DNA of 64,000 nucleotides, taken from the NCBI GenBank assembly GCA_000961585.1, contig LADN01000043.1:1-64000 (forward strand), in the 5' to 3' direction. This document shows positions 1 through 64,000 of this stretch, in pieces. Numbering within the stretch: position 1 is the first letter of the stretch; each line of letters opens with the position of its first letter. This stretch comes from Peptococcaceae bacterium BRH_c4a (GTDB lineage: Bacteria; Bacillota; Desulfotomaculia; Desulfotomaculales; Desulfocucumaceae). Both the position numbers and the translations under genes were made by a program. A model generated the notes under the pieces. That model worked only from the letters and a program-made list of their open reading frames with translations. It did no database searches and was not told the DNA's origin.

Positions 1-100
1 GGGTCGCTTTTAAAGCAGGCTGTCACTATTCTGACTCCTGAATTATGAGTTCTGAGTTCCGCCGTCTACAAGACGGCAACGCACGTCAGGGCGTTTTTTT
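1..100 (+). repeat. Tail of a composite intergenic repeat, cut by the window edge (copy 0)
   Basis: Begins inside the GGTCGCT part and runs through a diverged heptamer array (units such as TTCTGAC, TCCTGAA), then the hairpin GCCGTCTACAAGACGGC (61-77), then a GC-rich hairpin with a T-run (about 80-100). The same tail ends the full copies downstream. It abuts copy 1 directly at position 101, so two elements lie in tandem. No gene is seen in 1-536. Confidence 0.8.
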
Positions 101-551
101 ATCGTTTTAGGAAAGTATATGCCATATTAAAGTATTAAAGCGCTAAATCGCCAAAGCATTTTTATGTAGCCCAGAGTTTTTCCGGGGTCGCTCCGGGGTC
201 ACTTGAGGGTCGCTGCATTGTCGCTAATGGGTAGGTGGAGCGATTTAAGTCCGGCCTGCATAACCTCCTGCTGCAACTGTCTCTAAACTCGGTCGCCAAC
301 GGAATGCCGACCGCCTCCAACGCCGCATCCATGCGTCGATTCCGGCTTCCGGCTGCGTCCTGCAGCCGGCTCGGCATTCCGTAGGCTCGGTCGTTAAGAG
401 ACAGTAGCAGCCTCCGGTACATTCCGCACTTAAATCACTCCCCCTCACTGCATGTCGCTGTGGGGTCGCTTGAGGGTCGCTTTTAAGGCAGCCTGTCACC
501 ATTCTGGCTTCTGGATTCTGGATTCCCAAGCGCCCTTCAGGGCGTTTTTTT
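101..551 (+). repeat. Composite intergenic repeat, full copy 1
   Basis: Order of modules: an ATCGTTTTAGGAAAG start directly after a T-run; 8-bp units ending in AAAG (about 130-160); GTCGCT-type motifs at 187, 198, 209 and 220, exactly 11 bp apart; an imperfect palindrome of about 215 bp (about 231-446) whose arms share CTGTCTCT, CGGAATGCCGA and TTTAAGTCC; GTCGCT again at 454, 465 and 476; heptamers such as TCTGGAT (about 505-528); and a GCGCCC/GGGCGT hairpin with a T-run (531-551). The ORFs inside it are products of the palindrome and not credible genes. Confidence 0.85.
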
Positions 552-1400
552 ATTCCGTCCCAGTCTGTCCAGGTAGTCAAGCAGCCTGTTGGAGGAGATT
601 ATCGTGGTCAGTGAACTTCTTTCAGCCACCACATGTAAAAGCACCAGCGCAGCCAGGTAAAAAATCTTTAGCTTTAAGTCGAAAATCCACACAGCCGTCA
701 GGCCCAGCACCGATCCCAGGGCATTGGCCCCGGAGTCGCCCATCATGGCCCTGGACTTCAGGTCCAGAGGAAGGTAGGCCAATAGGCTCCCGGCTGCCAT
801 GGAGGCAAATAAAATATCCTGTCTCAAGGGAAAGGCAATAAAAACCAGTATAATAATAAAAAGAAAGCCTTTGCCGGCTCTCCCCGGCCTTAAATCCAGA
901 AGGTTTATCGCATTTACTGAGAGGGCTATAATCACGGCATCCACCGGTATAAACAACAATGGCCCGGCAGAGCTCCGGGCTGAAATATACAGCGCCGCCA
1001 TCCCTCCGGCCAGGGCCTTCAGGGAGCCGGTGGTGGGATTCCCGGTTAAAAGGCTTTTCATATGTGCGGCCAATCCCTTGCATTTAGCGTCTCCCCAGAA
1101 ATCATCCATCAGCCCCAGACAGGTAAAGAGCGCCAGTGTCAATAAAAAGACAGAGGATTTCTCCTTTAACCCGGGTGATAAAAATATGACCGACATTGCC
1201 AGTACGGTAACGCAGCTTATCAGTATGATCACGCCAAGGCCCACCGGTATTTCCTCGCCCCTGAAGTTAGGCATTAAAAAACCGGCATTTATTATCATAT
1301 GGGAAATTAGATTCAGCATTAAGAGGCCCACTGCCCATCCCGCCAAAAAGAATAAAACAGTTCGGGCTGTATTGACGTCGTTTGGATCAAATTCAGGCAT
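537..1400 (-). CDS. MraY/WecA-like (glycosyltransferase family 4) membrane protein
   Basis: 287-residue polytopic membrane protein resembling the UDP-sugar:polyprenyl-phosphate sugar-phosphate transferases (MraY/WecA/TagO). Two family signatures are visible: NAINLLDLRPGRAG near residue 165 and MGDSGANALGS near residue 220, which carry the Asp residues used for Mg2+ and polyprenyl phosphate. It lacks the full loop set of a true MraY, so the substrate is not clear. It overlaps the upstream glycosyltransferase 2 gene by 8 bp and looks like the last gene of a steA-steB-GT2-GT4 unit. The last codons (NKKTP-stop) lie in the hairpin tail of repeat copy 1, so the repeat supplies the stop codon. Confidence 0.75.
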   Translation of the reverse strand: MPEFDPNDVNTARTVLFFLAGWAVGLLMLNLISHMIINAGFLMPNFRGEEIPVGLGVIILISCVTVLAMSVIFLSPGLKEKSSVFLLTLALFTCLGLMDDFWGDAKCKGLAAHMKSLLTGNPTTGSLKALAGGMAALYISARSSAGPLLFIPVDAVIIALSVNAINLLDLRPGRAGKGFLFIIILVFIAFPLRQDILFASMAAGSLLAYLPLDLKSRAMMGDSGANALGSVLGLTAVWIFDLKLKIFYLAALVLLHVVAERSSLTTIISSNRLLDYLDRLGRNKKTP

Positions 1401-2079
1401 CGGACCCCGCCATTCCCAGTCCCATAAATGTCCTGGCCACGTGAATAAACTGCCGGCCCCTGTGTAAGAAGCCCTTTATATTCCGGCCGGTTTCCCTGTG
1501 AGACATATTTACCGGCACCTCTTCTATACGGCAGCCCTTTTTTACCGCCCTCACGGTAAGGTCCACTTCCATGCCGTAGCCTTTTGCCAGGGGAAGCAAA
1601 TCCAACAATAACTTTCTGGTCATGGCCCTCTGCCCAGACAGCGGGGCCTTCATGGAAAGACCTGTAAAATATCTGATGCCGCTTCCGGCCAGGCCCTTTA
1701 CCAGCCCGAAGCCCGCCCTTTTGCAGCGCTGGGGGAATATAGCCACAGTCATATCGGCCCTGCCCTCCAAAAGGGGCTCCAGCAGCTTCCCGGCCCCGGA
1801 GGCGCTTTGTCCCAGGTCGGCATCTATTATCACCACCACCTCACCCTTTACATAAGGGGCGCCCGCATTGATGGCCCCGCCCTTGCCGTAGTTTTTATTC
1901 AGCGCCAGCACCTGGGCGCCGCACCTTCGGGCAGCCTGGGCGCTGCCGTCCCTTGAGCCGTCGTCTATCACCAGCACTTGGGACACTCCCTTTACAGACC
2001 AGACTGATCTAACAGTTTTGTCAATGGCAGCTTCCTCGTTATAGGCCGGTATCATTACCGTTACTGTTTTTTCCGGCAT
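1393..2079 (-). CDS. Glycosyltransferase family 2
   Basis: About 228 residues of GT-A fold, DPM1/GtrB-like. It has the N-terminal VMIPAYNEE motif, DDGSRDGS near residue 40 and the DADLG motif (the DXD-type metal/nucleotide-sugar site) near residue 90. No C-terminal membrane segment is seen. The ATG at 2079 is preferred over the upstream TTG at 2088. The gene overlaps the end of steB by about 41 bp, suggesting translational coupling. It probably moves a sugar onto a lipid or envelope carrier in partnership with the neighbouring MraY/WecA-like protein. The acceptor is unknown. Confidence 0.75.
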   Translation of the reverse strand: MPEKTVTVMIPAYNEEAAIDKTVRSVWSVKGVSQVLVIDDGSRDGSAQAARRCGAQVLALNKNYGKGGAINAGAPYVKGEVVVIIDADLGQSASGAGKLLEPLLEGRADMTVAIFPQRCKRAGFGLVKGLAGSGIRYFTGLSMKAPLSGQRAMTRKLLLDLLPLAKGYGMEVDLTVRAVKKGCRIEEVPVNMSHRETGRNIKGFLHRGRQFIHVARTFMGLGMAGSDA

Positions 2080-2887
2080 TGTCCTCAACCCCGTATTCCA
2101 ATATGGGAAGCAAACTCCTGGCTGTGGGCTTTACTCCGTAATGTCCCGGTCTTCCCGATATGGCGTATACCAGGGAAATGTGTCCCGGAACGGTTTCAAT
2201 GTTGTCAACTGTGGAAAGTCCTTTTTTCTGGTAATCTCTGACACAGGAATATGCCGAAGAGCTCTCCTCGGCTCCGAATACTGCTATACCCTGGGACTTA
2301 AAAAAGTCTATTATAGGGAAATCGATACTATTCTTTTTATCGGCGCCTCCCCCTATAATCACCACATCACTGACCGGGTTTCCGTACTGCCCGCTTATTT
2401 TTAAGACACCCTGCCCGGCAAGATTTTTCAGCACCCGGGTATCGCCGTTTACAATAGCCAGGGAGATTTCCCGGGACACTCCGCCGTCGGTTATGTCGGG
2501 CCGTTCAATGACAGTGATGTTTTGTACCGAGGCGCCGGCTATTTTCAGGGTATTGGCCAGTTCACCGGCAGACTTGCTGCCGGTGGTGGCAATGACGGCC
2601 AGACTGTGTCCCTTCAGTCTTCCTCCCACCAGTGCGGGCAGAGCCTGTTTTTCAAATTGCCCCTTTAGGTTGCTTTCGTTTTCCAGGCGAACTATACTGG
2701 TGCGAAGGGATTCATTTTTTTGCACAACGGACTCCATCCGGGATTCCAGTTTTCCCAAAAGCTGCTGCTGCTGCTGCCTGAATAGTGTATCGTTCCCCGG
2801 AACGGCGCTTCCGATCAATATTCCCAGCCCCAGGGCCAAAAATACCGCCACCAGGGAGGCTATATGATATTTCAGGCTCAAGAACAT
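2039..2887 (-). CDS. steB: SteB/MctB-family membrane protein
   Basis: 282 residues with one N-terminal membrane segment (LVAVFLALGLGILIGSA), a Gln-rich and probably coiled-coil stretch (residues about 35-70), and a C-terminal soluble domain. This is the layout of the mycobacterial 'copper transporter' MctB and corynebacterial SteB family. It lies 21 bp after steA, as in actinobacteria. A role as SteA's membrane partner in cell envelope or division is the better guess here, because a single-span protein is an unlikely pore. The copper role is not supported by visible motifs. The run of six Gln codons at about 2763-2780 is notable. Confidence 0.7.
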   Translation of the reverse strand: MFLSLKYHIASLVAVFLALGLGILIGSAVPGNDTLFRQQQQQLLGKLESRMESVVQKNESLRTSIVRLENESNLKGQFEKQALPALVGGRLKGHSLAVIATTGSKSAGELANTLKIAGASVQNITVIERPDITDGGVSREISLAIVNGDTRVLKNLAGQGVLKISGQYGNPVSDVVIIGGGADKKNSIDFPIIDFFKSQGIAVFGAEESSSAYSCVRDYQKKGLSTVDNIETVPGHISLVYAISGRPGHYGVKPTARSLLPILEYGVEDNAGKNSNGNDTGL

Positions 2888-2908
2888 GCGCTGATCATCC
2901 CCGAACGT

Positions 2909-4030
2909 TTATATTCCCAACATAATTCTGCATTGAATATATAAAAGCCTTAACATTTGTCTCATTGGGGTGGCCAGAGAGGCCACCATCACGGCAGGAA
3001 TCATGGCCGCCAGTACAATCTGGGCCAGGTAGCCGGCCTTTACCCTGTTTTTATAAATCTTGCCCACACCTTTGGCGTCCACCAGTATGGAGCCCACCTT
3101 CAGCCTGACCAGGAAAGTGCTGGCCATTCCTTTTCTGCCCTTTTCCAGGAAGTCCTGTATATTGGAATGAGATCCCACCAGCACAATCAGCTCAGATCCC
3201 TTTTCGTAGGCCAGGAGCAGGGCTATGTCCTCGCTGGTGCCCGGAGCGCAAAAGACATGGGATGAAAGCCCCATTTTTTTTATCCTTTCCAGTCCGGGAG
3301 AATTTCCATTGCGGTATGCGTGGGCCACCAGTTCAGCTCCGCAGGACAGTGCGGCGTCACTGACACTGTCCATATCCCCTACAATTATGTCCGGTTTGTA
3401 ACCCATTTCCCTCAGTGCGTCGGCCCCGCCGTCCACCCCCAGCAGCAGGGGGTTCATTTCCTCTATATAAGACCTGATGGCGTTCAGGTCTTCTTTATAA
3501 TTATGACCCCTTGCCACTATAAGCACATGACGGTCGTTGATTACCGTTCTTATGCGGGGTATAAAATACTTGCCGCTGATTAATCCCAGCTCATTGCGGG
3601 CGTACTCCAGGGTATTGTTTACAAAATCGCACAGCACATACTGCATGTTTTCTTTTAATTGACTTAATCTTTGCTTTATTACTTTCTGGTCCAGCAAATT
3701 TCCAGAGGCTATAATATTTTTGCCAAGCATGATGCTGCCTCCGGAAATCTCTATCAGCTGTCCGTCCTTAATCAGGTCCATTACTTCCCTGCCCACACTG
3801 TCCACCAGCACTACCCCCCTGGAAACAAGGGTAAGGGGACCGCCGTTGGGGTACCTGGCACTGATTGACGGAGATGCGTTGATTACAGCCCTGACCTTTG
3901 CCTCCAGGAGGGCATGGGCTGACACATCATCCAGTTCACAGTGATCTATCACTGCTATTTCTCCCGGTTTTAAGCGCCTGACCAATAACTTTGTGATCCG
4001 GCCCACCCTGGCCGTACCCCTTATAACCAA
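2909..4030 (-). CDS. steA: SteA, putative cytokinetic-ring protein
   Basis: 373 residues. The central part has the thiamin-pyrophosphokinase-like fold, with GVDGGADALREMGYKPDIIVGDMDSV near residues 200-225, and the C-terminal region has a single membrane segment (AAMIPAVMVASLAT). This arrangement is typical of SteA, which in Corynebacterium works with SteB in cell separation. It is not a real thiamin pyrophosphokinase (extra N-terminal domain, membrane anchor). The start is TTG at 4030 after a strong GGGGGGAG ribosome site. First gene of the steA-steB-GT2-GT4 unit downstream of spo0A. Confidence 0.8.
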   Translation of the reverse strand: MVIRGTARVGRITKLLVRRLKPGEIAVIDHCELDDVSAHALLEAKVRAVINASPSISARYPNGGPLTLVSRGVVLVDSVGREVMDLIKDGQLIEISGGSIMLGKNIIASGNLLDQKVIKQRLSQLKENMQYVLCDFVNNTLEYARNELGLISGKYFIPRIRTVINDRHVLIVARGHNYKEDLNAIRSYIEEMNPLLLGVDGGADALREMGYKPDIIVGDMDSVSDAALSCGAELVAHAYRNGNSPGLERIKKMGLSSHVFCAPGTSEDIALLLAYEKGSELIVLVGSHSNIQDFLEKGRKGMASTFLVRLKVGSILVDAKGVGKIYKNRVKAGYLAQIVLAAMIPAVMVASLATPMRQMLRLLYIQCRIMLGI

Positions 4031-4103
4031 TACCGCTCCCCCCTCTCAGTACACTAACTATAGTTTGAAATAAATGAGTCAAATTATTCCACGATCAGTA
4101 AAA

Positions 4104-4582
4104 ATAAAATAACCGCCTTGTCGGCGGCGCCGTCTTGCAGACGGCGGAATCCAGAAGCCAGGAGCCAGAAGCCAGAATAGTGACAGCCTGCTTTAATAGC
4201 GACCCTCAAGCGACCCCACAGCGACATGCAGTGAGGGGGAGTGATTTAAGTCCGTGCGGAATGTACCGGAGGCTGCTACTGTCTCTTAACGACCGAGCCT
4301 ACGGAATGCCGAGCCGGCTGCAGGACGCAGCCGGAAGCCGGAATCGACGCAAGGATGCGGCGTTGGAGGCGGTCGGCATTCCGTTGGCGACCGAGTTTAG
4401 AGACAGTTGCAGCAGGAGGTAATGCAGGCCGGACTTAAATCGCTCCGCCTACCCATTAGCGACCATGCAGCGACCCTCAAGCGACCCTGGAGCGACCCCG
4501 GAAAAACTCTGGGCTTGCATAAAAATGCTTCAGCACTTTAGCGCTTTAATGTTTTAATGTGGCATATACTTTCCTAAACGAT
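4104..4582 (-). repeat. Composite intergenic repeat, full copy 2 (inverted)
   Basis: Same modules as copy 1 on the opposite strand. On the plus strand: hairpins at 4113-4127 and 4129-4145; heptamers CAGAAGC/CAGGAGC (about 4150-4178); AGCGAC at 4198, 4209 and 4220; the palindrome (about 4230-4455); AGCGAC at 4458, 4469, 4480 and 4491, all 11 bp apart; 8-mers ending at the spo0A terminator. It fills the whole spo0A-steA gap. Its end lies exactly against the T-run of the spo0A terminator. Confidence 0.85.
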
Positions 4583-4614
4583 AAAAAAACACCTCCACTT
4601 TAAACTGGAGGTGT
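4583..4614 (-). terminator. Rho-independent terminator of spo0A
   Basis: 9-bp perfect stem ACACCTCCA/TGGAGGTGT (4589-4597 with 4606-4614), 8-nt loop, followed on the minus strand by seven T. It sits 20 bp after the spo0A stop. Confidence 0.9.
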
Positions 4615-4633
4615 CAGTTGTTAAATATAAGCT

Positions 4634-5404
4634 CTAGCTGACCTTGGCCTCAATCCTCAGCTTATCCGCCACCATGGCTATGAATTCCGAGTTGGTGGGC
4701 TTGCCTCTTTCCAGGTTGATGGTGTAGCCGAAGAATTTGGTCATCATTTCAACGTTGCCCCGGTCCCAGGCCAGCTCTATGGCATGCCTGATGGCCCGTT
4801 CGACGCGGCTGGGAGTGGTTTGGTACTTATGTGCAATCATGGGGTAAAGCTCTTTTGTAACAGCCCCCAAAAGATTTATTTCGTTAATTACCATCAGTAT
4901 TGCATCCCGTAGATAATGGTATCCTTTGATGTGGGCCGGGACTCCCATTTCATGAATAATATTGGTAACCGCAACATCAAGGTTCTTTGGCTTAACTGAG
5001 GTAATGTACTGGTTAACCTGCAAACCATCGGATAATTGCCTGATTCTGGAGGCCAGCACCGAGAAATCAAATGGTTTCAGAATGTAGTAATCAGCTCCCA
5101 GTTCAACCGCACGCTGGGTTACTGTTTCCTGACCAAAGGCAGTAAGCATAATTATACGGGGGCGGTTTGCAATGTGTCCCGTGGCCATTTTTTCCAGCAC
5201 CCCTATGCCGTCAAGATGTGGCATTATAATATCAAGTACTATAATGTCAGGTGTGTGTTTTTCAATTAGTTCCAGGGCCTCAAGACCGTTATTGGCAATG
5301 CCCGCCAGAGTCAAATCATCCTGCTGGCTTAAAAACTCTTTTAAAAGCTCGCAGAACTCCCTGTTATCATCTGCAATTACAATTTTTATCGCCTTCCGCA
5401 TCAT
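4634..5404 (-). CDS. spo0A: Spo0A, master regulator of sporulation
   Basis: 256 residues. N-terminal receiver domain (about 1-125) with the acidic pocket IADDN, phospho-acceptor Asp in [12 protein letters not shown], the conserved Thr/Ala in MLTAFG and Lys in ILKPFD. C-terminal Spo0A DNA-binding domain (about 145-256) with the characteristic recognition region [18 protein letters not shown]. It receives phosphate from the sporulation phosphorelay or kinases and binds 0A boxes. Two adjacent ATG codons occur, and the first (5404) follows TAGGAGG at suitable spacing. A sigma-H-type promoter lies about 60-90 bp upstream and its own terminator follows. It stands directly after spoIVB, as in most endospore formers. 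Confidence 0.98.
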
Positions 5405-5463
5405 TTTAAATCCCGCCTCCTAAAATATCATATATTTATTCTCTTATATAACTTCATACATAA

Positions 5464-5492
5464 TCATTCGACGATGGGAAAATATTTCCTTC
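5464..5492 (-). promoter_or_regulatory. Candidate sigma-H promoter with overlapping 0A-box-like site for spo0A
   Basis: On the minus strand GAAGGAAAT (-35, 5484-5492) and GTCGAATGA (-10, 5464-5472) are separated by 11 bp. This fits the Bacillus sigma-H pattern RNAGGAWWW-N11/12-RNNGAATWW except for the G near its end. CGTCGAA, overlapping the -10, differs from the 0A box TGTCGAA at one base. Predicted 5' leader is about 50 nt. Seen by eye only. Confidence 0.55.
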
Positions 5493-5620
5493 ATTGTTTT
5501 CCAGATCATGTTCTGACGTAAAACTGCATTATATACGGAATTTAAACTTAAACAGGTTGCTTTACTTATTTAAAAATTTCAAATAAACCAACATATTTAC
5601 TGTAAATATTTGTGAGAAAC

Positions 5621-5650
5621 AAAAAAAAAGCGGGATCTTAAAATCCCGCT
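5621..5650 (-). terminator. Rho-independent terminator of spoIVB
   Basis: 8-bp stem AGCGGGAT/ATCCCGCT (5629-5636 with 5643-5650), then an uninterrupted T-run on the minus strand. It begins at the spoIVB stop codon, so spo0A is expressed from its own promoter. Confidence 0.9.
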
Positions 5651-6772
5651 TCATGAAACATTTTGAAGATTTTTGTCGGTATTAATGAGTCCGGTTTCTT
5701 TCAACATCCATTCTGCCAAAATGCCGTAGCCCCTTTGTGGATCATTTACAAAAACATGGGTAACCACGCCAGCCAGCATACCATTCTGTATTATGGGACT
5801 TCCGCTCATTCCCTGAATTATTCCTCCGGTACACTCCAGCAGTTCTTTGTCGGTAACGTTTATAATCATTCCCTTTCCCTGGTTGTTCCAGGGAAAGAAT
5901 ACCTCCTGTATATCCACTGAGTATTTCTTTACCTCGGTTCCCTCTACAACGGTGAGTATTTCGGCAGGCCCTTTTTGTATCTGGCAGCTCATAGCCACAG
6001 GGATGGTGTTATAAAAGGGACTTTCGAGGGGTTTGTCAAGTTTGCCGAAAATACCGTACTTGCAGTTCTTCTCAATGTTGCCTCTTAAGGAACCATTTGA
6101 AATAAACATTCCTATTTTTTCACCGGGACTGCCTTTTTTGCCGCGATGGACAGCTCTTATCTGGGCCTCCACGATTTTACCATCTCCCAGGTCTATTCCC
6201 TTTGAGGTGTCCACATCAGTGATTAAGTGCCCCAGCGCCCCGTATGTACCTGTATCAGGATGATAAAAGCTCAGTGTCCCCACACCTGAAGCGCTGTCTC
6301 TGACAAAGAGTCCTATCCTGGGTCTGCCGGTTTCACTGCAATGCACTATTTTTACCCGGGTTTTAATTATTTTGAGTCCTCTTTTTATTTCCAGGTTCAC
6401 ATTTTTCTGCTTCTGTCCATACGTCAGTATCTCATTTCTTAGATGGAACTCATTAATGACTTTTTTACCGTTGACGGTGAGAATAATATCGCCAATTTTT
6501 AATCCTGCCTCTTCGGCCGGGTTCACCCTGTTTCCTGTTTCATCAACAATATCTGAAATGCCCACAACCATAACACCCTTTGAATGCATTACTATACCAA
6601 TGGACTGCCCTCCGGGTATTACATTAACACTGGATACCACGTTAACTGCCTTAACATGCAGTCCCTGTATCATTTTTACTTTTTCAACGGAATATCCGCA
6701 AAAACTAAAGAACACTGCCATGGTCGTAGAAAATGTAAATAGTATCAACTTCCGGCAGTTTTTTTTGAACAA
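5651..6772 (-). CDS. spoIVB: SpoIVB, sporulation signalling serine peptidase (family S55)
   Basis: 373 residues: an N-terminal signal/anchor segment (about 8-27), a PDZ domain (about 70-150, with GLKIGDIILTVNGKKV), and the S55 peptidase domain with the His of GALGHLITD and the nucleophile Ser of QGMSGSPII near residue 325. Made in the forespore, the protein is exported to the intermembrane space and cuts SpoIVFA to trigger pro-sigma-K processing. The start is TTG at 6772 behind AAAGGAGGG. The region upstream to 7032 (260 bp, AT-rich) holds no gene. I could not fix a sigma-G or sigma-F promoter there by eye. Confidence 0.97.
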   Translation of the reverse strand: MFKKNCRKLILFTFSTTMAVFFSFCGYSVEKVKMIQGLHVKAVNVVSSVNVIPGGQSIGIVMHSKGVMVVGISDIVDETGNRVNPAEEAGLKIGDIILTVNGKKVINEFHLRNEILTYGQKQKNVNLEIKRGLKIIKTRVKIVHCSETGRPRIGLFVRDSASGVGTLSFYHPDTGTYGALGHLITDVDTSKGIDLGDGKIVEAQIRAVHRGKKGSPGEKIGMFISNGSLRGNIEKNCKYGIFGKLDKPLESPFYNTIPVAMSCQIQKGPAEILTVVEGTEVKKYSVDIQEVFFPWNNQGKGMIINVTDKELLECTGGIIQGMSGSPIIQNGMLAGVVTHVFVNDPQRGYGILAEWMLKETGLINTDKNLQNVS

Positions 6773-6961
6773 TAATGATCCCTCCTTTATAATTCACCTC
6801 CATGACAATTTTGAATCATAATTCAATGAAATCCTTTGATATGTTATTAAATTCACCAAAAAGAACTGATTTTATTCGAACTAAATATTGATTTCATTTC
6901 CAGGTTGAACTCTCATAACAAATACTTTGTTTTTGAAATAATTTCATGACTTTTTTAGAAT

Positions 6962-6989
6962 AAAAAAATCGATGATTTCTCATCGATTT
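6962..6989 (-). terminator. Rho-independent terminator after the fapA-like gene
   Basis: 10-bp stem AAATCGATGA/TCATCGATTT (6966-6975 with 6980-6989) and T-rich tail on the minus strand, about 45 bp after the stop codon at 7033. Confidence 0.85.
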
Positions 6990-7032
6990 AAGCTACCCTG
7001 AAAATAAAATGTAACGTAAGTCAAAAAATGGT

Positions 7033-8907
7033 CTATTCACTGTTATAAGAGTTGATCTGTAGTTCGCCGTTCTTATTTAGTGAAACAACGAGGCTTTTGG
7101 CCTTATTCATGATTTGACCCACCTTCGTACCGAGCTTGATGGTTACCCCCTCGTTACACTGATATATTCGCACCACGCTCTTTTTGCCGGCCTCGATAAC
7201 TGTCTTCACTCCCCTTTCCGTTCCGGCTTCGACAATTAGGACGTTACCGCCGGCCCGGATCTCTCCGCCACGGAACACGCCGTTGATCTTTACACTACCA
7301 CCGGCCTGTATGGTTGTGTTAAAGCAACCCTGGCTGTAAATAGTCACATCTCCCGTTGCAAAAAGTTGGCAGTTAACCGCCCCAGCCAGATCTAAATTGG
7401 CTTTAAGCATGCTATTGCCCATAAAGTACTCCCGCACAAATTCAATACCCTGCAGAAGCTTAAACAGTCCTTCTTCACTGGCGAACCGGTACGGGTCGGC
7501 CAGTACCCTGTTGGCTGAAAGCATGATTTTTTCTATTTCGTCAGGCAGGTCTACAAAGGAGTATTTGTACAGTTTATTTAGTTCGGCCAGGGTTTCCGGT
7601 ATTTCTTTTAGTTTTTTCTCGATCACCAGTTTTAGAAGATAGCCGTAGCTTACCCTGGCGCTCTTCACCATCTCTTGAGCAGTCAGGAGGTTGATTATCT
7701 CGATAATCTTTTTAAAACCCTTTTCCATACTATCAATATGGGCCAGCAGATTTTGCAGGAGTCTTTCATCAATGCCAGCACTGACCATGCTGTTTATGGT
7801 GTTGCCACCGATACATATATTATCGTACGCAACCACCTTGGCCCCGGATACTATGCCATTGATGGCGATGAGGCCGGTGGCCTGGACTGTCATGGAATCA
7901 TGCACATTGCCGCACACCATAAGCAGGCTGCCTTTAAAACGCAGGTTACCTGTCCTTAGATTCACGTCCCCTTCGTGTATCAGGACATCCTCCACACTAA
8001 TGAGATAAACCTGCCCAGCCTTTCTATTAATGGGACGACCGCTCCTTTTTGCAAATACTTTATTGCCGTCTTCGGACAAGACAACCCCTTTACCGGCACG
8101 AAGCGCCAATTTACGGGGCGGTGGCGGCAGGACTACCTCGCCGCACACGTTCTGCCCCGGCTTACCCGGGATACCCGGTTGCTTTTGAGCCAGCAAAGTG
8201 CCTTGGTCTACGCAGGATATATTTTTTATGTTGTAGAAATCTACCGTACCATCTTCTTTTATAAGCGGAGTAAACTTAAAATTGTTTGGAAACAAAATTT
8301 CTACTTTCTCGTCAACCGATGGTTCCGGCGGCAATCCCCTGGCCACTATCACTCTAGTCTGCTCAGGATTATATATCAACCGTATAGCCTCGCCAAAATC
8401 CACCCCTGTCACCACATTTGCTTCAGCCAGCAATTCTTTAAACTGATCAATATTAAGCGGGCTTACCAACCGCTCCCGTAGAAATGTTTTCAAAAGCAGG
8501 TGCTGCTGTGGTTTCTGGTAAAAAAGTTTGTAGTTCAAGATTCTAGTGGGCTCAACGATCAAATTTGCTTCCATTTTATCTTTTTTCAATTCCAGCTTGT
8601 ATTTACCGTCGAACTCCTGTTTCGATAGTTTTACTTCGATATGGTCGGCAGACGATACCTGCACCGGTTCGCATTGCAAAACGCCTTTTACATAAAGCTC
8701 GACTCCCGGTCCGGGGGCAATGGTAGCCAGGCTGCCCTCACCTACCGGGTCACGCACAAAAACTATCCCTTCCTTCACCCAGGCCGCGCCACTATTAGGA
8801 TCATCCAGCTCTGTTGAAAAATCGCTGTTATCTTCCGGTAAATCAACCACGCTCTCTTCAACCAGAATATCTTCTAATAGATTTATTAGCTCCTTCTCCG
8901 AAATCAT
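7033..8907 (-). CDS. FapA-family (DUF342) protein
   Basis: 624 residues with the DUF342/FapA layout: an N-terminal region, the FapA-N-like part (about 140-270, with [10 protein letters not shown]), a right-handed beta-helix of hexapeptide-like repeats (about 280-370), an alpha-helical coiled-coil insert (about 375-480) and a second beta-helix segment (about 510-600, with [20 protein letters not shown]). The family is named from Vibrio FapA (flagellar assembly), but in sporulating Firmicutes its role is unsettled. Ribosome site GGGGGAGG precedes the ATG. It lies 76 bp after the HD-GYP gene and may share its transcript, which would place it under the same c-di-GMP riboswitch. Confidence 0.8.
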
Positions 8908-8983
8908 TTTATTACCTCCCCCACAGAAATCATGTAGAAATCTTCTTGTAGATAATAAGTGGCGGAAAAGAAACAGATATGTA

Positions 8984-11900
8984 TTACTGTATTTCCATTT
9001 TCAAGAAAACCTCGACCACTTTGGGGTCGAAGTGCTTTCCAGCCTGCTCCCGAATGTATTCGCGCACCTTGTCATTGGGCCAACCAGAGCGGTATGGGCG
9101 GTCGGAGTGCAGTGCGTCCCATATGTCAACCACAGCGAAGATACGCGCTGCCAGCGGGATCTGTTCGCCCTTCAGCCCGCGAGGGTAGCCTGTACCGTCC
9201 CACTTTTCGTGATGGCAGTAGGGGATGTCCAAAGCTGGGCGCAGATAGTCGATGGGCAAGAGCATTTCATACGCATAGCCCGGATGGCGGCGCATGATTT
9301 CCCACTCTTCATTTGTAAGCGGGCCGGGCTTGAGCAGAATATTGTCGGGGATGCCCATCTTGCCGATGTCGTGAAGCAGCGCGCCCCGGCGCACGTGCAC
9401 CAGTTCGGCCTCACTTATCCCCATAGCCCGGGCCAGATGCAGGGTATTCTCGGTGACCCGCTGAGAGTGACCCTCGGTCTCTTTGTCGCGCAGGTCCAGA
9501 GCGCGTGACCAGCCTTCGATGGTAGCGTCGTAGGCAAGGGTAAGTTCAGTGTTGGATCGCTGCAGATCGTTAAATAGGAAAGCATTGTCTATAGCAATAG
9601 CCGCTTGTAACGCAAGGGCTTCCAGGAAATCCAGCCACTCAGGGTCAGGGTCGAGCGGGGCACGGTGGAAGATTTCCAGCACGCCCTTAATTTGCCCTTT
9701 GGCAATGAGCGGTACGCCGTAGTAGGCGATGAAATCCTCGCCCACAACCAAATGGGTTCGTGTGAAGGCTTCCCCAGCCTCGGGCAGATTTGTAATGTGT
9801 ACGATGCGTCGTTTCAAAGCGGCCCGGCCGGCATTGCCCTCGCCCATGCGCTGGCGGGAGTGCTCAATGCCTTTGGAGCGAAATCCTCGCCCGGCAGCGT
9901 ATTCCAGAGTCTGCATGTACGGGTTAAGCAGTAGGATGTCGGCAGCGTCAATGCCCAACTGGGCAATCACCTGCTCCAGTACGATGTTTAAGGTGACGCG
10001 CAGGTCCAGGCTGCCAGTGATGGCCATGTCGATGTTGCGCAAAGCTTGCAAATGTTCTGAGCGGAGCTGCGTCTCTTTAAACAGCCGGGCATTTTCCAGC
10101 GCAGCGGCTGCTTGGTGGGCGTATGTCTGGAAGAACTCAACGCGCTTCGGGGTAAAGTAGCCGGGCTGTTCGCTGTACAGCACCAGACCGCCGAAAGGCA
10201 TATCACGATTGATCAGTGGGAAGGCGGCAACACAACAGAAGCCTTCATTTAGCGCAGCCTCACGCCACGGGAGGAAGTTCGGGTCGCTGGCGATATCGGT
10301 GATGACAACGGGAGATCCATTGCGGATGGCACAACCCATTGGCCCCTGCCCGAGAACTGAATCATCCCATCGAGTGGTGATATTGACCGGGTAATTACTC
10401 TGCGGGGGGAAGTAGGTCAGTAGCCGTACACGGCCACCCTCCTCAGCGCGGCCCAGCCAGGCCAGACTTGGCCCGAAAAACTCCACGCAGGTACGGGTGA
10501 TGTCCTCAGATAATTCTTGCAGGTCAATGCTTTGCACAAGCTTCTGCGCGCTGGTGATGAGCCCGCTTAGTGTTTTCAATTGGCGTAAGTTATCGTTCAA
10601 AAGCCGGGTGTTGGCGATGGCTGACGCCACCCGATCGGCCAGGTTTTGCAAGAATACCTGGTCTTCGTTACTGTACGGGTCTCCGGGACAATCGCCCAGC
10701 AGGCACATCGATCCAATCACACGGCCTTGTATGCGCAGCGGCACAGATAGAAAGCTGTAGATACCGAATCGATCCAGATACGACCAGTATTCCGGCTTGG
10801 TCAAAGCGCGGGCCTGATCCGGAGACACAACCGGGAGGAGCATTGGCTGGCCGGTCTCTACCACGCGGCCGGCAATTCTTTCTCCTACACGCAGTGGCGC
10901 TGCGGCCAGCAGGTTATATAAAAGGGAAATCGCTTCCGGGTTTTGGTGATGAATTGCAACGGGATAAAGCCACTGCCCGTCGTCTGATAGGAGGCGGATG
11001 ACGCAGGCGCCTCCTATTAACTCTACTGTGCGCCGGACTATTGTTTCCAAAGCAGCCTTATAGTCCAAACTGGTCTCAGCCAGTGCCTGTGAGACTTCAG
11101 CCAGTACTTCAACGCGGGCAACCTCACGGCGGATATGATCTCCGACCCGCTTGCGCTCGGTGATATTCAAAAGAGACAGCACGCTCTTTTTTGATCCCGG
11201 AATCATGTTGACGGTCGCATAGACGTCTCTAACATTACCCTGTTTGTCAATGAACCGGAACTCATAGTTCTTTGGAACAGCATCGGGATTAATTCTTCGC
11301 TTATGATGATATTCTTTGATTCTCTCTAAATCATCTTTTACAATAAACTCTGTCATGCTTTTCTTGCCTTCGACAGCCTCTCTGGAGTAGCCAGAGAGGC
11401 TGTCGAATTCCGTGTTTGCCAGGGATATTGTGGTGTCTTCCTCAATTATTGCAGTGGCGGTACCGGTAGTTTCAAAGATGGTTCGATACTTGTCTTCCGA
11501 TTCCCGCAGTTTTTCCTCGGCCAGCTTGCGCTTGGTAATATCAACAATAATCCCTCTCAAACCCACAGGTTCGTTTTCATTAATAATTGGACTGAAATGT
11601 ATAACAATAGGGAATGTGCTGCCATCTTTTCTCTGTGCGGTATATTCTGTACCGCTTATATTTTCGCCGCTGAATACTCTCCTAATATTCTGATTAGCCC
11701 TATCCCGATCATCATTAATAATTAATTGAAGGGAATAAATACCTTTTTCAAAATCATTTTTCGTATAACCAAAAGATTTAAATCCGTTAGGGTTAGCAAA
11801 TGTAAGATATCCTCTTTGATCAATTTCAAAAACAGTTATCGGCAGTAAATCAACTAATTCTTTGTATTTATTCAAGCTTGCCCTCAGCGCATCTTCTTCC

Positions 11901-12406
11901 CGTTTTCGCTTGGTGATGTCTTCAAAAATATATAATCGCCCAAAATAGCGGTCGTAATCGTCGCGAATTTGTGTGGAAAAAAGCCGGATAGTCCTTCCAT
12001 CAACAAGAGGGATTTCATTCTCAACGACAGTACGGTTTTCCTCGCTTTGGAGCGGCTTGTACAAGTTTACGAACGACGGAACATCTTTCAGTAAAGATAA
12101 ACAATGGGGAATAATATCATTATTCTTCATTTCCCCATATTGCATTTGTTCTTTAAGGTGTTCTATGCCCCAAATTTCGCAAAAACAATCATTGAAGTAA
12201 AGAACAGCGTCGGTACGATTATCCACAACCAAAAACGCCAACGGTGAGGAATTGGTCATTGAGCGAAGAAGAGCGGCTTCATTCCATTGTGGTTTTTTCT
12301 CTGACCAGTTGCGATTGTTTTTCGATGCTTCCAGTTCAGTAATCTGTTGGCGTAATTCAGCCAATTCTTTTATGAGTTGATCTTTTGCTTTATCTTGGTC
12401 TTTCAT
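8984..12406 (-). CDS. Multi-sensor c-di-GMP phosphodiesterase (PAS x3, GAF x3, HD-GYP)
   Basis: 1140 residues from the ATG at 12406 (GGAGG 5 nt upstream; the in-frame GTG at 12418 is less likely). Order: a short coiled coil, three PAS/PAC units (about 45-175, 180-300, 305-425), three GAF domains (about 435-605, 625-785, 800-960), a linker, then an HD-GYP domain (about 975-1140). The HD-GYP has the metal-binding [10 protein letters not shown] and the [11 protein letters not shown] signature, so the c-di-GMP hydrolysis site looks intact. No membrane segment is seen, so it is probably a cytoplasmic sensor. The GAF-HD-GYP part resembles proteins common in Chloroflexi and other distant phyla, which could mean transfer (inference). 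A c-di-GMP riboswitch and a terminator precede it. Confidence 0.9.
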
Positions 12407-12451
12407 TTTAACCTCCACTGAAAGCCATCCTCTATCTGCTTTTTCCTATAC

Positions 12452-12485
12452 AAAAAAATATGAAGTAACCGCTAGGCTACTTCAT
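12452..12485 (-). terminator. Leader terminator between riboswitch and HD-GYP gene
   Basis: 11-bp stem ATGAAGTAGCC/GGTTACTTCAT (12460-12485, one G:T pair, 4-nt loop) followed on the minus strand by a T-run (12452-12459). It lies between the riboswitch aptamer and the start at 12406, the position of a riboswitch expression platform. Confidence 0.85.
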
Positions 12486-12516
12486 AAAAAATGTCACGTC
12501 ATACATGACTTATGAT

Positions 12517-12592
12517 GAAACCTGGCAATCCTACCAAAAACGGCTTAGACCCATGGCTTTGCGACCCCAGGTTTCCCTGGGTGTGCCCTGTT
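12517..12592 (-). ncRNA. Class I cyclic di-GMP riboswitch aptamer (GEMM-I)
   Basis: On the minus strand the conserved blocks follow in order: ACAGGGCACACC, a stem CAGG-GAAA-CCTG (12568-12579) with the GAAA tetraloop, GGGTCGCAAAGCC (GCAAAGCC at 12555-12562), TCTAAGCC and GGTAGG as the tetraloop-receptor arm, then closing GCCAGGT. This matches the Vc2-type GEMM-I consensus as I recall it. The third G of AGGGC fits the G20 identity linked to c-di-GMP rather than cGAMP. It controls the downstream HD-GYP phosphodiesterase gene through the terminator at 12452-12485. Confidence 0.9.
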
Positions 12593-12611
12593 TTTTATAA
12601 TCCTTTTACAT

Positions 12612-13050
12612 GTCAAGAATATTTTAACAAGAATTATGTAAATATGCAACGAAAATAGACCCCCTGCTTTTTCCAAAAAATTAACCATCACTTCGGTTTT
12701 CGTTTTATATTACACTCAGCAATACTTTAGAGGTGAGTAAAATACTTAACACTAAAGAATGGGCAACCATAAGAGAGTTGCACAAAAAAGGTTATGGGAA
12801 AAAAACCATTGCCCGGATGTTGGGAGTCTCCAGAAACACAGTACGCCGGGTACTGGTCAGTAAAGAGCCGCCTAAATATGTACGGAAAATACTAAAAGAA
12901 AAGAATCTTGACCCGTATAAGGAAAAGATTCAGCACATGTACCTTGAACAAAAACTATTCGGTATAAAAATATACGACGAATTGGTTTCTCAAGGATACA
13001 AGGGCTCGCTTACTACCCTATATAAGTACCTTAAAAAATTGAGATAAATA
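12612..13050 (+). mobile_element. IS21-family remnant (left end plus truncated istA)
   Basis: Upstream of the istA fragment, TGTCAAGAATATTTT (about 12612) and GAAAATAGACCCCCTGC (about 12652) resemble the TGT-ended left terminus and internal repeats of IS21 elements. istA stops after its N-terminal domain, and no istB or right end follows before recN. The outer limits are approximate. Confidence 0.55.
12733..13047 (+). pseudogene. istA: Truncated IS21-type transposase IstA (N-terminal HTH part only)
   Basis: 104 residues matching the beginning of IstA: TKEWATIRELHKKGYGKKTIA, the HTH motif MLGVSRNTVRRVL, then the EPPKY and DPYKEKI stretches leading up to where the DDE catalytic domain would begin. 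The frame then closes at KYLKKLR-stop. A full IstA has about 400-500 residues, so the catalytic core is missing. The GTG start overlaps the AGAGGTGA ribosome site, so the exact start is uncertain. It is the only plus-strand gene in the first 43 kb. A stand-alone DNA-binding role cannot be excluded. Confidence 0.7.
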
Positions 13051-13152
13051 TGAATTAAAGAAGATGTTCAGGGAGAATGCAGGAAGTGTTTGAAAATGGC
13101 AGGAATAATACCAGGCAATTGTTCTTGTTATTAATATTTTGTTTCGAGTTAG

Positions 13153-14847
13153 TTAATTAACTTTAAGCATCCGGGCCTCCTTCAGTAAATGCCTGGCGTG
13201 TTCCATGGCGGCCCCGCCGTCCTGCCCGCCTCCCAGCATGCGGGCCAGTTCCTCCAGCCTTTCATTCTCATGAAGGCGGAAAACTTCCGCCCTGGTGCGG
13301 CCATCCGCCTCTCTTTTTCTTATGGATAGGTGCTGGTGGGCCATGCTGGCCACGGTGGACGAATGGGTGACGCAGATAACCTGCCTGCTGGCGGCAAGGT
13401 TGTGCAGCTTGAGGGCTACCGACTTTATGGTAAGGCCTCCGATACCGGTGTCAACCTCATCAAAGATCAGTGTGGGGATCCCCTCCATATCAGAAAGTAT
13501 ACTTTTAACGGCCAGCAGTATACGGGATGTTTCCCCGCCGGAGGCAATTTTGGCAAGGGGTCTCAGCGGTTCTCCCGGATTGGTGGAGATATAGAATTCC
13601 ACCTGCTCCCCCCCTTTTTCTCCGGGTTCTTCCAATAAAGTAAAATTCAGACTGAATCTGACCCTGTCCATCCCCAGATCTCTTAGTTCCAATGCGATAG
13701 CCTCTTCCATGTTCCTGGCTTCCCGGAGTCTTTTCCCGGTAAGTTTTTCAGAGGCTTCTTCCAGCTTCTTCAGAAGCTGATCCAGTTCTCGTTCCAGTTG
13801 TCCGACTCTCTGGTCACCAATTTTCATTTGATCCAGTTCAACTTCAATTTCTTCACGGTACCCGATAACTTCTTCAAGGGTCCCGCCGTACTTTTTCTTC
13901 AGCCTGTTCAGGAGATCAAGCCTTTCTTCAACGAATTCCAGGCGGGCCGGAAAGAATTCCAGTCCGTCCATATATGCCGCCAGCTCTCTGCAGGCCTCTT
14001 CAATCTGATACAGCGCCCCTGCGGTAAGGTCTCTGACCCCAGACAGGCTGTCATCCGCCTCCACTGCCCTTTCAAGGGCCTTTAAAGACCTTCCGGCAAG
14101 TTCCAGGACAGAACCCGAAGAGCCTCCCCCATAGAGGTCATTATAGCACTCACCCACCAGCCTGGAGATTCTTTCGGCGCCTGCCAGCTTTCTTTTTTCT
14201 GCGATCAGATCGGCATCTTCTCCTGGCTTTGGGGATATTGAATCTATTTCACCTAACTGGTAGCAGATGGTCTCCTGCCTTTTAACCCGCAGGCCGTGTT
14301 TCTCCCGGAGGTCTTCCAGAAGCCTTCTTTTTTTACTGTATTCCTTGTAAAGCATTGAAACCTCGACCGCAATCTCTGCAATTTCTTCTCTGCCGTAGGC
14401 GTCCAGAAGAGTAAGGTGCATTTCAGGATTAAACAAAAGCTGCTGGTCGTACTGTCCCTGAATATCCACCAAATGCTGACCTATTTCCCTGTATACATTC
14501 AGTGTTACCATCTGGCCGTTGATACGGCATGAGCTGCGGCCGTTTTTATTTATCTCACGGGTAAATACCAGTGTTTCTCCGGGGTCTTCCGCCACTCCCC
14601 TTGCCGACAGCAGTCCTGCGATGTGCCGGGCGCTGCCGGTGTCCAGGGTCATTTGCACCACAGCCTTTTCACAGCCTGCCCGGAGGTATTCCGCCGAGGC
14701 CCTGCCGCCAGCCGCCACCTGGATGGCTTCTATGATAATGGACTTTCCGGAACCGGTTTCCCCCGAGAGAACATTGAGACCCCGGCAAAAATTAATCTCC
14801 GTTTTCTCAATTATACCGAAGTCCTTTATGAAAAGGTTTAAAAGCAT
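13153..14847 (-). CDS. recN: DNA repair ATPase RecN
   Basis: 564 residues, the normal RecN length. SMC-like: N-terminal ATPase half with Walker A GETGSGKS (near residue 31), two coiled-coil arms (about 160-370), and a C-terminal half with the ABC signature ASGGETSRILLA and Walker B PTLIFDEVDTGIGG. Acts in double-strand break repair with RecA. The ATG is 2 bp downstream of the argR stop, in the conserved argR-recN order. An AT-rich stretch and the IS21 remnant follow it, where spoIVB would normally lie. Confidence 0.97.
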   Translation of the reverse strand: MLLNLFIKDFGIIEKTEINFCRGLNVLSGETGSGKSIIIEAIQVAAGGRASAEYLRAGCEKAVVQMTLDTGSARHIAGLLSARGVAEDPGETLVFTREINKNGRSSCRINGQMVTLNVYREIGQHLVDIQGQYDQQLLFNPEMHLTLLDAYGREEIAEIAVEVSMLYKEYSKKRRLLEDLREKHGLRVKRQETICYQLGEIDSISPKPGEDADLIAEKRKLAGAERISRLVGECYNDLYGGGSSGSVLELAGRSLKALERAVEADDSLSGVRDLTAGALYQIEEACRELAAYMDGLEFFPARLEFVEERLDLLNRLKKKYGGTLEEVIGYREEIEVELDQMKIGDQRVGQLERELDQLLKKLEEASEKLTGKRLREARNMEEAIALELRDLGMDRVRFSLNFTLLEEPGEKGGEQVEFYISTNPGEPLRPLAKIASGGETSRILLAVKSILSDMEGIPTLIFDEVDTGIGGLTIKSVALKLHNLAASRQVICVTHSSTVASMAHQHLSIRKREADGRTRAEVFRLHENERLEELARMLGGGQDGGAAMEHARHLLKEARMLKVN

Positions 14848-14849
14848 TT

Positions 14850-15308
14850 TTAACCTCCGGAAATCTCCCTGAAGCGCCTAACAACATCTTCAACGGCGCT
14901 TTTGGGTTTTACAACTATCAGAATGGTGTCATCACCGGCCACTGTACCGATAACTTCGGACCATTGGGCCTGATCCATGGCCCCGGCCACTCCCTGGGCA
15001 TGACCTGGTATTGTTTTTACCACCACTATATTTTCACTGAAATCTATTTTCCGGACAGATTCAATTATGAGCCTCTTTAACCTTGCCTCCCCGGAGGGAG
15101 TAGAACCGCCCGCCGGAAGGGCATAAATTGAGGTGTTCTTTACACCGGGGATCTTGATCAGCCCCAGATCTTTTATGTCCCTGGACACCGTGGCCTGGGT
15201 TACCGCAAAGCCAGCCAGACCCAGTGCCGCAGCCATCTGTTCCTGGGTTTCGATGGTATGCGAACTGATTATATCGATTATTTTTTTCTGTCTGACTGAT
15301 TTAATCAT
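14850..15308 (-). CDS. argR: Arginine repressor ArgR/AhrC
   Basis: 152 residues. N-terminal winged helix (about 1-70, with ATVSRDIKDLGLIKI), C-terminal hexamerization and arginine-binding domain ending in VAGDDTILIVVKP (GDDT binds L-arginine). Represses arginine synthesis and activates catabolism. The start overlaps the end of mnmM by 8 bp. No arginine genes are in this window. Confidence 0.95.
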   Translation of the reverse strand: MIKSVRQKKIIDIISSHTIETQEQMAAALGLAGFAVTQATVSRDIKDLGLIKIPGVKNTSIYALPAGGSTPSGEARLKRLIIESVRKIDFSENIVVVKTIPGHAQGVAGAMDQAQWSEVIGTVAGDDTILIVVKPKSAVEDVVRRFREISGG

Positions 15309-15885
15309 ATTTCTCTCCGGATCTGGTTATAAAATAAAGTTCAGGGCTGTTTTTACAGCTATTCCAGAAAACCATTTTCTGAACGGTAAATTCCCTCTGG
15401 TCCAGGTTGGACAGGAGTTCTCCCACCACCCGGGATTCCTCCCCGGAACCGGGGTGCCCGGTATATACAAGCACGCTTGCCCGTCCTCCCGGGCCAAGTA
15501 TTTTCAGCGCCGCCTTTATGCCGTCCCTGGTGCTGCCAGGCTTAGTCAGAACCGATCTGTCGCTTCCGGGAAGGTAGCCCAGATTAAACATTACCGCATC
15601 CGCCTGGTCAGGCGCCAGCCTGTCCATTTCCTGGTGCCCCAGTTTTAAAACTGTTACCCTGTCCAAAAGGCCGGCTGATTTAAGGGCTTTACTTGTTTTT
15701 TCCAGGGCGGCGTCCTGTATGTCCAGGGCGTATACCCGCCCCCGGTTTCCAACGCCTTCGGCCAGAAAAAGGGTGTCATGACCGTTTCCAGCAGTGGCGT
15801 CCACCGCTGTGGATCCATTTTTTAAGGCCGGATGGATAAAAACCCTGGCCCACTGCACAGCGCTGGCCGGCCGGCGGGGTATCAT
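15301..15885 (-). CDS. mnmM: tRNA 5-aminomethyl-2-thiouridine methyltransferase MnmM (YtqB type)
   Basis: About 194 residues of class I SAM-dependent methyltransferase. The SAM-binding motif is DATAGNGHDTLFLA (near residue 30), and the family-specific FNLGYLPGSD (near residue 100) replaces a DPPY-type motif. B. subtilis YtqB/MnmM methylates the wobble uridine of tRNA to give mnm5s2U. The ATG at 15885 overlaps the nadK stop (TGATG), pointing to translational coupling; a TTG one codon upstream is also possible. The ytqA-like radical SAM gene, the partner of ytqB in Bacillus, lies about 6 kb away in this cluster. Confidence 0.85.
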   Translation of the reverse strand: MIPRRPASAVQWARVFIHPALKNGSTAVDATAGNGHDTLFLAEGVGNRGRVYALDIQDAALEKTSKALKSAGLLDRVTVLKLGHQEMDRLAPDQADAVMFNLGYLPGSDRSVLTKPGSTRDGIKAALKILGPGGRASVLVYTGHPGSGEESRVVGELLSNLDQREFTVQKMVFWNSCKNSPELYFITRSGEKYD

Positions 15886-16724
15886 CAATGGCGGTCACCC
15901 TCCCGCAGCTTTTGTTTCAGCACCCTGAAAAAGTTCCGGGTCTGAAGCCTTATAAACCTTACCTTGAAAGGGGCCTTAGTGATCCTTACGATATCGTTTT
16001 TAAAAAGGCTTAAGCCGTGCTGGCCGTCCATGGTCAGCATTACTTCTCCTTTTTCAGACAAAAGCTCAACTTCCACCTGGCAGTCCGAGGAGATTACTAT
16101 GGGCCTGGCCCACAGGGCATGCGGACAGATGGGCGTAATGATCATTAGATCCAGTTCGGGGGTAACCACAGGTCCCCCGGCCGAAAGGGAGTAAGCGGTG
16201 GACCCGGTGGGCGTCGATACGATCAGACCGTCAGTGGGGTAGGTGCTTACGTGCTCACCATTAACGCTGGTTTTTAAAAAAATCAGCCTGGCGAAGGCGC
16301 CCTTTGTTATTACGGCGTCATTCAGTCCCATTGACCTTTCAATCTCAATGCCGTCCCTTAGCACGGTGGCTTCAATCATCATGCGCTCTTCTATATGATA
16401 TTCTTTTTTTAATATGCTTTCCAGGGCATAATGAATATCCGGAACGTCAATTTCAGAGAGAAATCCCAGGCGTCCAAGGTTTATCCCCAGCACAGGCGCC
16501 CCGCAGTCAGCCACCAGCCTGGCGCTGCTGAGTATGGTTCCGTCTCCTCCGAAAACCAGCAGGCACTCAATCTCTTTTACCATATCGGGCAGCGGCAGCC
16601 GGGTGACATCAGTTCCCAAGCCGCTGAGTCCGTCCTGCACTATTATATTGATATCCCTCTCTATGAACCACTGGCGAATCTCCCCGACAATTTTTTCAAC
16701 ATTCTTTTTTTCCAGGTTGGCCAT
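15885..16724 (-). CDS. nadK: NAD kinase
   Basis: 279 residues. It has the GGDGTIL motif (near residue 60), GINLGRLGFLSE and the glycine-rich TPTGSTAYSLSAGGP (near residue 175) of the ATP/poly-P NAD kinase family. Makes NADP from NAD, feeding NADPH reactions such as NfnAB and FolD encoded nearby. It is placed between tlyA and mnmM in the usual Firmicutes order. Confidence 0.96.
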   Translation of the reverse strand: MANLEKKNVEKIVGEIRQWFIERDINIIVQDGLSGLGTDVTRLPLPDMVKEIECLLVFGGDGTILSSARLVADCGAPVLGINLGRLGFLSEIDVPDIHYALESILKKEYHIEERMMIEATVLRDGIEIERSMGLNDAVITKGAFARLIFLKTSVNGEHVSTYPTDGLIVSTPTGSTAYSLSAGGPVVTPELDLMIITPICPHALWARPIVISSDCQVEVELLSEKGEVMLTMDGQHGLSLFKNDIVRITKAPFKVRFIRLQTRNFFRVLKQKLREGDRH

Positions 16725-16794
16725 TATTCCTATGGTTCTCGACTTGACAGCCCCCTTTTCGGCTAAAAAAACCTCGTTGATATTAAAAATTTAT

Positions 16795-17595
16795 TTAGAA
16801 AGCGCTGTGCGCCCTTCCCACCGTTTTATTTATCATATTAATGTCAAAATTGCTGATTTCCTTAAAAGAGAAGTACAGCAGGTATTCTATATTGCCCTCG
16901 GGCCCGCGTATGGGAGAAAAATCAAGTCCCAATACACTCCAGCCATTATCCAAAATAAATTTACATATTCTGTCAATAACTTCCCGGTGGACCTCCCGGT
17001 CCCTTACCACTCCTTTTTTGCCAACCTTGCCCCTGCCCGCCTCGAATTGGGGCTTTATCAGGGCCATCCCCCGGGCGTTTTTGTCAACCAGCAGGGCCAC
17101 CGGAGGGATTACCTTGTCCAGAGATATAAAAGAAACGTCAATGGTGACAAAATCAGGCCTGTATTCCAGGTCGAAGGGCTGCAGTTTTTTTATATTGGTT
17201 CTTTCAAAAACCACAACCCTGGGATCGCTGCGCAGCTTCCAGGCCAGCTGGCCGTAGCCCACATCCACGGCATACACCCTGGAGGCCCCGTTTTGCAGGG
17301 CACAGTCGGTAAAACCTCCGGTTGATGCACCAACGTCCAGTAATATCCTGTGGTTAAGATCAATGCCAAAGCACCTGAGGGCTTTTTCCAGCTTAAGCCC
17401 TCCCCTGCTTACGTATGGAAGGCTGCCGGTGATCTCTATCTTTACAGTGGCTTCCACACTTGTACCGGGTTTATCGGCCTTTTCGCCGTTTACCCGCACC
17501 TGACCCGCCATAATTGCCGCCTTGGCCCGTTCCCGGCTTTCAAAATAGCCGTTTTCATGCAGAAGCACGTCCAGCCGTTGTTTTTTAGCGGTCAA
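16795..17595 (-). CDS. tlyA: TlyA-family rRNA 2'-O-methyltransferase
   Basis: 266 residues: N-terminal S4 RNA-binding domain (about 5-65) followed by a FtsJ-like methyltransferase domain with DVGASTGGFTDC (near residue 85) and the catalytic Lys in ALIKPQFE. Known family members methylate 16S/23S rRNA cytidines; the old name 'hemolysin' is misleading. The TTG start follows GGGAGG, and its codons overlap the dxs stop by 11 bp. Confidence 0.92.
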   Translation of the reverse strand: MTAKKQRLDVLLHENGYFESRERAKAAIMAGQVRVNGEKADKPGTSVEATVKIEITGSLPYVSRGGLKLEKALRCFGIDLNHRILLDVGASTGGFTDCALQNGASRVYAVDVGYGQLAWKLRSDPRVVVFERTNIKKLQPFDLEYRPDFVTIDVSFISLDKVIPPVALLVDKNARGMALIKPQFEAGRGKVGKKGVVRDREVHREVIDRICKFILDNGWSVLGLDFSPIRGPEGNIEYLLYFSFKEISNFDINMINKTVGRAHSAF

Positions 17596-19516
17596 TACGG
17601 CTACCTCCCGATATTTGCGCCTTTTTTCCTGAATTTTTGAAATGGCGCAGGCGCATCAGCTTCAGGGCGCGGACCACGGCCTCATCAACCGTCAGGCCGT
17701 ATTTTGCCAAAAGAATGTTACGGTCACCGTGTTCAACGAAGCTGTCGGGCAAACCAATATTGCAAACCTTTACACCGCTTATCCCGGCGCTGTTGATCAC
17801 GTCCAGCACCCGGCTGCCGAATCCTCCCGCCAGTATGTTTTCTTCCAGGGTAATAATTTTCCCGGTCTTACTGGCGTATTTTATAATGCACCCACTGTCC
17901 ATGGGCTTTACAAATCTTGCATTTATAACAGCGGCGGAAATCCCCTGGCTGCTTAGAATCTCCGCTGCCTTAAGGGCTATTTCCACCATGGCGCCAACAG
18001 CAAAAAAGGCTATTTCATTTCCGTCCATGATCACCTCGGCTCTGCCCGGAGGAAGGCACTGCAACTGATCGTCCAGACAGCAGCCGGTTCCCTCGCCCCT
18101 GGGATACCTGACAGCGGCGGGACCATTATATTCCAAGGCGGTCTTTAGCATATTGCGCAGCTCATTTTCATTCCTGGGAGCCATAATCAACATGTTGGGG
18201 GCCTGCCCCAGAAAGGACAGGTCAAAAACTCCATGGTGGGTGGGACCATCTTCCCCCACCAGCCCGGACCTGTCTATGGCAAAGGTTACGGGCAGATTCT
18301 GCATGCATACATCGTGTATGATTTGATCGTAGGCCCTCTGTAGAAAAGTTGAGTAAACCGCCACCACCGGCCTTAAATGGGAGGCTGCCATGGATGCGGC
18401 CATGGTGACCGCATGCTGCTCGGCTATGCCCACATCAAAAAACCTTTCCGGGTATTTGCGGGCAAATTCCGAAAGTCCGGTGCCGCCGGTCATGGCGGCG
18501 GTAAGGGCTATTATTGATTTATCTTCGGCGGCCAGCTCGACTATGGTGCGGCCGAAAACCTCCGTGTAGCTGGGAATGCTTTTATCTCCCCTGGGCATGC
18601 CGGTTTCCAGGTCGAAGGATCCGATTCCGTGAAATTTACCGGGGTTTTTTTCAGCATGGGAGTAGCCCTTTCCCTTGGTGGTTATAACATGAACCAGAAC
18701 AGGCCCTCCCAGTGCCCTGGCCTGATTAAGAACATCTATAATGTCCTGGATGTTGTGACCGTCTATTGGTCCCAGGTAAACGAAGCCCAGTTCCTCAAAA
18801 AGCATGCCGGGCACCACCAGGTACTTCAGGCTGTCTTTCAGCCTTTCCGCCGCTTTTAGCACAGTGGGACCGATGGCGGGTATTTTTCTCAGAACCTGCT
18901 CCACCTCATCCTTGCCCCTGGAATACATGGGGTCGGTCCTCAGCCGTCTGAGATATCTGGACATTCCGCCCACATTTTTAGCTATGGACATTTCATTGTC
19001 ATTGAGCACCACTATGAGATCCTTTTGCAGGTGCCCTGCATGGTTCATGGCCTCAAAGGCCATTCCCCCGGTCATGGCCCCGTCACCTATGACAGCCGCC
19101 ACTGAGAACTTTTCTCCTGAAAGGTCTCTGGCTATGGCCATTCCCAGGGCCACCGAAATGGAAGTGCTGCTGTGGCCGGTGATGAAGGCGTCATGCCGGG
19201 ATTCATCAGGCCTGGGGAAGCCGCTTAGGCCACCGTATTTTCTGATATGGCGAAAATGATCCTTGCGTCCGGTGATTATTTTGTGAATGTAGCACTGGTG
19301 ACCCACATCCCATACTATTTTATCCCTGGGAGACTCCAGCACACTGTGCAGGGCCAGGGTCAGCTCGACAACTCCAAGGTTGGGCGCCAGATGGCCCCCG
19401 TTTTTGGATATGGTTTCTATTATTTCCCTCCTGATCTCGGCGGCCAGATCGTTAAGCCTTGGAATGGTGAGTTTCTTGATGTCGGAGGGTCCGTTTATAT
19501 TGGACAGAAGGCTCAA
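17585..19516 (-). CDS. dxs: 1-deoxy-D-xylulose-5-phosphate synthase
   Basis: 643 residues, full length. The thiamin diphosphate site GDGAMTGGMAFEAMNHAG (near residue 145) and the Glu of GIAEQHAV (near residue 370) are present, followed by the transketolase C-terminal domain. Joins pyruvate and glyceraldehyde-3-phosphate at the start of the MEP isoprenoid pathway and pairs with ispA upstream. The start is TTG at 19516 after AGAGGAG. Confidence 0.97.
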   Translation of the reverse strand: MSLLSNINGPSDIKKLTIPRLNDLAAEIRREIIETISKNGGHLAPNLGVVELTLALHSVLESPRDKIVWDVGHQCYIHKIITGRKDHFRHIRKYGGLSGFPRPDESRHDAFITGHSSTSISVALGMAIARDLSGEKFSVAAVIGDGAMTGGMAFEAMNHAGHLQKDLIVVLNDNEMSIAKNVGGMSRYLRRLRTDPMYSRGKDEVEQVLRKIPAIGPTVLKAAERLKDSLKYLVVPGMLFEELGFVYLGPIDGHNIQDIIDVLNQARALGGPVLVHVITTKGKGYSHAEKNPGKFHGIGSFDLETGMPRGDKSIPSYTEVFGRTIVELAAEDKSIIALTAAMTGGTGLSEFARKYPERFFDVGIAEQHAVTMAASMAASHLRPVVAVYSTFLQRAYDQIIHDVCMQNLPVTFAIDRSGLVGEDGPTHHGVFDLSFLGQAPNMLIMAPRNENELRNMLKTALEYNGPAAVRYPRGEGTGCCLDDQLQCLPPGRAEVIMDGNEIAFFAVGAMVEIALKAAEILSSQGISAAVINARFVKPMDSGCIIKYASKTGKIITLEENILAGGFGSRVLDVINSAGISGVKVCNIGLPDSFVEHGDRNILLAKYGLTVDEAVVRALKLMRLRHFKNSGKKAQISGGSRIDR

Positions 19517-19532
19517 AACAAAAACACTCCTC

Positions 19533-20117
19533 TTACCTGGACGTTTTTTTGTGTCTGGCGCTGAAATCCCTTCCGGTAATCAGAAAAACTCCGCGCAAAA
19601 ACTTTCCGGCTACAAACACCACCTCATCGGCGTGCACCAGCGCAATTCTTTTTCCATAAGCCTTACCGCCCACTGTGGCGGCGGCGATAAGGGCGGTGAG
19701 CAGCATATTGACCAGCAGCTGCCCTGTTTCCCTCCAGTAGGTCAAAATCTGAAGGGCCAGGGCAATACCCAGGGCTCCGCTGACAGTACCTGCTATATCT
19801 CCCACCACGTCATTCATAAGGTTTGCCACTCTGTCGGCGTTTCTGATTAAAAAAACGCCCTCGGCTGCGCCGGGAACCTTTTTAGCCGCCTTGGCGTGCA
19901 GTGGCGCCTCCGACGCAGCGGTGACGGAAACCCCAACTATATCAGCCAGTATTCCCACCAATACAATGACGATTAGGAAAACAACAGACAGCCAAAGGCT
20001 CTGCATCTTTTCCGAAACCAGGTTCGAAAGCCAAAAAAACAATACCGCCAGCAAAAAGGAGACTACGCTGACCAAAAAAATATACAGCCCTGAAACCGAG
20101 GATTTATGATTACCCAA
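19533..20117 (-). CDS. Conserved membrane protein, DUF21/CNNM-like
   Basis: 194 residues with about four membrane segments (about 10-30, 40-65, 110-130, 135-155). The stretch ILADIVGVSVTAASEAPLHA resembles the DUF21 transmembrane domain of CNNM/CorC proteins, but the CBS and CorC domains are absent. Proteins of this kind are often found between ispA and dxs in Clostridia. Function unknown. TTG start at 20117 behind GAGGTG. Confidence 0.65.
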   Translation of the reverse strand: MGNHKSSVSGLYIFLVSVVSFLLAVLFFWLSNLVSEKMQSLWLSVVFLIVIVLVGILADIVGVSVTAASEAPLHAKAAKKVPGAAEGVFLIRNADRVANLMNDVVGDIAGTVSGALGIALALQILTYWRETGQLLVNMLLTALIAAATVGGKAYGKRIALVHADEVVFVAGKFLRGVFLITGRDFSARHKKTSR

Positions 20118-20159
20118 TCTATTAACACCTCATACGCTATAACTGTAGTGCTCTCCCGT

Positions 20160-20377
20160 CAGAATCCAGAATTCAGAATCCAGAATATTGACGGCATTCC
20201 TAATATGAATTCCCGCGGGTGTATTTAATTTATTTGATCAAGCAAATAAGAAATGCCCTAAGGCCATTAAATGCTTTTTACTCTCTATGGTCTATTTTGA
20301 TTTTATTAATCTTTATTTGCCTGTTAGGAAGGCTTACACATTCTGGATTCTGACTTCTGGATTCTGGATTCCGACAG
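20160..20377. repeat. Insert bracketed by inverted heptamer arrays
   Basis: The left edge carries CAGAATC-type heptamers (about 20160-20190) and the right edge TTCTGGA-type heptamers (about 20339-20374), which are reverse complements. Between them is AT-rich DNA with a 17-bp piece (about 20244-20260) matching, in reverse, a piece of repeat family B (41078-41275). The ispA-DUF21 gap contains no gene. Confidence 0.6.
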
Positions 20378-20400
20378 AATAAGGTCGGCAGTATGAGTCG

Positions 20401-21291
20401 TCAATGATTTCTGTTTACCACGAATTTTACCAGCTCACGAAGGAAGTCCGCCTTTTCACCATAGCCGTCGATTGACCTCAGGGCTCTTTTCATCTGATCC
20501 CCGGCCATTCTGCCGGCCGCTTCAATCCCGTACATGGCGGGATAGGTGGCCTTGTCATTTTTAATGTCGCTTTTTACCGGCTTTCCTATATTTTTTTCAT
20601 CCCCCACAATATCCAGAATATCATCGGCAATCTGGAAGGCCATTCCCAGGTGTTCGGCGTAACCGGTGAGATTATCCAAATCCTTCCGGCTGGCGCCCGA
20701 AAGTAGGGCCCCGGTTCTGACCGAAGCCCTGTACATGGCTCCTGTTTTACATCTGTGTATATAATCCAGTGTTTCTTCGTCTGCTTTCGAAGAGGTGGAC
20801 ATTATATCCACCACCTGTCCGCCCACCAGGCCGGCTGTGCCTGAAGCCCGGGAAATCTCGGCTATCACAGTGATTAAACTTGCCGGGGTGATTACATTGG
20901 TTACCGGGCAGAGGGTGATCAGTTCAAAGGCCATGGTCAAAAGCGCATCCCCGGCCAGTATGGCCATTGCTTCTCCGTATTTTTTATGGCAGGTGGGCAT
21001 CCCCCTGCGCAGGTCGTCATTATCCATGGCCGGCAGGTCGTCGTGTATGAGGGAATAGGTGTGAATAAGCTCCAGTGCGCAAGCCGCAGGTAATATGTCC
21101 CGCTGATTTCCCCCCAGTATTTCCGCTGATGCCAGTGCCAGAACCGGCCGGAGTCTTTTGCCTCCTGCAAAAAGGCTGTACCTGACGGCCTCATGGATTA
21201 TCGGCGGGTATGTTTCCACCGGGGGCAGCAACCTTTCCAGCGCCACATTGATAAATTTAGTTCTTTTTCCCAGTTCGCTGATAAAGTCCAA
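20401..21291 (-). CDS. ispA: Farnesyl/geranylgeranyl diphosphate synthase
   Basis: 296 residues, all-alpha prenyltransferase. First Asp-rich motif in HDDLPAMDNDDLRRG (near residue 85), second in QIADDILDIVGDEKN (near residue 220). Condenses isopentenyl diphosphate with allylic diphosphates to make C15-C20 chains. Part of the xseB-ispA-dxs order. Chain length cannot be fixed from sequence by eye. Confidence 0.95.
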   Translation of the reverse strand: MDFISELGKRTKFINVALERLLPPVETYPPIIHEAVRYSLFAGGKRLRPVLALASAEILGGNQRDILPAACALELIHTYSLIHDDLPAMDNDDLRRGMPTCHKKYGEAMAILAGDALLTMAFELITLCPVTNVITPASLITVIAEISRASGTAGLVGGQVVDIMSTSSKADEETLDYIHRCKTGAMYRASVRTGALLSGASRKDLDNLTGYAEHLGMAFQIADDILDIVGDEKNIGKPVKSDIKNDKATYPAMYGIEAAGRMAGDQMKRALRSIDGYGEKADFLRELVKFVVNRNH

Positions 21292-21361
21292 TCTGTAGTA
21301 TCCCCCTGTTTAAGCTGTAAGCTATAAGCTTTTTTAGCCTCCCGGTAAATTCCGCATATCA

Positions 21362-21429
21362 TTTTGAGGGTCGCTTAGATTTTAACAGATGCTGACTGCT
21401 GACTGCAAGTCGCCCGTAGGGCGACTTTA
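21362..21429 (+). repeat. Degenerate tail of the composite repeat
   Basis: GAGGGTCGCTT, then tandem GCTGACT heptamers, then a hairpin GTCGCCC/GGGCGAC (about 21409-21425) with a T-rich tail on the plus strand. It ends at the xseB stop codon. Confidence 0.6.
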
Positions 21430-21430
21430 A

Positions 21431-21658
21431 TTAAGGGGTCATTCCCTTCAATGCCGGCCTGCCCCCTTCATCGGCTGTCAACACCATAATACGCTGCTCG
21501 GCCTCTTCCAGTGAGGCCTGACAGTATCTGCTTACGTTTATTCCCTCGGAAAATAACTCCAGCGCTTTTTCCAGGGGCAATTGTCCATCCTCCAGTTGAT
21601 GCACTATTTCTTCAAGCTTTTTCAGTGCCTCTTCGAAAACAAGCTTTTTCCTGGCCAT
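21431..21658 (-). CDS. xseB: Exodeoxyribonuclease VII small subunit
   Basis: 75 residues, the usual XseB size, helical with FEEALKKLEEIVHQLEDGQLPLEKALELF. The ATG at 21658 follows GGAGG; the longer frame upstream would overlap the radical SAM gene and is rejected. It forms exonuclease VII with XseA (24699-25913). The two genes are unusually separated here by ytqA-like, fchA and folD genes. Confidence 0.92.
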   Translation of the reverse strand: MARKKLVFEEALKKLEEIVHQLEDGQLPLEKALELFSEGINVSRYCQASLEEAEQRIMVLTADEGGRPALKGMTP

Positions 21659-21680
21659 AACCGTCCTCCGGTAAAAATAT

Positions 21681-22700
21681 TCAGTATTCCGGGAATCCGC
21701 CCCGCAACAGCGCCGACCCGTTGAGGTAGTCAAAGCGCCTTCCCTGCCGCGTATTCCTTTCTTCCAGTGACTCCTCAATCATTTGCTTAACCTTCCACCA
21801 ACTGGTTCCCCAATTGGAGAAAAGGAGATCCTCCGCCGGCCCTTTGCCAACCAGACGCTGTACGACAATACGGGGATCAAGGTGCTCCAGGAATAATACC
21901 ACGCTTTGCACATAGCTTTCCAGGGGCATTACAGCAAATTCTCCCCTTTTATACATATCCCCCAGTATGGTATTCTCCACCACGTACAGAGAATGCAGTT
22001 TTACGTAGCGGACACCCAGGGCTGAAAGCACTTTGGCGTTCTCGACCACATCATGGAGATCATCCCACGGAAGGTTCACAATCAGGTGAGCGCAAACCTC
22101 CAGGCCTCTCCGGTGAATCCTTATTACAGCGTCTATAAATTCGGCCAGAGTATGGCCTCTGTTTATTTTTCGCAGTGTGTGATAATTAACGGTCTGAAGT
22201 CCCAGCTCAAGGTCAATTGCCAGCCCTTTCTCCTTTTTTATTTCATTAAGAAAATCAAGATACCTGTCATTTATGCAGTCCGGCCTTGTGGACACCGATA
22301 TGCCTACAACATCGGCGGAGCAGGCGCTGAGAATGTTTTCCCTGAACACTGTAAAAGGCATGTAGGTATTTGTAAATGCCTGAAAATATATGATAAATTT
22401 TTGCGCATTAAATCTTTTCTTGAAGTATTCCCTGTTCTCCTCTATTTGTTTTTGAACGGATAAAGTATTGGGAAGGCACTGAAACCCTGAACCTGCCTTG
22501 TCGCAAAATATGCATCCGCCTGTTCCGGCGCTTCCGTCCCTGTTGGGGCAGGTCCCTGGCAAATTCACCGGCAGCTTATATACCTTGCCGCCGAATTTAT
22601 CTTTAAGGTGTCTTGAATAAATATTGTAACGGTCTTTTTCTGGGGTCAGCCGGATCACATCCCAGTCCTTACATTCATTATTGATTATATCCAAATGCAC
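21681..22700 (-). CDS. TIGR01212-type radical SAM protein (YtqA/YhcC family)
   Basis: 339 residues. The cluster motif CPNRDGSAGTGGCIFC (near residues 50-65) has the long first spacing typical of TIGR01212, followed by a TIM-barrel with LELGLQTVN near residue 170. Elp3-like C-terminal acetyltransferase domains are absent. B. subtilis ytqA is next to ytqB (mnmM), suggesting a tRNA-modification link, but the reaction is not established to my knowledge. Confidence 0.8.
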   Translation of the reverse strand: MHLDIINNECKDWDVIRLTPEKDRYNIYSRHLKDKFGGKVYKLPVNLPGTCPNRDGSAGTGGCIFCDKAGSGFQCLPNTLSVQKQIEENREYFKKRFNAQKFIIYFQAFTNTYMPFTVFRENILSACSADVVGISVSTRPDCINDRYLDFLNEIKKEKGLAIDLELGLQTVNYHTLRKINRGHTLAEFIDAVIRIHRRGLEVCAHLIVNLPWDDLHDVVENAKVLSALGVRYVKLHSLYVVENTILGDMYKRGEFAVMPLESYVQSVVLFLEHLDPRIVVQRLVGKGPAEDLLFSNWGTSWWKVKQMIEESLEERNTRQGRRFDYLNGSALLRGGFPEY

Positions 22701-22721
22701 CTGTTGTGAACAGTCTTTTGC

Positions 22722-22800
22722 TATAAAAAACCGCCCTGTAGGCGGTGCCGTCTTGCAGACGGCGGAATCCAGAAGCCAGGAGTCAGAAGCCAGAATGGTT
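22722..22800 (-). repeat. Tail module of the composite repeat (inverted)
   Basis: On the plus strand: A-run, hairpin CCGCC/GGCGG, second hairpin GCCGTCTTGCAGACGGC, then heptamers CAGAAGC, CAGGAGT, CAGAAGC, CAGAATG. Read on the minus strand it would be a terminator placed just before the ytqA-like gene. Confidence 0.75.
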
Positions 22801-22871
22801 AACGCATTCCTTAAAGTCCATTGCCAATTGCATCTATAGGTTTGTAAAAAAATTTATTTTTTCCTACGTTT

Positions 22872-22911
22872 AAAAAAAACACCCGGACAGGTTATCCGGG
22901 TGTTTTTTTTA
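22872..22911 (-). terminator. Bidirectional terminator after fchA
   Basis: Stem AACACCCGGA/TCCGGGTGTT (about 22879-22904) with A-run on one side and T-run on the other, so it can stop transcription in both directions. Lies about 15 bp after the fchA stop. Confidence 0.9.
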
Positions 22912-22927
22912 AAATCCGGTGAGCTAA

Positions 22928-23548
22928 CTACATTCTCTCGTTTACCTTGGCAACAGCCAGGTCTTTCAACCTTTTTGCCTCGGCAACAATATTGGCTTTT
23001 TCTGCCTTTACCTTGGTTACGAATTCCTGGTCGGTGATCATGGGTATGTTTATGTCGGCGCTCAGCAGCACAGAGTTAATTGCTGCCTCGCATACAAAGG
23101 CGGCTACTCCGGCGTCGCTGATGGCCATTTTGTTGCCAATTTTGGAAAGCTTTTCTGTTATTACCAGGGCATCCAGAAGGGTTCTGGCTATTTCCACCGG
23201 CTCGTTGGTGGCCGTCTTCAGAGCCTTCTGCATGGCTTCCTCGCGCCTGGCCTTCTCTTCATCGGTATTTTTGGGAAGTCTGTACACATCCATGAATTTT
23301 CCGAAGGCCGCTATATCGGCAGCCACCAATTTTTCCAGCCTGGCCATAATAAAATACGCCCTGCCGGTAATTTCCTTTATTTCGGCTTCCACATCGGCAT
23401 ACTTGGGTTTTCCCACCGTAAGGTTTCCCACCATGGCTGCCATGGCCACGCCCAGGGCGCCCACCATTGCAGAAACGCTGCCACCCCCCGGAGTGGGGGC
23501 GTCAGAGGCCGAAACGGCCAATACCTTCCTAAAAGTCAGATCAAACAT
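22928..23548 (-). CDS. fchA: Methenyltetrahydrofolate cyclohydrolase FchA (cyclodeaminase/cyclohydrolase family)
   Basis: 206 residues with the family signature DAPTPGGGSVSAMVGALG near the N-terminus. In anaerobes the stand-alone form converts methenyl-THF and formyl-THF in the methyl branch of the Wood-Ljungdahl pathway or in purine and amino-acid degradation. The ATG at 23548 follows AGAGGTG and is preferred to the TTG at 23569. It neighbours folD, which has the same cyclohydrolase activity plus the dehydrogenase, so the pair suggests high C1 flux. Confidence 0.85.
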   Translation of the reverse strand: MFDLTFRKVLAVSASDAPTPGGGSVSAMVGALGVAMAAMVGNLTVGKPKYADVEAEIKEITGRAYFIMARLEKLVAADIAAFGKFMDVYRLPKNTDEEKARREEAMQKALKTATNEPVEIARTLLDALVITEKLSKIGNKMAISDAGVAAFVCEAAINSVLLSADINIPMITDQEFVTKVKAEKANIVAEAKRLKDLAVAKVNERM

Positions 23549-23571
23549 TCTTTTCACCTCTGATTTCAATT

Positions 23572-23782
23572 TGGGTCAGGAGTCAGAAGCCAGAAGTCAG
23601 GAGCCAGAAGAAAACATAGAATGTTATTATTCTGGACTCTGACTTTCTGAATCCTGGATGCCTGCCCTGTTTTCCAAAGTAGCTCTATAGACTTAAAGGA
23701 TGTTCTTAATAACGTGAATTGTGGTCAGGAGTCAGTCCTTAAGGTTTTTATTCTGGCTCCTGACTCCTGGCTCCTGGATTCT
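23572..23782. repeat. Heptamer arrays, inverted, in the fchA-folD gap
   Basis: CAGAAGC/CAGGAGT units at about 23576-23612, the reverse-complement type TTCTGGA at about 23630-23665, and a second pair at about 23730-23782. The units are 7 bp but differ in letters at positions 4, 6 and 7. No gene in the gap. Confidence 0.7.
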
Positions 23783-23788
23783 GCTAAA

Positions 23789-24637
23789 TCACTTCCCCTG
23801 AAGCTTTATGGCCTTCAGAACATTTCTCTGAATAAGCACGGTGGTGAGGCTTCCTACGCCGCCCGGAACCGGGGAGATCAGGCCGGCCACTTCCCTGGCG
23901 TTTTCAAAATCAACGTCTCCGCAGATACCACCTTCTATTTCGTTAATTCCGGCGTCCACCACAATGGCCCCCGGCTTAATCCAATCGGCCTTGACCATCT
24001 TGGCCCTGCCCACTGCGGCAACCACAATATCACCCTTGGCCACCTGGCCCGGGAGGTCCTGGGTTTTGGTGTGACATACGGTGACGGTGGCGTTTTGGTT
24101 TAACATCATAAATACCAGGGGCTTGCCCACGGTTTCGCCGCGGCCTACAATTACCGCATTTTTACCTTTTATTTCCACGCCGCTGCGCAGCATAAGCTCT
24201 ATGCAGCTCTGGGGAGTGGCCGGGAACAGTCCATCGCCCCCGCTCAGTATGTAGCCCCGGTTTATGGGATGAACTCCGTCAACATCCTTTATGGGCAGAA
24301 CAGCCTCCAGCACCTTTTTCTTGTCCATGTGCTTGGGCAGCGGCAGTTCAATCATTATGCCGTGAACGCTGTCGTCCTTGTTCAGTTTGTCCAGCAACGC
24401 CAGAACTTCTTCTTCCTGTGCCGTTCCGGGCAGTGTGAAAAGCTCAAAGTCTATGCCGATATTGTTGCATGACTTCTCCTTGGACCTGGCGTAAACCACC
24501 GAGGCAGGGTCATCACCGGCCAGAATTACTGACAGCTTGGGAGCTACACCCCTTTCCCGCAGTGCCGCCACTTCGGCCTTGACCTCTTCCCTGATGGATG
24601 CCGCAACTTTCTTTCCGTCCAGCAGTTGAGCCGACAT
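23789..24637 (-). CDS. folD: Bifunctional methylenetetrahydrofolate dehydrogenase/cyclohydrolase
   Basis: 282 residues. Catalytic Tyr and Lys in VVYARSKEKSC (near residue 50), folate-contacting IELPLPKHMDKK, NADP-binding GRGETVGKPL (near residue 165) and the C-terminal PVPGGVG. Interconverts methylene- and formyl-THF. It sits in the conserved nusB-folD-xseA order. Confidence 0.97.
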   Translation of the reverse strand: MSAQLLDGKKVAASIREEVKAEVAALRERGVAPKLSVILAGDDPASVVYARSKEKSCNNIGIDFELFTLPGTAQEEEVLALLDKLNKDDSVHGIMIELPLPKHMDKKKVLEAVLPIKDVDGVHPINRGYILSGGDGLFPATPQSCIELMLRSGVEIKGKNAVIVGRGETVGKPLVFMMLNQNATVTVCHTKTQDLPGQVAKGDIVVAAVGRAKMVKADWIKPGAIVVDAGINEIEGGICGDVDFENAREVAGLISPVPGGVGSLTTVLIQRNVLKAIKLQGK

Positions 24638-24698
24638 TAAATTCTCTCCCTTCGTAATACCTGTATTTTTATTTATTACCTTAAATACCTTAAATACC

Positions 24699-25913
24699 TT
24701 AAAGCTGATTTTCCTTTAAAGTATCTTTTACCTGGCATTTTATACTTCCCCTGTGCAATTTAACATTAACGGCATCTCCGGTATTGACTTCCCCGGAGTC
24801 CCGGATAACTCCGCCGGTTTTTTGATCAATGCACACAGAATACCCTCTGGACAGAGTGGCCAGGGGGCTCAGGGTGTTGAGTTTCCCGGCGGCGGCTAGA
24901 AAAGAAGCCTTTTTGCCGGTAAATATTTTTTCCATTGACCTGTTCAGTCCCCTGGTCAGCACATCGTTAACCATGGCCCTGGAACCGCATATTTTGTCCG
25001 CCGGCCTCCTGAAAACCGGGCTCTGAAGACAGTTGTCCAGACGGCGCCTAGCCCTTCCCAGGTTGTCTCCAGCGGCTCTGTTGATCCTTAATCTCAGGGC
25101 CTCTATGGTGTGAGCCACCTCTGATTTTACCGGAATCACCAGTTCGGCGGCGGCAGACGGGGTGGGCGCCCTGAGATCTGCCACCATGTCTGCGATGGTG
25201 TAATCGGTTTCATGACCAACGGCCGAAATAACCGGCGCCCCGGAGTTGAATATGGCGCGGGCCACTTCCTCGGTGTTAAAGGCCCAGAGTTCTTCCAGCG
25301 AGCCTCCGCCCCTGCCCACGATGATGACATCCACACTGCCCAGAGAATTGAGATCTCTTATGCCCCGGGCCACATCTGCCGGAGCAGATTCTCCCTGGAC
25401 GGTAACCGGCGCCAGAATAATGCCGGCCCCGGGCCAGCGTCGGCTGATTATTTCGGTCATGTCCCTGACCACAGCACCGGTGGGGGAGGTTACCATTCCT
25501 ATGCATCCCGGAAAAACCGGTATTTTTCTTTTCCTGGCCTGACTGAAAAGTCCTTCCCTATGCAGTTTTTCCTTCAATTGCTCGAAGGCCACATGAAGGG
25601 CTCCCGCGCCATCAGGCTCCATTTCCTCGGCGTACAGCTGGTAGCTTCCGTCCCGTTCATAAACAGTGACAAATCCCCTTATCCTGACCGCCATTCCGTT
25701 GTCCGGAAGGAACTTGAGTTTACTTGCCCTGGATCTGAACATCACTGCTCTGATGCAGCCGTTGCTGTCCTTGAGGGTAAAGTATAAATGACCGCTGACG
25801 GCCTGCTTGCAATTGGAGATCTCTCCCTTAACCCAAAGGCTTGTCAGCAGTTTGTCATTTTCAAAGATCCCCTTTATGTATGATGTCAGTTCACCAACTG
25901 TGATCAATCGCAT
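24699..25913 (-). CDS. xseA: Exodeoxyribonuclease VII large subunit
   Basis: About 404 residues. N-terminal OB-fold (about 5-95, with LWVKGEISNCKQAVSGHLYF), then the catalytic domain with GMVTSPTGAVVRD and VGRGGGSLEELWAFN, then a helical C-terminal part. The ATG at 25913 follows AGGTGA; an ATG five codons earlier lacks a ribosome site. Shorter than E. coli XseA (456), mainly in the C-terminal coiled region. Confidence 0.96.
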   Translation of the reverse strand: MRLITVGELTSYIKGIFENDKLLTSLWVKGEISNCKQAVSGHLYFTLKDSNGCIRAVMFRSRASKLKFLPDNGMAVRIRGFVTVYERDGSYQLYAEEMEPDGAGALHVAFEQLKEKLHREGLFSQARKRKIPVFPGCIGMVTSPTGAVVRDMTEIISRRWPGAGIILAPVTVQGESAPADVARGIRDLNSLGSVDVIIVGRGGGSLEELWAFNTEEVARAIFNSGAPVISAVGHETDYTIADMVADLRAPTPSAAAELVIPVKSEVAHTIEALRLRINRAAGDNLGRARRRLDNCLQSPVFRRPADKICGSRAMVNDVLTRGLNRSMEKIFTGKKASFLAAAGKLNTLSPLATLSRGYSVCIDQKTGGVIRDSGEVNTGDAVNVKLHRGSIKCQVKDTLKENQL

Positions 25914-25964
25914 GTCTCTCACCTGCATTTAATAGGCAGTAGCGCTGCCGGACCGAATTTAAAC

Positions 25965-27380
25965 TTATTTTGACTGCAGATATTCATGGATAGAGCGGGC
26001 TCCTACTTTGCCTGCGCCCATGGCCAGGATGACCGTGGCCGCTCCGGTTACCACATCTCCGCCGGCATACACTCCGGCTTTGGAGGTGGCCCCTGTTTCA
26101 ACGCTGGCCACTATGTTGCCCTTCCTGTTAATCTCCAGCCCCTTGGTGGTCCTGGGAACCAGAGGGTTGGGTCCCTGGCCTATGGCCACCACCACGGTGT
26201 CCACATCCATTATAAACTCAGATCCTTTGATGGCAACCGGGCTCCGGCGTCCGGAGGCGTCGGGCTCACCCAGTTCGTATTTCAGACATTCCATTTCCTT
26301 TACCACGCCGTTGTCATCACCCATTATTTTAGTGGGGCTGGTCAGAAGGGCGAACTTGACTCCCTCTTCGTGGGCGTGCTCCACTTCCTCGCGCCTGGCA
26401 GGCAGTTCCTTGTCGGAGCGGCGGTATACAATCCAGGACTCCTCGGCTCCCAGCCGCAGGGCTGTCCTGGCGGCGTCCATGGCCACGTTTCCGCCGCCCA
26501 GAACGGCAACCCTTTTGCCTATCTTGATGGGGGTGTCGCACTGCGGGAAAAGATAAGCCTTCATTAAATTGGTTCTGGTCAGGAATTCGTTGGCTGAATA
26601 TACCCCGCATAGATTTTCGCCGGGTATCTTCATGAAATAGGGAAGTCCGGCGCCGGTGCCGATGAATACCGCGTCAAAGCCGCCCTCCTCCATCAGTTGG
26701 TCCACGGTGGCGAATTTTCCCACCACAGAGTTCACATCTATAATAACTCCCAGTTTTTTAAGGTTTTCCACCTCGGCCTGCACCACCGCTTTGGGCAGAC
26801 GGAATTCAGGAATGCCGTACATCAGCACTCCGCCGGCCACGTGAAGGGCCTCAAAAATGGTTACCTTATGTCCCAGCTTGGCCAGGTCGGCGGCGCAGGT
26901 TAATCCGGCCGGGCCCGATCCCACCACGGCAACACTGAATCCGGTGGGGGCGGCAACCTCCGGAACCTTGACACCGGTGGACAGTTCCCAGTCGGCGCAG
27001 AATCTTTCCACGCGTCCAATACCCACGGGATCGTGTTTCTTGCCCAGGGTGCAGTATTTTTCACACTGGCTTTCCTGGGGGCATACCCTGCCGCATACCG
27101 CCGGAAGGGCGTTCTTTTCCTTGATTTTGGCTATGGCCCCGGCGAAGTCATCTTCTGAGGCCAGTTTTAAAAATGCCGGTATGTCCACCTCCACCGGGCA
27201 TCCCTGGCGGCAGGGAGTATTCTTGCACTGTATGCATCTTGAGGCCTCGGCCATGGCTGTTTCCCTGGTATAGCCGGTGGCCACCTCGCTGAAGTTCCTG
27301 GACCTTTCCAGGGCGTCCTGAGCTGGCATGGGGTTTTTATCAGGTATAATCTGCTTTTTGGCTTTCGGTGCGTCAGCCAT
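25965..27380 (-). CDS. nfnB: NfnB, large subunit of electron-bifurcating ferredoxin:NADP oxidoreductase
   Basis: 471 residues, GltD-like. N-terminal double [4Fe-4S] region (CIQCKNTPCRQGCP near residue 50 and CGRVCPQESQCEKYC near residue 100), FAD-binding GSGPAGLTCAADLAKLGH, NADP-binding GGGNVAMDAARTALRLG. Alone it could pass for a glutamate synthase small chain, but there is no gltB, and it directly follows an nfnA gene (TAATG overlap). Couples NADPH oxidation/formation to NADH plus reduced ferredoxin. Confidence 0.92.
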   Translation of the reverse strand: MADAPKAKKQIIPDKNPMPAQDALERSRNFSEVATGYTRETAMAEASRCIQCKNTPCRQGCPVEVDIPAFLKLASEDDFAGAIAKIKEKNALPAVCGRVCPQESQCEKYCTLGKKHDPVGIGRVERFCADWELSTGVKVPEVAAPTGFSVAVVGSGPAGLTCAADLAKLGHKVTIFEALHVAGGVLMYGIPEFRLPKAVVQAEVENLKKLGVIIDVNSVVGKFATVDQLMEEGGFDAVFIGTGAGLPYFMKIPGENLCGVYSANEFLTRTNLMKAYLFPQCDTPIKIGKRVAVLGGGNVAMDAARTALRLGAEESWIVYRRSDKELPARREEVEHAHEEGVKFALLTSPTKIMGDDNGVVKEMECLKYELGEPDASGRRSPVAIKGSEFIMDVDTVVVAIGQGPNPLVPRTTKGLEINRKGNIVASVETGATSKAGVYAGGDVVTGAATVILAMGAGKVGARSIHEYLQSK

Positions 27381-28231
27381 TATTTACCACCTCCGCATCC
27401 GCATTTGCAGGTGTGCTTTTCTTTAGATCTCTGCTCTTCTTCCCGGAAATAAGCGCCCCGTTTGGAAAGCTCGGCCCAGTCCACCTGATGGCCGTCAAAA
27501 TCCGGGCCGTCAACGCAAACAAACTTGGTCTCCCCGCCCACGGATACCCTGCAGCACCCGCACATCCCGGTTCCATCCACCATAAGGGCGTTCAGGCTGA
27601 CTATGGTTTTCAGGCCGTATTCCTTGGTTACGTTGCAGCAGGCCCTCATCATGGGCTGCGGACCTATGGCTATTACCAGGGCAATATTTTCCTTTCCCCT
27701 GGCTTCCACAATCTCTTTCATTACATCGGTGACAAATCCCTTACGCACATAGGAGCCGTCGTCGGTGGTGACATGCAGTTCGCTGCAGGCTTTACGCATC
27801 TTATCTTCCCAGAATAGCAAGTCACCGTTCCTGGACCCTATTATGCCGATAACATTGTTTCCGGCCTCCTTCAGATCCCTGGCGATGGGATGGACAGGGG
27901 CTATCCCGACTCCGCCGCCCACCACAATGACATTGCCGTAATTTTCTATGTGTGTAGGCTCACCAAGGGGCCCGACAAAATCCTTGATATAATCCCCCGC
28001 TTCCATCGCCCCAAGCTGTTCGGTGGTCTTGCCCACTTCCTGGAACACAATGGTGATGGTTCCCCTCTCACGGTCGTAGTCTGCGATTGTCAGCGGAATT
28101 CTTTCCCCCTGATCGTCAATTCTAAGGATGATAAACTGGCCCGACCGGCAGCTTTTGGCCACCTTCGGGGCTTCGATGTCCATCAGTTTGATAATAGGCG
28201 AGAAAACTTCTTTTCTCAGTATTTTATACAA
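27380..28231 (-). CDS. nfnA: NfnA, small subunit of electron-bifurcating ferredoxin:NADP oxidoreductase
   Basis: 283 residues of the PyrK/ferredoxin-NADP reductase type: FAD-binding N-terminal half with RIPLTIADYD, NAD-binding VGGGVGIAPVHPIARDL, and the [2Fe-2S] site DGTGMCGCCRVSV plus VCVDGPDFDG. A Cys/Gly-rich tail (CKCGCGGGK) ends the protein and is unusual. TTG start at 28231 after GGGAGGGG. Transcribed with nfnB. In this setting it likely supplies NADPH for folate reduction and biosynthesis. Confidence 0.92.
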   Translation of the reverse strand: MYKILRKEVFSPIIKLMDIEAPKVAKSCRSGQFIILRIDDQGERIPLTIADYDRERGTITIVFQEVGKTTEQLGAMEAGDYIKDFVGPLGEPTHIENYGNVIVVGGGVGIAPVHPIARDLKEAGNNVIGIIGSRNGDLLFWEDKMRKACSELHVTTDDGSYVRKGFVTDVMKEIVEARGKENIALVIAIGPQPMMRACCNVTKEYGLKTIVSLNALMVDGTGMCGCCRVSVGGETKFVCVDGPDFDGHQVDWAELSKRGAYFREEEQRSKEKHTCKCGCGGGK

Positions 28232-28370
28232 ACCTTTTCCCCTCCCTGCAAGTTTATTTTCATCTATATGTAAAAAATACTTTCGAGAAATGTGGTCTGA
28301 TTCCTGCCTAAGGGCCTACTTATGAACAAAAATTATATAATGAACCTCCCACTTGCCGCATATTGTCGAA

Positions 28371-28405
28371 AAATAAAGGAAGAATCCCTTAACCAATTCT
28401 TCCTT
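28371..28405 (-). terminator. Rho-independent terminator at the end of nusB
   Basis: 10-bp perfect stem AAGGAAGAAT/ATTCTTCCTT (28376-28385 with 28396-28405) followed by a T-rich tail on the minus strand. The hairpin covers the nusB stop codon. Confidence 0.85.
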
Positions 28406-28847
28406 CAAATATTTGATCCGATCCTTTTGTTTCACCCAGTGCGCCACCGTCATTTTTTCTGGCAACCTTCCCCAGTACGCCGTTGACAAACTTTCCTGAA
28501 TCTTCGCTGCCGAAGGTCTTAGCCAGTTCAACGGCTTCATTGACAGTTACACTGAATGGTATGTCATCCCGGTATAGAATTTCGTATATGGCCATGCGCA
28601 TTATATTCCTGTCTACCCTGGCCAGCCTTTCAATATTCCAGTCACGGCTTAAAGCCGCAATGGTGTCGTCGATTTCGCTTAAATGCTCAGTTGACCCCAA
28701 TACCAGTTCTCTGGTGAAAATCAGATCATCCGGGGTAATTGCCTCAATCTCCGCAGTATTCTTTATTGCCACTTCAGGATCAATGCCGCCCACATCCATC
28801 TGATAAAGTGTCTTCATGGCGGCTTCTCTGGCCTGTCTTCTGCCCAT
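28389..28847 (-). CDS. nusB: Transcription antitermination factor NusB
   Basis: 152 residues, helical, starting MGRRQAREAAMKTLYQMD and carrying the conserved VNEAVELAKTFGSEDSGKFVNGVLGKV near the C-terminus. Binds boxA RNA with NusE in rRNA antitermination. Last gene of the asp23-amaP-DUF2273-nusB run. Confidence 0.96.
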   Translation of the reverse strand: MGRRQAREAAMKTLYQMDVGGIDPEVAIKNTAEIEAITPDDLIFTRELVLGSTEHLSEIDDTIAALSRDWNIERLARVDRNIMRMAIYEILYRDDIPFSVTVNEAVELAKTFGSEDSGKFVNGVLGKVARKNDGGALGETKGSDQIFEGRIG

Positions 28848-28871
28848 ATTTATCCTCCCGGATAATTTATC

Positions 28872-29090
28872 TTATTTGTCCCTGAACCGCCCCAGGAATA
28901 TCTCCTTCAAATCTGCCCGGCGGTCAATCTGCTTTCCAATATAATAACCGGCAAGTATACACAGTGATACGAAAATTGCCTTTAAAATACCGTAGGTAAT
29001 GGCGAACCACCCAAATATAAGCCCCAGGATGATACCGGCCGCCTTTCCCCGGTTTTTCTGAATAATTTCAATGATTTGTTCAGTATTCAC
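28872..29090 (-). CDS. DUF2273 small membrane protein
   Basis: About 72 residues with two hydrophobic segments (AAGIILGLIFGWFAITYGIL and AIFVSLCILAGYYIG) and the basic stretch GKQIDRRADLKEIF typical of DUF2273. It usually travels with AmaP and Asp23/Gls24 in the envelope-stress operon. GTG at 29090 preferred (AAGGGGTGA upstream); GTG at 29099 possible. Confidence 0.85.
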   Translation of the reverse strand: MNTEQIIEIIQKNRGKAAGIILGLIFGWFAITYGILKAIFVSLCILAGYYIGKQIDRRADLKEIFLGRFRDK

Positions 29091-29103
29091 CGATATCACC
29101 CCT

Positions 29104-29610
29104 TTTTATAACGCTCAGAAAAGCATATTAAGCATCAGAGCATAAAAGCACTAAAGCGCTTTTATGCAGCCCAGAGAGGTAAAATGAAACTATTCCAGCA
29201 TCCCCAGCATCCGCCTGGACTAAACCCTCCCCCTCACTGCATATCGCTTGAGGGTCGCTACATGGTCGCTAATGGGTAGGTGGAGCGATTTAAGTCCGGC
29301 CTGCATAACCTCCTGCTGCAACTGTCTCTAAACTCGGTCGCCAACGGAATGCCGACCGCCTCCAACGCCGCGTCCTTGCGTCGATTCCGGCTTCCGGCTG
29401 CGTCCTGCAGCCGGCTCGGCATTCCGTAGGCTCGGTCGTTAAGAGACAGTAGCAGCCTCCGGTACATTCCGCACGGACTTAAATCACTCCCCCTCACTGC
29501 ATGTCGCTTGAGGGTCGCTTTTAAGGCATGCTGTCACTATTCTGGCTCCTGGCTCCTGGCTTCTGAATTCCGCCGTCTGCAAGACGGCAACGCCCGTCAG
29601 GGCGTTTTTT
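29104..29610 (+). repeat. Composite intergenic repeat, copy 3 (half short-form joined to a full form)
   Basis: 8-mer block (about 29120-29165), then the right half of a short palindrome (CTGGACTAAACCCTCCCCC, about 29216), TCGCT motifs at 11-bp steps (29243, 29254, 29265), the full palindrome (about 29275-29500), GTCGCT at 29503 and 29514, heptamers (about 29540-29570), hairpin GCCGTCTGCAAGACGGC, and a final hairpin with a T-run that reaches the amaP stop codon. No gene in this gap. Confidence 0.85.
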
Positions 29611-30140
29611 TATTCCACACGCAGCTTCTGGGCAGAAATGTTTTCCACCACAACCCTGATATCATGAACCTCAATACCGGTAACTTCCAGCACTCTGTCC
29701 CTGACATGATTTTGAAGCGTATCGGATAAATGGGGGATGTTTACATCAGGCGCCACCACCGTTTTGATGCGGATGCCTATGCCGTTGGGGGCTTTTTTCA
29801 CCGAAGCCCCGGCTTCTTTAACGCCTCTTTGATCCAGGACCACCTTTTCCACCAGGGATTCTATGGCGGACAGCGCTATTCTGACCTGCCCCAGTGACCC
29901 CTCGCTTACCACAGCCTGCTTTTTGCCGGGAACTATCCCCAGCCAGGCCAGCCTTATCCCGGCCAGTATGTAAAGAGCCAGCAACCCGTACGCTATTTCA
30001 GTGAAGCCGAGCATTCCGGCTGTCTGCCGGAAAAACGCCACGGGCCACTCAAGGCCGGCCAGGACGGCGGCAGACGCCAGGGCGAATATAATGCCCGCCA
30101 TTGCAAAAATAACCAAAATTACCCTGTTAAAAGCGTTCAT
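29610..30140 (-). CDS. amaP: AmaP, membrane anchor for Asp23/Gls24
   Basis: 176 residues with two N-terminal membrane segments (about 5-27 and 48-70) followed by a soluble domain similar to Asp23/Gls24. AmaP tethers Asp23 to the membrane in staphylococci. Ribosome site GGAGGTG before ATG at 30140. The TAA stop is built from the A-run of the repeat tail that abuts it. Confidence 0.85.
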   Translation of the reverse strand: MNAFNRVILVIFAMAGIIFALASAAVLAGLEWPVAFFRQTAGMLGFTEIAYGLLALYILAGIRLAWLGIVPGKKQAVVSEGSLGQVRIALSAIESLVEKVVLDQRGVKEAGASVKKAPNGIGIRIKTVVAPDVNIPHLSDTLQNHVRDRVLEVTGIEVHDIRVVVENISAQKLRVE

Positions 30141-30199
30141 ATGCGCACCTCCGTAAAGGCCATACTGGGAAAGTAAATGATAAAGTCTGAAAGCGGGAA

Positions 30200-30423
30200 C
30201 TCAGGACTCAAAACGCTAAAGCCTTATCGGCCCTGGTTCCTCCGGGGTCGCTTCAGGGCCGCTCTGTGGCCGGTGGAGGGGTTTGAGTCCGATCTATTTA
30301 TCCTCCCGGCTGGACTAAAACCCCTCCCCCTAACTGCATGTCGCTTGAGGGTCGCTTTTAAGGCAGGCTGTCACCATTCTGATTCTGGCTCCTGGCTTCC
30401 CAAGCGCCCGTCAGGGCGCTTTA
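30200..30423 (+). repeat. Composite intergenic repeat, short-palindrome form
   Basis: GTCGCT-type motifs at 30247 and 30258 (11 bp), a palindrome of only about 60 bp (GGAGGGGTTTGAGTCC near 30275 with GGACTAAAACCCCTCC near 30312), GTCGCT at 30340 and 30351, heptamers (about 30378-30400), hairpin GCGCCC/GGGCGC with a T-rich tail. The outer arms match the outer arms of the long form, so the inner 150 bp are missing or were never inserted. Confidence 0.8.
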
Positions 30424-30828
30424 TTTCACCCTGTGATCCTCTTCCTTTGCTTCATGGCTGAAGGCCACGCCCTGAACATTTACGTTAACTTCCACCACGG
30501 TCAGACCGGTCATGTTTTCAATGGCCTTTTTTACATTTTCCTGTATCTTGGCGGCCACATCCGGTATACGCGTGCCGTATTCCACCACCACGAACATGTC
30601 TACCGCAGCTTCCTTTTCACCCACTTCAACCTTAACTCCCTTGGACATGTTTTTCCGGCCCAGCATTTCGGCGATGCCGCCCACCACGCCGCTGCTCATG
30701 CCCACTACTCCCTGCACCTCGGTGGCCGCAAGGCCGGCAATTATTCTTACCACTTCGTCGGCTATCCTTATGGAGCCCAAGCCTGTCTGTTCATCACGGA
30801 TTAAAATATCCTCATTCTGAATTTCCAT
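30421..30828 (-). CDS. Asp23/Gls24 family envelope stress protein
   Basis: 135 residues from the ATG at 30828 (GGGGGG upstream; the longer frame runs back into a palindrome and is rejected). Typical Asp23 sequence: IRIADEVVRIIAGLAATEVQGVVGMS, GVKVEVGEKEAAVDMFVVVEYG and VAAKIQENVKKAIENMTGLTV. Cytoplasmic protein held at the membrane by AmaP. A promoter embedded in a perfect palindrome precedes it. Confidence 0.92.
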   Translation of the reverse strand: MEIQNEDILIRDEQTGLGSIRIADEVVRIIAGLAATEVQGVVGMSSGVVGGIAEMLGRKNMSKGVKVEVGEKEAAVDMFVVVEYGTRIPDVAAKIQENVKKAIENMTGLTVVEVNVNVQGVAFSHEAKEEDHRVK

Positions 30829-30849
30829 TATAACCCCCCCGGCCCCTGG

Positions 30850-30911
30850 TTCTGCTATAATTAACCTGTGAAACACAGGTTAATTATAGCAGAAGGGCAG
30901 ATCCAAAGCAA
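30850..30911 (-). promoter_or_regulatory. Perfect 21-bp palindrome overlapping a sigma-A promoter for the asp23 operon
   Basis: Arms 30850-30870 and 30874-30894 are exact reverse complements with a 3-bp AAA centre. On the minus strand the upstream arm contains TATAAT (30883-30888), and TTGCTT (30906-30911) lies 17 bp further upstream as a -35. The palindrome thus covers the -10 and start point, the position of a repressor operator. No T-run follows, so it is not a terminator. The binding protein is unknown. Confidence 0.6.
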
Positions 30912-30972
30912 ATAAAAGCGCCCCGGGAGACCGGAGCATTATGTGTCCCTCTATATTAATATGAAAAATACT

Positions 30973-31554
30973 TCAATCCCTGGGGATTATAATTATGCTC
31001 TGCTCTCCAAAACCGGTTTCCCTGGAAACAATGTCGGCTAATTTGCCTTCCTCCGAGGCATTAAGCCCCCGGCTGTCCACCACAACGGTAACCCCCTTCT
31101 GATCCACACACGCCACGGCCTCCTTGCAGCCCTTGGCTTTAAGCAGGTTTTCCACCCTGGATTCCCTGGACACGCTTCTACTGATATTCAGAAGCTGCTC
31201 CTGGGCCGCCTTCACCGAGTCCGGGGTTGATGAGGGGCTGTTGGCTATGTCTTTGAGAATTTCCACCTGCTGGCTCCTGGCTTTCTCCCGCTGCAGCCGG
31301 TACTCAACATAAAAGCTTTCTTTGGCCCCGGAGGACTGTACAGTTGGCTGCTCCGGCTGAGACAGCATTTTCCCGCCATTGATATCTGTCCCGGTGTCCG
31401 GCTTTAAGGGGCCGTCTACAGACCGTCCCCCCACTGCTGCCGGCTTTTCCGACAAAAGCATCCCGGTCATTCCGTTATAGCCCAGTAAAAGGGTCAGGGC
31501 GCCTGCCAGAAACATCAGAGTAATGAATACATGCCTGAAATTGACAAAGATCAT
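30973..31554 (-). CDS. spoIIIAH: SpoIIIAH
   Basis: 193 residues: one N-terminal membrane segment (about 7-28), a low-complexity linker, and the C-terminal ring-building EscJ/FliF-like domain (about 90-190, ending in GFGEQSIIIIPRD). In the mother cell membrane it pairs with forespore SpoIIQ to form the feeding channel during engulfment. Last gene of spoIIIAA-AH; its start codon abuts the spoIIIAG stop. Confidence 0.95.
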   Translation of the reverse strand: MIFVNFRHVFITLMFLAGALTLLLGYNGMTGMLLSEKPAAVGGRSVDGPLKPDTGTDINGGKMLSQPEQPTVQSSGAKESFYVEYRLQREKARSQQVEILKDIANSPSSTPDSVKAAQEQLLNISRSVSRESRVENLLKAKGCKEAVACVDQKGVTVVVDSRGLNASEEGKLADIVSRETGFGEQSIIIIPRD

Positions 31555-32183
31555 TATTTTTTGATACCTCCTTCGCCTGGAAGCACCAGTATTTTATGAG
31601 GTTCAACGTTAAGCGCCACCCTTACCGCCTCAAACAGCCGTTCCTTTACCAGGGGGTTGGAAGCCCCTCCGGCCACCACCAGGACACCGGCTACCCTGGA
31701 GGCCGTTTCCATTTGCACCACCGGAGTATCGCCATTCCCGCTTTTGGCAATGACCAGCTGGGTGGTGTCGCTGTTTTCGTTTATGGTCCTGGCGCCGCCC
31801 CCCTGATCCTTTTCCAGGGTATTTTTACTGCCCACCGTGGTGTTGGTGGCGTAAGATTCTTTGATCGATGCGGCCAGCCTTACTGTAACCTTTACCTCGC
31901 CTGATCCCTCAATTCTTTGCAGCATTGACTGCAGCCTGGCGGACAGGGCATCTTCTTCAGCCGCCATAATGGATTTAGGAGGCGGTCCGCCGGAAGCAGC
32001 CTCCCCGGTTTCCTTCTTTTCGACTGCCCCGGAGGGATTTTGCTGTCCCCCGCCCCCCAGTACAATAAGGCTGATTCCCATAATTACCGCCGCCCCCAGC
32101 CACAGCATTCTCTTCATCGAGAGTTTTACAGGGCCTTTTCCGCCGCTGCCCATCCCGTTGAACCAGTCGCTGATTCCGGACAT
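31554..32183 (-). CDS. spoIIIAG: SpoIIIAG
   Basis: About 209 residues: a membrane segment near residues 25-45 and a ring-building domain with an insert (residues about 90-200), as in the SpoIIIAG ring of the feeding channel. The ATG at 32183 follows GGAGGAGG; an earlier ATG at 32204 overlaps the spoIIIAF stop and is less likely. Confidence 0.93.
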   Translation of the reverse strand: MSGISDWFNGMGSGGKGPVKLSMKRMLWLGAAVIMGISLIVLGGGGQQNPSGAVEKKETGEAASGGPPPKSIMAAEEDALSARLQSMLQRIEGSGEVKVTVRLAASIKESYATNTTVGSKNTLEKDQGGGARTINENSDTTQLVIAKSGNGDTPVVQMETASRVAGVLVVAGGASNPLVKERLFEAVRVALNVEPHKILVLPGEGGIKK

Positions 32184-32200
32184 GTGTGATCCTCCTCCCA

Positions 32201-32830
32201 TCATTTAAACCTAACCCGGATGTGATCCGGGGAAAGGTTATAAAAATTGGCTACTTTGTCTGCCGTCCTTTTGGCGTATTCGGAATACTCCGGAGGAGGG
32301 ATGTCACCCTCGGTAAAATCAGTCTTTTCCCGGTTCACTTTTACCGTTACGGGCTCCACCGGCTTTACTCCCCCGTCCATCTCACCCCCGCCCTTGCCGA
32401 TTAACAGGTTTACATCCATAATTCTGCCGAAATCCTTTTTTGAGGGGTCATCCTGTAATTTCACATCCACCGCAATTGTTTTAAGCCTTCCGTCCACAGA
32501 GGCCAGAGAGGATACCTGCCTTTCTATCCCTTTCCGGTACTGTTCCAGAGCTTTTTTACGGTTTTCGCCTTCAATGCCCCGCCCCTGTTCCAATATATTC
32601 ATCTTCCCAACTTCTTCGGCTGGAATGCGAAAGGCATATTCTTCAATCTCCTTGAAAAAACCGCCCCCTGAAATTACGTTTAGCGCCTGTATTACAACCA
32701 CTATTACCATTAGCCCCATGACCATCCTGACGTATTTTCTCATGTCGCCCATGGGCAGCAGCATTTCCAGGAAAACTGCCAGAACGACAATAATAATGAG
32801 ATTCTGCACCAGAAGACGTAACGTTTCCAC
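32201..32830 (-). CDS. spoIIIAF: SpoIIIAF
   Basis: About 209 residues with two N-terminal membrane segments (NLIIIVVLAVFLEMLLP and YVRMVMGLMVIVVVIQAL) and a C-terminal ring-building-like domain. Start is GTG; 32830 gives better spacing from GGGAGA than 32839. Sixth gene of the spoIIIA operon. Confidence 0.92.
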   Translation of the reverse strand: METLRLLVQNLIIIVVLAVFLEMLLPMGDMRKYVRMVMGLMVIVVVIQALNVISGGGFFKEIEEYAFRIPAEEVGKMNILEQGRGIEGENRKKALEQYRKGIERQVSSLASVDGRLKTIAVDVKLQDDPSKKDFGRIMDVNLLIGKGGGEMDGGVKPVEPVTVKVNREKTDFTEGDIPPPEYSEYAKRTADKVANFYNLSPDHIRVRFK

Positions 32831-32876
32831 CGCAACCACTCTCCCGATTGAGCTATAAGCTGTAAGCTTTAAACTA

Positions 32877-34055
32877 TTATCGCAGCATTACCGTAATATT
32901 TCCCACCGCCACCAGTATGGTAAGGGTGAAGAAGAAAAGCAGTCCGGTCGTGCCAACCACAGCAAACACTGCCAGAAGGCTGTTGCCCAGATCGTTGAGA
33001 CAGCCCACCATCTGCCCGTCCTCCACAGGCTCTATAATGGCCCCGGCCAGTTTGTATATAATGGCCAGACATAATATTTTCAGAAGGGGCATCAGCATTA
33101 TGGCCAGGACCGCCGCTGCCCCGGCGATTCCCACGGCGTTTTTGATCAGAAGGGAAGAGCTTACAATGGCCTCCAGGGCGTCTGAAAACATTCCCCCCAC
33201 CACCGGGACGAAGGCGTCGGTGGCAAATTTGGCGGTGCGCAGCACCACGCTGTCCCCCACTGCCCCGGCCACTCCCTGAATGGAAAGGACACCCAAAAAG
33301 ATTGTGCTTATGGCCCCTAAAAGCCCCATGGAAATATTACTGATGAGCCCCGCCAGCTTGGAAACCTTGAATTTTGGCGACAGGTTGCTTACCAGTGTCA
33401 GTATTGCCGAAAACAGAATGAGTGGAAGTATTACGTTGCGAATAACAGTGGCTATCAGAGCAATGCTGACAAACACCACCGGCTGGAAGATGGCGGCTGC
33501 GGTGAAGCCTCCCACGGCCACCAGCAGGGTCAGCAGCACCGGCAAAATGGCCTGCATGAAGGTCACCATCCTGTCTACCACGTCCCGGCCCGCATCGACG
33601 GCCACGGTAAAGGACCCGATGGCCAGCGTGACCATCACCAGGTAGGTAGCCATATAGGTTAACTGCCCGGTGGAGCTCCTGTCAAAGGCCGACGTAAGAT
33701 TTTGCAGAACGGCGCAAATAACCGCCAGTATAACCAGCTTTCCCAGAAGGGAGGAGTTGGCCACCACTTCTTTGAATGCATATGAGGCAACACCGGCTGC
33801 AATGTCCCGGGGTTTGAGGCTGACTTCATTTCTGGCGATTTTATATACCAGTTGCTTGAAATCAATGTCCGGTGCAACCTTCTTTATTTCCGTGTCCAAC
33901 TGGCCAACATAACTGCTTATTTGGTCAATATCCAATTCCGGGGACTTCTTTTCATGGCTTGTCTCGCCCGGCGGACCGCCTGATTCGGCAGCCGCCCCTG
34001 CCACCGGGAATACAAGCATGTACAACAAAATAAATAAACAAAATATCTTCCGCAT
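32877..34055 (-). CDS. spoIIIAE: SpoIIIAE
   Basis: About 392 residues: cleavable signal peptide (about 1-23, ending VAGAAAES), then about seven to eight membrane segments starting near residue 105. A polytopic component of the SpoIIIA-SpoIIQ complex. The ATG at 34055 is 4 nt after GAGGTG; it overlaps the spoIIIAD stop region. Confidence 0.95.
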   Translation of the reverse strand: MRKIFCLFILLYMLVFPVAGAAAESGGPPGETSHEKKSPELDIDQISSYVGQLDTEIKKVAPDIDFKQLVYKIARNEVSLKPRDIAAGVASYAFKEVVANSSLLGKLVILAVICAVLQNLTSAFDRSSTGQLTYMATYLVMVTLAIGSFTVAVDAGRDVVDRMVTFMQAILPVLLTLLVAVGGFTAAAIFQPVVFVSIALIATVIRNVILPLILFSAILTLVSNLSPKFKVSKLAGLISNISMGLLGAISTIFLGVLSIQGVAGAVGDSVVLRTAKFATDAFVPVVGGMFSDALEAIVSSSLLIKNAVGIAGAAAVLAIMLMPLLKILCLAIIYKLAGAIIEPVEDGQMVGCLNDLGNSLLAVFAVVGTTGLLFFFTLTILVAVGNITVMLR

Positions 34056-34063
34056 GATACACC

Positions 34064-34441
34064 TCACGGCACTATCTTCAGAAGGGAGTTGAGCACTGCC
34101 ACAATGATGGGCACGGCCAGCACCAGAACCAGTATTTTTGAGGCGAACTCTATTTTGGAGGCCACCGCCCCTTCTCCTGCGTCCCTGCAGATTTGCGCCC
34201 CGAAATCGGCTATGTACGCAATACCCACTATTTTAAGGATGGCTCCCAGGTAAACCATGCTAAGATTGGCCCTGGCGGAAAGATCCTTTAAAACCTCCAG
34301 TATTGAACCTATTTTGCCGAGCATAGCCAAAAAAATAATGACACCCACCGATATGCTCAGAAACATGGCCATCTCCGGCTTGTTATGCCTTAAAACAACC
34401 GCCAGTACAACTGCCACCAGGCCCAATCCAACGATCTGCAT
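34064..34441 (-). CDS. spoIIIAD: SpoIIIAD
   Basis: 125 residues, four membrane segments, starting MQIVGLGLVAVVLAVVLR. The longer frame adds 20 hydrophilic residues with no ribosome site and is rejected; GGTGG precedes the ATG at 34441. Resembles a fused pair of SpoIIIAC-type hairpins. Confidence 0.95.
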   Translation of the reverse strand: MQIVGLGLVAVVLAVVLRHNKPEMAMFLSISVGVIIFLAMLGKIGSILEVLKDLSARANLSMVYLGAILKIVGIAYIADFGAQICRDAGEGAVASKIEFASKILVLVLAVPIIVAVLNSLLKIVP

Positions 34442-34466
34442 GATATCCACCGCCCTACCCCTTCCG

Positions 34467-34679
34467 TCAGAAAAGCTTGAATACTGATTTGACCTGATCA
34501 AACAAATTTCCTAACTGGTAGATTACCCAGACCAGTACCACCGCCACCCCTCCCAGGGTGGTGATAAAGGCGTAATCCTCCTTGCCTGCGCTTTTAAGCA
34601 CCCAGTGGGCAGCCGCCACCAGTATTCCCACTCCGGCAATCTTAAAAATGAGATTTACATCTGATCCCACATTTTTCAC
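34467..34679 (-). CDS. spoIIIAC: SpoIIIAC
   Basis: 70 residues, two membrane segments (IFKIAGVGILVAAAHWVL and FITTLGGVAVVLVWVIYQL), normal for SpoIIIAC. GTG start at 34679. Similar in sequence to the first half of SpoIIIAD. Confidence 0.94.
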   Translation of the reverse strand: MKNVGSDVNLIFKIAGVGILVAAAHWVLKSAGKEDYAFITTLGGVAVVLVWVIYQLGNLFDQVKSVFKLF

Positions 34680-34686
34680 GCTCCCG

Positions 34687-35205
34687 TTAGTAAAGTATTA
34701 TGACTGCCGCCAGAGCCCCGCAAAATCCGAGGTAATTCCACATTTTCGTATTTTTTGAGGCATCCTCTTCTGATTTTATAATTTCCATCTTAATCTGCTC
34801 GCAAGCCAGCCTCAGGTGCTTGGCCTGATCTTCCCTGTCCGACCTTCCCAGCGCTCCGCCCAGATTGCCCAGAATGGACATGTCCCCCCCGGACAGGGAA
34901 CAGCGGGGATAAAACCGGTCCATTGCCGCTTGCCATGCCTCTCCGGCAGTTCTTCCGGCCATCGACTTGAGATCCAGGGCGGCATCCCGAAAAAAGCCGG
35001 CCACTCTGCGGTCGGCCCCGGCAGCCACTCTTTCCATGGCTTCCGCCATGGGGGTGGCGGTATACATTATCTCTGTCTCCAGCATCTGAATGGCCGAAAG
35101 CAGCGCTTTCAGTTCACCCGGCCTTTTAGCGTATTCGCGGGCCACCATCATTCCGGCCACTCCTCCCGCAGTCACCAGCATCAGTGAGCCGATGATCTTT
35201 AACAT
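34687..35205 (-). CDS. spoIIIAB: SpoIIIAB
   Basis: 172 residues: N-terminal membrane segment, a GspF-like cytoplasmic helical bundle, and a C-terminal membrane segment (WNYLGFCGALAAVIILY). Start overlaps the spoIIIAA stop by 7 bp. Confidence 0.94.
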   Translation of the reverse strand: MLKIIGSLMLVTAGGVAGMMVAREYAKRPGELKALLSAIQMLETEIMYTATPMAEAMERVAAGADRRVAGFFRDAALDLKSMAGRTAGEAWQAAMDRFYPRCSLSGGDMSILGNLGGALGRSDREDQAKHLRLACEQIKMEIIKSEEDASKNTKMWNYLGFCGALAAVIILY

Positions 35206-36218
35206 GACACCACTCCCTTTTCAAAGATGCTCTTCCGGTCAAAAACCCCTTTAACCAGACCGGCTTTCAGATCCCTGCCCAGAAGCACATAGCGGTCTAT
35301 CATGTTCAGCCTGAACAGATAATTAAGAGCCGGCCTTACGGCCAACTCCTCCAGAGATGATCCGTGCACCGTGAAAATAACTCTGACCCCGGCGTTCAGC
35401 ACCTCTTCCAGTGCCCGGACATCTTCGGGCCTGCCTATTTCATCGGTGGCAATAACCGACGGCCCCATGGACCTTAAAAGCATTACCATGCCTTCGGCCT
35501 TGGGACAGCCGTCCAGCACATCGGTGCGAATCCCAATGTTCCTCCTGGGAATGCCCCGATAACAGCCGGCTATTTCAGACCTCTCATCCACCAATCCCAC
35601 AACCTGTCCAGGCAGCCCGCACTCCGGGGCCCCATCGCTGATCATTCTGACGGCGTCCCTTAAAACGGTGGTCTTTCCACAGCGGGGGGGCGAGAAAATC
35701 ATGGTGTGGTGAATGGTCCCCCCTTCCCGGTCAATTATCCTGGGCATCAGTGATCCGGCCGATCCGGTTATTTCTCTGGAAATCCTTATGTTTATACCGG
35801 AGAAGTATTTCAGTGTCTTGACCTTTCCCTGATCCAGCACCGTCTTTCCGGTTAAACCGACCCTGTGCCCGCCCAATATTGTAATAAAACCGTTCCTGAT
35901 CTCTTCCTCCAGGGCGTAAATTGAGGATCCGCTGATAAGCTGCAGGCATCTTCCGACCTCTTCTTCGCCCACCCTGTATGCCTTATGGAGGTTGTCAGTG
36001 AGGGCGCCGCCATCAGTCAGCATGGCGTCACCGCTGTCCAGTCCCAGCATCAGGGGCCTTAGCGCTCTGATCCTTACTTCCTCCACCCGGCATAGAATTT
36101 CAGGCCTTACCCCTGCAATGATTTTTCTCAGATTCAGGGGCAGAACTGACAACACCTCGGGCCAGGCATCGCCGCCCCGGGAAGCGCCGCTGAAAATGTC
36201 CTTGGTTGTAGTAGCCAT
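35199..36218 (-). CDS. spoIIIAA: SpoIIIAA, ATPase of the SpoIIIA complex
   Basis: 339 residues of the secretion-ATPase type (GspE/VirB11-like). Walker A is SPPRCGKTTVLRD near residue 175, Walker B and arginine/His motifs follow (VGLVDERSEIAG, VIATDEIGRPEDVRALEEV). Powers the mother-cell side of the feeding channel. First gene of the operon, with AGGAGGGGAG before ATG. A sigma-E promoter is expected in the 48 bp between the start and the terminator at 36266, but the match I can see is weak. Confidence 0.96.
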   Translation of the reverse strand: MATTTKDIFSGASRGGDAWPEVLSVLPLNLRKIIAGVRPEILCRVEEVRIRALRPLMLGLDSGDAMLTDGGALTDNLHKAYRVGEEEVGRCLQLISGSSIYALEEEIRNGFITILGGHRVGLTGKTVLDQGKVKTLKYFSGINIRISREITGSAGSLMPRIIDREGGTIHHTMIFSPPRCGKTTVLRDAVRMISDGAPECGLPGQVVGLVDERSEIAGCYRGIPRRNIGIRTDVLDGCPKAEGMVMLLRSMGPSVIATDEIGRPEDVRALEEVLNAGVRVIFTVHGSSLEELAVRPALNYLFRLNMIDRYVLLGRDLKAGLVKGVFDRKSIFEKGVVSC

Positions 36219-36265
36219 GCCTCTCCCCTCCTAGTTATCTATATTTTTAGCCCTGGTAAATTATG

Positions 36266-36292
36266 ATAAAAAAAGCAGCCCTGACGGGCTGC
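36266..36292 (-). terminator. Rho-independent terminator upstream of spoIIIAA
   Basis: Stem GCAGCCC/GGGCTGC (36275-36281 with 36286-36292), 4-nt loop, T-run on the minus strand. It ends transcripts from the CoA-disulfide-reductase-like gene before the spoIIIA operon. The remaining gap to 36465 holds heptamers and no gene. Confidence 0.8.
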
Positions 36293-36349
36293 GGGAATCC
36301 AAGGACGCAATAATTTTTCATTCGTCTGTGGCGCCGCATCAGCGGCATG

Positions 36350-36425
36350 TGTCTGAATTCTGAATTCTGGAGAATTCTTATTAGGAATACCGTCCATATT
36401 CAGGCTCCTGGCTTCTGACGGGAGA
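36350..36425. repeat. Heptamer arrays with inner AT-rich spacer
   Basis: TTCTGAATTCTGAATTCTGG at about 36353 and CAGGCTCCTGGCTTCTGA at about 36400, separated by a short spacer with ATTCTTATTAGGAATACC. The units belong to the same 7-bp family as the other intergenic arrays. Confidence 0.6.
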
Positions 36426-36465
36426 GCATTACAGTTTTTTCAGATAGCTGACAGCTATTAATATT

Positions 36466-38151
36466 CTAGTCAAGGTCGTAGGGCCAGGCCTGGAGCCCGC
36501 CCTCCATGTACTTGATGTCCTTAAAGCCGGCCCCGTGCAGTATCCGCAGGGCCTCATAACTGCGCACACCCATGGCGCACAGGAGAACTATTTCCTTATC
36601 GCGGGGTATTTCGTTTATCCGATCCCTTATGTCACCCAGGGTAACCAGCATCACCCGGTCGTCTTCTATATGTTTGGGGGCAAACTGCTGGGCCGTCCTG
36701 ACGTCAACAATGATAAAATCGTCACTGCCGTCCAGCTTTTCTTTCAACTCCCCGGCCGTAACCGACGGGGCCAGTCCCTCCAGCTTATTTCGGACGATAT
36801 TGGCGGTGTGGTGTGTGAGATCTATGGGGGTGGAGAAAGGAGGGGCATAGCCCAGATCAATTCCGGCAAAGTCCTCCACGGTGGACCCGAAATGGATGGC
36901 CGCGGCCACCACATCGATCCTCTTGGACACATCTCCCGGCCCTATGGCCTGGGCGCCCAGTATTTTTTGGCTTTCCCTGTCTACAATCATTTTCATGATC
37001 ACAAGTCCGTGGGAGGGGTGGTAGTGGGTGCGGTCATGAGCCGAGTTAACCACCGTGATAACATTGTAGCCCAGTTCCTCGGCCTGCTGCTGACCCAGGC
37101 CGGTTTTACCAGAGTTCCAGTTCAGCACTTTTAGAACGGAGGTGCCCAAAACCCCGGGGAAAACACTTTTTCTGCCGGTCACGTTGTCTCCTGCCACCCT
37201 GCCCTGGCGGTTTGCTGTGGAAGCCAGGGGAATATAGACCTTTCTTTTGGAAACCAGGTGTATGTTTTCCACGCAGTCGCCCACTGCGTAAATGTCGGGA
37301 TCGTTGGTCTGCAGGTACTGGTTCACCTCTATGGCTCCGGTCTGGCCTATTTTGAGCCCGCACTTCCGGGCCAGATCCACATTGGGCCTCACGCCCACCG
37401 CCACTATCACCATTTGGGCATCCAGGATTTCCTTTTCGGTAACCACCCCGGTTACGTTACCCTGGTCGTTTCCCTTAATTCCCAGCACCTTTTGTCCCAG
37501 GCGGAACTCCATGCCCTGCTCCTCCAGCCTCAGGGCCAGCACGTCGGCCATGTCTTTATCCAGCAGCCCCGGCAGTATCTGGTCTTTGAGCTCCACCACC
37601 GTTACAAATATCTTCTTCTCACGGAAGGCGTCGGCGGCCTCCATGCCAATCAGCCCGGCCCCGATTACCACGGCCTCGCTTGCATCATTTATATTTTCCC
37701 TTATCTTTTTGGCGTCTTCCGGGTGATTCAGGCGGAAGACGCCCTTCAGATTTATTCCTTCCAGCGGCGGAACAAACGGAGTGGACCCGGTGGCAATAAC
37801 CAGTTTGTCATAGGGTATTCTGGATGTTTCACCGGTGGCTAGGTTCCTGGACAGGACTTCCTTTTCATCCCGGTCAATCTCTATGGCTTCATTGCCTGTT
37901 AAAACCAGTACTCCCTTTTCCCTCATAAAATACTGCTCGTCCCTGGTAACTCCGTAGGATGTGGTGAACAGGTGCCCGAACTCCCTTACTGATCCCGCCA
38001 GGTAAAAGGGCATTCCACAGCCGGCATAGGATATATAGCTATCCTTTTCGATGATGGTAATATCCGCGTTGGGAGCCAGCCGGCGCGCCCTGGCCGCAAC
38101 CTTGGGACCGGCTGCCACCCCGCCGATAATCACTATTCTGGGTTCGCTCAT
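36466..38151 (-). CDS. CoA-disulfide reductase-like FAD/NAD(P) oxidoreductase with C-terminal rhodanese domain
   Basis: 561 residues. N-terminal FAD-binding GGVAAGPKVAARARRL, redox-active Cys in SYAGCGMPFY (near residue 44), NAD-binding GAGLIGMEAADAFRE, dimerization domain (about 330-445), then a rhodanese domain (about 460-560) with catalytic Cys in LLCAMGVRS. Members of this CoADR-rhodanese group reduce CoA disulfide, CoA persulfide or polysulfide, or act as NADH oxidases. Which applies cannot be told from the sequence. Single transcription unit with a terminator at 36266. Confidence 0.88.
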   Translation of the reverse strand: MSEPRIVIIGGVAAGPKVAARARRLAPNADITIIEKDSYISYAGCGMPFYLAGSVREFGHLFTTSYGVTRDEQYFMREKGVLVLTGNEAIEIDRDEKEVLSRNLATGETSRIPYDKLVIATGSTPFVPPLEGINLKGVFRLNHPEDAKKIRENINDASEAVVIGAGLIGMEAADAFREKKIFVTVVELKDQILPGLLDKDMADVLALRLEEQGMEFRLGQKVLGIKGNDQGNVTGVVTEKEILDAQMVIVAVGVRPNVDLARKCGLKIGQTGAIEVNQYLQTNDPDIYAVGDCVENIHLVSKRKVYIPLASTANRQGRVAGDNVTGRKSVFPGVLGTSVLKVLNWNSGKTGLGQQQAEELGYNVITVVNSAHDRTHYHPSHGLVIMKMIVDRESQKILGAQAIGPGDVSKRIDVVAAAIHFGSTVEDFAGIDLGYAPPFSTPIDLTHHTANIVRNKLEGLAPSVTAGELKEKLDGSDDFIIVDVRTAQQFAPKHIEDDRVMLVTLGDIRDRINEIPRDKEIVLLCAMGVRSYEALRILHGAGFKDIKYMEGGLQAWPYDLD

Positions 38152-38171
38152 TTTTAGTACCCCCTTTTTTC

Positions 38172-38207
38172 AAAAAAATAAACAGTACCCCATAAAGAGG
38201 TACTGTT
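38172..38207 (-). terminator. Rho-independent terminator after the CD1247-like gene
   Basis: 9-bp stem AACAGTACC/GGTACTGTT (38181-38189 with 38199-38207), T-rich tail on the minus strand. Lies 17 bp after the stop at 38224. Confidence 0.85.
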
Positions 38208-38223
38208 ATTTTATAACACTTTC

Positions 38224-38667
38224 TTACAGGTCGTCTTCGGTAACACGCTTGCCTTCAATGGGCTCGGGTTCGTCGGCGGCCTGGAAGGTGTCATCATTTA
38301 CAAATACCACCTCGTCACAGTTGGGGCAGGTTACCTCTATGGTGTCTTCGTCCTCCAGCACATCTGACTCAAAGCAAACAACCTCACCGCAGCGGGGGCA
38401 GTCTACTTCCAGGTATTCACCTTCCTCGGAAGCCTCGGCTTCATCATTGTATACATCTTCCTCAAGGTGAAAGAGGTCTTCATCTATTGATTCCAGGTAG
38501 TTCTCCAGTTGATCGTGGGCTTCCTCCATCTCCTTGATGGTGGTGGCAAAATCATCCAATACCTCGATAACATTGGTTAGAATGCGGCCCTCTTTAGACT
38601 CTGTCTCGATATTCATTCCGGCTGACAATCCCTGGAGATATGCCACCCTTGCTTTAAGATCCCTCAC
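38224..38667 (-). CDS. CD1247-type acidic protein with a four-Cys zinc-ribbon-like domain
   Basis: 147 residues, very acidic. N-terminal helical domain (about 1-70, MRDLKARVAYLQGLSAGMN) matches the 'CD1247 N-terminal' family of Clostridia. The C-terminal half has CPRCGEVVCF and CPNCDEVVFV, four Cys in two CxxC pairs that likely hold zinc. Function unknown; sometimes misnamed AraC-type regulator. Placed upstream of the spoIIIA region and next to efp, as in relatives. Confidence 0.7.
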   Translation of the reverse strand: MRDLKARVAYLQGLSAGMNIETESKEGRILTNVIEVLDDFATTIKEMEEAHDQLENYLESIDEDLFHLEEDVYNDEAEASEEGEYLEVDCPRCGEVVCFESDVLEDEDTIEVTCPNCDEVVFVNDDTFQAADEPEPIEGKRVTEDDL

Positions 38668-38778
38668 CCTTGCAACCCCCTTTTAAAAGTAGCTTTCAAT
38701 TTGGCATACTTTATTATTTCTCCGGATGGGGGTTTTTAAACATATATTTCCTTATGTTCACAAGGGTGGGGGAAGGTT

Positions 38779-39336
38779 TCAGGCGCGTTTTATATACTGG
38801 CCCGACCTGGTGTCTATCTGCAGCACATCGCCAATATTGATAAAGAATGGAACATGTACCACATAGCCTGTTTCCAGGGTTGCCGGCTTTGATCCACCGC
38901 TGGCCGTGTCACCTTTAATTCCGGGGGAAGTCTCCACTACCTCCAGTTCAACGTAGTTGGGCAGCTCAACACCGATGGGCTTTTCCTGAAACATAAGAAC
39001 ACTTATAACCATGTTTTCCTTGAGGTATTTTATTGCGTCCGAGAGTTGTTCGGAGGTTAGGCTGGTTTGATCGTAACTCTCCATGTCCATGAAATTATAA
39101 ACATTGCCGTCATTGTAAAGATACTGGAACTCACGGCGATCTATTCTGGCCCGGGGAAGTTTTTCGCCGGCGTTGAATGTTCTCTCCACCACTGCCCCGG
39201 TACGGACATTCCGTATCTTAACCCTGACAAAGGCAGCCCCCTTACCCGGCTTTACATGCTGAAAATCCACCACCTGAAATACGTCTCCGTCAATCTCCAC
39301 TGTCAGCCCGGTCTTGAAATCATTGGTTGAGATCAT
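38779..39336 (-). CDS. efp: Translation elongation factor P
   Basis: 185 residues: KOW-like domain I with [12 protein letters not shown], whose loop Lys is the residue modified in many bacteria, then two OB domains ending in [11 protein letters not shown]. Relieves stalling at polyproline. Located between pepQ and the CD1247-like gene, the common aroQ-pepQ-efp order. Confidence 0.98.
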
Positions 39337-39417
39337 CCTTTAGTCCTCCTCTTTTCCAACTTTAAAAAATCTGCAGTATTAAAAATAATAAATTATACCC
39401 TTAATCTGCTGTCAGCA

Positions 39418-40506
39418 TTACGAACCACAGGTAATCAAGCGGTCCTTGGCCGATGAGGTCAGTATGCGGCAGCCTGTTTCCTCCACCACCACTGTGTCCT
39501 CAATTCTTATTCCTCCCCATCCGGGCAGGTAAATTCCCGGTTCCACCGTTACCACCATCCCGGGTTTTAAAACAGTCCGGTCCCTGGACGACAGACGGGG
39601 ATGCTCATGTATTTGCAGACCCAGTCCGTGTCCGGTGCTATGTCCGAAATACTGGCCGTAGCCGTAGCCCTCTATAACACCTCTGGCCGACCTGTCCACT
39701 TCCGAAGCCTGTATTCCTGCCTTTATGGCCTTAATCCCGGCCATCTGGGCTTCCAGCACTATGCTGTATATCTCTTCCTGCTTATTATCCCCCTGGCCGA
39801 TAACCACCGTTCTGGTTATATCTGAATTATAGCCGCCCAGCATGGCGCCAAAATCCAGGGTAACCAGATCCCCCCGGGCAATTATTTTTTCCGAGGCGGT
39901 GCCATGAGGCATGGAGGATCTTTGTCCGGAGGCCACAATAAAGGGAAAGGAAATGCTTTCCGCCCCGTTTTTTTTCATAAAAAATTCTATTTCCAGCGCC
40001 ACCGCCCTCTCGGTGACGCCTTCCCCCAGCATAGGCAGAATGTATTCAAAGGCCTGATCTGAAAGCTTTACTGAATTGCCAATGCTTTCCACTTCCAGAG
40101 AATCCTTCACAGTGCGCAGTTCTTCCACCAATTCTTGCAGAGGTTTCAGTTCTATCCCCTGAAGATTTTCCTTCAGTGCGGTATATTGGTGATAAGTTAA
40201 AAAATTACCCTCGCAGCCTATATGCTCTATATTCATTTCCCGGGCCATTTCACAGAGGGTGTCAGGTATGTTTTCCTTTATTATAACGATTTTGCAGTGG
40301 GGTGACTGCAAAGAGGCCTGCTGGTCATACCTGAAATCTGTAATCAGGCGTATGTCCTTTCCGGTGACCACCACAGAACCGTGGGATCCGGTAAAACCGG
40401 TGAGATAGAATATATTTTCCGGTTTTGTGATTATTACGGCCTCAAGCCCCCTCCCCGAAAGCATAACTCTCAGGGCATTGATCCGGTCCAGCAATACATC
40501 CGGCAA
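39418..40506 (-). CDS. Xaa-Pro peptidase (M24 family)
   Basis: 362 residues: N-terminal creatinase-like domain (1-130) and pita-bread metallopeptidase domain with metal ligands in LDFGAMLGGYNSDITRT, GHSTGHGLGLQIHEHP, TVEPGIYLPGWGG and GIRIEDTV. Cuts Xaa-Pro peptide bonds. TTG start at 40506 after GGGGGAAG. Commonly paired with aroQ upstream and efp downstream. Confidence 0.93.
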   Translation of the reverse strand: MPDVLLDRINALRVMLSGRGLEAVIITKPENIFYLTGFTGSHGSVVVTGKDIRLITDFRYDQQASLQSPHCKIVIIKENIPDTLCEMAREMNIEHIGCEGNFLTYHQYTALKENLQGIELKPLQELVEELRTVKDSLEVESIGNSVKLSDQAFEYILPMLGEGVTERAVALEIEFFMKKNGAESISFPFIVASGQRSSMPHGTASEKIIARGDLVTLDFGAMLGGYNSDITRTVVIGQGDNKQEEIYSIVLEAQMAGIKAIKAGIQASEVDRSARGVIEGYGYGQYFGHSTGHGLGLQIHEHPRLSSRDRTVLKPGMVVTVEPGIYLPGWGGIRIEDTVVVEETGCRILTSSAKDRLITCGS

Positions 40507-40533
40507 TTCTGCTTCCCCCTGTATCCGGCGGGT

Positions 40534-40983
40534 TCATCTTTTATCTTTATGAGATCTTCCGATATCGCATGCCGCTCTGAATCCCAGCAGGTAACTTTGC
40601 ATTCCCAGACCTGAGATCTGACCGGCAGACACCGGAGCAATCACCGATACCCGGCGAAACTCCTCCCTGGCGTGAATATTTGAAAGGTGAACCTCTATAA
40701 CCGGCACCGGCACTGAGGCCACAGCGTCCCTGAGGGCCAGGCTATAGTGTGTAAAGGCCCCCGGATTGAAAACCACGGCGTCGAAATTAACGGCTTCATG
40801 TATTTTGTCTATCAATTGGCCTTCGTGGTTTGACTGGTAAAATTCCATTGCGGCGCCCAGCAGGTCTGCCAGTTCACCAAGCTTTTCCTTTATCTGTTCA
40901 AGGGTTGTGGTTCCGTAAACACCCGGTTCCCTTTTGCCCAGCAGATTAAGATTAGGACCGTTTAACACAAGAATTTTCAACAT
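40534..40983 (-). CDS. aroQ: Type II 3-dehydroquinate dehydratase
   Basis: 149 residues. [18 protein letters not shown] holds the catalytic Arg and Tyr loop, and [15 protein letters not shown] and [14 protein letters not shown] contain the active-site His residues. Third step of the shikimate pathway. 27 bp upstream of the peptidase gene. Confidence 0.97.
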
Positions 40984-41077
40984 AATTCACCCCCGGCACA
41001 TGGGGATATTTTACCACTATTTTCATCTGATTGCAAAAGGATGGGCGAAAATACCTTATACTGAAATACTTATCCGG

Positions 41078-41275
41078 TCAGGAGACAGGAGACAGGAGTT
41101 GGCATAGGCATTTCTTATTTGCTTTTCTTAATTGGGCCAGTTAATGGGGGTTTAGATTTCAATACCAATTTCTCTGTGTCCTCTGTGGCTAAAAAACAAT
41201 TATTACATGCATTTTTTCATCCTCCGTGGTACCGTATTTTACGGCATGGGGTCTGCATTCTGTCTCCTGACAGGA
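41078..41275. repeat. Repeat family B, copy 1
   Basis: CAGGAGA heptamers (41078-41098), then TTGGCATAGGCATTTC, then a block shared almost letter for letter with 55380-55465 (including GGGCCAGTTAATGGGGG and CCAATTTCTCTGTG), then CTCTGTGGCT, and on the right the inverse heptamer TCTCCTGACAGG (about 41258-41272). It fills the aroQ-tldE gap. No gene seen. Confidence 0.75.
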
Positions 41276-41297
41276 AAGCATTACAATATTTATTGGA

Positions 41298-42656
41298 TCA
41301 GTGTCCGCTGAGGGCCATTTCCCCCACCAGCAGGGTGGGAGATCCCATGCCCCCGAAAAAGGTCAGGTCGCTGCCTACCTTTTCTATTCTCTGCATCAGG
41401 TCGATTATATTTCCGGCCAGCGCCACTCCCCTTACCGGATATGTAAGGCGTCCGCCCTCAATCATCAAACCGGAAACACCCAGGGAAAAATCTCCTGATA
41501 TGGGGTTGGCGGTATGCATGCCCAGCACCTCGGTGATATAAAAACCTTTCCCAATGCCTGCCAGTATGTCATCCGGGCTTTGGCCGCCCTTTTCTATGAA
41601 AAAGTTGGTGGATCCCACCTCAGGGGTGGACTTGTAAGATCCCCTTACCCCGTTTCCGGTGGATTTCACCCCTTCCTTTGCGGCGGTGTAAGTGTTGTGC
41701 AGGAATCCCTCCAGGATCCCGCCGGTTATCAGCCTTGTTTTTGAAGTGGGCACGCCTTCGCCGTCAAAGGGAGTTGAGGCAATGCCTCCGGGCAAGGACC
41801 CGTCATCTACAATGCTTACCCTGTCAGAGGCCACCTTCTGGCCCACTTTTCCGGCGAAAAGAGACCTTCCCTTTTGCGCGGCCTCGGCGGTGAGGGCAGG
41901 GGCCAGCAGGCCCAGAAAGCCTGTGGCCACATAGGGTTCGAATACCACCGGCAAAGTCTGGGTAGGGGCCGTTTTTGCCCCCAGCATCCTGACCGCCCTC
42001 ATGGCCGCCTCCCGTCCGGTGGCTTCGGCATCCAGGCTCTGGTATCTGAGGCCGTAATTAAGGGCGAAGCCGGTCTGGCTTTCCTCCCCCTGTACCGCCA
42101 CCAGGGCGATGTAAATACCGCAGTAGGCTACCCTGAAGTTTAAGTCAACCCCCAGGCTGTTCAGCAGCATTACTTCGGTTTCAGCGTCGGTGTACGAAGA
42201 ACCCTCGATTATACTTACCCTGGAATCATATTTCCGGGCCGCTTCCTCCATTGCTCTGGACAGGTTTATTTTATCCTCCACCGATGTTTCAATGATGGTG
42301 CGGTCGTAAAGTTCCAGTTCCGGGTATGCAGGGGCCGGACCAGGCATAACTCTATAACCGTCTTCGGCAGTTCGGGAGGCGTTTGCCAGGGCCTGTCCCA
42401 GCATTTCTTCCACATTTTTGGGGCTAAGGTCCGAGGTAAAGGCGAATCCCACCTTGTTGTCCTTCATCACCCTTAGGCCCATACCGCTTTCTTCGGCCAG
42501 CTTGATAGTCTCAACCTGCTCATCCCGCACCTCAACCAGCAGCTCACGGTTGTGGTTGAGGTAAACCTCAACCATGTCGGCCCCCATGCGCCTTCCCGAA
42601 TCAATGGCGCGGATGCCCAAAGACTTAAGTTCGTTTTCCCTAATTATGAAAATCAC
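41298..42656 (-). CDS. TldE/PmbA-type TldD family protein
   Basis: 452 residues of the TldD/PmbA family (N-terminal MGADMVEVYLNHNRELLVEVRD, C-terminal GMSGLMIEGGRLTYPVRGVALAG-like segment). The HExxxH zinc motif of TldD is not present, so this is the TldE-type, non-catalytic partner in the heterodimeric protease. No tldD lies in the window. The GTG at 42656 overlaps the GGGGGTGA ribosome site, so the start is uncertain by a few codons. Confidence 0.85.
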   Translation of the reverse strand: MIFIIRENELKSLGIRAIDSGRRMGADMVEVYLNHNRELLVEVRDEQVETIKLAEESGMGLRVMKDNKVGFAFTSDLSPKNVEEMLGQALANASRTAEDGYRVMPGPAPAYPELELYDRTIIETSVEDKINLSRAMEEAARKYDSRVSIIEGSSYTDAETEVMLLNSLGVDLNFRVAYCGIYIALVAVQGEESQTGFALNYGLRYQSLDAEATGREAAMRAVRMLGAKTAPTQTLPVVFEPYVATGFLGLLAPALTAEAAQKGRSLFAGKVGQKVASDRVSIVDDGSLPGGIASTPFDGEGVPTSKTRLITGGILEGFLHNTYTAAKEGVKSTGNGVRGSYKSTPEVGSTNFFIEKGGQSPDDILAGIGKGFYITEVLGMHTANPISGDFSLGVSGLMIEGGRLTYPVRGVALAGNIIDLMQRIEKVGSDLTFFGGMGSPTLLVGEMALSGH

Positions 42657-42751
42657 CCCCGGTGACGATAAATGTATATACCGTCAGGCTTCTACCTGAG
42701 TAATATCATAAGTAATATTCCATATTTGCATACCTATTCCTTCGGCATAAT

Positions 42752-42780
42752 AGAAAAAACTGCTTTTATGCAGTCTTTTC
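42752..42780 (-). terminator. Probable terminator after the YabG-like gene
   Basis: Short stem GACTGC/GCAGTT around an ATAAAA loop with a T-run on the minus strand, 12-40 bp after the stop at 42792. Weak stem (6 bp). Confidence 0.6.
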
Positions 42781-42791
42781 TTAGCGGTTTA

Positions 42792-43010
42792 TTAATGAAC
42801 GTGAACGCTGGTGGTGGTAGTCAGAGCAAAAAGGTGTCTGGCTGATACCGGCGCCAGTTCTTGAACGGCCGCTTCCATAATCAGGCTTGGATCCAGGAGC
42901 GCCAGTATGGCAACCCTCTCCCCGGTCTCCTGGTTGGTGTAGAATCCCAAGATACAAAATTGCATGTCTTCACCATATACTTTGCGGGTGACTATGTCAC
43001 CAATTTTCAT
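42792..43010 (-). CDS. Small protein like the N-terminal domain of sporulation protease YabG
   Basis: 72 residues beginning MKIGDIVTRKVYGEDMQFCI, close to the start of YabG (MKIGDIVVRKSYGGD type). The sequence ends in SVHVH after about 70 residues, whereas YabG has nearly 290. A good ribosome site (GGGGGG) and a terminator suggest a real small gene rather than debris. It may be a stand-alone KOW/SH3-like domain. Function unknown. Confidence 0.6.
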   Translation of the reverse strand: MKIGDIVTRKVYGEDMQFCILGFYTNQETGERVAILALLDPSLIMEAAVQELAPVSARHLFALTTTTSVHVH

Positions 43011-43311
43011 TTAAATACCCCCCAAGTTAGCAAGCTGCTGTCCGGGGGATCCGCGCGGGCGGGTCCCTCCTTACAAAAAAATATAACTCCCTTTGTTGAC
43101 GGGCTTTGGACGGCACTGGTCTTTCATATTTAACATATTCCTTTTACAGTACAGTTGTGTATACTACATTAATTTGTTTGCTATAAGATGATGGAATCAT
43201 CGCCATATTTTATGCCGCTTATATTCGTGCTGTATATTTTAGAAATTTATGTAAATAATAATGAGAGCACATAGAAATTTAAATAATTATAACAGGACAG
43301 GAGGAATGAGA

Positions 43312-43590
43312 ATGGATATGATGAAAATGGATTTGTTGAGCAATGTCAATGCCGACTGGGATAACTGGAAGAAATTTTTATCTCAGGCCGTAGAGTTTGC
43401 AGAGGAACTGGGCATATCCAGGGACAGGATTTCCGCCCTGGCCCGTCAGGCCGGAGAGGTGCTGGCAGAAAATGTCATGCCCTCAAACCCCGAGCAAAAG
43501 GTTTTAAAAGAACTGTGGAGTGTTTCTGACCTGCAGGAAAAACAAATGCTGGCCAACCTGATGACAAAACTCTGCTCGGGACAAAAATGA
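43312..43590 (+). CDS. DUF3243 family protein
   Basis: 92 residues from the ATG at 43312 (AGGAGG 7 nt upstream; the longer frame from 43261 is less likely). Contains DWDNWKKFLSQAVEFAEELG and EQKVLKELWSVSDLQEKQMLANLMTKL, matching DUF3243, a small helical family of Bacilli and Clostridia. Unknown function. A repeat-derived hairpin with a T-run (about 43688-43711) lies downstream in the right orientation to act as terminator. The 300 bp between 43011 and 43311 show no gene. Confidence 0.8.
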   Translation: MDMMKMDLLSNVNADWDNWKKFLSQAVEFAEELGISRDRISALARQAGEVLAENVMPSNPEQKVLKELWSVSDLQEKQMLANLMTKLCSGQK

Positions 43591-43639
43591 TGGCGGAGTC
43601 AGGAGAGTTTTCTTTCTCTGCTGAGAGTGGCTATTATAG

Positions 43640-43857
43640 CAGGCTCACACTATTCTGGCTTCTGGATTCCGCCGTCTGCAAGCCGGCAACGCCCGTCAGG
43701 GCGTTTTTTAAATCCAGAATACAGAACTCAGAACACAGGACTCAGAATAAAAAAGAAAAAGACGATAACCGATGCCCGCCGTAATAATCTTCTATCCCGG
43801 CCCGGAAGATTCTGAGTTCTGAGTCCTGTATTCCAGCCGCCCGCAGGGCGGTTTTTT
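43640..43857 (+). repeat. Two tail modules with inverted heptamer arrays
   Basis: TTCTGGC/TTCTGGA heptamers (about 43650-43668), hairpin GCCGTCTGCAAGCCGGC, hairpin ACGCCC/GGGCGT with a T-run, then CAGAATA/CAGAACT/CAGGACT units (about 43715-43750) and their reverse complement (about 43809-43835), then a last hairpin GCCGCCC/GGGCGGT with a T-run (about 43837-43857). The two heptamer arrays could fold on each other. Confidence 0.75.
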
Positions 43858-43920
43858 CATGCTGCTGAATACTGGCTGCGCCTTCTGAGCAACCTATCCT
43901 CAAGCTGAAGGCGATGGGAA

Positions 43921-44439
43921 GTGTTTTGTGACGTGGCGTATATAATCTATGCGGCTACAGTCTGGACCGCTGTCTTTTTGTTTGTTGGCAGAAGGCTGGC
44001 CTATATGTGGAAGCCGGGCATCATAGGGGTCGGGCTGATGATGCTGGTGGATTATTTCGGTACAGAATATAATTTTTACAAGTATCTTGAGGGAATATTT
44101 TACCTGGGCAAACTGCCGGTATTTCATATCATCGGCACCTACGCTGTTTCCATTTTGTATTTTAATTGGCTGCCTCCCCGGTGGAGCGGCAGAGCGCTTT
44201 ACATTATCTATGTATCCACCCTTTTACTGGGGCTTGAAGCATATATGCATTTTACGGGAGCCCTTGTCTACCCGCAGTGGAAGCTATGGTACAGCTATTT
44301 TCTTGTTGCGTCCGGGCTTGTCCTGATTACCTATCTGTCAGATAAACTGGGTCTGCTGAATAAGATAACCGCCTTGCCGGCGGTGCCGTCTTGCAGACGG
44401 CGGAATCCAGAAGCCAGAATAAGCAAGCGTGGCCCTTAG
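43921..44439 (+). CDS. CBO0543-like polytopic membrane protein
   Basis: 172 residues, about five membrane segments in the first 145 residues. Looks like the CBO0543 family of small membrane proteins of Firmicutes, function unknown. GTG start. From about residue 148 on, the sequence (ALPAVPSCRRRNPEARISK) is a translation of the repeat tail module, so the original C-terminus was replaced or extended by repeat DNA. A homologous gene lies at 48162-48638. Confidence 0.65.
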   Translation: MFCDVAYIIYAATVWTAVFLFVGRRLAYMWKPGIIGVGLMMLVDYFGTEYNFYKYLEGIFYLGKLPVFHIIGTYAVSILYFNWLPPRWSGRALYIIYVSTLLLGLEAYMHFTGALVYPQWKLWYSYFLVASGLVLITYLSDKLGLLNKITALPAVPSCRRRNPEARISKRGP

Positions 44440-44470
44440 GCGACATGCATGAGAAGGGAGGGGTAGTTCA
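44364..44470 (-). repeat. Tail module of the composite repeat inside and after a coding region
   Basis: Plus-strand order CCGCC/GGCGG hairpin, GCCGTCTTGCAGACGGC, heptamers AATCCAGAAGCCAGAA, then a degraded GTGGCCCTTAGGCGACATGCA block. The first 75 bp form the 3' end of the CBO0543-like gene. From here to 44541 I see nothing else. Confidence 0.7.
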
Positions 44471-44541
44471 GCTGAATGCAAGTGGGGGCGGTTCTTGACT
44501 TGCTACTTACTGCCTAATATCCTGCTTACTCTTGATTCACT

Positions 44542-44579
44542 AAAAAAGAGAGTTTCGATAAATCGACACTCTCTTTTTT
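44542..44579 (-). terminator. Bidirectional terminator after tRNA-Leu
   Basis: 12-bp stem AAAAAAGAGAGT/ACTCTCTTTTTT (44542-44553 with 44568-44579) with a second small TCGAT/ATCGA stem in the loop. Directly adjoins the encoded CCA of the tRNA. Confidence 0.9.
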
Positions 44580-44665
44580 GGTGCGGCAGAAGGGACTTGA
44601 ACCCCCACACCCGTACGGGCATAAGAACCTGAATCTTACGCGTCTGCCAATTCCGCCACTGCCGC
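44579..44665 (-). tRNA. tRNA-Leu (anticodon CAG)
   Basis: 87 nt on the minus strand including an encoded CCA. Acceptor stem GCGGCAG/CTGCCGC, D-loop GGCGGAATTGGCAGAC, anticodon stem TAAGA/TCTTA with loop TTCAGGT (anticodon CAG), a long variable arm GCCCGTACGGGT as in Leu tRNAs, and T-loop GGTTCAAGTCC. Confidence 0.95.
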
Positions 44666-44703
44666 TTATTATTTTTCCGCACCCTTGCCTGTGCGCAAAT
44701 ATT

Positions 44704-44732
44704 ATATTAGCACAGGGTCATATCCATGTCAA
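44704..44732 (-). promoter_or_regulatory. Sigma-A promoter of tRNA-Leu
   Basis: Minus strand TTGACA (44727-44732), 17-bp spacer, TAATAT (44704-44709), about 40 bp before the tRNA 5' end. Confidence 0.7.
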
Positions 44733-44844
44733 CAGCTTGTTTAGTATTAAATAGAACGGTCATCAGGCGCCCTCTATTCTGACCCAGGCCTTTCTCTTTC
44801 TGAGGCTGTCAAACTCACAGAAGAATATATCCTGCCTATATTTG

Positions 44845-45486
44845 TCAAACATTCTGAGCCGCTTTGAAACCAAGGTTAAAGGTCAGAATTTCCAGCTTTA
44901 CTGACAGATCGACATTCCTGACTTCGACGTAATCGGGCAGTGTCAGTGGCATTGGAGCAAAGTTCAATACCGCCTGCAGCCCGCACTTTATCATAAGGTC
45001 AGCCACTTCCTGGGCCGCTCTGGTGGGTGTGGCGATTATCCCAATCCGGACATTATGTTCTTTAATAACATCCATCATGGCTTCCATGGGTAGAACTTCC
45101 AGATCGTTTATCCTCTTGCCTATCTTTGTCAGATCGTTGTCAAATACTCCCGCTATGCTGAATCCTCTGTCGTTAAAGCCTTTGTAGGTACAAAGGGCGT
45201 ACCCGAGATTACCGGCCCCCACCAGTATAAGGTTCCAGTGGCGGTCCAGTCCCAGTATTTTTAAGGTGTATCTCATCAGGTCCTTGACATTGTAGCCCAC
45301 TCCCCTGGTGCCGAACTCACCGAAATAGGCCAGGTCTTTCCTGACCTGGGCCGGTGATACACCCACTCCGTCGGCTATTTCCCCAGAGGAAACCGAGGAG
45401 ACTCCGTTCCGATCCAATCTTTCCAGGTATCTTGAATATATTGACAGTCTGGTAACCGTAGCCTCAGGGACTCTCAGTGTTTTCAC
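44845..45486 (-). CDS. rex: Redox-sensing transcriptional repressor Rex
   Basis: 213 residues: winged-helix DNA-binding domain (about 1-80, with [18 protein letters not shown]) and Rossmann domain with the NADH site [13 protein letters not shown] (near residue 90). Senses the NADH/NAD ratio and represses fermentative and redox genes. Own sigma-A promoter at 45571-45599. I looked for a TTGTGAA-N4-TTCACAA-type Rex site near its promoter and found none convincing. Confidence 0.96.
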
Positions 45487-45570
45487 AAAGCCCCGCCTCC
45501 TTACCTCACAAGTTTAAAAGTCATTACTATAATGGTTAACTAAAGTTCATAAATTCACATGTATATATTT

Positions 45571-45599
45571 CTTATATCATTTGTTATATTCCATGTCAA
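45571..45599 (-). promoter_or_regulatory. Sigma-A promoter of rex
   Basis: TTGACA (45594-45599) and TATAAG (45571-45576) on the minus strand with the ideal 17-bp spacer. Leader of about 80 nt before the rex start. Confidence 0.75.
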
Positions 45600-45635
45600 A
45601 TTGCAAATAGATTCAAATATCTCCTTCTTTCTTCG

Positions 45636-46337
45636 TTAACCGGTGTCTGCTGATGGTTTTCTGTATTGCCGGAAGATTCTGTTGCATTGTATATTTGCCT
45701 TTTTCAAAAACACCCGGGCTGGTGCTCCATCCATTCCTAAAAGCAGCAACGGCAGGCAATACAGGTGATATTGCCCGGCCGGGATGTGTTCCAGCCGCAT
45801 GTTCTCAATAATCACAATGCCGGCCTTTAGCAATATACTGTGGCTCTCCGGGAAATCAGGGCGGTCCGGTGACGGGGTGTCCAGGCCTAAAAGTCCAATC
45901 CCCATTTCGACCAGATAGCCGGCGGCCTCCGGGGTGATCAACGGGTGCTCCGGCCTATCCTGCAGGTAACCTGTTTTTATAATAATCCTGGGACTCATCT
46001 TAAGCCCCGCCAGGTGTGATTTCTCTATCTTTTCAATACCCTCCAGGCAATGCAGCCGGGAACTCCCCATTAGTATTCCCGGCTCGATTCCCTCAACCGT
46101 TTGTCCACCCTTTATAAAGTGGGCCGGGGCGTCAATATGGGTTCCGGTGTGGGTGCCCATGGTTATACCGTGAACATCAGCGCCGTGGCTTTCTATTTTC
46201 ATTATCCGGCTGAAAGAAACTTCCGGATCTCCCGGGTAGACCGTCATTCCGGGGTAAACAGGCAAAGTGGCATCGTATATCAATATTGAACTCCCCAAAA
46301 AACCGGCAATTTCCTTTATTTCATCCCGCAATACCAT
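45636..46337 (-). CDS. Cyclase family protein (kynurenine formamidase-like metal hydrolase)
   Basis: Up to 233 residues. Has the metal-binding HTGTHIDAPAHFIKGG (near residue 60), DATLPVYPGM near the N-terminus and the later H/E motifs of the cyclase superfamily. The substrate cannot be told; neighbours give no tryptophan-pathway hint. The ATG at 46337 lacks a ribosome site. A TTG at 46283 (7 nt after GGGGAG, giving MIYDATLPVYP) fits family N-termini better. Confidence 0.75.
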   Translation of the reverse strand: MVLRDEIKEIAGFLGSSILIYDATLPVYPGMTVYPGDPEVSFSRIMKIESHGADVHGITMGTHTGTHIDAPAHFIKGGQTVEGIEPGILMGSSRLHCLEGIEKIEKSHLAGLKMSPRIIIKTGYLQDRPEHPLITPEAAGYLVEMGIGLLGLDTPSPDRPDFPESHSILLKAGIVIIENMRLEHIPAGQYHLYCLPLLLLGMDGAPARVFLKKANIQCNRIFRQYRKPSADTG

Positions 46338-46412
46338 TATAGGTATACATCTTTATTCTAAGCCAGTCAATATTATTTCTTTAAAATGGCCAAAATTAGA
46401 TCCGAACAGCCG

Positions 46413-47492
46413 TCACCGCTTCTTAAACACCCCCGCCAGTTTTTTGTAGTGCGCCGCCGCCGCTGTGCCGATGCGTATTACATCAATGTTGGTGTTGTAT
46501 ATAAACTGCTTCAGGCCGGGTATGGATATGGATCTCAACATAAGATCCAGGTGGTCGTTTTTTACTTCGTTAAACAAATCCCTCAGCACCAGGGAGTGCA
46601 GCATGTCCTGTTTCAGCTGGAAAAGAAGATCCTCGTAGCTCTTTCCGGAGGCAATGGCCCTCCCGGCCAGAACTCCGGTTTTCATTGAGGATATCATCCC
46701 GAATCCCAGAAAGGGCTCCTGAAAGCCTCCGGCAACGCCTACGAACAGCATGTTTCCCACCTGGTGTGGATAAACAAAACCAACGTTGTGCTCCACCACT
46801 ATTTCATTGACCAGGTCATAGGGCAGCTTTTCCATTTCCCAGAATTTTTCCCAGTGGTTCCTGGCCTCTTCCGTAGTCCTTTCAGGCACTACCAGGCCGA
46901 GGAAGGCCCTTTTGGGCTCAATGGGGCATAGGTACGCATAGGCAGTTTTGCTGTAGCTGGTATCCACCCACATATTCATTGTTGACAGGTCAAATTTGCC
47001 TATCACCGTTCCCCCTACCAACTTCGTAGGGTACACCAGGGACCAGATTCCTTCGGTGCGGCTGGAGTTGTAGCCTCCGTCCGCCACCACCACATAGTCA
47101 AAGTGCCGGGACAGCTCCAGATAGTCGGCCTGGGTGTTGGTCATAAGCTTTGATTTCATCTTTTTGTATAACTGGCTTTCCACCGAGGCGGGATCATGTC
47201 CCCGCAAGACAAAATACCCCAGACTGCCGTTCACCGTAACCTGCTTTTGGGGAGACTTCATGGTTATGTGTTTTACATTGCTGATGGGACGAATATCCAC
47301 CCCGAATTTTTCCCTGAGGTGCCTCAGGGGGTCATGGGGCCTTGTAAAAAGTTGGAGCACCGCTGCACAGTGGTCAAAAAGCTCCCCGGGCCGGTGCCTT
47401 TTTTCAAAAACCACCGGGGATATGCCGTGCATTTCCAGCTCGTGGGCGCAAGCCATTCCTGATGGTCCTGCCCCTATGATCGCCACTTGCAT
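46413..47492 (-). CDS. FAD-dependent oxidoreductase of the geranylgeranyl reductase/lycopene cyclase type
   Basis: 359 residues from the ATG at 47492, which follows GGAGG and begins MQVAIIGAGPSGMACAHELE (FAD-binding GxGxxG). A 67-residue upstream extension in the same frame is antisense to the next gene and is rejected. Central part contains PEKRA-like FLGLVVPE and GVAGGFQEPFLGFGMISSMKTG, the GD-like FAD motif. Possible substrates are isoprenoid lipids or quinones; not determinable here. Confidence 0.75.
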   Translation of the reverse strand: MQVAIIGAGPSGMACAHELEMHGISPVVFEKRHRPGELFDHCAAVLQLFTRPHDPLRHLREKFGVDIRPISNVKHITMKSPQKQVTVNGSLGYFVLRGHDPASVESQLYKKMKSKLMTNTQADYLELSRHFDYVVVADGGYNSSRTEGIWSLVYPTKLVGGTVIGKFDLSTMNMWVDTSYSKTAYAYLCPIEPKRAFLGLVVPERTTEEARNHWEKFWEMEKLPYDLVNEIVVEHNVGFVYPHQVGNMLFVGVAGGFQEPFLGFGMISSMKTGVLAGRAIASGKSYEDLLFQLKQDMLHSLVLRDLFNEVKNDHLDLMLRSISIPGLKQFIYNTNIDVIRIGTAAAAHYKKLAGVFKKR

Positions 47493-47595
47493 TTTTAAAA
47501 CCTCCGGTCTAAGTCTGGCATTTATTTCCCCTTCCAGGTATACCTGTGCGCTTCGGAGACAGAATAAGGGTAACAGTAAAAAAAGGAGGCTAATC

Positions 47596-47802
47596 GTGTC
47601 GATACTGAATGACCGGGATTTGATGGAATATGGCTTAAGGGAAGCGGTATCCAGAGAAAGCCACATGAATGTGAAGCTAAAAACCATTTGCAAATCTACC
47701 CGGGACCAGAAATTGAGAAATCTCTGCCTCTCCCTGCTGGCAAACAGTGACAGCAGGCTTTTAATGCTGCAAAAGGAAATGAAAAATCTCTATGTAAAGT
47801 AG
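47596..47802 (+). CDS. Small helical protein, possibly spore-coat (CotF-like)
   Basis: 68 residues from GTG at 47596, 5 nt after AAAAGGAGG. Starts MSILNDRDLMEYGLREAVSR and looks all-helical. The LNDRD start resembles the CotF/ferritin-like spore-coat family, but the match is by eye and short. Likely co-transcribed with the next gene (13-bp gap). Divergent from the FAD reductase; a perfect CAGGTATACCTG palindrome lies in between at 47535-47546. Confidence 0.55.
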   Translation: MSILNDRDLMEYGLREAVSRESHMNVKLKTICKSTRDQKLRNLCLSLLANSDSRLLMLQKEMKNLYVK

Positions 47803-47815
47803 GAGTTAATTTTAT

Positions 47816-48040
47816 ATGAAAACCATGGACCTTCTTTACGATCTGCTGATGGATAAAATAAATTCCCAGGTGTTTTACAATGACATTATGGTCCGCATGG
47901 TTAATCCGGCGGCCAGGGAGTTATTTAAAACCTTGCGGGATGACGAAGAAAAGCGCCTGCAGGAAATTCGCCGTCAATTCCTGGCCCTGGAATCAGCGCC
48001 AATGAGAGTAAAACATTATACCCGGGGATTGCGCCCGTGA
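47816..48040 (+). CDS. Small ferritin-like/helical protein
   Basis: 74 residues, MKTMDLLYDLLMDKINSQVF onwards, predicted two-helix hairpin with the DDEEKRLQEIRRQF segment seen in rubrerythrin-like and CotF-like proteins. GGAGTT ribosome site. Probably one unit with the gene at 47596. No metal-ligand set complete enough to claim ferritin activity. Confidence 0.55.
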   Translation: MKTMDLLYDLLMDKINSQVFYNDIMVRMVNPAARELFKTLRDDEEKRLQEIRRQFLALESAPMRVKHYTRGLRP

Positions 48041-48042
48041 TT

Positions 48043-48144
48043 TTACTTCCTGCCCTCCAACCGATCCACCAGTGTCAGCCACAAACCAAATGCCACGGCC
48101 ACCAGACCGTTAAGAGCGGCAAAAAGCCAAAGGCTTATTTTCAT
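48043..48144 (-). CDS. 33-residue single-span membrane protein
   Basis: Short frame not long enough for usual gene calling: ATG at 48144, 7 nt after AAGGAGTT; one membrane helix (ISLWLFAALNGLVAVAFGLW) followed by a charged tail (LVDRLEGRK). It is convergent with the gene ending at 48040, with 2 bp between the stops. Product unknown. Confidence 0.5.
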   Translation of the reverse strand: MKISLWLFAALNGLVAVAFGLWLTLVDRLEGRK

Positions 48145-48161
48145 ACCGAATAACTCCTTTT

Positions 48162-48638
48162 TCATCGTCTGCTTATTCTGGATTCTGGATTCTGTACTTC
48201 AACCCCCGTTTTCCCAAGGACAATGTACTCCCCTATGTAGCTAAAGGCTGTAAATGTTACCAGATCGACTCCCAGGCTGGCCAGATAGTGCCAGTGCTGG
48301 TAGCTGGCTCCTCCGGAATTTACCAGCAGTGTTTCCACAGCCAGATAGGTCAGGCTAAAGGCTATGATATTGGCGGCTTGCAGCAGGCGGTTCGGGCTGA
48401 TGTACTGAAAAAAAAGCACTCCGGCCGTGAAAAGGGGGCCGGCGGCATAAAGAATGGAAACCAGATACCAGGACATATGATCGAACCGGTAGAGATCCAT
48501 ACTGTGGCCGGCCCAGTCCACCAGGGATCCCAGCAACACTGCTATAACCCCCCCGTATATTGTTTTTTTAAGCCTGCTCCTATCCACAAATATCAAAAAT
48601 ATTGCCCAGCTATATATAAATACAATGAACCAGAGAAT
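48162..48638 (-). CDS. CBO0543-like polytopic membrane protein with possible ATT start
   Basis: About 145-159 residues with four to five membrane segments. The first usable standard start is TTG at 48596, but this cuts off a first helix that is open and hydrophobic in frame (ILWFIVFIYSWAIFLIF) and matches the first helix of the homologue at 43921. GGGAGG (48647-48652) stands 8 nt before an ATT codon at 48638, suggesting a rare ATT start. The C-terminal residues QNPESRISRR are translated heptamer repeat, as in the homologue. Confidence 0.6.
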   Translation of the reverse strand: MLWFIVFIYSWAIFLIFVDRSRLKKTIYGGVIAVLLGSLVDWAGHSMDLYRFDHMSWYLVSILYAAGPLFTAGVLFFQYISPNRLLQAANIIAFSLTYLAVETLLVNSGGASYQHWHYLASLGVDLVTFTAFSYIGEYIVLGKTGVEVQNPESRISRR

Positions 48639-48735
48639 GGTTATCGCCTCCCTTGGTCTCGGTTCTTATCAGGATTGCAATTATCAGTCTTATTATTACC
48701 CCCGCACCGTCTTTTTACCACCCGCAAACCTGAAT

Positions 48736-48766
48736 TGCATATTTAAATAAGCCACGGTAAGACTAA
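48736..48766 (+). promoter_or_regulatory. Candidate sigma-G/F promoter of the gerA-type operon
   Basis: TGCATA (48736-48741), 17-bp spacer, AAGACTAA (48759-48766). Spacing and -35 fit the forespore consensus; the -10 has two mismatches. Forespore expression is the rule for gerA operons. Confidence 0.4.
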
Positions 48767-48792
48767 GAAAGGAAGCAGGCGGAGGGAATAAC

Positions 48793-50592
48793 TTGAAAGA
48801 AATACTGAAAAATATAATCCAGTTAATTTCATACAGGGAAAGCGCCGGTCCGGAGGATTTCATACTGGAGGAGAATCTGTTTGACAAAAAGGCCGTCGAA
48901 TCCAATCAGGGAGGAAGCGGGGAACCGCCAATCTTTGCTGAAAAGGAAGGCGCCGACAGCGTAAACGAAGGTCGGGATGAAGGCTCTTCCCAAAGCAAAG
49001 GCAGGGTCCGCTCCCGTCGCAGAAAAAAGGGGGAAAGTTCCGGAGAAGAGCCGGAACAGCAAAGTAATGGCGGTGACCAGGTACATGGTTCCCTGGAACA
49101 GAACCGTAATAGGATAGATCAGATATACGGACTGCCGGTAAATAAAGATCTCATTGTCCGCAGTTTCACCATGGGAACCAGCCCTCCCACCGGAGGCTTT
49201 GCCATTTTCATTGACGGGCTGGCCGATCGCACCACCGTGAACCTGCTTTTGCAGAACCTGATGGTGCACACCAGGATGTATTGCAACAATGAGGGCTCAC
49301 CCGCTTCATACATTATGAAGAACCTCCTTCCGGGCAGCCAGATCAGGACTCTGGACTCCTTCAAAAAGATCGCCGACTCGGTGAATTACGGTGACACAGC
49401 ATTTTTTTTCCAAGGATCGGCCCAGGCCATAGTGGTGGAGACCAAAGGCTGGGAGCGCCGCGCAGTCAGCCGGCCAAACGTGGAGCAGACCATCTCCGGC
49501 CCCCAGGAGTCCTTCGTGGAAAACCTGCGGGTCAATACCGGGCTTGTCCGGAAGATAATAAGGTCTGAAAAACTTTTTACCGAATTATTTCAAATAGGCG
49601 CCCGCTTTCCGTCGGATGTGGCCGTGATGTACCTGAAGGACCTGGCCAACCCCCAACTGGTGGAGGAGGTCAAACGACGCATTTCTTCCATAACCGTTGA
49701 TTACGTTAATGATATCGGTATTCTGGAGCAGTTCATAGAGGACGACCCCTACAGCATGAATTCCCAGACCCTTTCCACCGAGCGCCCGGACAGGGTGGCA
49801 GCTTTACTGGCCGAAGGAAAGGTGGCTATCCTGCTGGGCGGAAGCCCCTTTGCCCTGGTGGTGCCGGTCACCATGTATTCCCAAATGCACACCGGGGAAG
49901 AGGTTTACCTCCGCTGGCAGTACGGTACTTTTTTAAGGTATATCAGAACCATTTCCTTCTACCTAGCCCTGCTTCTGCCCGGATCATACCTGGCCGTAGT
50001 TCTGTATCACCAGGAGATGGTGCCCACCGAACTGCTTTTATTCATAGCCGGCAACCGGGAAAAGGTTCCTTTCCCCACGTTGGTGGAGATGCTTCTCATG
50101 GAATTTTCCTTTGAGCTGGTACGGGAGGCCGGACTGCGCATCCCTGGCATCATCGGCTCCACCATAGGCATTGTGGGAGCGCTGATACTGGGCCAGACGG
50201 CGGTGCAGGCCAATATAGTCAGCCCCATACTGGTGATACTGGTGGCGGTAACCGGACTGGCTTCCTTTTCCATACCCAGTTACTCACTGGCCTTTGCAGT
50301 GCGGATATACCGTTTTTTTTACATAATTATGGGTTCGGTGCTGGGTTTTTTTGGTATATCCATCGTGCTGTATGTGCAGATCCTGTTAACCACCAACCTG
50401 AAATCCTTCGGGGTTCCCTACCTCTCCCCCACCGGCCCCCGGACACACTCCGGACCGGACATAGTATTCAGGTTGCCCATATTTATGCACCGGCGCAGGC
50501 CGGATTATCTAAATCCCCAGGATGACATAAGGATGTCCCAAAATCCCAGGGGATGGGTAGAGGAGGGAAACGGCGGTGAGAAGCAGGGTTAG
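48793..50592 (+). CDS. gerKA: Spore germination protein, GerA (A-subunit) family
   Basis: 599 residues. N-terminal soluble part, including an acidic then Arg-rich disordered linker (about 40-105, with RVRSRRRKKGESSGEEPEQ), a conserved soluble domain (about 110-385, with TVDYVNDIGILEQFIED and RPDRVAALLAEGKVAILLGGSPFALVVP), then about five membrane segments from residue 390. Forms the nutrient receptor with B and C subunits in the inner spore membrane. TTG start after GCGGAGGG. The exact receptor type (gerA, gerB, gerK) is not fixed. Confidence 0.93.
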   Translation: MKEILKNIIQLISYRESAGPEDFILEENLFDKKAVESNQGGSGEPPIFAEKEGADSVNEGRDEGSSQSKGRVRSRRRKKGESSGEEPEQQSNGGDQVHGSLEQNRNRIDQIYGLPVNKDLIVRSFTMGTSPPTGGFAIFIDGLADRTTVNLLLQNLMVHTRMYCNNEGSPASYIMKNLLPGSQIRTLDSFKKIADSVNYGDTAFFFQGSAQAIVVETKGWERRAVSRPNVEQTISGPQESFVENLRVNTGLVRKIIRSEKLFTELFQIGARFPSDVAVMYLKDLANPQLVEEVKRRISSITVDYVNDIGILEQFIEDDPYSMNSQTLSTERPDRVAALLAEGKVAILLGGSPFALVVPVTMYSQMHTGEEVYLRWQYGTFLRYIRTISFYLALLLPGSYLAVVLYHQEMVPTELLLFIAGNREKVPFPTLVEMLLMEFSFELVREAGLRIPGIIGSTIGIVGALILGQTAVQANIVSPILVILVAVTGLASFSIPSYSLAFAVRIYRFFYIIMGSVLGFFGISIVLYVQILLTTNLKSFGVPYLSPTGPRTHSGPDIVFRLPIFMHRRRPDYLNPQDDIRMSQNPRGWVEEGNGGEKQG

Positions 50593-51673
50593 TTTCGGCA
50601 TGGCGGAGGCCGTGGTGCTGCTCACCATGTCCAGCATGGCCAGGATATTTCTCCCTTTCCCCAGATACCTGGTGGAGCTTTCCGGGCCGGCTGCCTGGCT
50701 TTCCTCGGTGGCCGGGCTTTTCCTGGCCCTTCTCCAGGTATATCTTTTTTACATTATTTTGAAGCCTTACCCCGGAGAAAATATTATGGACATCACCGAA
50801 CGCACCCTGGGAAAGGTGGCCGGCGCCGCTTTGAATATTTACTACGGATTTTTTTTTATTACCATAGCCGCTGGATTCACCAGGATCTTCAGCGAAGCCC
50901 TGCTGGTATCGGCCCTCCCCCGGACACCCATCAGCGTTGTGGCAACAAGCTTCATGTTAATTGCCGTTATGGGGGCCTATCTGGGTCTGGAGACAATGGC
51001 CCGGTCCACGCGGCTGACCTACCCCTTCGTGCTGGGCGGCATTGTCGTCCTTCTTTTCGGTCTCCTCCCCCGCTGGGAAATCTCCAATCTTTTCCCGATA
51101 CTGGGCAGCGGCCCGGTTAACGTATTCATAAAAGGAGGCTTCAACGCAGCCATTGTGACCGAAATATTCCTGGCGGCTGTTATCGTGCAATCGTTCAAAG
51201 GCCAGGAGGTGTTCGGGAAAATTACCTCCAGAGCCATGTTAATGAGCTTCGGCTACCTGATCATTCTGGAGATGGTTTTTATTATGACCATAAACTGGAA
51301 TTCAGCCCAGGAATCAACCCTGCCATTCTACCAGCTGAGCCGGCTTATTTATTTTGGCCGCTTTTTCCAGAGGGTGGAATCAATTTTTATAATTATATGG
51401 AGTTTCATCGGTATGATCAAAATATCATTGACACTGTATGCCTCGGCCTTTGTTCTGGCTCATGCATTCAGGCTTCCGGACCACAGGCCGCTGGTGCTGC
51501 CCCTGGCGGTTATCATCTATTCCCTCAGCTTTCTTCCCCCGGATCTGCCTTCCAGTCTTGAACTTGAAAGGATCATCAGGATGCATGGAGTGTTGCCCAG
51601 CATAATACTGCCGGTGTTGGTGCTGGTGTTGGACAGGTTCAGGAGGAGGGGAAGTAAAAATGAGGCTTCTTAA
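50576..51673 (+). CDS. gerKB: Spore germination protein, GerAB family (APC-type transporter fold)
   Basis: 365 residues, ten membrane segments, amino acid permease-like. Presumed germinant-binding subunit. GTG start at 50576 overlapping the A-subunit gene by 17 bp, so coupled translation is likely. Confidence 0.92.
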   Translation: MRSRVSFGMAEAVVLLTMSSMARIFLPFPRYLVELSGPAAWLSSVAGLFLALLQVYLFYIILKPYPGENIMDITERTLGKVAGAALNIYYGFFFITIAAGFTRIFSEALLVSALPRTPISVVATSFMLIAVMGAYLGLETMARSTRLTYPFVLGGIVVLLFGLLPRWEISNLFPILGSGPVNVFIKGGFNAAIVTEIFLAAVIVQSFKGQEVFGKITSRAMLMSFGYLIILEMVFIMTINWNSAQESTLPFYQLSRLIYFGRFFQRVESIFIIIWSFIGMIKISLTLYASAFVLAHAFRLPDHRPLVLPLAVIIYSLSFLPPDLPSSLELERIIRMHGVLPSIILPVLVLVLDRFRRRGSKNEAS

Positions 51674-52904
51674 AATTATCGCCCCTTTAATATTGGTGTT
51701 GTTGATGGCCGGCTGCTGGGGCAAGAGGGAGACCGACGAAATAGCCTACGTTTTGGTGATGGGATTTGATAAAGGCCCAGGTCATTTTTCCGTCATATCC
51801 TTCCAGATAGCCAACCCCAAAGCCATAGCCGGGCTGTCAGGCGGCGGTGGAGGAAAAGGCGTCGGCGGTGGTGACGAGCCGCTGTTTATCGAAAACATCG
51901 TAGCCAAATTGCCCATAGGCGCCTTCAATCTTTTAAATGTGGAGCGCAGCCGGGAAATATCACTTTTGCACACCACCGCCTTTATTTTCTCCGAGGAGGT
52001 GGCCAGGCAGGGAGTTGCGCATTATCTGAACCCCTTGGGGCGATACCGGGAAACCAGGGGCACCGCCTTTGTTTTTGTTTGCCGGGGGAAGGCCAGTGAG
52101 TTTATGAAAAAAAACCAGCCTGTTCTGGAGGTAACCCCCTCCAAGCAGTATGCGATGCTTGCCCTGACCAATAAGATACACGGACTCACCCAGGTGACCC
52201 AGTTTACAGATTTTTACCAGGGTAGCAAATCGGTGGACGTAAATCCCACAGCTCCCCTGGTGGGCATAAGCAAAAAAGAAGAACTGAGCAAAAGTGAAAT
52301 TCCTCCGCACAATAAATTGGGGGATTATCTGGCCGGAGATATGCCCTCCGTCGAGAAAGACCCCCAGTTTATCGGAACGGCTGTCTTCAGGAAGGACAGG
52401 ATGGTGGGGGAACTTACCGGGGATGAAACCAGATATTTCAACATGATCATCGGTAAGCTCAATCAGAGTTTTCTTATAATAGACGACCCCAAAAAGAAAG
52501 GCCAGTCGGTGGGAATGACACTCCGACAGGCCCGTAAGCCGGAGGTCAAGGTTAACCTGGCCGGGGAGCGCCCGGAAATAGAGCTGCGCATATACCAGGA
52601 GCCGGAAATTGCGGGTGTCACCAGCGGGATAAATTATGAAAGTCCAGAGATGAAGAAGGTGTTGGAAAAGGCCCTTGCAAATATTATCCGGAAAAGGTGC
52701 GAAAGCCTGATCACCCGCACCCAGGAGGAGTTTCGTTCCGACATATTCGGCTTCGGAAGAAAAGCCAAGAGAAAATTCATAACCCTGGAAAAATGGAAAA
52801 AATACAATTGGGATGAAGCCTTTCCTCAGGCCAGGGTGGATATTATAGTTCACGTAAAAATAAGGAGGACCGGGCTGATGCTGAATACCCGTCCCACCCA
52901 GTAA
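51660..52904 (+). CDS. gerKC: Spore germination lipoprotein, GerAC family
   Basis: 414 residues with a lipoprotein signal: LILVLLMAGC, Cys at position 19 followed by WGKRETDE. The rest is the three-domain GerAC body ending in KWKKYNWDEAFPQARVDIIVHVKIRRTG. ATG at 51660 with GAGGAGGGG upstream, overlapping the B-subunit gene by 14 bp. Confidence 0.94.
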   Translation: MRLLKIIAPLILVLLMAGCWGKRETDEIAYVLVMGFDKGPGHFSVISFQIANPKAIAGLSGGGGGKGVGGGDEPLFIENIVAKLPIGAFNLLNVERSREISLLHTTAFIFSEEVARQGVAHYLNPLGRYRETRGTAFVFVCRGKASEFMKKNQPVLEVTPSKQYAMLALTNKIHGLTQVTQFTDFYQGSKSVDVNPTAPLVGISKKEELSKSEIPPHNKLGDYLAGDMPSVEKDPQFIGTAVFRKDRMVGELTGDETRYFNMIIGKLNQSFLIIDDPKKKGQSVGMTLRQARKPEVKVNLAGERPEIELRIYQEPEIAGVTSGINYESPEMKKVLEKALANIIRKRCESLITRTQEEFRSDIFGFGRKAKRKFITLEKWKKYNWDEAFPQARVDIIVHVKIRRTGLMLNTRPTQ

Positions 52905-52925
52905 AATTAACCGGGAGATCTGACT

Positions 52926-53096
52926 ATGAATTGGATTCTGGCCCTGATAACCCTTGCTGTATCCTATTATACCTGTACCTACGGAATGTGGGCATGGCGC
53001 AAGGGAAACCGCGCCGGGGGCGTTGGCCTTTTCGCGCTGGCCGCCGTGACCTTTATAGTTTCCATATATGCCATTTTCGTGCGAACTGGTTTTTAA
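52926..53096 (+). CDS. 56-residue two-span membrane protein after the ger operon
   Basis: ATG at 52926, 8 nt after GGGAG, 21 bp after the C-subunit stop. Two hydrophobic helices (WILALITLAVSYYTCTYGMW and VGLFALAAVTFIVSIYAIFV) around a basic loop (RKGNRAGG). It could be a D-subunit-like accessory protein of the germinant receptor (inference from position and two-helix shape; GerD-subunits have similar architecture). Confidence 0.6.
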   Translation: MNWILALITLAVSYYTCTYGMWAWRKGNRAGGVGLFALAAVTFIVSIYAIFVRTGF

Positions 53097-53098
53097 TA

Positions 53099-53866
53099 CT
53101 ATATTGCCAATTGAAAACCGGCTGACATGATCAGGGATAACAGCGCCCCTGCCGCTATTCCCGCCCTGGCTAGGGTGGGTTGCATCCGCAAGGACTCCGG
53201 TATAAGCTCCATCATAATTATATAAAGCAGCGTGCCGGCCCCGAGGGCCAGAATGAAGGACAATGTGCCTGGGATAGCTTCCATCCACAGCCCGGCCAGC
53301 ATTGTTCCCAGGGGAAGCATTAACCCCGCCCCCGCCGGAATGGCCATGGCCTGTATAGGTCTGACCCCTCCCATTGCCAATATTCCGCAAAGTGCCATGC
53401 CCTCGGGGATATTGTGGAATCCTATGGCTGCAGCCAGCAGAAGTCCAATATCTTTTCCGGTCTCCAGGCCTGCCCCGATGGACAGGCCTTCGGGCAGGTT
53501 GTGCATGGCCACCCCCAGGGCGAAAAGATAGCCCGTCCTCAGTACATTACAGCCTCTTCTCCCTGAAATGAACACCCCCGGCCCTCCGGGCCCGGATACG
53601 CTTAAATGTGGAAATGCCATTCGGGCAGCCTTTCCGAAGGCCAGCCCGGCCAGCATCCCGCCCAGAGCGGTCTGCCAGGATCCCGATTTAAAGGATTGGG
53701 GCAGCAAGTCAAAAAACACCACGGTAAAGCCTATGCCGGAAGATAAGCCCAGCAGCGCCGGTATAACCCTCACCCCCGCTTTCCCCGCCACTGCCGCCAA
53801 TACCCCCCCCATCCCGGTGGCCAGGCCTGATATAAGCGATATCATCAATTTTTCTTCAGCCAACAA
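53099..53866 (-). CDS. ZIP family divalent metal transporter
   Basis: 255 residues, eight membrane segments. Metal-site motifs of ZupT-type ZIP proteins: HNLPEGLSIGAG (near residue 120) and HNIPEGMALCG (near residue 150). Probably imports or moves Zn2+/Fe2+. TTG at 53866 gives the longest frame; ATG at 53845 is possible and neither has a strong ribosome site. The stop is 2 bp from the stop of the convergent small protein gene. Confidence 0.88.
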   Translation of the reverse strand: MLAEEKLMISLISGLATGMGGVLAAVAGKAGVRVIPALLGLSSGIGFTVVFFDLLPQSFKSGSWQTALGGMLAGLAFGKAARMAFPHLSVSGPGGPGVFISGRRGCNVLRTGYLFALGVAMHNLPEGLSIGAGLETGKDIGLLLAAAIGFHNIPEGMALCGILAMGGVRPIQAMAIPAGAGLMLPLGTMLAGLWMEAIPGTLSFILALGAGTLLYIIMMELIPESLRMQPTLARAGIAAGALLSLIMSAGFQLAI

Positions 53867-54003
53867 ATTATTCCACCCCGGAATGCCAATATCTCCTTAG
53901 AAAGAATACTGCAGGCAGTCTCCCGATATAACCTATATTATCACAGAGGGCGCTGAGAAGTAACTGTAGCGGCCTGACTCCTGAATTCCGGGCGGATAGG
54001 ATT

Positions 54004-55302
54004 TCAGAATGAGGTATTGGCAACGGCCTCAAAGGCCCTGGAGGCGGCCTCCAGGGTTTTGTCAATGATTTCATTGGTATGGGCCAGTGATATGAAGGCG
54101 GCCTCGAACTGCGAGGGGGCCAGATATACTCCCTGTTCCAGCATTGATCTGAAGAATACCGAATACTTTCGGGTATCGGAATCGCAGGCGGTTTTAAAAT
54201 CGGTCACCCGGCCTTTGGTGAAGAAGCCGCACAGCATTGATCCAACCCGGTTGAAGCAAACCTCCACCCCGGCCTTCCTGGCGGCCCCGGACAATCCGAT
54301 GGCCATCCTTGACGCTTTTCCGTCCAGTTCCTCGTAAAATCCAGGCCTGCCCAGTATTTTCAGGGCGGCTATGCCGGCGCTGACGGCCAGGGGGTTGCCT
54401 GAAAGGGTTCCGGCCTGGTAAACAGGCCCGGAAGGGGACAGCATTGACATGATTTCTTTTCTGCCCCCGTAAGCTCCCACAGGCAGCCCTCCCCCAATAA
54501 TTTTGCCCATACAGGTGATGTCGGGCATAACCCCGTAAAGGGATTGGGCGCCGCCGTAGGACAGGCGGAAGCCGGTGATTACCTCGTCAAATATCAGAAG
54601 CGATCCGTATCTTGAGGCCAGATCCCGCAAACCCTGCAGAAAACCGGGCTGAGGAGGGACCACTCCCATGTTTCCCGGCACCGGCTCGACAATTACAGCG
54701 GCTATTTCTTCGCCACTGCTTTTAAACAGCTGCTCAAGCCCCTCAAGGTCATTGAATGTGGCATTTATAGTATGGGCCGCTGTTTCTTCAATAACCCCCG
54801 GGCTGGTTGGCACACCGTGGGTGAGGGCGCCGGATCCGGCCTTAATGAGAAAGGTGTCGGCATGGCCGTGATAGCACCCCTCAAACTTAATAATCTTTTT
54901 TCTTTTGGTGTAGGCCCTGGCCAGCCTGGCTGCGCTCATGGCGGCCTCGGTTCCGGAGTTGACCAGCCGGACCATTTCCACTGAAGGCATAGCCTCCACT
55001 ATCATGCGGGCCAGGGTGGTTTCCCTCTCCGTGGGCGCGCCAAAACTGGTTCCCACCGCCAGGCATTCACTGATGGCCCCGATTACTTCAGGGTGAAGGT
55101 GTCCCAGTATAAGAGGCCCCCAGGATCCCACGTAGTCTATGTATCCATTTCCATCGGAATCATATATGTAAGCTCCCCGGCCCTTTTCAATATATAGCGG
55201 ACTAAGACCCACCGACTTAAAGGCTCTGACAGGGCTGTTGACACCGCCCGGAATGTATTTCTGCGCTTCCTCAAAGAGCTTTATAGAATTAATGTTATTC
55301 AA
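54004..55302 (-). CDS. hemL: Glutamate-1-semialdehyde 2,1-aminomutase
   Basis: 432 residues, class III aminotransferase fold. PLP-binding Lys in [17 protein letters not shown] (near residue 268), plus FDEVITGFR and the N-terminal [10 protein letters not shown]. Makes 5-aminolevulinate after HemA. TTG start at 55302 behind AAGGTGGTG. It is separated from ahbB by 665 bp of repeats. Confidence 0.97.
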
Positions 55303-55351
55303 ATTTATACACCACCTTTTATAAGAGTGATCTAAACTGAAAAAATATCCC

Positions 55352-55518
55352 GTCAGAATACAGGAGACAGGAGACAGAAGTTGGCCAAGGCATTCCTTGT
55401 TTGCTTTTCTTAATTGGGCCAGTTAATGGGGGTTTAGATTTCAAATACCAATTTCTCTGTTTTCTCTATGGCTCATTCTGAATTTTGAATTCCAGCCAGC
55501 CCGCAGGGCTTCTTTTTT
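55352..55518. repeat. Repeat family B, copy 2
   Basis: Heptamers CAGAATA, CAGGAGA, CAGGAGA, CAGAAGT (55355-55382), then the conserved block shared with 41098-41185 and the degenerate TCTCTATGGCTCATTCTG end, then inverse-type units and a hairpin AGCCC/GGGCT with a T-run (about 55496-55518). Copy 4 of the composite repeat begins immediately after the T-run. Confidence 0.75.
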
Positions 55519-55966
55519 ATCGTTTAGGAAAGTATATGACACATTAAAGCATTAAAGCGCTGAAGTACTGAAGCACCAAAGCATTTTTATGCAAGCCCAG
55601 AGTTTTTCCGGGGTCGCTTCGGGGTCGCTAACGGGTAGGGAAAGTGATTTGAACCTGGGCTGCATAAACCTCCTGCTGCAACAGTCTCTAAACTCGGTCG
55701 CCAACGGAATGCCGACCGCCTCCAACGCCGCATCCTTGCGTCGATTCCGGCTACCGGCTGCGTCCTGCAGCCGGTTCGGCAGTCCGTAGGCTCGGTCGTT
55801 AAGAGACAGTAGCAGCCTCCGGTAAATTCCGCCCAGAACCAAAAATCACTCCCCCCCACTGCATGTCGCTGTGGGGTCGCTTGAGGGTCGCTTTTAAGGC
55901 AGCCTGTCACAATTCTGGATTCTGGCTTCTGGATTCTGGATTCCCAAGCGCCCTTCAGGGCGTTTA
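55519..55966 (+). repeat. Composite intergenic repeat, full copy 4
   Basis: 8-mer block (ATTAAAGC, GCTGAAGT, ACTGAAGC, ACCAAAGC near 55545-55582), GTCGCT at 55613 and 55624, palindrome (about 55632-55862), GTCGCT at 55865, 55876 and 55887, heptamers (about 55912-55943), hairpin GCGCCC/GGGCGT with a T-rich tail ending at the ahbB stop. The two left GTCGCT motifs are fewer than in copies 1 and 2. Confidence 0.85.
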
Positions 55967-55967
55967 T

Positions 55968-56441
55968 TTACTCCTCAGTAAAATACTTCATACTGTTCTT
56001 TTTAAGCTCTTCGGTGCTGAACAGAACAAGGTATTCCGTCAGGCCCGAGGCTTTTGACATGGTCCTGGCAATCTGGTGACACTCTTCACCGGTTTTTCCG
56101 TGAACCATGGTAAAAAGGCTGTGCTGCCAGCCGCCTGAATTCTCCCTTAGATAGCAGTGGCTGACCTCGGCAAATGCTGAAAATATCTCACCGGCCCTGA
56201 TGGCGTCTTCCCCTTCCACCTTCCACACCACCATGGCATTGGCTGTATAGCCCAGAGCCTGATGCTTCACTGCGGCTCCGAATCTCCGTATCAGCCCCCG
56301 GGACTGCATGTCCCTGATGGCGTCAATCAGGGTATCCTCTGTTATGCCAAGCCTTTCGGCCATTGCCAGAAAGGGGCGGCTTACCAGGGGCAGCCCCTCC
56401 TGTAAAATGCGGACTATATCTTTCTCCAGCCCGGTAATCAT
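55968..56441 (-). CDS. ahbB: Siroheme decarboxylase subunit AhbB
   Basis: 157 residues of the Lrp/AsnC-like AhbAB family: HTH part (about 15-65) with RGLIRRFGAAVKHQALGYTANAMVVW, then the ligand-binding half with the His-containing FTMVHGKT. With AhbA it removes two acetate carboxyls of siroheme to give 12,18-didecarboxysiroheme. Two base pairs separate it from ahbA. Confidence 0.92.
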   Translation of the reverse strand: MITGLEKDIVRILQEGLPLVSRPFLAMAERLGITEDTLIDAIRDMQSRGLIRRFGAAVKHQALGYTANAMVVWKVEGEDAIRAGEIFSAFAEVSHCYLRENSGGWQHSLFTMVHGKTGEECHQIARTMSKASGLTEYLVLFSTEELKKNSMKYFTEE

Positions 56442-56442
56442 T

Positions 56443-56904
56443 CTATCCCTCCGTTAGATCAAAATTAACCTTGATTTTAAATAGTTTTACCGCCGGAAGG
56501 CTGATCAGCTGGTGAAGCCCGGTTCTTATTCTAATCTCAGCGAGAACTTTCTCTATATCTTTTTTTTCAGGGACAAGAAGTGTAAACCACATATTGTACT
56601 CATGATTTCTTATATAATTATGGGTAACCCCCGGGTATGCGTTAACCACATCAGCCACCTGCCCTATCCTCTCGGCGGGCACCTTCATGGCGCACAGGGT
56701 GCCGGTATAGCCCAGCTTGCGGGAGTCGAATATTCCCCCCAGCCTCCTGATGGTATGGTTTTCGGTCATTCTTTCAAGTCTGGCCAGAATATCCTCCTCG
56801 GTGGTGCCCAGGGAATCGGCCAGATGCTTGTATGGTTCTTTGGTAACCGGAAAATCAGACTGAATTATATTCAGCAGATCCCTGTCCAGGCTGTCCAGTT
56901 CCAT
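56443..56904 (-). CDS. ahbA: Siroheme decarboxylase subunit AhbA
   Basis: 153 residues, same fold as AhbB, with the AhbA-type stretch HTIRRLGGIFDSRKLGYTGTL and NYIRNHEYNMWFTLLVP. Probably no DNA-binding role despite the Lrp-like HTH. Located after ahbD and before ahbB. Confidence 0.92.
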   Translation of the reverse strand: MELDSLDRDLLNIIQSDFPVTKEPYKHLADSLGTTEEDILARLERMTENHTIRRLGGIFDSRKLGYTGTLCAMKVPAERIGQVADVVNAYPGVTHNYIRNHEYNMWFTLLVPEKKDIEKVLAEIRIRTGLHQLISLPAVKLFKIKVNFDLTEG

Positions 56905-56935
56905 CTATCTACCCCCGAAAATAAATTCAATCCGC

Positions 56936-57943
56936 CTATTCCGACGACAGACCACCGACCACCGACGTCCGATAAAGGCACCAGGGCTCCTCAGCCATAT
57001 AGTCATCATGGTAAAAAAACGCCCGGGCCCTGCACCCCCCGCATATTTTACTGTATTGGCAGATACCGCAGCCTCCGGTGTACTCCATGGTGCGCAGTCT
57101 GTTGAACATGGGGTTGTCTTTCCAGATCTCGGAAAAAGGCTTCTCTCTTACATTTCCTGCGCTTATGTTGAGATATGCGCAGGGCTGTACATTGCCCACA
57201 GGGCTGATTATACAGTAGGCTGTTCCGGCCAGACAGCCGCGGCTGAAGCGGGTTCTGACTCCCATCTCCCTGGCTATTCTCATGAACTGTGGTGCGCAGG
57301 TGGGCTTGAGCTCAATATTTACCTGCCCCTGTTTCTTCATGATCCTCTCCAGCAGCTTTTCATACCTTTCGGTGCGCAGTGATTCGCTCTCAATGTCTGC
57401 GCCCCTTCCGGCGGGCACCAGGAAAAACAGGTGATGGGCCATGGCCCCCACCTTTACCGAAAAATCAGTAATGGCCTCTATCTCATCATAATTCCAGTCC
57501 ACCACGGTGGTGTGCACCTGGAAGGGTATACCGGCCCGGCGGCAGGCCTCCATTCCGTCCACAGCCCCCTGCCAGGCTCCTTCAAATCCCCTGAAGCGGT
57601 CGTGCCTGGCCGGATCGGCGCTGTCCAGGCTGATACCCATGGCAGCGGCCCCGGACTTTTTAAGCTTTTCAGCCACCGTTTGGTCAATCAGCATGCCGTT
57701 GGTTCCAAAAACCGGCCTTAATCCTCTTTTAACGGCGTGCTCAACCAGATGGAATATATCTTCTCTCAGCAGTGGCTCGCCGCCGCTGAAGATCATTATT
57801 TTAAAGCCTGCCCGGGCTATTTCGTCAATCAGGGCCAGGCCCTCTTTGGTGTTTAGCTCGTCTGTGGCCTTTACCCCGGCGTCCCTGTAGCAGTGCTGAC
57901 AGAAAAGGTTGCAGGCGTTGGTGGTGTTCCAGGATATTATCAT
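56936..57943 (-). CDS. ahbD: Radical SAM heme synthase AhbD (NirJ2 type)
   Basis: 335 residues. Radical SAM motif NACNLFCQHCY (Cx3Cx2C), SPASM-type C-terminal Cys set (CLAGTAYC, QPCAYL, GGCGICQYSKICGGC, PWC). Converts Fe-coproporphyrin III to protoheme by oxidative decarboxylation of propionates. The ATG at 57943 overlaps the hemB stop (TGATG); the in-frame codon seven positions upstream is less likely. Confidence 0.88.
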   Translation of the reverse strand: MIISWNTTNACNLFCQHCYRDAGVKATDELNTKEGLALIDEIARAGFKIMIFSGGEPLLREDIFHLVEHAVKRGLRPVFGTNGMLIDQTVAEKLKKSGAAAMGISLDSADPARHDRFRGFEGAWQGAVDGMEACRRAGIPFQVHTTVVDWNYDEIEAITDFSVKVGAMAHHLFFLVPAGRGADIESESLRTERYEKLLERIMKKQGQVNIELKPTCAPQFMRIAREMGVRTRFSRGCLAGTAYCIISPVGNVQPCAYLNISAGNVREKPFSEIWKDNPMFNRLRTMEYTGGCGICQYSKICGGCRARAFFYHDDYMAEEPWCLYRTSVVGGLSSE

Positions 57944-58923
57944 CAAAAGCCCTCCTTTAACCAACGGGCAGCGTCAGGCGCATGGTAGGTTATTATGATA
58001 TCTGCCCCGGCCCTTTTCATGCCTGTCAGGGTCTCCATTACCACCCTGGGCTCATCTATCCAGCCCTTTTGAGCTGCCGCCTTGACCATGGCGTACTCCC
58101 CGCTGACGTTATACACCGCCAGGGGGTAATCGAAGCTGTCCCTGATCAGCCGGACAATATCAAGATAGGCCAGGGCAGGCTTCACCATAATGATGTCGGC
58201 TCCCTCGTCGATATCCATGGCGGTCTCCCTCAACGCCTCGGTGGCGTTGGGAGGATCCATCTGGTATGCCCGGCGGTCTCCGAACTGAGGGGCGGAGCCC
58301 GCAGCCTCGCGGAAAGGGCCGTAATAGGCCGAGGCATATTTCACCGAATAGGACATTATGGGCAGGTTGGTATATCCTTCTGCATCCAGCCTCTTTCTTA
58401 TGGCGGCCACGCGACCGTCCATCATGTCGCTGGGGGCCACCATGTCGGCCCCGGATCTGGCATGGGACAGCGCTGTTTCGGCCAGAAGATCGAAGGTGGG
58501 ATCGTTCAGCACGCCCCCACCTTCAACTAGACCACAGTGGCCGTGATCGGTGTATTCACACAGACACACATCGGTTATTACCAGTATCTCCGGAAATTCA
58601 GCCTTTATGGCCCTCACAGCCTGCTGCACAATGCCGTTTTCGTCATAGGCCCCGGTGCCGGCGCTGTCCTTTTTATCGGGCACACCAAAAAGCAGCACAG
58701 CCGGAATACGGAGGCCGGCGGCTTTCTCAACTTCCCGGACCAGCATGTCCGCAGACAGGTTATATATTCCCGGCATTGAATCCACCGGCTTTTTGATTCC
58801 CTTTCCGGTCACCGCAAAAATGGGATAAACCAGGTCGTTCACCGAAAGGCTGGTCTCCCTCACCATCCGCCGAAAATTTTCATTTTGCCTGATCCTGCGG
58901 GGGCGATATAGAGGAAATCTCAT
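57943..58923 (-). CDS. hemB: Porphobilinogen synthase
   Basis: 326 residues. Active-site Lys in [14 protein letters not shown] (near residue 250), the first Schiff-base Lys in [16 protein letters not shown], and Zn-ligand Cys in [14 protein letters not shown]. Joins two 5-aminolevulinate molecules. ATG at 58923 follows GGGGAGG and starts inside the last 44 bp of ahbC; the longer frame is rejected. Confidence 0.97.
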
Positions 58924-60118
58924 TGCAATGCCTCCCCGGTAAAATATCATGGTTTATCTCTTCATCAGTAAGATAGCAGGCCGGGTCCTGGGCCCAAAAA
59001 TCACCGTAAACGGCTTCGGCCCTGGCCCTGAAATTACCATTGCACAGCTTTAACCAACGGCAGGATGAGCACCTGCCGCCCAACAGGCCGGATCTGTTTT
59101 TCAGCCCCGCCATAAATGGATTGGAGATATCATTCCATATTTCCCCGAACTTCCTTGTCCTTACATTGCCCAGGGAATGGTTCTGGGTAAACTGGTCGGG
59201 GTGCACCTCCCCCCTCCAGTCCACTTCCCCTATGGCGATACCTGACCTGTTGCCGCCGTTTCTTTCCAGCAGTTCGTATACCTCCTGAGCCCTGGGTGAT
59301 TTTTCCCGCAGCAGCTTCATATATATATAGATGGCGTCACAGTGGTTGTCAACGGTCAGAACCTCCACCTGTCTGCCCTTTTTGAAAAACTGGCCGGTGC
59401 GATCCATAATGGTCTCCAGCGCCTCCCGGGTCTCGGAGTGGGAAATATCTTCGTCCACCATTTTGCTGCCCCGCCCGGAGTATACCAGATGGTAGAAGCA
59501 CACCCTGGGTATATCCTCTTCCTCAATAAGCCGGAATATCTGGTCAAGCTCTCCGAAATTGTGGCGGTTTATGGTGAATCTAAGCCCCATTTTCTGGTCT
59601 GCCTGCCGGCAGTTCCTGATACCCCGCAGGGCATCCTCAAAGGCCCCCCTGCGGCCCCTGAAACGGTCGTTGTTTTCCCCTATGCCGTCCAGGCTGATGC
59701 CCACATAACCCACGCCCAGTTTCTTTATTCTTCGGGCCGCATCCCGGTCAATCAGTGTTCCGTTGGTGGATATGGTTACCCTTATTCCACGTTTCACAGC
59801 GTAACCGGCCAGATCAAAAAAGTCACCCCTAACCAGCGGCTCTCCGCCGGAAAAGAGTATCACAGGCACCCGGAATTCAGCCAGATCATCGATAAATTTC
59901 AGGGCCTCGGCGGTAGACATCTCGTCCGGGGCCACATTCCCGTCGGAGTTTGAGTAACAGTGTCTGCACCGGAGGTTGCAGGCCTTTGTCACATTCCAGA
60001 CCACCACAGGACCAAGCCCGCTGGCCGCTCCCCCGGTCTGACCCCGCACACCATGGCTGTACCTCAGCGAATCACCGAAATTCTCCATTCCATAAAGCAG
60101 CCTGCTTACGCTTATCAT
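58880..60118 (-). CDS. ahbC: Radical SAM 12,18-didecarboxysiroheme deacetylase AhbC (NirJ1 type)
   Basis: 412 residues. Starts [20 protein letters not shown], the NirJ1/AhbC N-terminus, with [11 protein letters not shown] (Cx3Cx2C) near residue 45 and a C-terminal SPASM-like Cys set ([19 protein letters not shown]). Removes the acetate side chains to give Fe-coproporphyrin III. GGGAG 7 nt before ATG. Overlaps hemB by 44 bp. Confidence 0.9.
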
Positions 60119-60154
60119 CAGTTAACTCCCGTCTATATCTTACAACCGCCAGTA

Positions 60155-61672
60155 TTATAACACATCGGCGGACAATTTCTCCAGTATAGCCTCCAAAAGT
60201 CCCTCTATTGTATAACGGGTGGCCTCTATATCTACGGTCAGCCCGATACTCCTGGCGGTTTCTGCCGTTACCGGCCCTATGCAGGCTATCTTCACGCCTT
60301 TGGTCAGGGCGGGCAGATCATTATAGCCTATGCCTTCAGCAAAGTTTTTAACTGTGGATGAGCTGGTAAATGTTATTATGCTGATCTGGCCCTGGCTGAG
60401 CATGCTCGCTATTTCTTCCCGCCGGCCTTCCCCGGCCACCGTCCGGTAGGCTGCAACCTCATCCACCAGAGCGCCTTCCCGGATCAGCAAATCCGCCAGC
60501 GCCTTTCGGGCTATATCCGCCCTGGGCAGCAGTACCCTGTGGCCCGGCAGAATACTGCCCTTCAGCCCGGCCACTATTTCCTCGGCCCGATATTCCGAGG
60601 GAACGTACTCCACCCTAATGCCATAGCCCTCCAGGCGGTCCCTGGTTTTGGGCCCGATGGCGCATATTTTTACTCCCTTTAAGTCCCTTATATCCATGTT
60701 TAATTTGAAAAGGCGGCTAAAAAAGGACCTGACTCCGTTTACGCTGGTAAAAATTATCCAATTGTAGTCTGCCGCCTTTGACACCGCATTGTCCAGGAGA
60801 ACAAAATCCTCGGGGTCTTCTATAAGTATGGCGGGAAATTCCACGGCCCGGCCCCCCAATTCCTCTATGGCCCGGCTCAGTTCACTGGCCTGTTCCCTGG
60901 ATCTGGTCACCAGCACACTGCGGCCGAACAAGGGTTTCTTTTCGAACCAGTTGAGCCTTTCCCTGAGATTGACCACCTCTCCCACCACAATTACAGAAGG
61001 ATTGGCAAAGCCCTCTTGCAAAGACCTTTGGGCAATATTTTCCAGCGTTCCCAGCAGTGTGGCCTGATTCGGCCTGGTTCCCCACCGTATCACGGCCACC
61101 GGGGTCTCTTTGGGTCTGCCGTGTTTAATCAGACTGCCTGCTATGGAGGTAATATTCCCCATGCCCATAAGGAATACCAGTGTGCCGGCGCTGTTTGCAA
61201 TGCCTTGCCAGTCAATGTCCGAACCTTCCTTATCGGGGTCTTCATTTCCGGTAATGACAGCAAAGCTGGAAGCTATACCCCTGTGAGTCACCGGTATTCC
61301 GGAGTATGCCGGTACAGCCACAGCCGAGGTTACCCCGGGCACCACCTCAAAGGGAATTCCCGCCTCATACAGCGCCTCGGCCTCTTCACCGCCCCGGCCA
61401 AAAACAAAGGGGTCTCCCCCTTTCAGCCTGGTAACCAGCTTGTCCTCGGACGCTTTTCTGACCAGCAGCCTGTTTATATCTTCCTGTTTCATTGTATGCT
61501 TGTCAGGGCCTTTGCCCACATAGATCATTTCGGCTCCACTGCCGGCCTGGGATAGTATTCCCGCCCCGGCCAGCCGGTCATAAACCAGCACCTGGGCTCT
61601 GCGCACGCATTCCAGCCCCTTAACCGTAATCAGCCCGGGGTCCCCTGGCCCGGCGCCAACCAGGTAAACCAT
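60155..61672 (-). CDS. cobA-hemD: Fused uroporphyrinogen-III C-methyltransferase and uroporphyrinogen-III synthase
   Basis: 505 residues. SUMT domain (about 1-245) with MVYLVGAGPGDPGLITVKG and VVPGVTSAVAVPAYSGIPVTHR, then HemD domain (about 255-505) with LVTRSREQASELSRAIEELGG. One protein closes the tetrapyrrole ring and makes precorrin-2, steering flux to siroheme. ATG at 61672 is 4 bp after the hemC stop; the 23-residue extension upstream is rejected. Confidence 0.95.
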   Translation of the reverse strand: MVYLVGAGPGDPGLITVKGLECVRRAQVLVYDRLAGAGILSQAGSGAEMIYVGKGPDKHTMKQEDINRLLVRKASEDKLVTRLKGGDPFVFGRGGEEAEALYEAGIPFEVVPGVTSAVAVPAYSGIPVTHRGIASSFAVITGNEDPDKEGSDIDWQGIANSAGTLVFLMGMGNITSIAGSLIKHGRPKETPVAVIRWGTRPNQATLLGTLENIAQRSLQEGFANPSVIVVGEVVNLRERLNWFEKKPLFGRSVLVTRSREQASELSRAIEELGGRAVEFPAILIEDPEDFVLLDNAVSKAADYNWIIFTSVNGVRSFFSRLFKLNMDIRDLKGVKICAIGPKTRDRLEGYGIRVEYVPSEYRAEEIVAGLKGSILPGHRVLLPRADIARKALADLLIREGALVDEVAAYRTVAGEGRREEIASMLSQGQISIITFTSSSTVKNFAEGIGYNDLPALTKGVKIACIGPVTAETARSIGLTVDIEATRYTIEGLLEAILEKLSADVL

Positions 61673-61676
61673 ACCC

Positions 61677-62615
61677 TTACCTGACATCGACATCAAACTC
61701 CTGTCTGACCTTTTTAAGTATTTCACCGGCCCCTTCGGCAAGCATAGCCTCCGCCAGCCTTATCCCCAATCCCTCGGGGTCGGCGGAGGGCCCGGACATG
61801 GAGGATCTGATCATCATTTTACCGTCAAGGTCGGCTACCATGGCCTCCAGCATAATTTCGTCACCGTCATATATGGCCAGGGCTCCCACCGGTATCTGAC
61901 AGCCTCCTTCAAGCCTTCTCATCAGTGATCTCTCGGTGGTTACGGCAATTCTGGAAGGGCCGTGATCAAGTGTTTTTAACATTTGCAGCAGTTCCTGGTC
62001 GTCCTCTCTGGCCTCCACTCCAACAGACCCCTGCCCCACGGCCGGGAGGGACACCTCGAAGGGCACCAGCTCAGTGATTCTCTCCTTAAAGCCCAGCCGC
62101 ACAATACCGGCATAGGCCAATATCAAGGCGTCCATACTTTCGGTGTCAAGCTTTCGCAGCCTGGTAATGAGATTTCCCCTTACATTGACCATTTGCAGAT
62201 CCGGCCGGAACCGCTTTATCTGAGCTATTCTGCGCAGGCTGCTGGTCCCTATCACAGATCCCCGGGGCAGTTCTGAAATGCCGCCCCTCTTGGAGACCAG
62301 GACGTCCCCGGGATACTCTCTCCGGCATATGGCCGCCAGCGCAATTCCGCAGGGAAGCACCGTGGGAAGGTCCTTCATGCTGTGGACGGCCATGTCCACC
62401 TCTTTGTTAATTAAAGCCGTCTCCAGTTCCCTGGTGAACAGTCCCTTGTCCCCTATCTTGGCCAAGGCCGAGTCCAGTATGTTATCGCCCTTGGTTTTTA
62501 TTCCCACCAGGCTTACACTGATACCCGGGCAGATTTCCCTCAGCCGCCCGGCCACCCACTGGGCCTGCCACATGGCCAGCCTGCTTTCCCTTGTGCCAAT
62601 CCTGAATTCGCGCAT
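61677..62615 (-). CDS. hemC: Porphobilinogen deaminase
   Basis: 312 residues. IGTRESRLAMWQAQWVA N-terminus, MAVHSMKDLP, and the cofactor-binding Cys in EGGCQIPVGALA (near residue 240). Builds the linear tetrapyrrole hydroxymethylbilane. Between hemA and cobA-hemD. Confidence 0.97.
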   Translation of the reverse strand: MREFRIGTRESRLAMWQAQWVAGRLREICPGISVSLVGIKTKGDNILDSALAKIGDKGLFTRELETALINKEVDMAVHSMKDLPTVLPCGIALAAICRREYPGDVLVSKRGGISELPRGSVIGTSSLRRIAQIKRFRPDLQMVNVRGNLITRLRKLDTESMDALILAYAGIVRLGFKERITELVPFEVSLPAVGQGSVGVEAREDDQELLQMLKTLDHGPSRIAVTTERSLMRRLEGGCQIPVGALAIYDGDEIMLEAMVADLDGKMMIRSSMSGPSADPEGLGIRLAEAMLAEGAGEILKKVRQEFDVDVR

Positions 62616-62675
62616 CTACCGATCCTCCCGGATCACAATATAATTCAATTTAACCGTAAATATCAAATAATTGGA

Positions 62676-64000
62676 TCAGCGCCCCTTTACCAGCTTTATA
62701 CCGGTTTTGATTTTTTTGGACTTTATCTGCTGGCCTGGAACGTCAAGGTCGAAAAGATTCTGCAGCACCTCGGTGTAAAGATGGCCCTCCGGTGAAAGGG
62801 CGTATTCCTTTATCCGGGTGACCGGTATGTGCAGCAGTTGGTTGACGATGGAATTGGCCAGGGAGCCGACCACTTTTCTGTCATGGGGGGATATTTCGCC
62901 CAGCCTGTTTAATGCCCGCGCCAGTTCCCTTTGTTTTATCTGGTCACCCAGTTTTTTGAGGGAAGCGATGGTGGGCACCACAAACTGTGTTCCCAGCCAT
63001 TTCATAAATTCATCCAGGTCTTCCTCTATGATGCTTTCGGCCTCCACAGCCGCTTTTTTTCTTTCAGAAAGATTCTGATCAACCACATTTTTCAGGTCGT
63101 CCACGTCAAAAAGGGTAACCCCCTCAATGTCCCCCGCAGAGGGTTCTATATCCCTGGGAACGGCTATATCAATGATCATTATTTTGTTTCCGCCCCGGTT
63201 TTTCATCAGATCCAATACTTCATTGCGCCTGACCACATAGTGGGATGCCGAGGTGCAGCTTATTATAATATCGGCCCCGGCCATACAGCTTGAAAGCTGG
63301 TCAAACCTAACGGCCTTGCCGCCAAACTTTCGGGCCATCCTCTCGGCCTTTTCATGGGACCGGTTGGATACTATTATTCCGGAAACCCCGTTGGATACCA
63401 GGTGAAGGGCGGTCAGCTCACTCATTTTGCCTGCTCCGATAACCAGCACCGACCGGCCCCGCAGGTCGCCAAAGGTTTGGCGGGCCAGTTCCACCGCGGC
63501 GTAACTTATGGAAACCGAATTCTTATCAATGCCGGTTTCGGTTCGGACCCTTTTGCCAACAGTAATGGCCTGTTGAAAAAGGGTATTCAGCACCTTGTTG
63601 GTGGACCCGTAATTACAGGCTGCCTGGTAGGCGCTCCTGACCTGCCCCAGAATCTGGGTTTCTCCTAAAACCATGGAGTCCAGTCCTGAAGTCACCCTGA
63701 ACAGATGCCTTATGGCGTCATAGAGGCTGTGGACATAGGTGCAGTTCTTTATTTCAGATATATCAACCCCGGACTTTCCCGAAAGAAAATCCCATATTGC
63801 CCCCAGACCGTCATCGAACTCTCTGCTGGCGGCATAGATTTCGGTCCGGTTGCAGGTGGATATGATCACACAGCCCTCTATGGCCGGGTATGAACTTAAC
63901 TTTTTCAGCCATTCTTCCAGAGAGAGTTCCGAGAAAGACAGCTTTTCCCTTACTTCAACGGGTGCTGTCCTGTGATTCACTCCCACCGCAAATACAAGCA
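62676..64000 (-). CDS. hemA: Glutamyl-tRNA reductase, 5' end outside the window
   Basis: At least 441 residues. Frame is open to the last base: [22 protein letters not shown] precedes the first apparent start at 63986, and HemA proteins normally begin a few residues before GxNHRTAP, so the gene is partial. Catalytic Cys in [17 protein letters not shown] domain [15 protein letters not shown]. Reduces Glu-tRNA to glutamate-1-semialdehyde for HemL. A precorrin-2 dehydrogenase gene would be expected upstream, beyond the window. Confidence 0.95.

What the first reader, a model, noticed from the sequence alone, without database searches (positions are those of the whole stretch)
101..551. A modular composite repeat occupies many intergenic gaps
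Full copies at 101-551, 4104-4582, 29104-29610 and 55519-55966, a short form at 30200-30423, and a tail at 1-100 share the same order of modules: 8-mers, 11-bp motif array, palindrome, 11-bp array, 7-mers, terminator-like hairpins. I know no named element with this build. It has no transposase gene, so it could be a MITE-like passenger, a structured RNA, or a DNA-architecture element. The conserved module order across copies with different arm content argues against random accumulation.
Basis: seen in the sequence. Interest (0 to 1): 0.75.

Follow-up and report, generated by a model that had tools for sequence, protein, structure and literature searches.

The report
Terminator-seeking mobile repeat with TwoAYGGAY core
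The repeated block is a small gene-less jumping DNA element, present in about a hundred copies in this genome, that inserts next to the 'stop transcription' hairpins after genes; its centre is a structure long filed as a mystery RNA (TwoAYGGAY), and in related bacteria the same structure sits in elements whose ends match a known jumping gene (IS1182 family) that also targets those hairpins.

Summary
The window has four near-complete copies, a reduced copy, and a fifth copy cut by the contig start (bases 1-100). The genome has at least 42 near-full copies by DNA and 115 matches to Rfam RF01731 (TwoAYGGAY), which is the central palindrome. The repeat is mobile: congeners lack it at two orthologous sites, the 5' and 3' boundaries are sharp, and copies run from 49 to 538 bp. 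Insertions sit in A/T-runs beside intrinsic terminators, with one fixed end toward the terminator. In relatives G013 and G017 the TwoAYGGAY palindrome lies in a ~300-bp MITE with ends CAGACTGnnGACAAA, flanked by duplications of a complete terminator hairpin. Yersinia YPAL elements share those ends and targets. An autonomous IS1182-family IS in G462 has the same ends and duplicates whole terminator hairpins. So TwoAYGGAY and YPAL are best read as one MITE family, probably served by IS1182-type transposases; I found no paper making this link. The window's composite looks like a derivative that has absorbed a terminator hairpin and grown short tandem repeats. Its own mobilising enzyme is not identified, and its match to the IS1182 ends is only suggestive. 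Whether the conserved GGA-loop hairpins act as RNA is unproven.

The parts
1..95 (-). 5' part of another copy (11-mer, TIR-L relic 20-33, 7-mers, hairpins 61-77 and 80-95), truncated by the contig start and joined head-to-tail to the copy at 102-551
   Evidence: (window = C37:1-64000)
102..551 (-). composite element copy 1 (oriented by the GGA loops of TwoAYGGAY)
104..121 (-). conserved 3' end motif CATATACTTTCCTWAACG
262..419 (-). TwoAYGGAY (RF01731) core, 50.4 bits (gathering score 43)
493..506 (-). possible left TIR relic CAGAATGGTGACAG
   Evidence: compared by eye with IS1182/MITE TIR CAGACTGnnGACAAA
501..521 (-). 7-mer tandem repeats (CCAGAAT type)
531..546 (-). 5' terminator-type hairpin with T-run read on + strand (GCGCCCTTCAGGGCGTTTTTTTAT)
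4107..4583 (+). composite element copy 2 between steA-like gene and spo0A; absent at the orthologous site of two congeners
4264..4421 (+). TwoAYGGAY core, 47.1 bits
4563..4580 (+). 3' end motif, joined to the A-run of the spo0A terminator
29110..29612 (-). composite element copy 3; target CACCCCTTTTTAT empty in G001 and free of the element in G002, G003, G005
29307..29464 (-). TwoAYGGAY core, 47.6 bits
30200..30423 (-). reduced copy without the palindrome core (hairpin 30405-30420, TIR-L relic 30368-30381)
55519..55964 (-). composite element copy 4
55667..55824 (-). TwoAYGGAY core, 49 bits
22725..22815 (+). solitary 5'-end piece (two hairpins, 7-mers)
43622..43709 (-). solitary 5'-end piece
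44363..44452 (+). solitary 5'-end piece

Best explanation
The block is a non-autonomous mobile element. Its core is the TwoAYGGAY palindrome (RF01731). In related genomes that palindrome is the body of a MITE whose ends (CAGACTGnnGACAAA) equal those of an IS1182-family IS; that IS supplies the likely transposase. It recognises intrinsic-terminator stem-loops, cuts symmetrically outside the stem-loop, and duplicates the whole hairpin, so each flank keeps one. SHOWN: in relatives, the shared ends, the hairpin-sized duplications, and the autonomous IS; in this genome, high copy number, empty sites, terminator targeting with fixed polarity, and chaining of copies. INFERRED: that the IS1182-type transposase moves the MITEs in trans; that it acts on the extruded hairpin or cruciform; that in the window's lineage the MITE absorbed a target hairpin at its 5' side and gained 7-, 8- and 11-bp tandem repeats, becoming a larger unit with new outer ends (hairpin + T-run; CATATACTTTCCTWAACG). 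This unit now inserts directly at terminator T-runs without a detectable duplication, moved by an enzyme not yet identified. The two GGA-loop hairpins are kept by selection on structure, possibly as RNA.
For: RF01731 in all four window copies; 115 genome matches, 0 in 14 controls. Empty orthologous sites in congeners G001 and G002 (steA-spo0A) and in G001, G002, G003, G005 (29104 locus). 57 copies with both edges, 49-538 bp; 21/57 are followed directly by another copy's hairpin; the other 36 have hairpins at the 3' flank (median -11.2 vs -5.4 kcal/mol at control A-runs, p=1.4e-5), the 5' flank does not. G017 18/20 and G013 8/10 flanking repeats beyond 99.5% of mismatched pairs. The duplications are the dyads themselves: 19-32 nt, 26/29 centred within 1 nt, length vs dyad span r=0.92. 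IS1182-family IS (NF033551 446 vs cut-off 270), 1607 bp, 5 copies, same ends, each in a hairpin duplication. E. coli relative of YPAL with the same layout. Stems covary: 14/16 predicted pairs with double changes.
Against: The window copies lack clear TIRs and show no copy-specific duplication (edge similarity 5.81 within vs 5.76 between copies); the relic TIRs (CAGAATGGTGACAG; AAAAACTCTG) are weak, judged by eye and not tested statistically. No IS1182 transposase close to the G016 type was found in G000 (one 51-aa PF13751 fragment). G016, G002 and the mixed relatives gave no detectable duplications. YPAL scores only 16 bits with RF01731, so its link rests on ends, layout and loops. No transposition was observed.
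Confidence: 0.72

Rival explanations
1. TwoAYGGAY is primarily a functional structured RNA (for example a CsrA-binding RNA, as proposed in PMC4333381) and the repeats are host regulatory RNAs copied because they are useful.
For: RF01731 match; covariation in stems; GGA invariant in loop 2 in 21/21 representatives and present in loop 1 in 18/21; stem mismatches on the GGA strand favour G-U over A-C 28:14 and G-A over U-C; most copies abut a gene 3' end, so co-transcription is likely.
Against: Copy number and position vary wildly between species; empty sites in congeners; IS-type ends and hairpin duplications in relatives; forms lacking the core also occur at separate sites; no orientation bias to flanking genes in G000. 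The strand asymmetry is weak (nominal p about 0.04) and would also fit single-stranded DNA.
Confidence: 0.2
2. The G000 composite moves by a single-strand, no-duplication mechanism (IS200/IS605 HUH type) with the cleavage site TTTTAT.
For: No TIR and no duplication; fixed polarity; TTTTAT at both edges; hairpin at one end; at the 29104 locus the G001 site CACCCCTTTTTAT|TCAACACGC matches the filled flanks. A Y1_Tnp gene is present.
Against: The Y1_Tnp loci do not carry the composite's ends; they look like a REP-associated (RAYT-like) gene and an IS605-type remnant. No conserved subterminal hairpin at the CGTTWAGG end.
Confidence: 0.2
3. A retroelement of group IIC-intron type, which also inserts behind terminator T-runs in one orientation.
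For: Same target logic and polarity; reverse-transcriptase and group II intron domain V fragments exist in the genome.
Against: No group II catalytic domain in the window or element; ends are not intron-like; no 5' truncation series, but internal deletions with both ends kept.
Confidence: 0.07
4. The blocks are ordinary bidirectional terminators or mosaics of several unrelated small repeats (REP/BIME-like) accumulated by chance.
For: Modules such as the 7-mers and hairpins also occur apart from the palindrome; a REP-like GGGGACA module is inserted in several copies.
Against: Conserved module order and sharp common 5' and 3' ends in dozens of copies, 88-100% identity over whole copies, clean empty sites.
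Confidence: 0.04

Closest known systems
Rfam RF01731 TwoAYGGAY RNA (Weinberg 2010, PMC2864571)
   Same: The central palindrome scores above the gathering threshold in all four window copies, with two GGA-loop hairpins inside a long stem
   Different: Weinberg listed it as a probable RNA, not cis-regulatory, function unknown; here it is shown to be the core of dispersed mobile elements
YPAL / RU-2 (Yersinia palindromic sequence, De Gregorio 2006; PMC2759123, PMC2229807)
   Same: ~168-bp repeat; its ends (ttCAGACTGCTGACAAAC... / ...CTTTGTCAATAACCTC) equal those of the G013/G017 TwoAYGGAY elements in the same orientation; two GGA-loop hairpins; 3-26-bp duplications spanning dyads; empty/filled sites reported
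   Different: Core sequence too diverged for RF01731 (16 bits; YPAL hits RF02770 Ysr224 instead); no tandem repeats, no absorbed hairpin; far shorter than the window's composite
IS1182-family insertion sequences (incl. IS1272/TnSha1, Furi 2016, PMC4923244)
   Same: G462 IS (1607 bp, NF033551) has the MITE's ends and inserts at terminator hairpins
   Different: Autonomous; duplicates the whole hairpin here, whereas IS1272/TnSha1 is reported to delete part of the hairpin without duplication
Group IIC introns
   Same: Also insert just behind terminator T-runs in fixed orientation (established knowledge, not from a tool)
   Different: No catalytic domain or RT in the element; ends not intron-like
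REP/BIME with RAYT transposases
   Same: Dispersed palindromic intergenic repeats
   Different: REPs are 20-40 bp; this unit is ~450-500 bp and has other ends

Membership tests
RF01731 TwoAYGGAY | Covariance-model score at or above 43 bits | tested here: met
   47.1-50.4 bits in four window copies
RF01731 TwoAYGGAY | Two hairpins with AYGGAY-like loops in a long stem | tested here: met
   Loops AGGAC and AAGGAU/AUGGAU in G000; GGA in loop 2 in 21/21, loop 1 in 18/21 aligned cores
YPAL-type MITE | TIR CAGACTGnnGACAAA at both ends | tested here: inconclusive
   Met in G013, G017, G090, E. coli L199; in the window only a weak relic CAGAATGGTGACAG plus ...AAAAACTCTG
YPAL-type MITE | Duplication spanning a dyad/terminator | tested here: not met
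   Met in G013/G017; window-type copies show no copy-specific duplication
YPAL-type MITE | Insertion at terminators near gene 3' ends, empty sites in relatives | tested here: met
IS1182-family derivative | Ends identical to an autonomous IS1182 element | tested here: inconclusive
   Met for TwoAYGGAY elements of relatives vs G462 IS; not for the window's outer ends
IS1182-family derivative | Transposition in trans by the transposase | not testable with these tools
   needs a mobility assay
IS200/IS605 PATE | Ends shared with a TnpA (Y1) element | tested here: not met
   Two Y1_Tnp loci lack the ends
Group IIC intron | Group II domain V / RT in the element | tested here: not met
   No RF00029 hit in the window; no ORF in the element
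REP/BIME | 20-40-bp palindromic unit with RAYT | tested here: not met
   Full copies are mostly ~390-540 bp with sharp other ends
CsrA-binding RNA | Binds CsrA through ANGGA loops | not testable with these tools
   loops conserved; binding not assayed

The most novel reading that the evidence does not exclude
In this lineage an IS1182-type MITE has turned into a new, larger transposable unit by absorbing a target terminator hairpin into itself. It now carries a portable intrinsic terminator, seeks terminator T-runs with one fixed end, re-creates its own target with every insertion (hence head-to-tail chains), and is moved by an enzyme of a kind not yet linked to such elements.
Probability: 0.35. 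Interest if true: 0.78.

Novelty: new variant of a known kind. Interest (0 to 1): 0.62.

Why it matters
It turns an orphan 'structured RNA' family (TwoAYGGAY) into a mobile-DNA family, joins it with Yersinia YPAL across phyla, and names a candidate transposase family (IS1182), so the question 'what moves YPAL/TwoAYGGAY' becomes directly testable. The duplications equal the terminator dyad (19-32 nt, centred) rather than having a fixed length, which points to a transposition target defined by DNA shape. The conserved GGA-loop hairpins inside a selfish element are a separate puzzle.

Tried and rejected
(1) Short duplication at the edges of the G000 composite: rejected, edge similarity 5.81 within vs 5.76 between copies. 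(2) Y1_Tnp (IS200/IS605, RAYT-like) as carrier: loci do not bear the ends. (3) Group II intron as carrier: only fragments elsewhere, no shared ends noted. (4) Autonomous copy with the composite's ends: among 20 fetched regions around end-only sites I found truncated, core-less (about 166-187 bp) and ends-only (49 bp) forms and no transposase-bearing unit. (5) YPAL as a sequence-level RF01731 member: only 16 bits, so homology is argued from ends and layout. (6) Orientation bias toward flanking genes in G000: none (39 vs 41 genes running toward the two sides). (7) Hairpin duplications in G016, G002 and mixed relatives: none detected. (10) De Gregorio 2006 is not held; YPAL facts are taken from PMC2759123 and PMC2229807.

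Full report
OBSERVATION. Read in the orientation given by the RNA model, each full copy runs: A-run + hairpin (CGCCCTGACGGGCG or CCGCCTTGTCGGCGG), optional second hairpin (GCCGTCTTGCAGACGGC), tandem 7-mers (CCAGAAT etc.), GTGACAG..., 11-mers (AGCGACCCnnn), long palindrome, 11-mers, AAAAACTCTG, tandem 8-mers (GCTTTAAT etc.), and the end CATATACTTTCCTWAACG. The palindrome is Rfam RF01731 TwoAYGGAY in all four full copies at 47-50 bits, cut-off 43. The window begins at base 1 of contig C37, so the 'tail' at 1-100 is a copy cut by the assembly.

GENOME. The genome has at least 42 near-full copies by DNA and 115 TwoAYGGAY matches, against none in 14 control genomes. The end motif occurs 138 times (57 + 81) at up to 2 mismatches, against 1 for the reversed pattern. 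Many contigs start or end inside copies, as expected of a repeat that breaks assemblies.

MOBILITY. At two loci of the window the orthologous site in relatives is empty. Between steA and spo0A, congeners G001 and G002 have only a short terminator (A-run, CTGGCCTGAAGCCAG, T-run), where G000 has the element joined to the A-run of the spo0A terminator. At 29104, G001 reads CACCCCTTTTTAT|TCAACACGC; G000 has the element after CACCCCTTTTTAT, and its last bases are again TTTTTAT; G002, G003 and G005 also lack it. Of 57 non-redundant copies with both edges, lengths run from 49 to 538 bp; the smallest holds only the two ends, and other reduced forms lack the palindrome. No copy-specific duplication is seen at the edges (5.81 vs 5.76 matches of 8). 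At the 3' edge, 21 of 57 copies run straight into another copy's hairpin, and the other 36 are followed by stable hairpins far more than control A-runs (median -11.2 vs -5.4 kcal/mol, p=1.4e-5); the 5' flank is like the control. So the CGTTWAGG end is joined to a terminator T-run with fixed polarity, and each copy ends in a terminator of its own, which explains the chains.

RELATIVES SHOW THE ANCESTRAL BUILD. TwoAYGGAY occurs in 15 of 60 relatives and 30 of 398 genomes of the phylum, usually in several copies. In G017 and G013 it lies in a ~300-bp element with imperfect terminal inverted repeats CAGACTGnnGACAAA, and immediately outside both ends stands the same locus-specific terminator hairpin. 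Against 2000 mismatched flank pairs, 18 of 20 (G017) and 8 of 10 (G013) exceed the 99.5% quantile; G090, outside the order, has one too. In 29 cases from six genomes (including IS copies) the duplicated segment is 19-32 nt, folds at -13.9 kcal/mol on average (shuffled -3.4), is centred on its dyad within 1 nt in 26, and its length tracks the dyad span (r=0.92). The cuts are therefore set by the hairpin, not by a fixed stagger; insertion at an extruded hairpin or cruciform is the simplest reading (inference).

LINK TO YPAL. The published Yersinia YPAL/RU-2 sequence (PMC2759123, read) starts ttCAGACTGCTGACAAAC and ends CTTTGTCAATAACCTCa. G013 starts CAGACTGAAGACAAAC and ends CTTTGTCAACAACCTG, in the same orientation relative to the GGA loops. 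YPAL duplications of 3-26 bp spanning dyads and empty sites are reported (PMC2229807). A YPAL relative in E. coli (L199) is flanked by CAGGGGC...GCCCCTG hairpins on both sides. By covariance model YPAL hits RF02770 Ysr224 and only weakly RF01731 (16 bits), so the kinship rests on ends, layout and loops. A search for papers combining these names found none.

THE LIKELY ENZYME. G462 carries five 99.8% identical copies of a 1607-bp IS with the ends CAGACTGAAGACAAA...TTTGTCGACACTCTG and a 513-aa transposase (NF033551 IS1182 family, 446 bits vs cut-off 270). Each copy sits in a duplication of a terminator hairpin (21-27 nt), perfect in all five. G039 has a related IS with duplications of 21, 25 and 32 nt. 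G016 holds IS1182-type copies with the end CAGAGTGTTGACAAA; at two different sites they share the same hairpin just outside the end, which hints that a hairpin can become part of the moving unit. IS1272/TnSha1 of the same family is known to insert at terminator hairpins, with hairpin deletion and without duplication (PMC4923244).

THE WINDOW'S FORM. The composite could have arisen from such a MITE: next to its 7-mers stands CAGAATGGTGACAG, resembling the left end, and AAAAACTCTG lies where the right end would be; the 7-mers look like tandem copies of the terminal bases, and the 5' hairpin would be an absorbed target terminator. These matches were judged by eye and were not tested statistically. 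The present outer ends are new and the enzyme that moves them is unknown; Y1_Tnp and group II intron fragments exist in the genome but share no ends.

STRUCTURE OR RNA? Across 21 cores the stems covary (14 of 16 predicted pairs with double changes); GGA is invariant in one loop and present in 18 of 21 in the other. On the GGA strand G-U mismatches exceed A-C 28 to 14, and G-A far exceeds U-C. This favours selection on a single strand, as RNA or as single-stranded DNA, but the test is weak. Gardner and colleagues' CsrA proposal (PMC4333381) remains open. In G000, 51 of 59 copies with both neighbours called have a gene 3' end on at least one side, without orientation bias, so transcripts of both strands are likely.

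VERDICT. A real, mobile, non-autonomous element; a new variant of a known kind. The strongest new claims are the joining of TwoAYGGAY with YPAL, the IS1182-family partner, and the hairpin-defined target duplication. The weakest link is the origin and the present mover of the window's own composite.

Noticed in passing
L036, L054, L035, L066, L080, L049 (edges): A REP-like module AAGGAAAGGGGACACACCTCTCT...AGAGGAATGTCCCCGATGC is inserted inside or beside the element's 5' hairpin; the Y1_Tnp gene at G000:C77:38488 (RAYT-like) may be its partner.
   Followed up: partly
window 20146-20380, 41079-41280, 55361-55444: At least two other small repeat families carry the same kind of 7-mer arrays (CAGAATC / CAGGAGA), at one or both ends, around different bodies.
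   Followed up: no
L088 (G000:C91:66937-68295): Three copies of the element in tandem with a 442-bp period: a local tandem amplification rather than separate insertions.
   Followed up: no
G013:C1:407539-407597 and 928122-928175: Pairs of TIRs only 54-59 bp apart: very short derivatives holding little more than the two ends.
   Followed up: no
L199:1557-1663 (-), Rfam RF02770: The 'Yersinia sRNA 224' family is part of the YPAL repeat read on the opposite strand, so this sRNA family is repeat-derived.
   Followed up: partly
L229 and L234 (G016:C3 and C6 starts): Two IS1182-type copies at different sites share the same hairpin (AGCCACTCCTACACGGAGTGGCT) just outside the end, suggesting hairpin capture by the moving unit.
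   Followed up: partly
window 12513-12597 (-): c-di-GMP-I riboswitch, 70 bits, just upstream of the large ORF at 8984-12418 (-).
   Followed up: no
L035, L045, L062, L072: Some copies have a different 3' end (GTTATCCACAATTYTCGAAAAGCATAATTTCCTATAC), a second end type of the same composite.
   Followed up: no
G002:C16:71846-72005 (L094): One congener TwoAYGGAY copy is flanked by different inverted repeats (TAATTACTCAACTTTCGCAC), as if carried by another transposon family.
   Followed up: no
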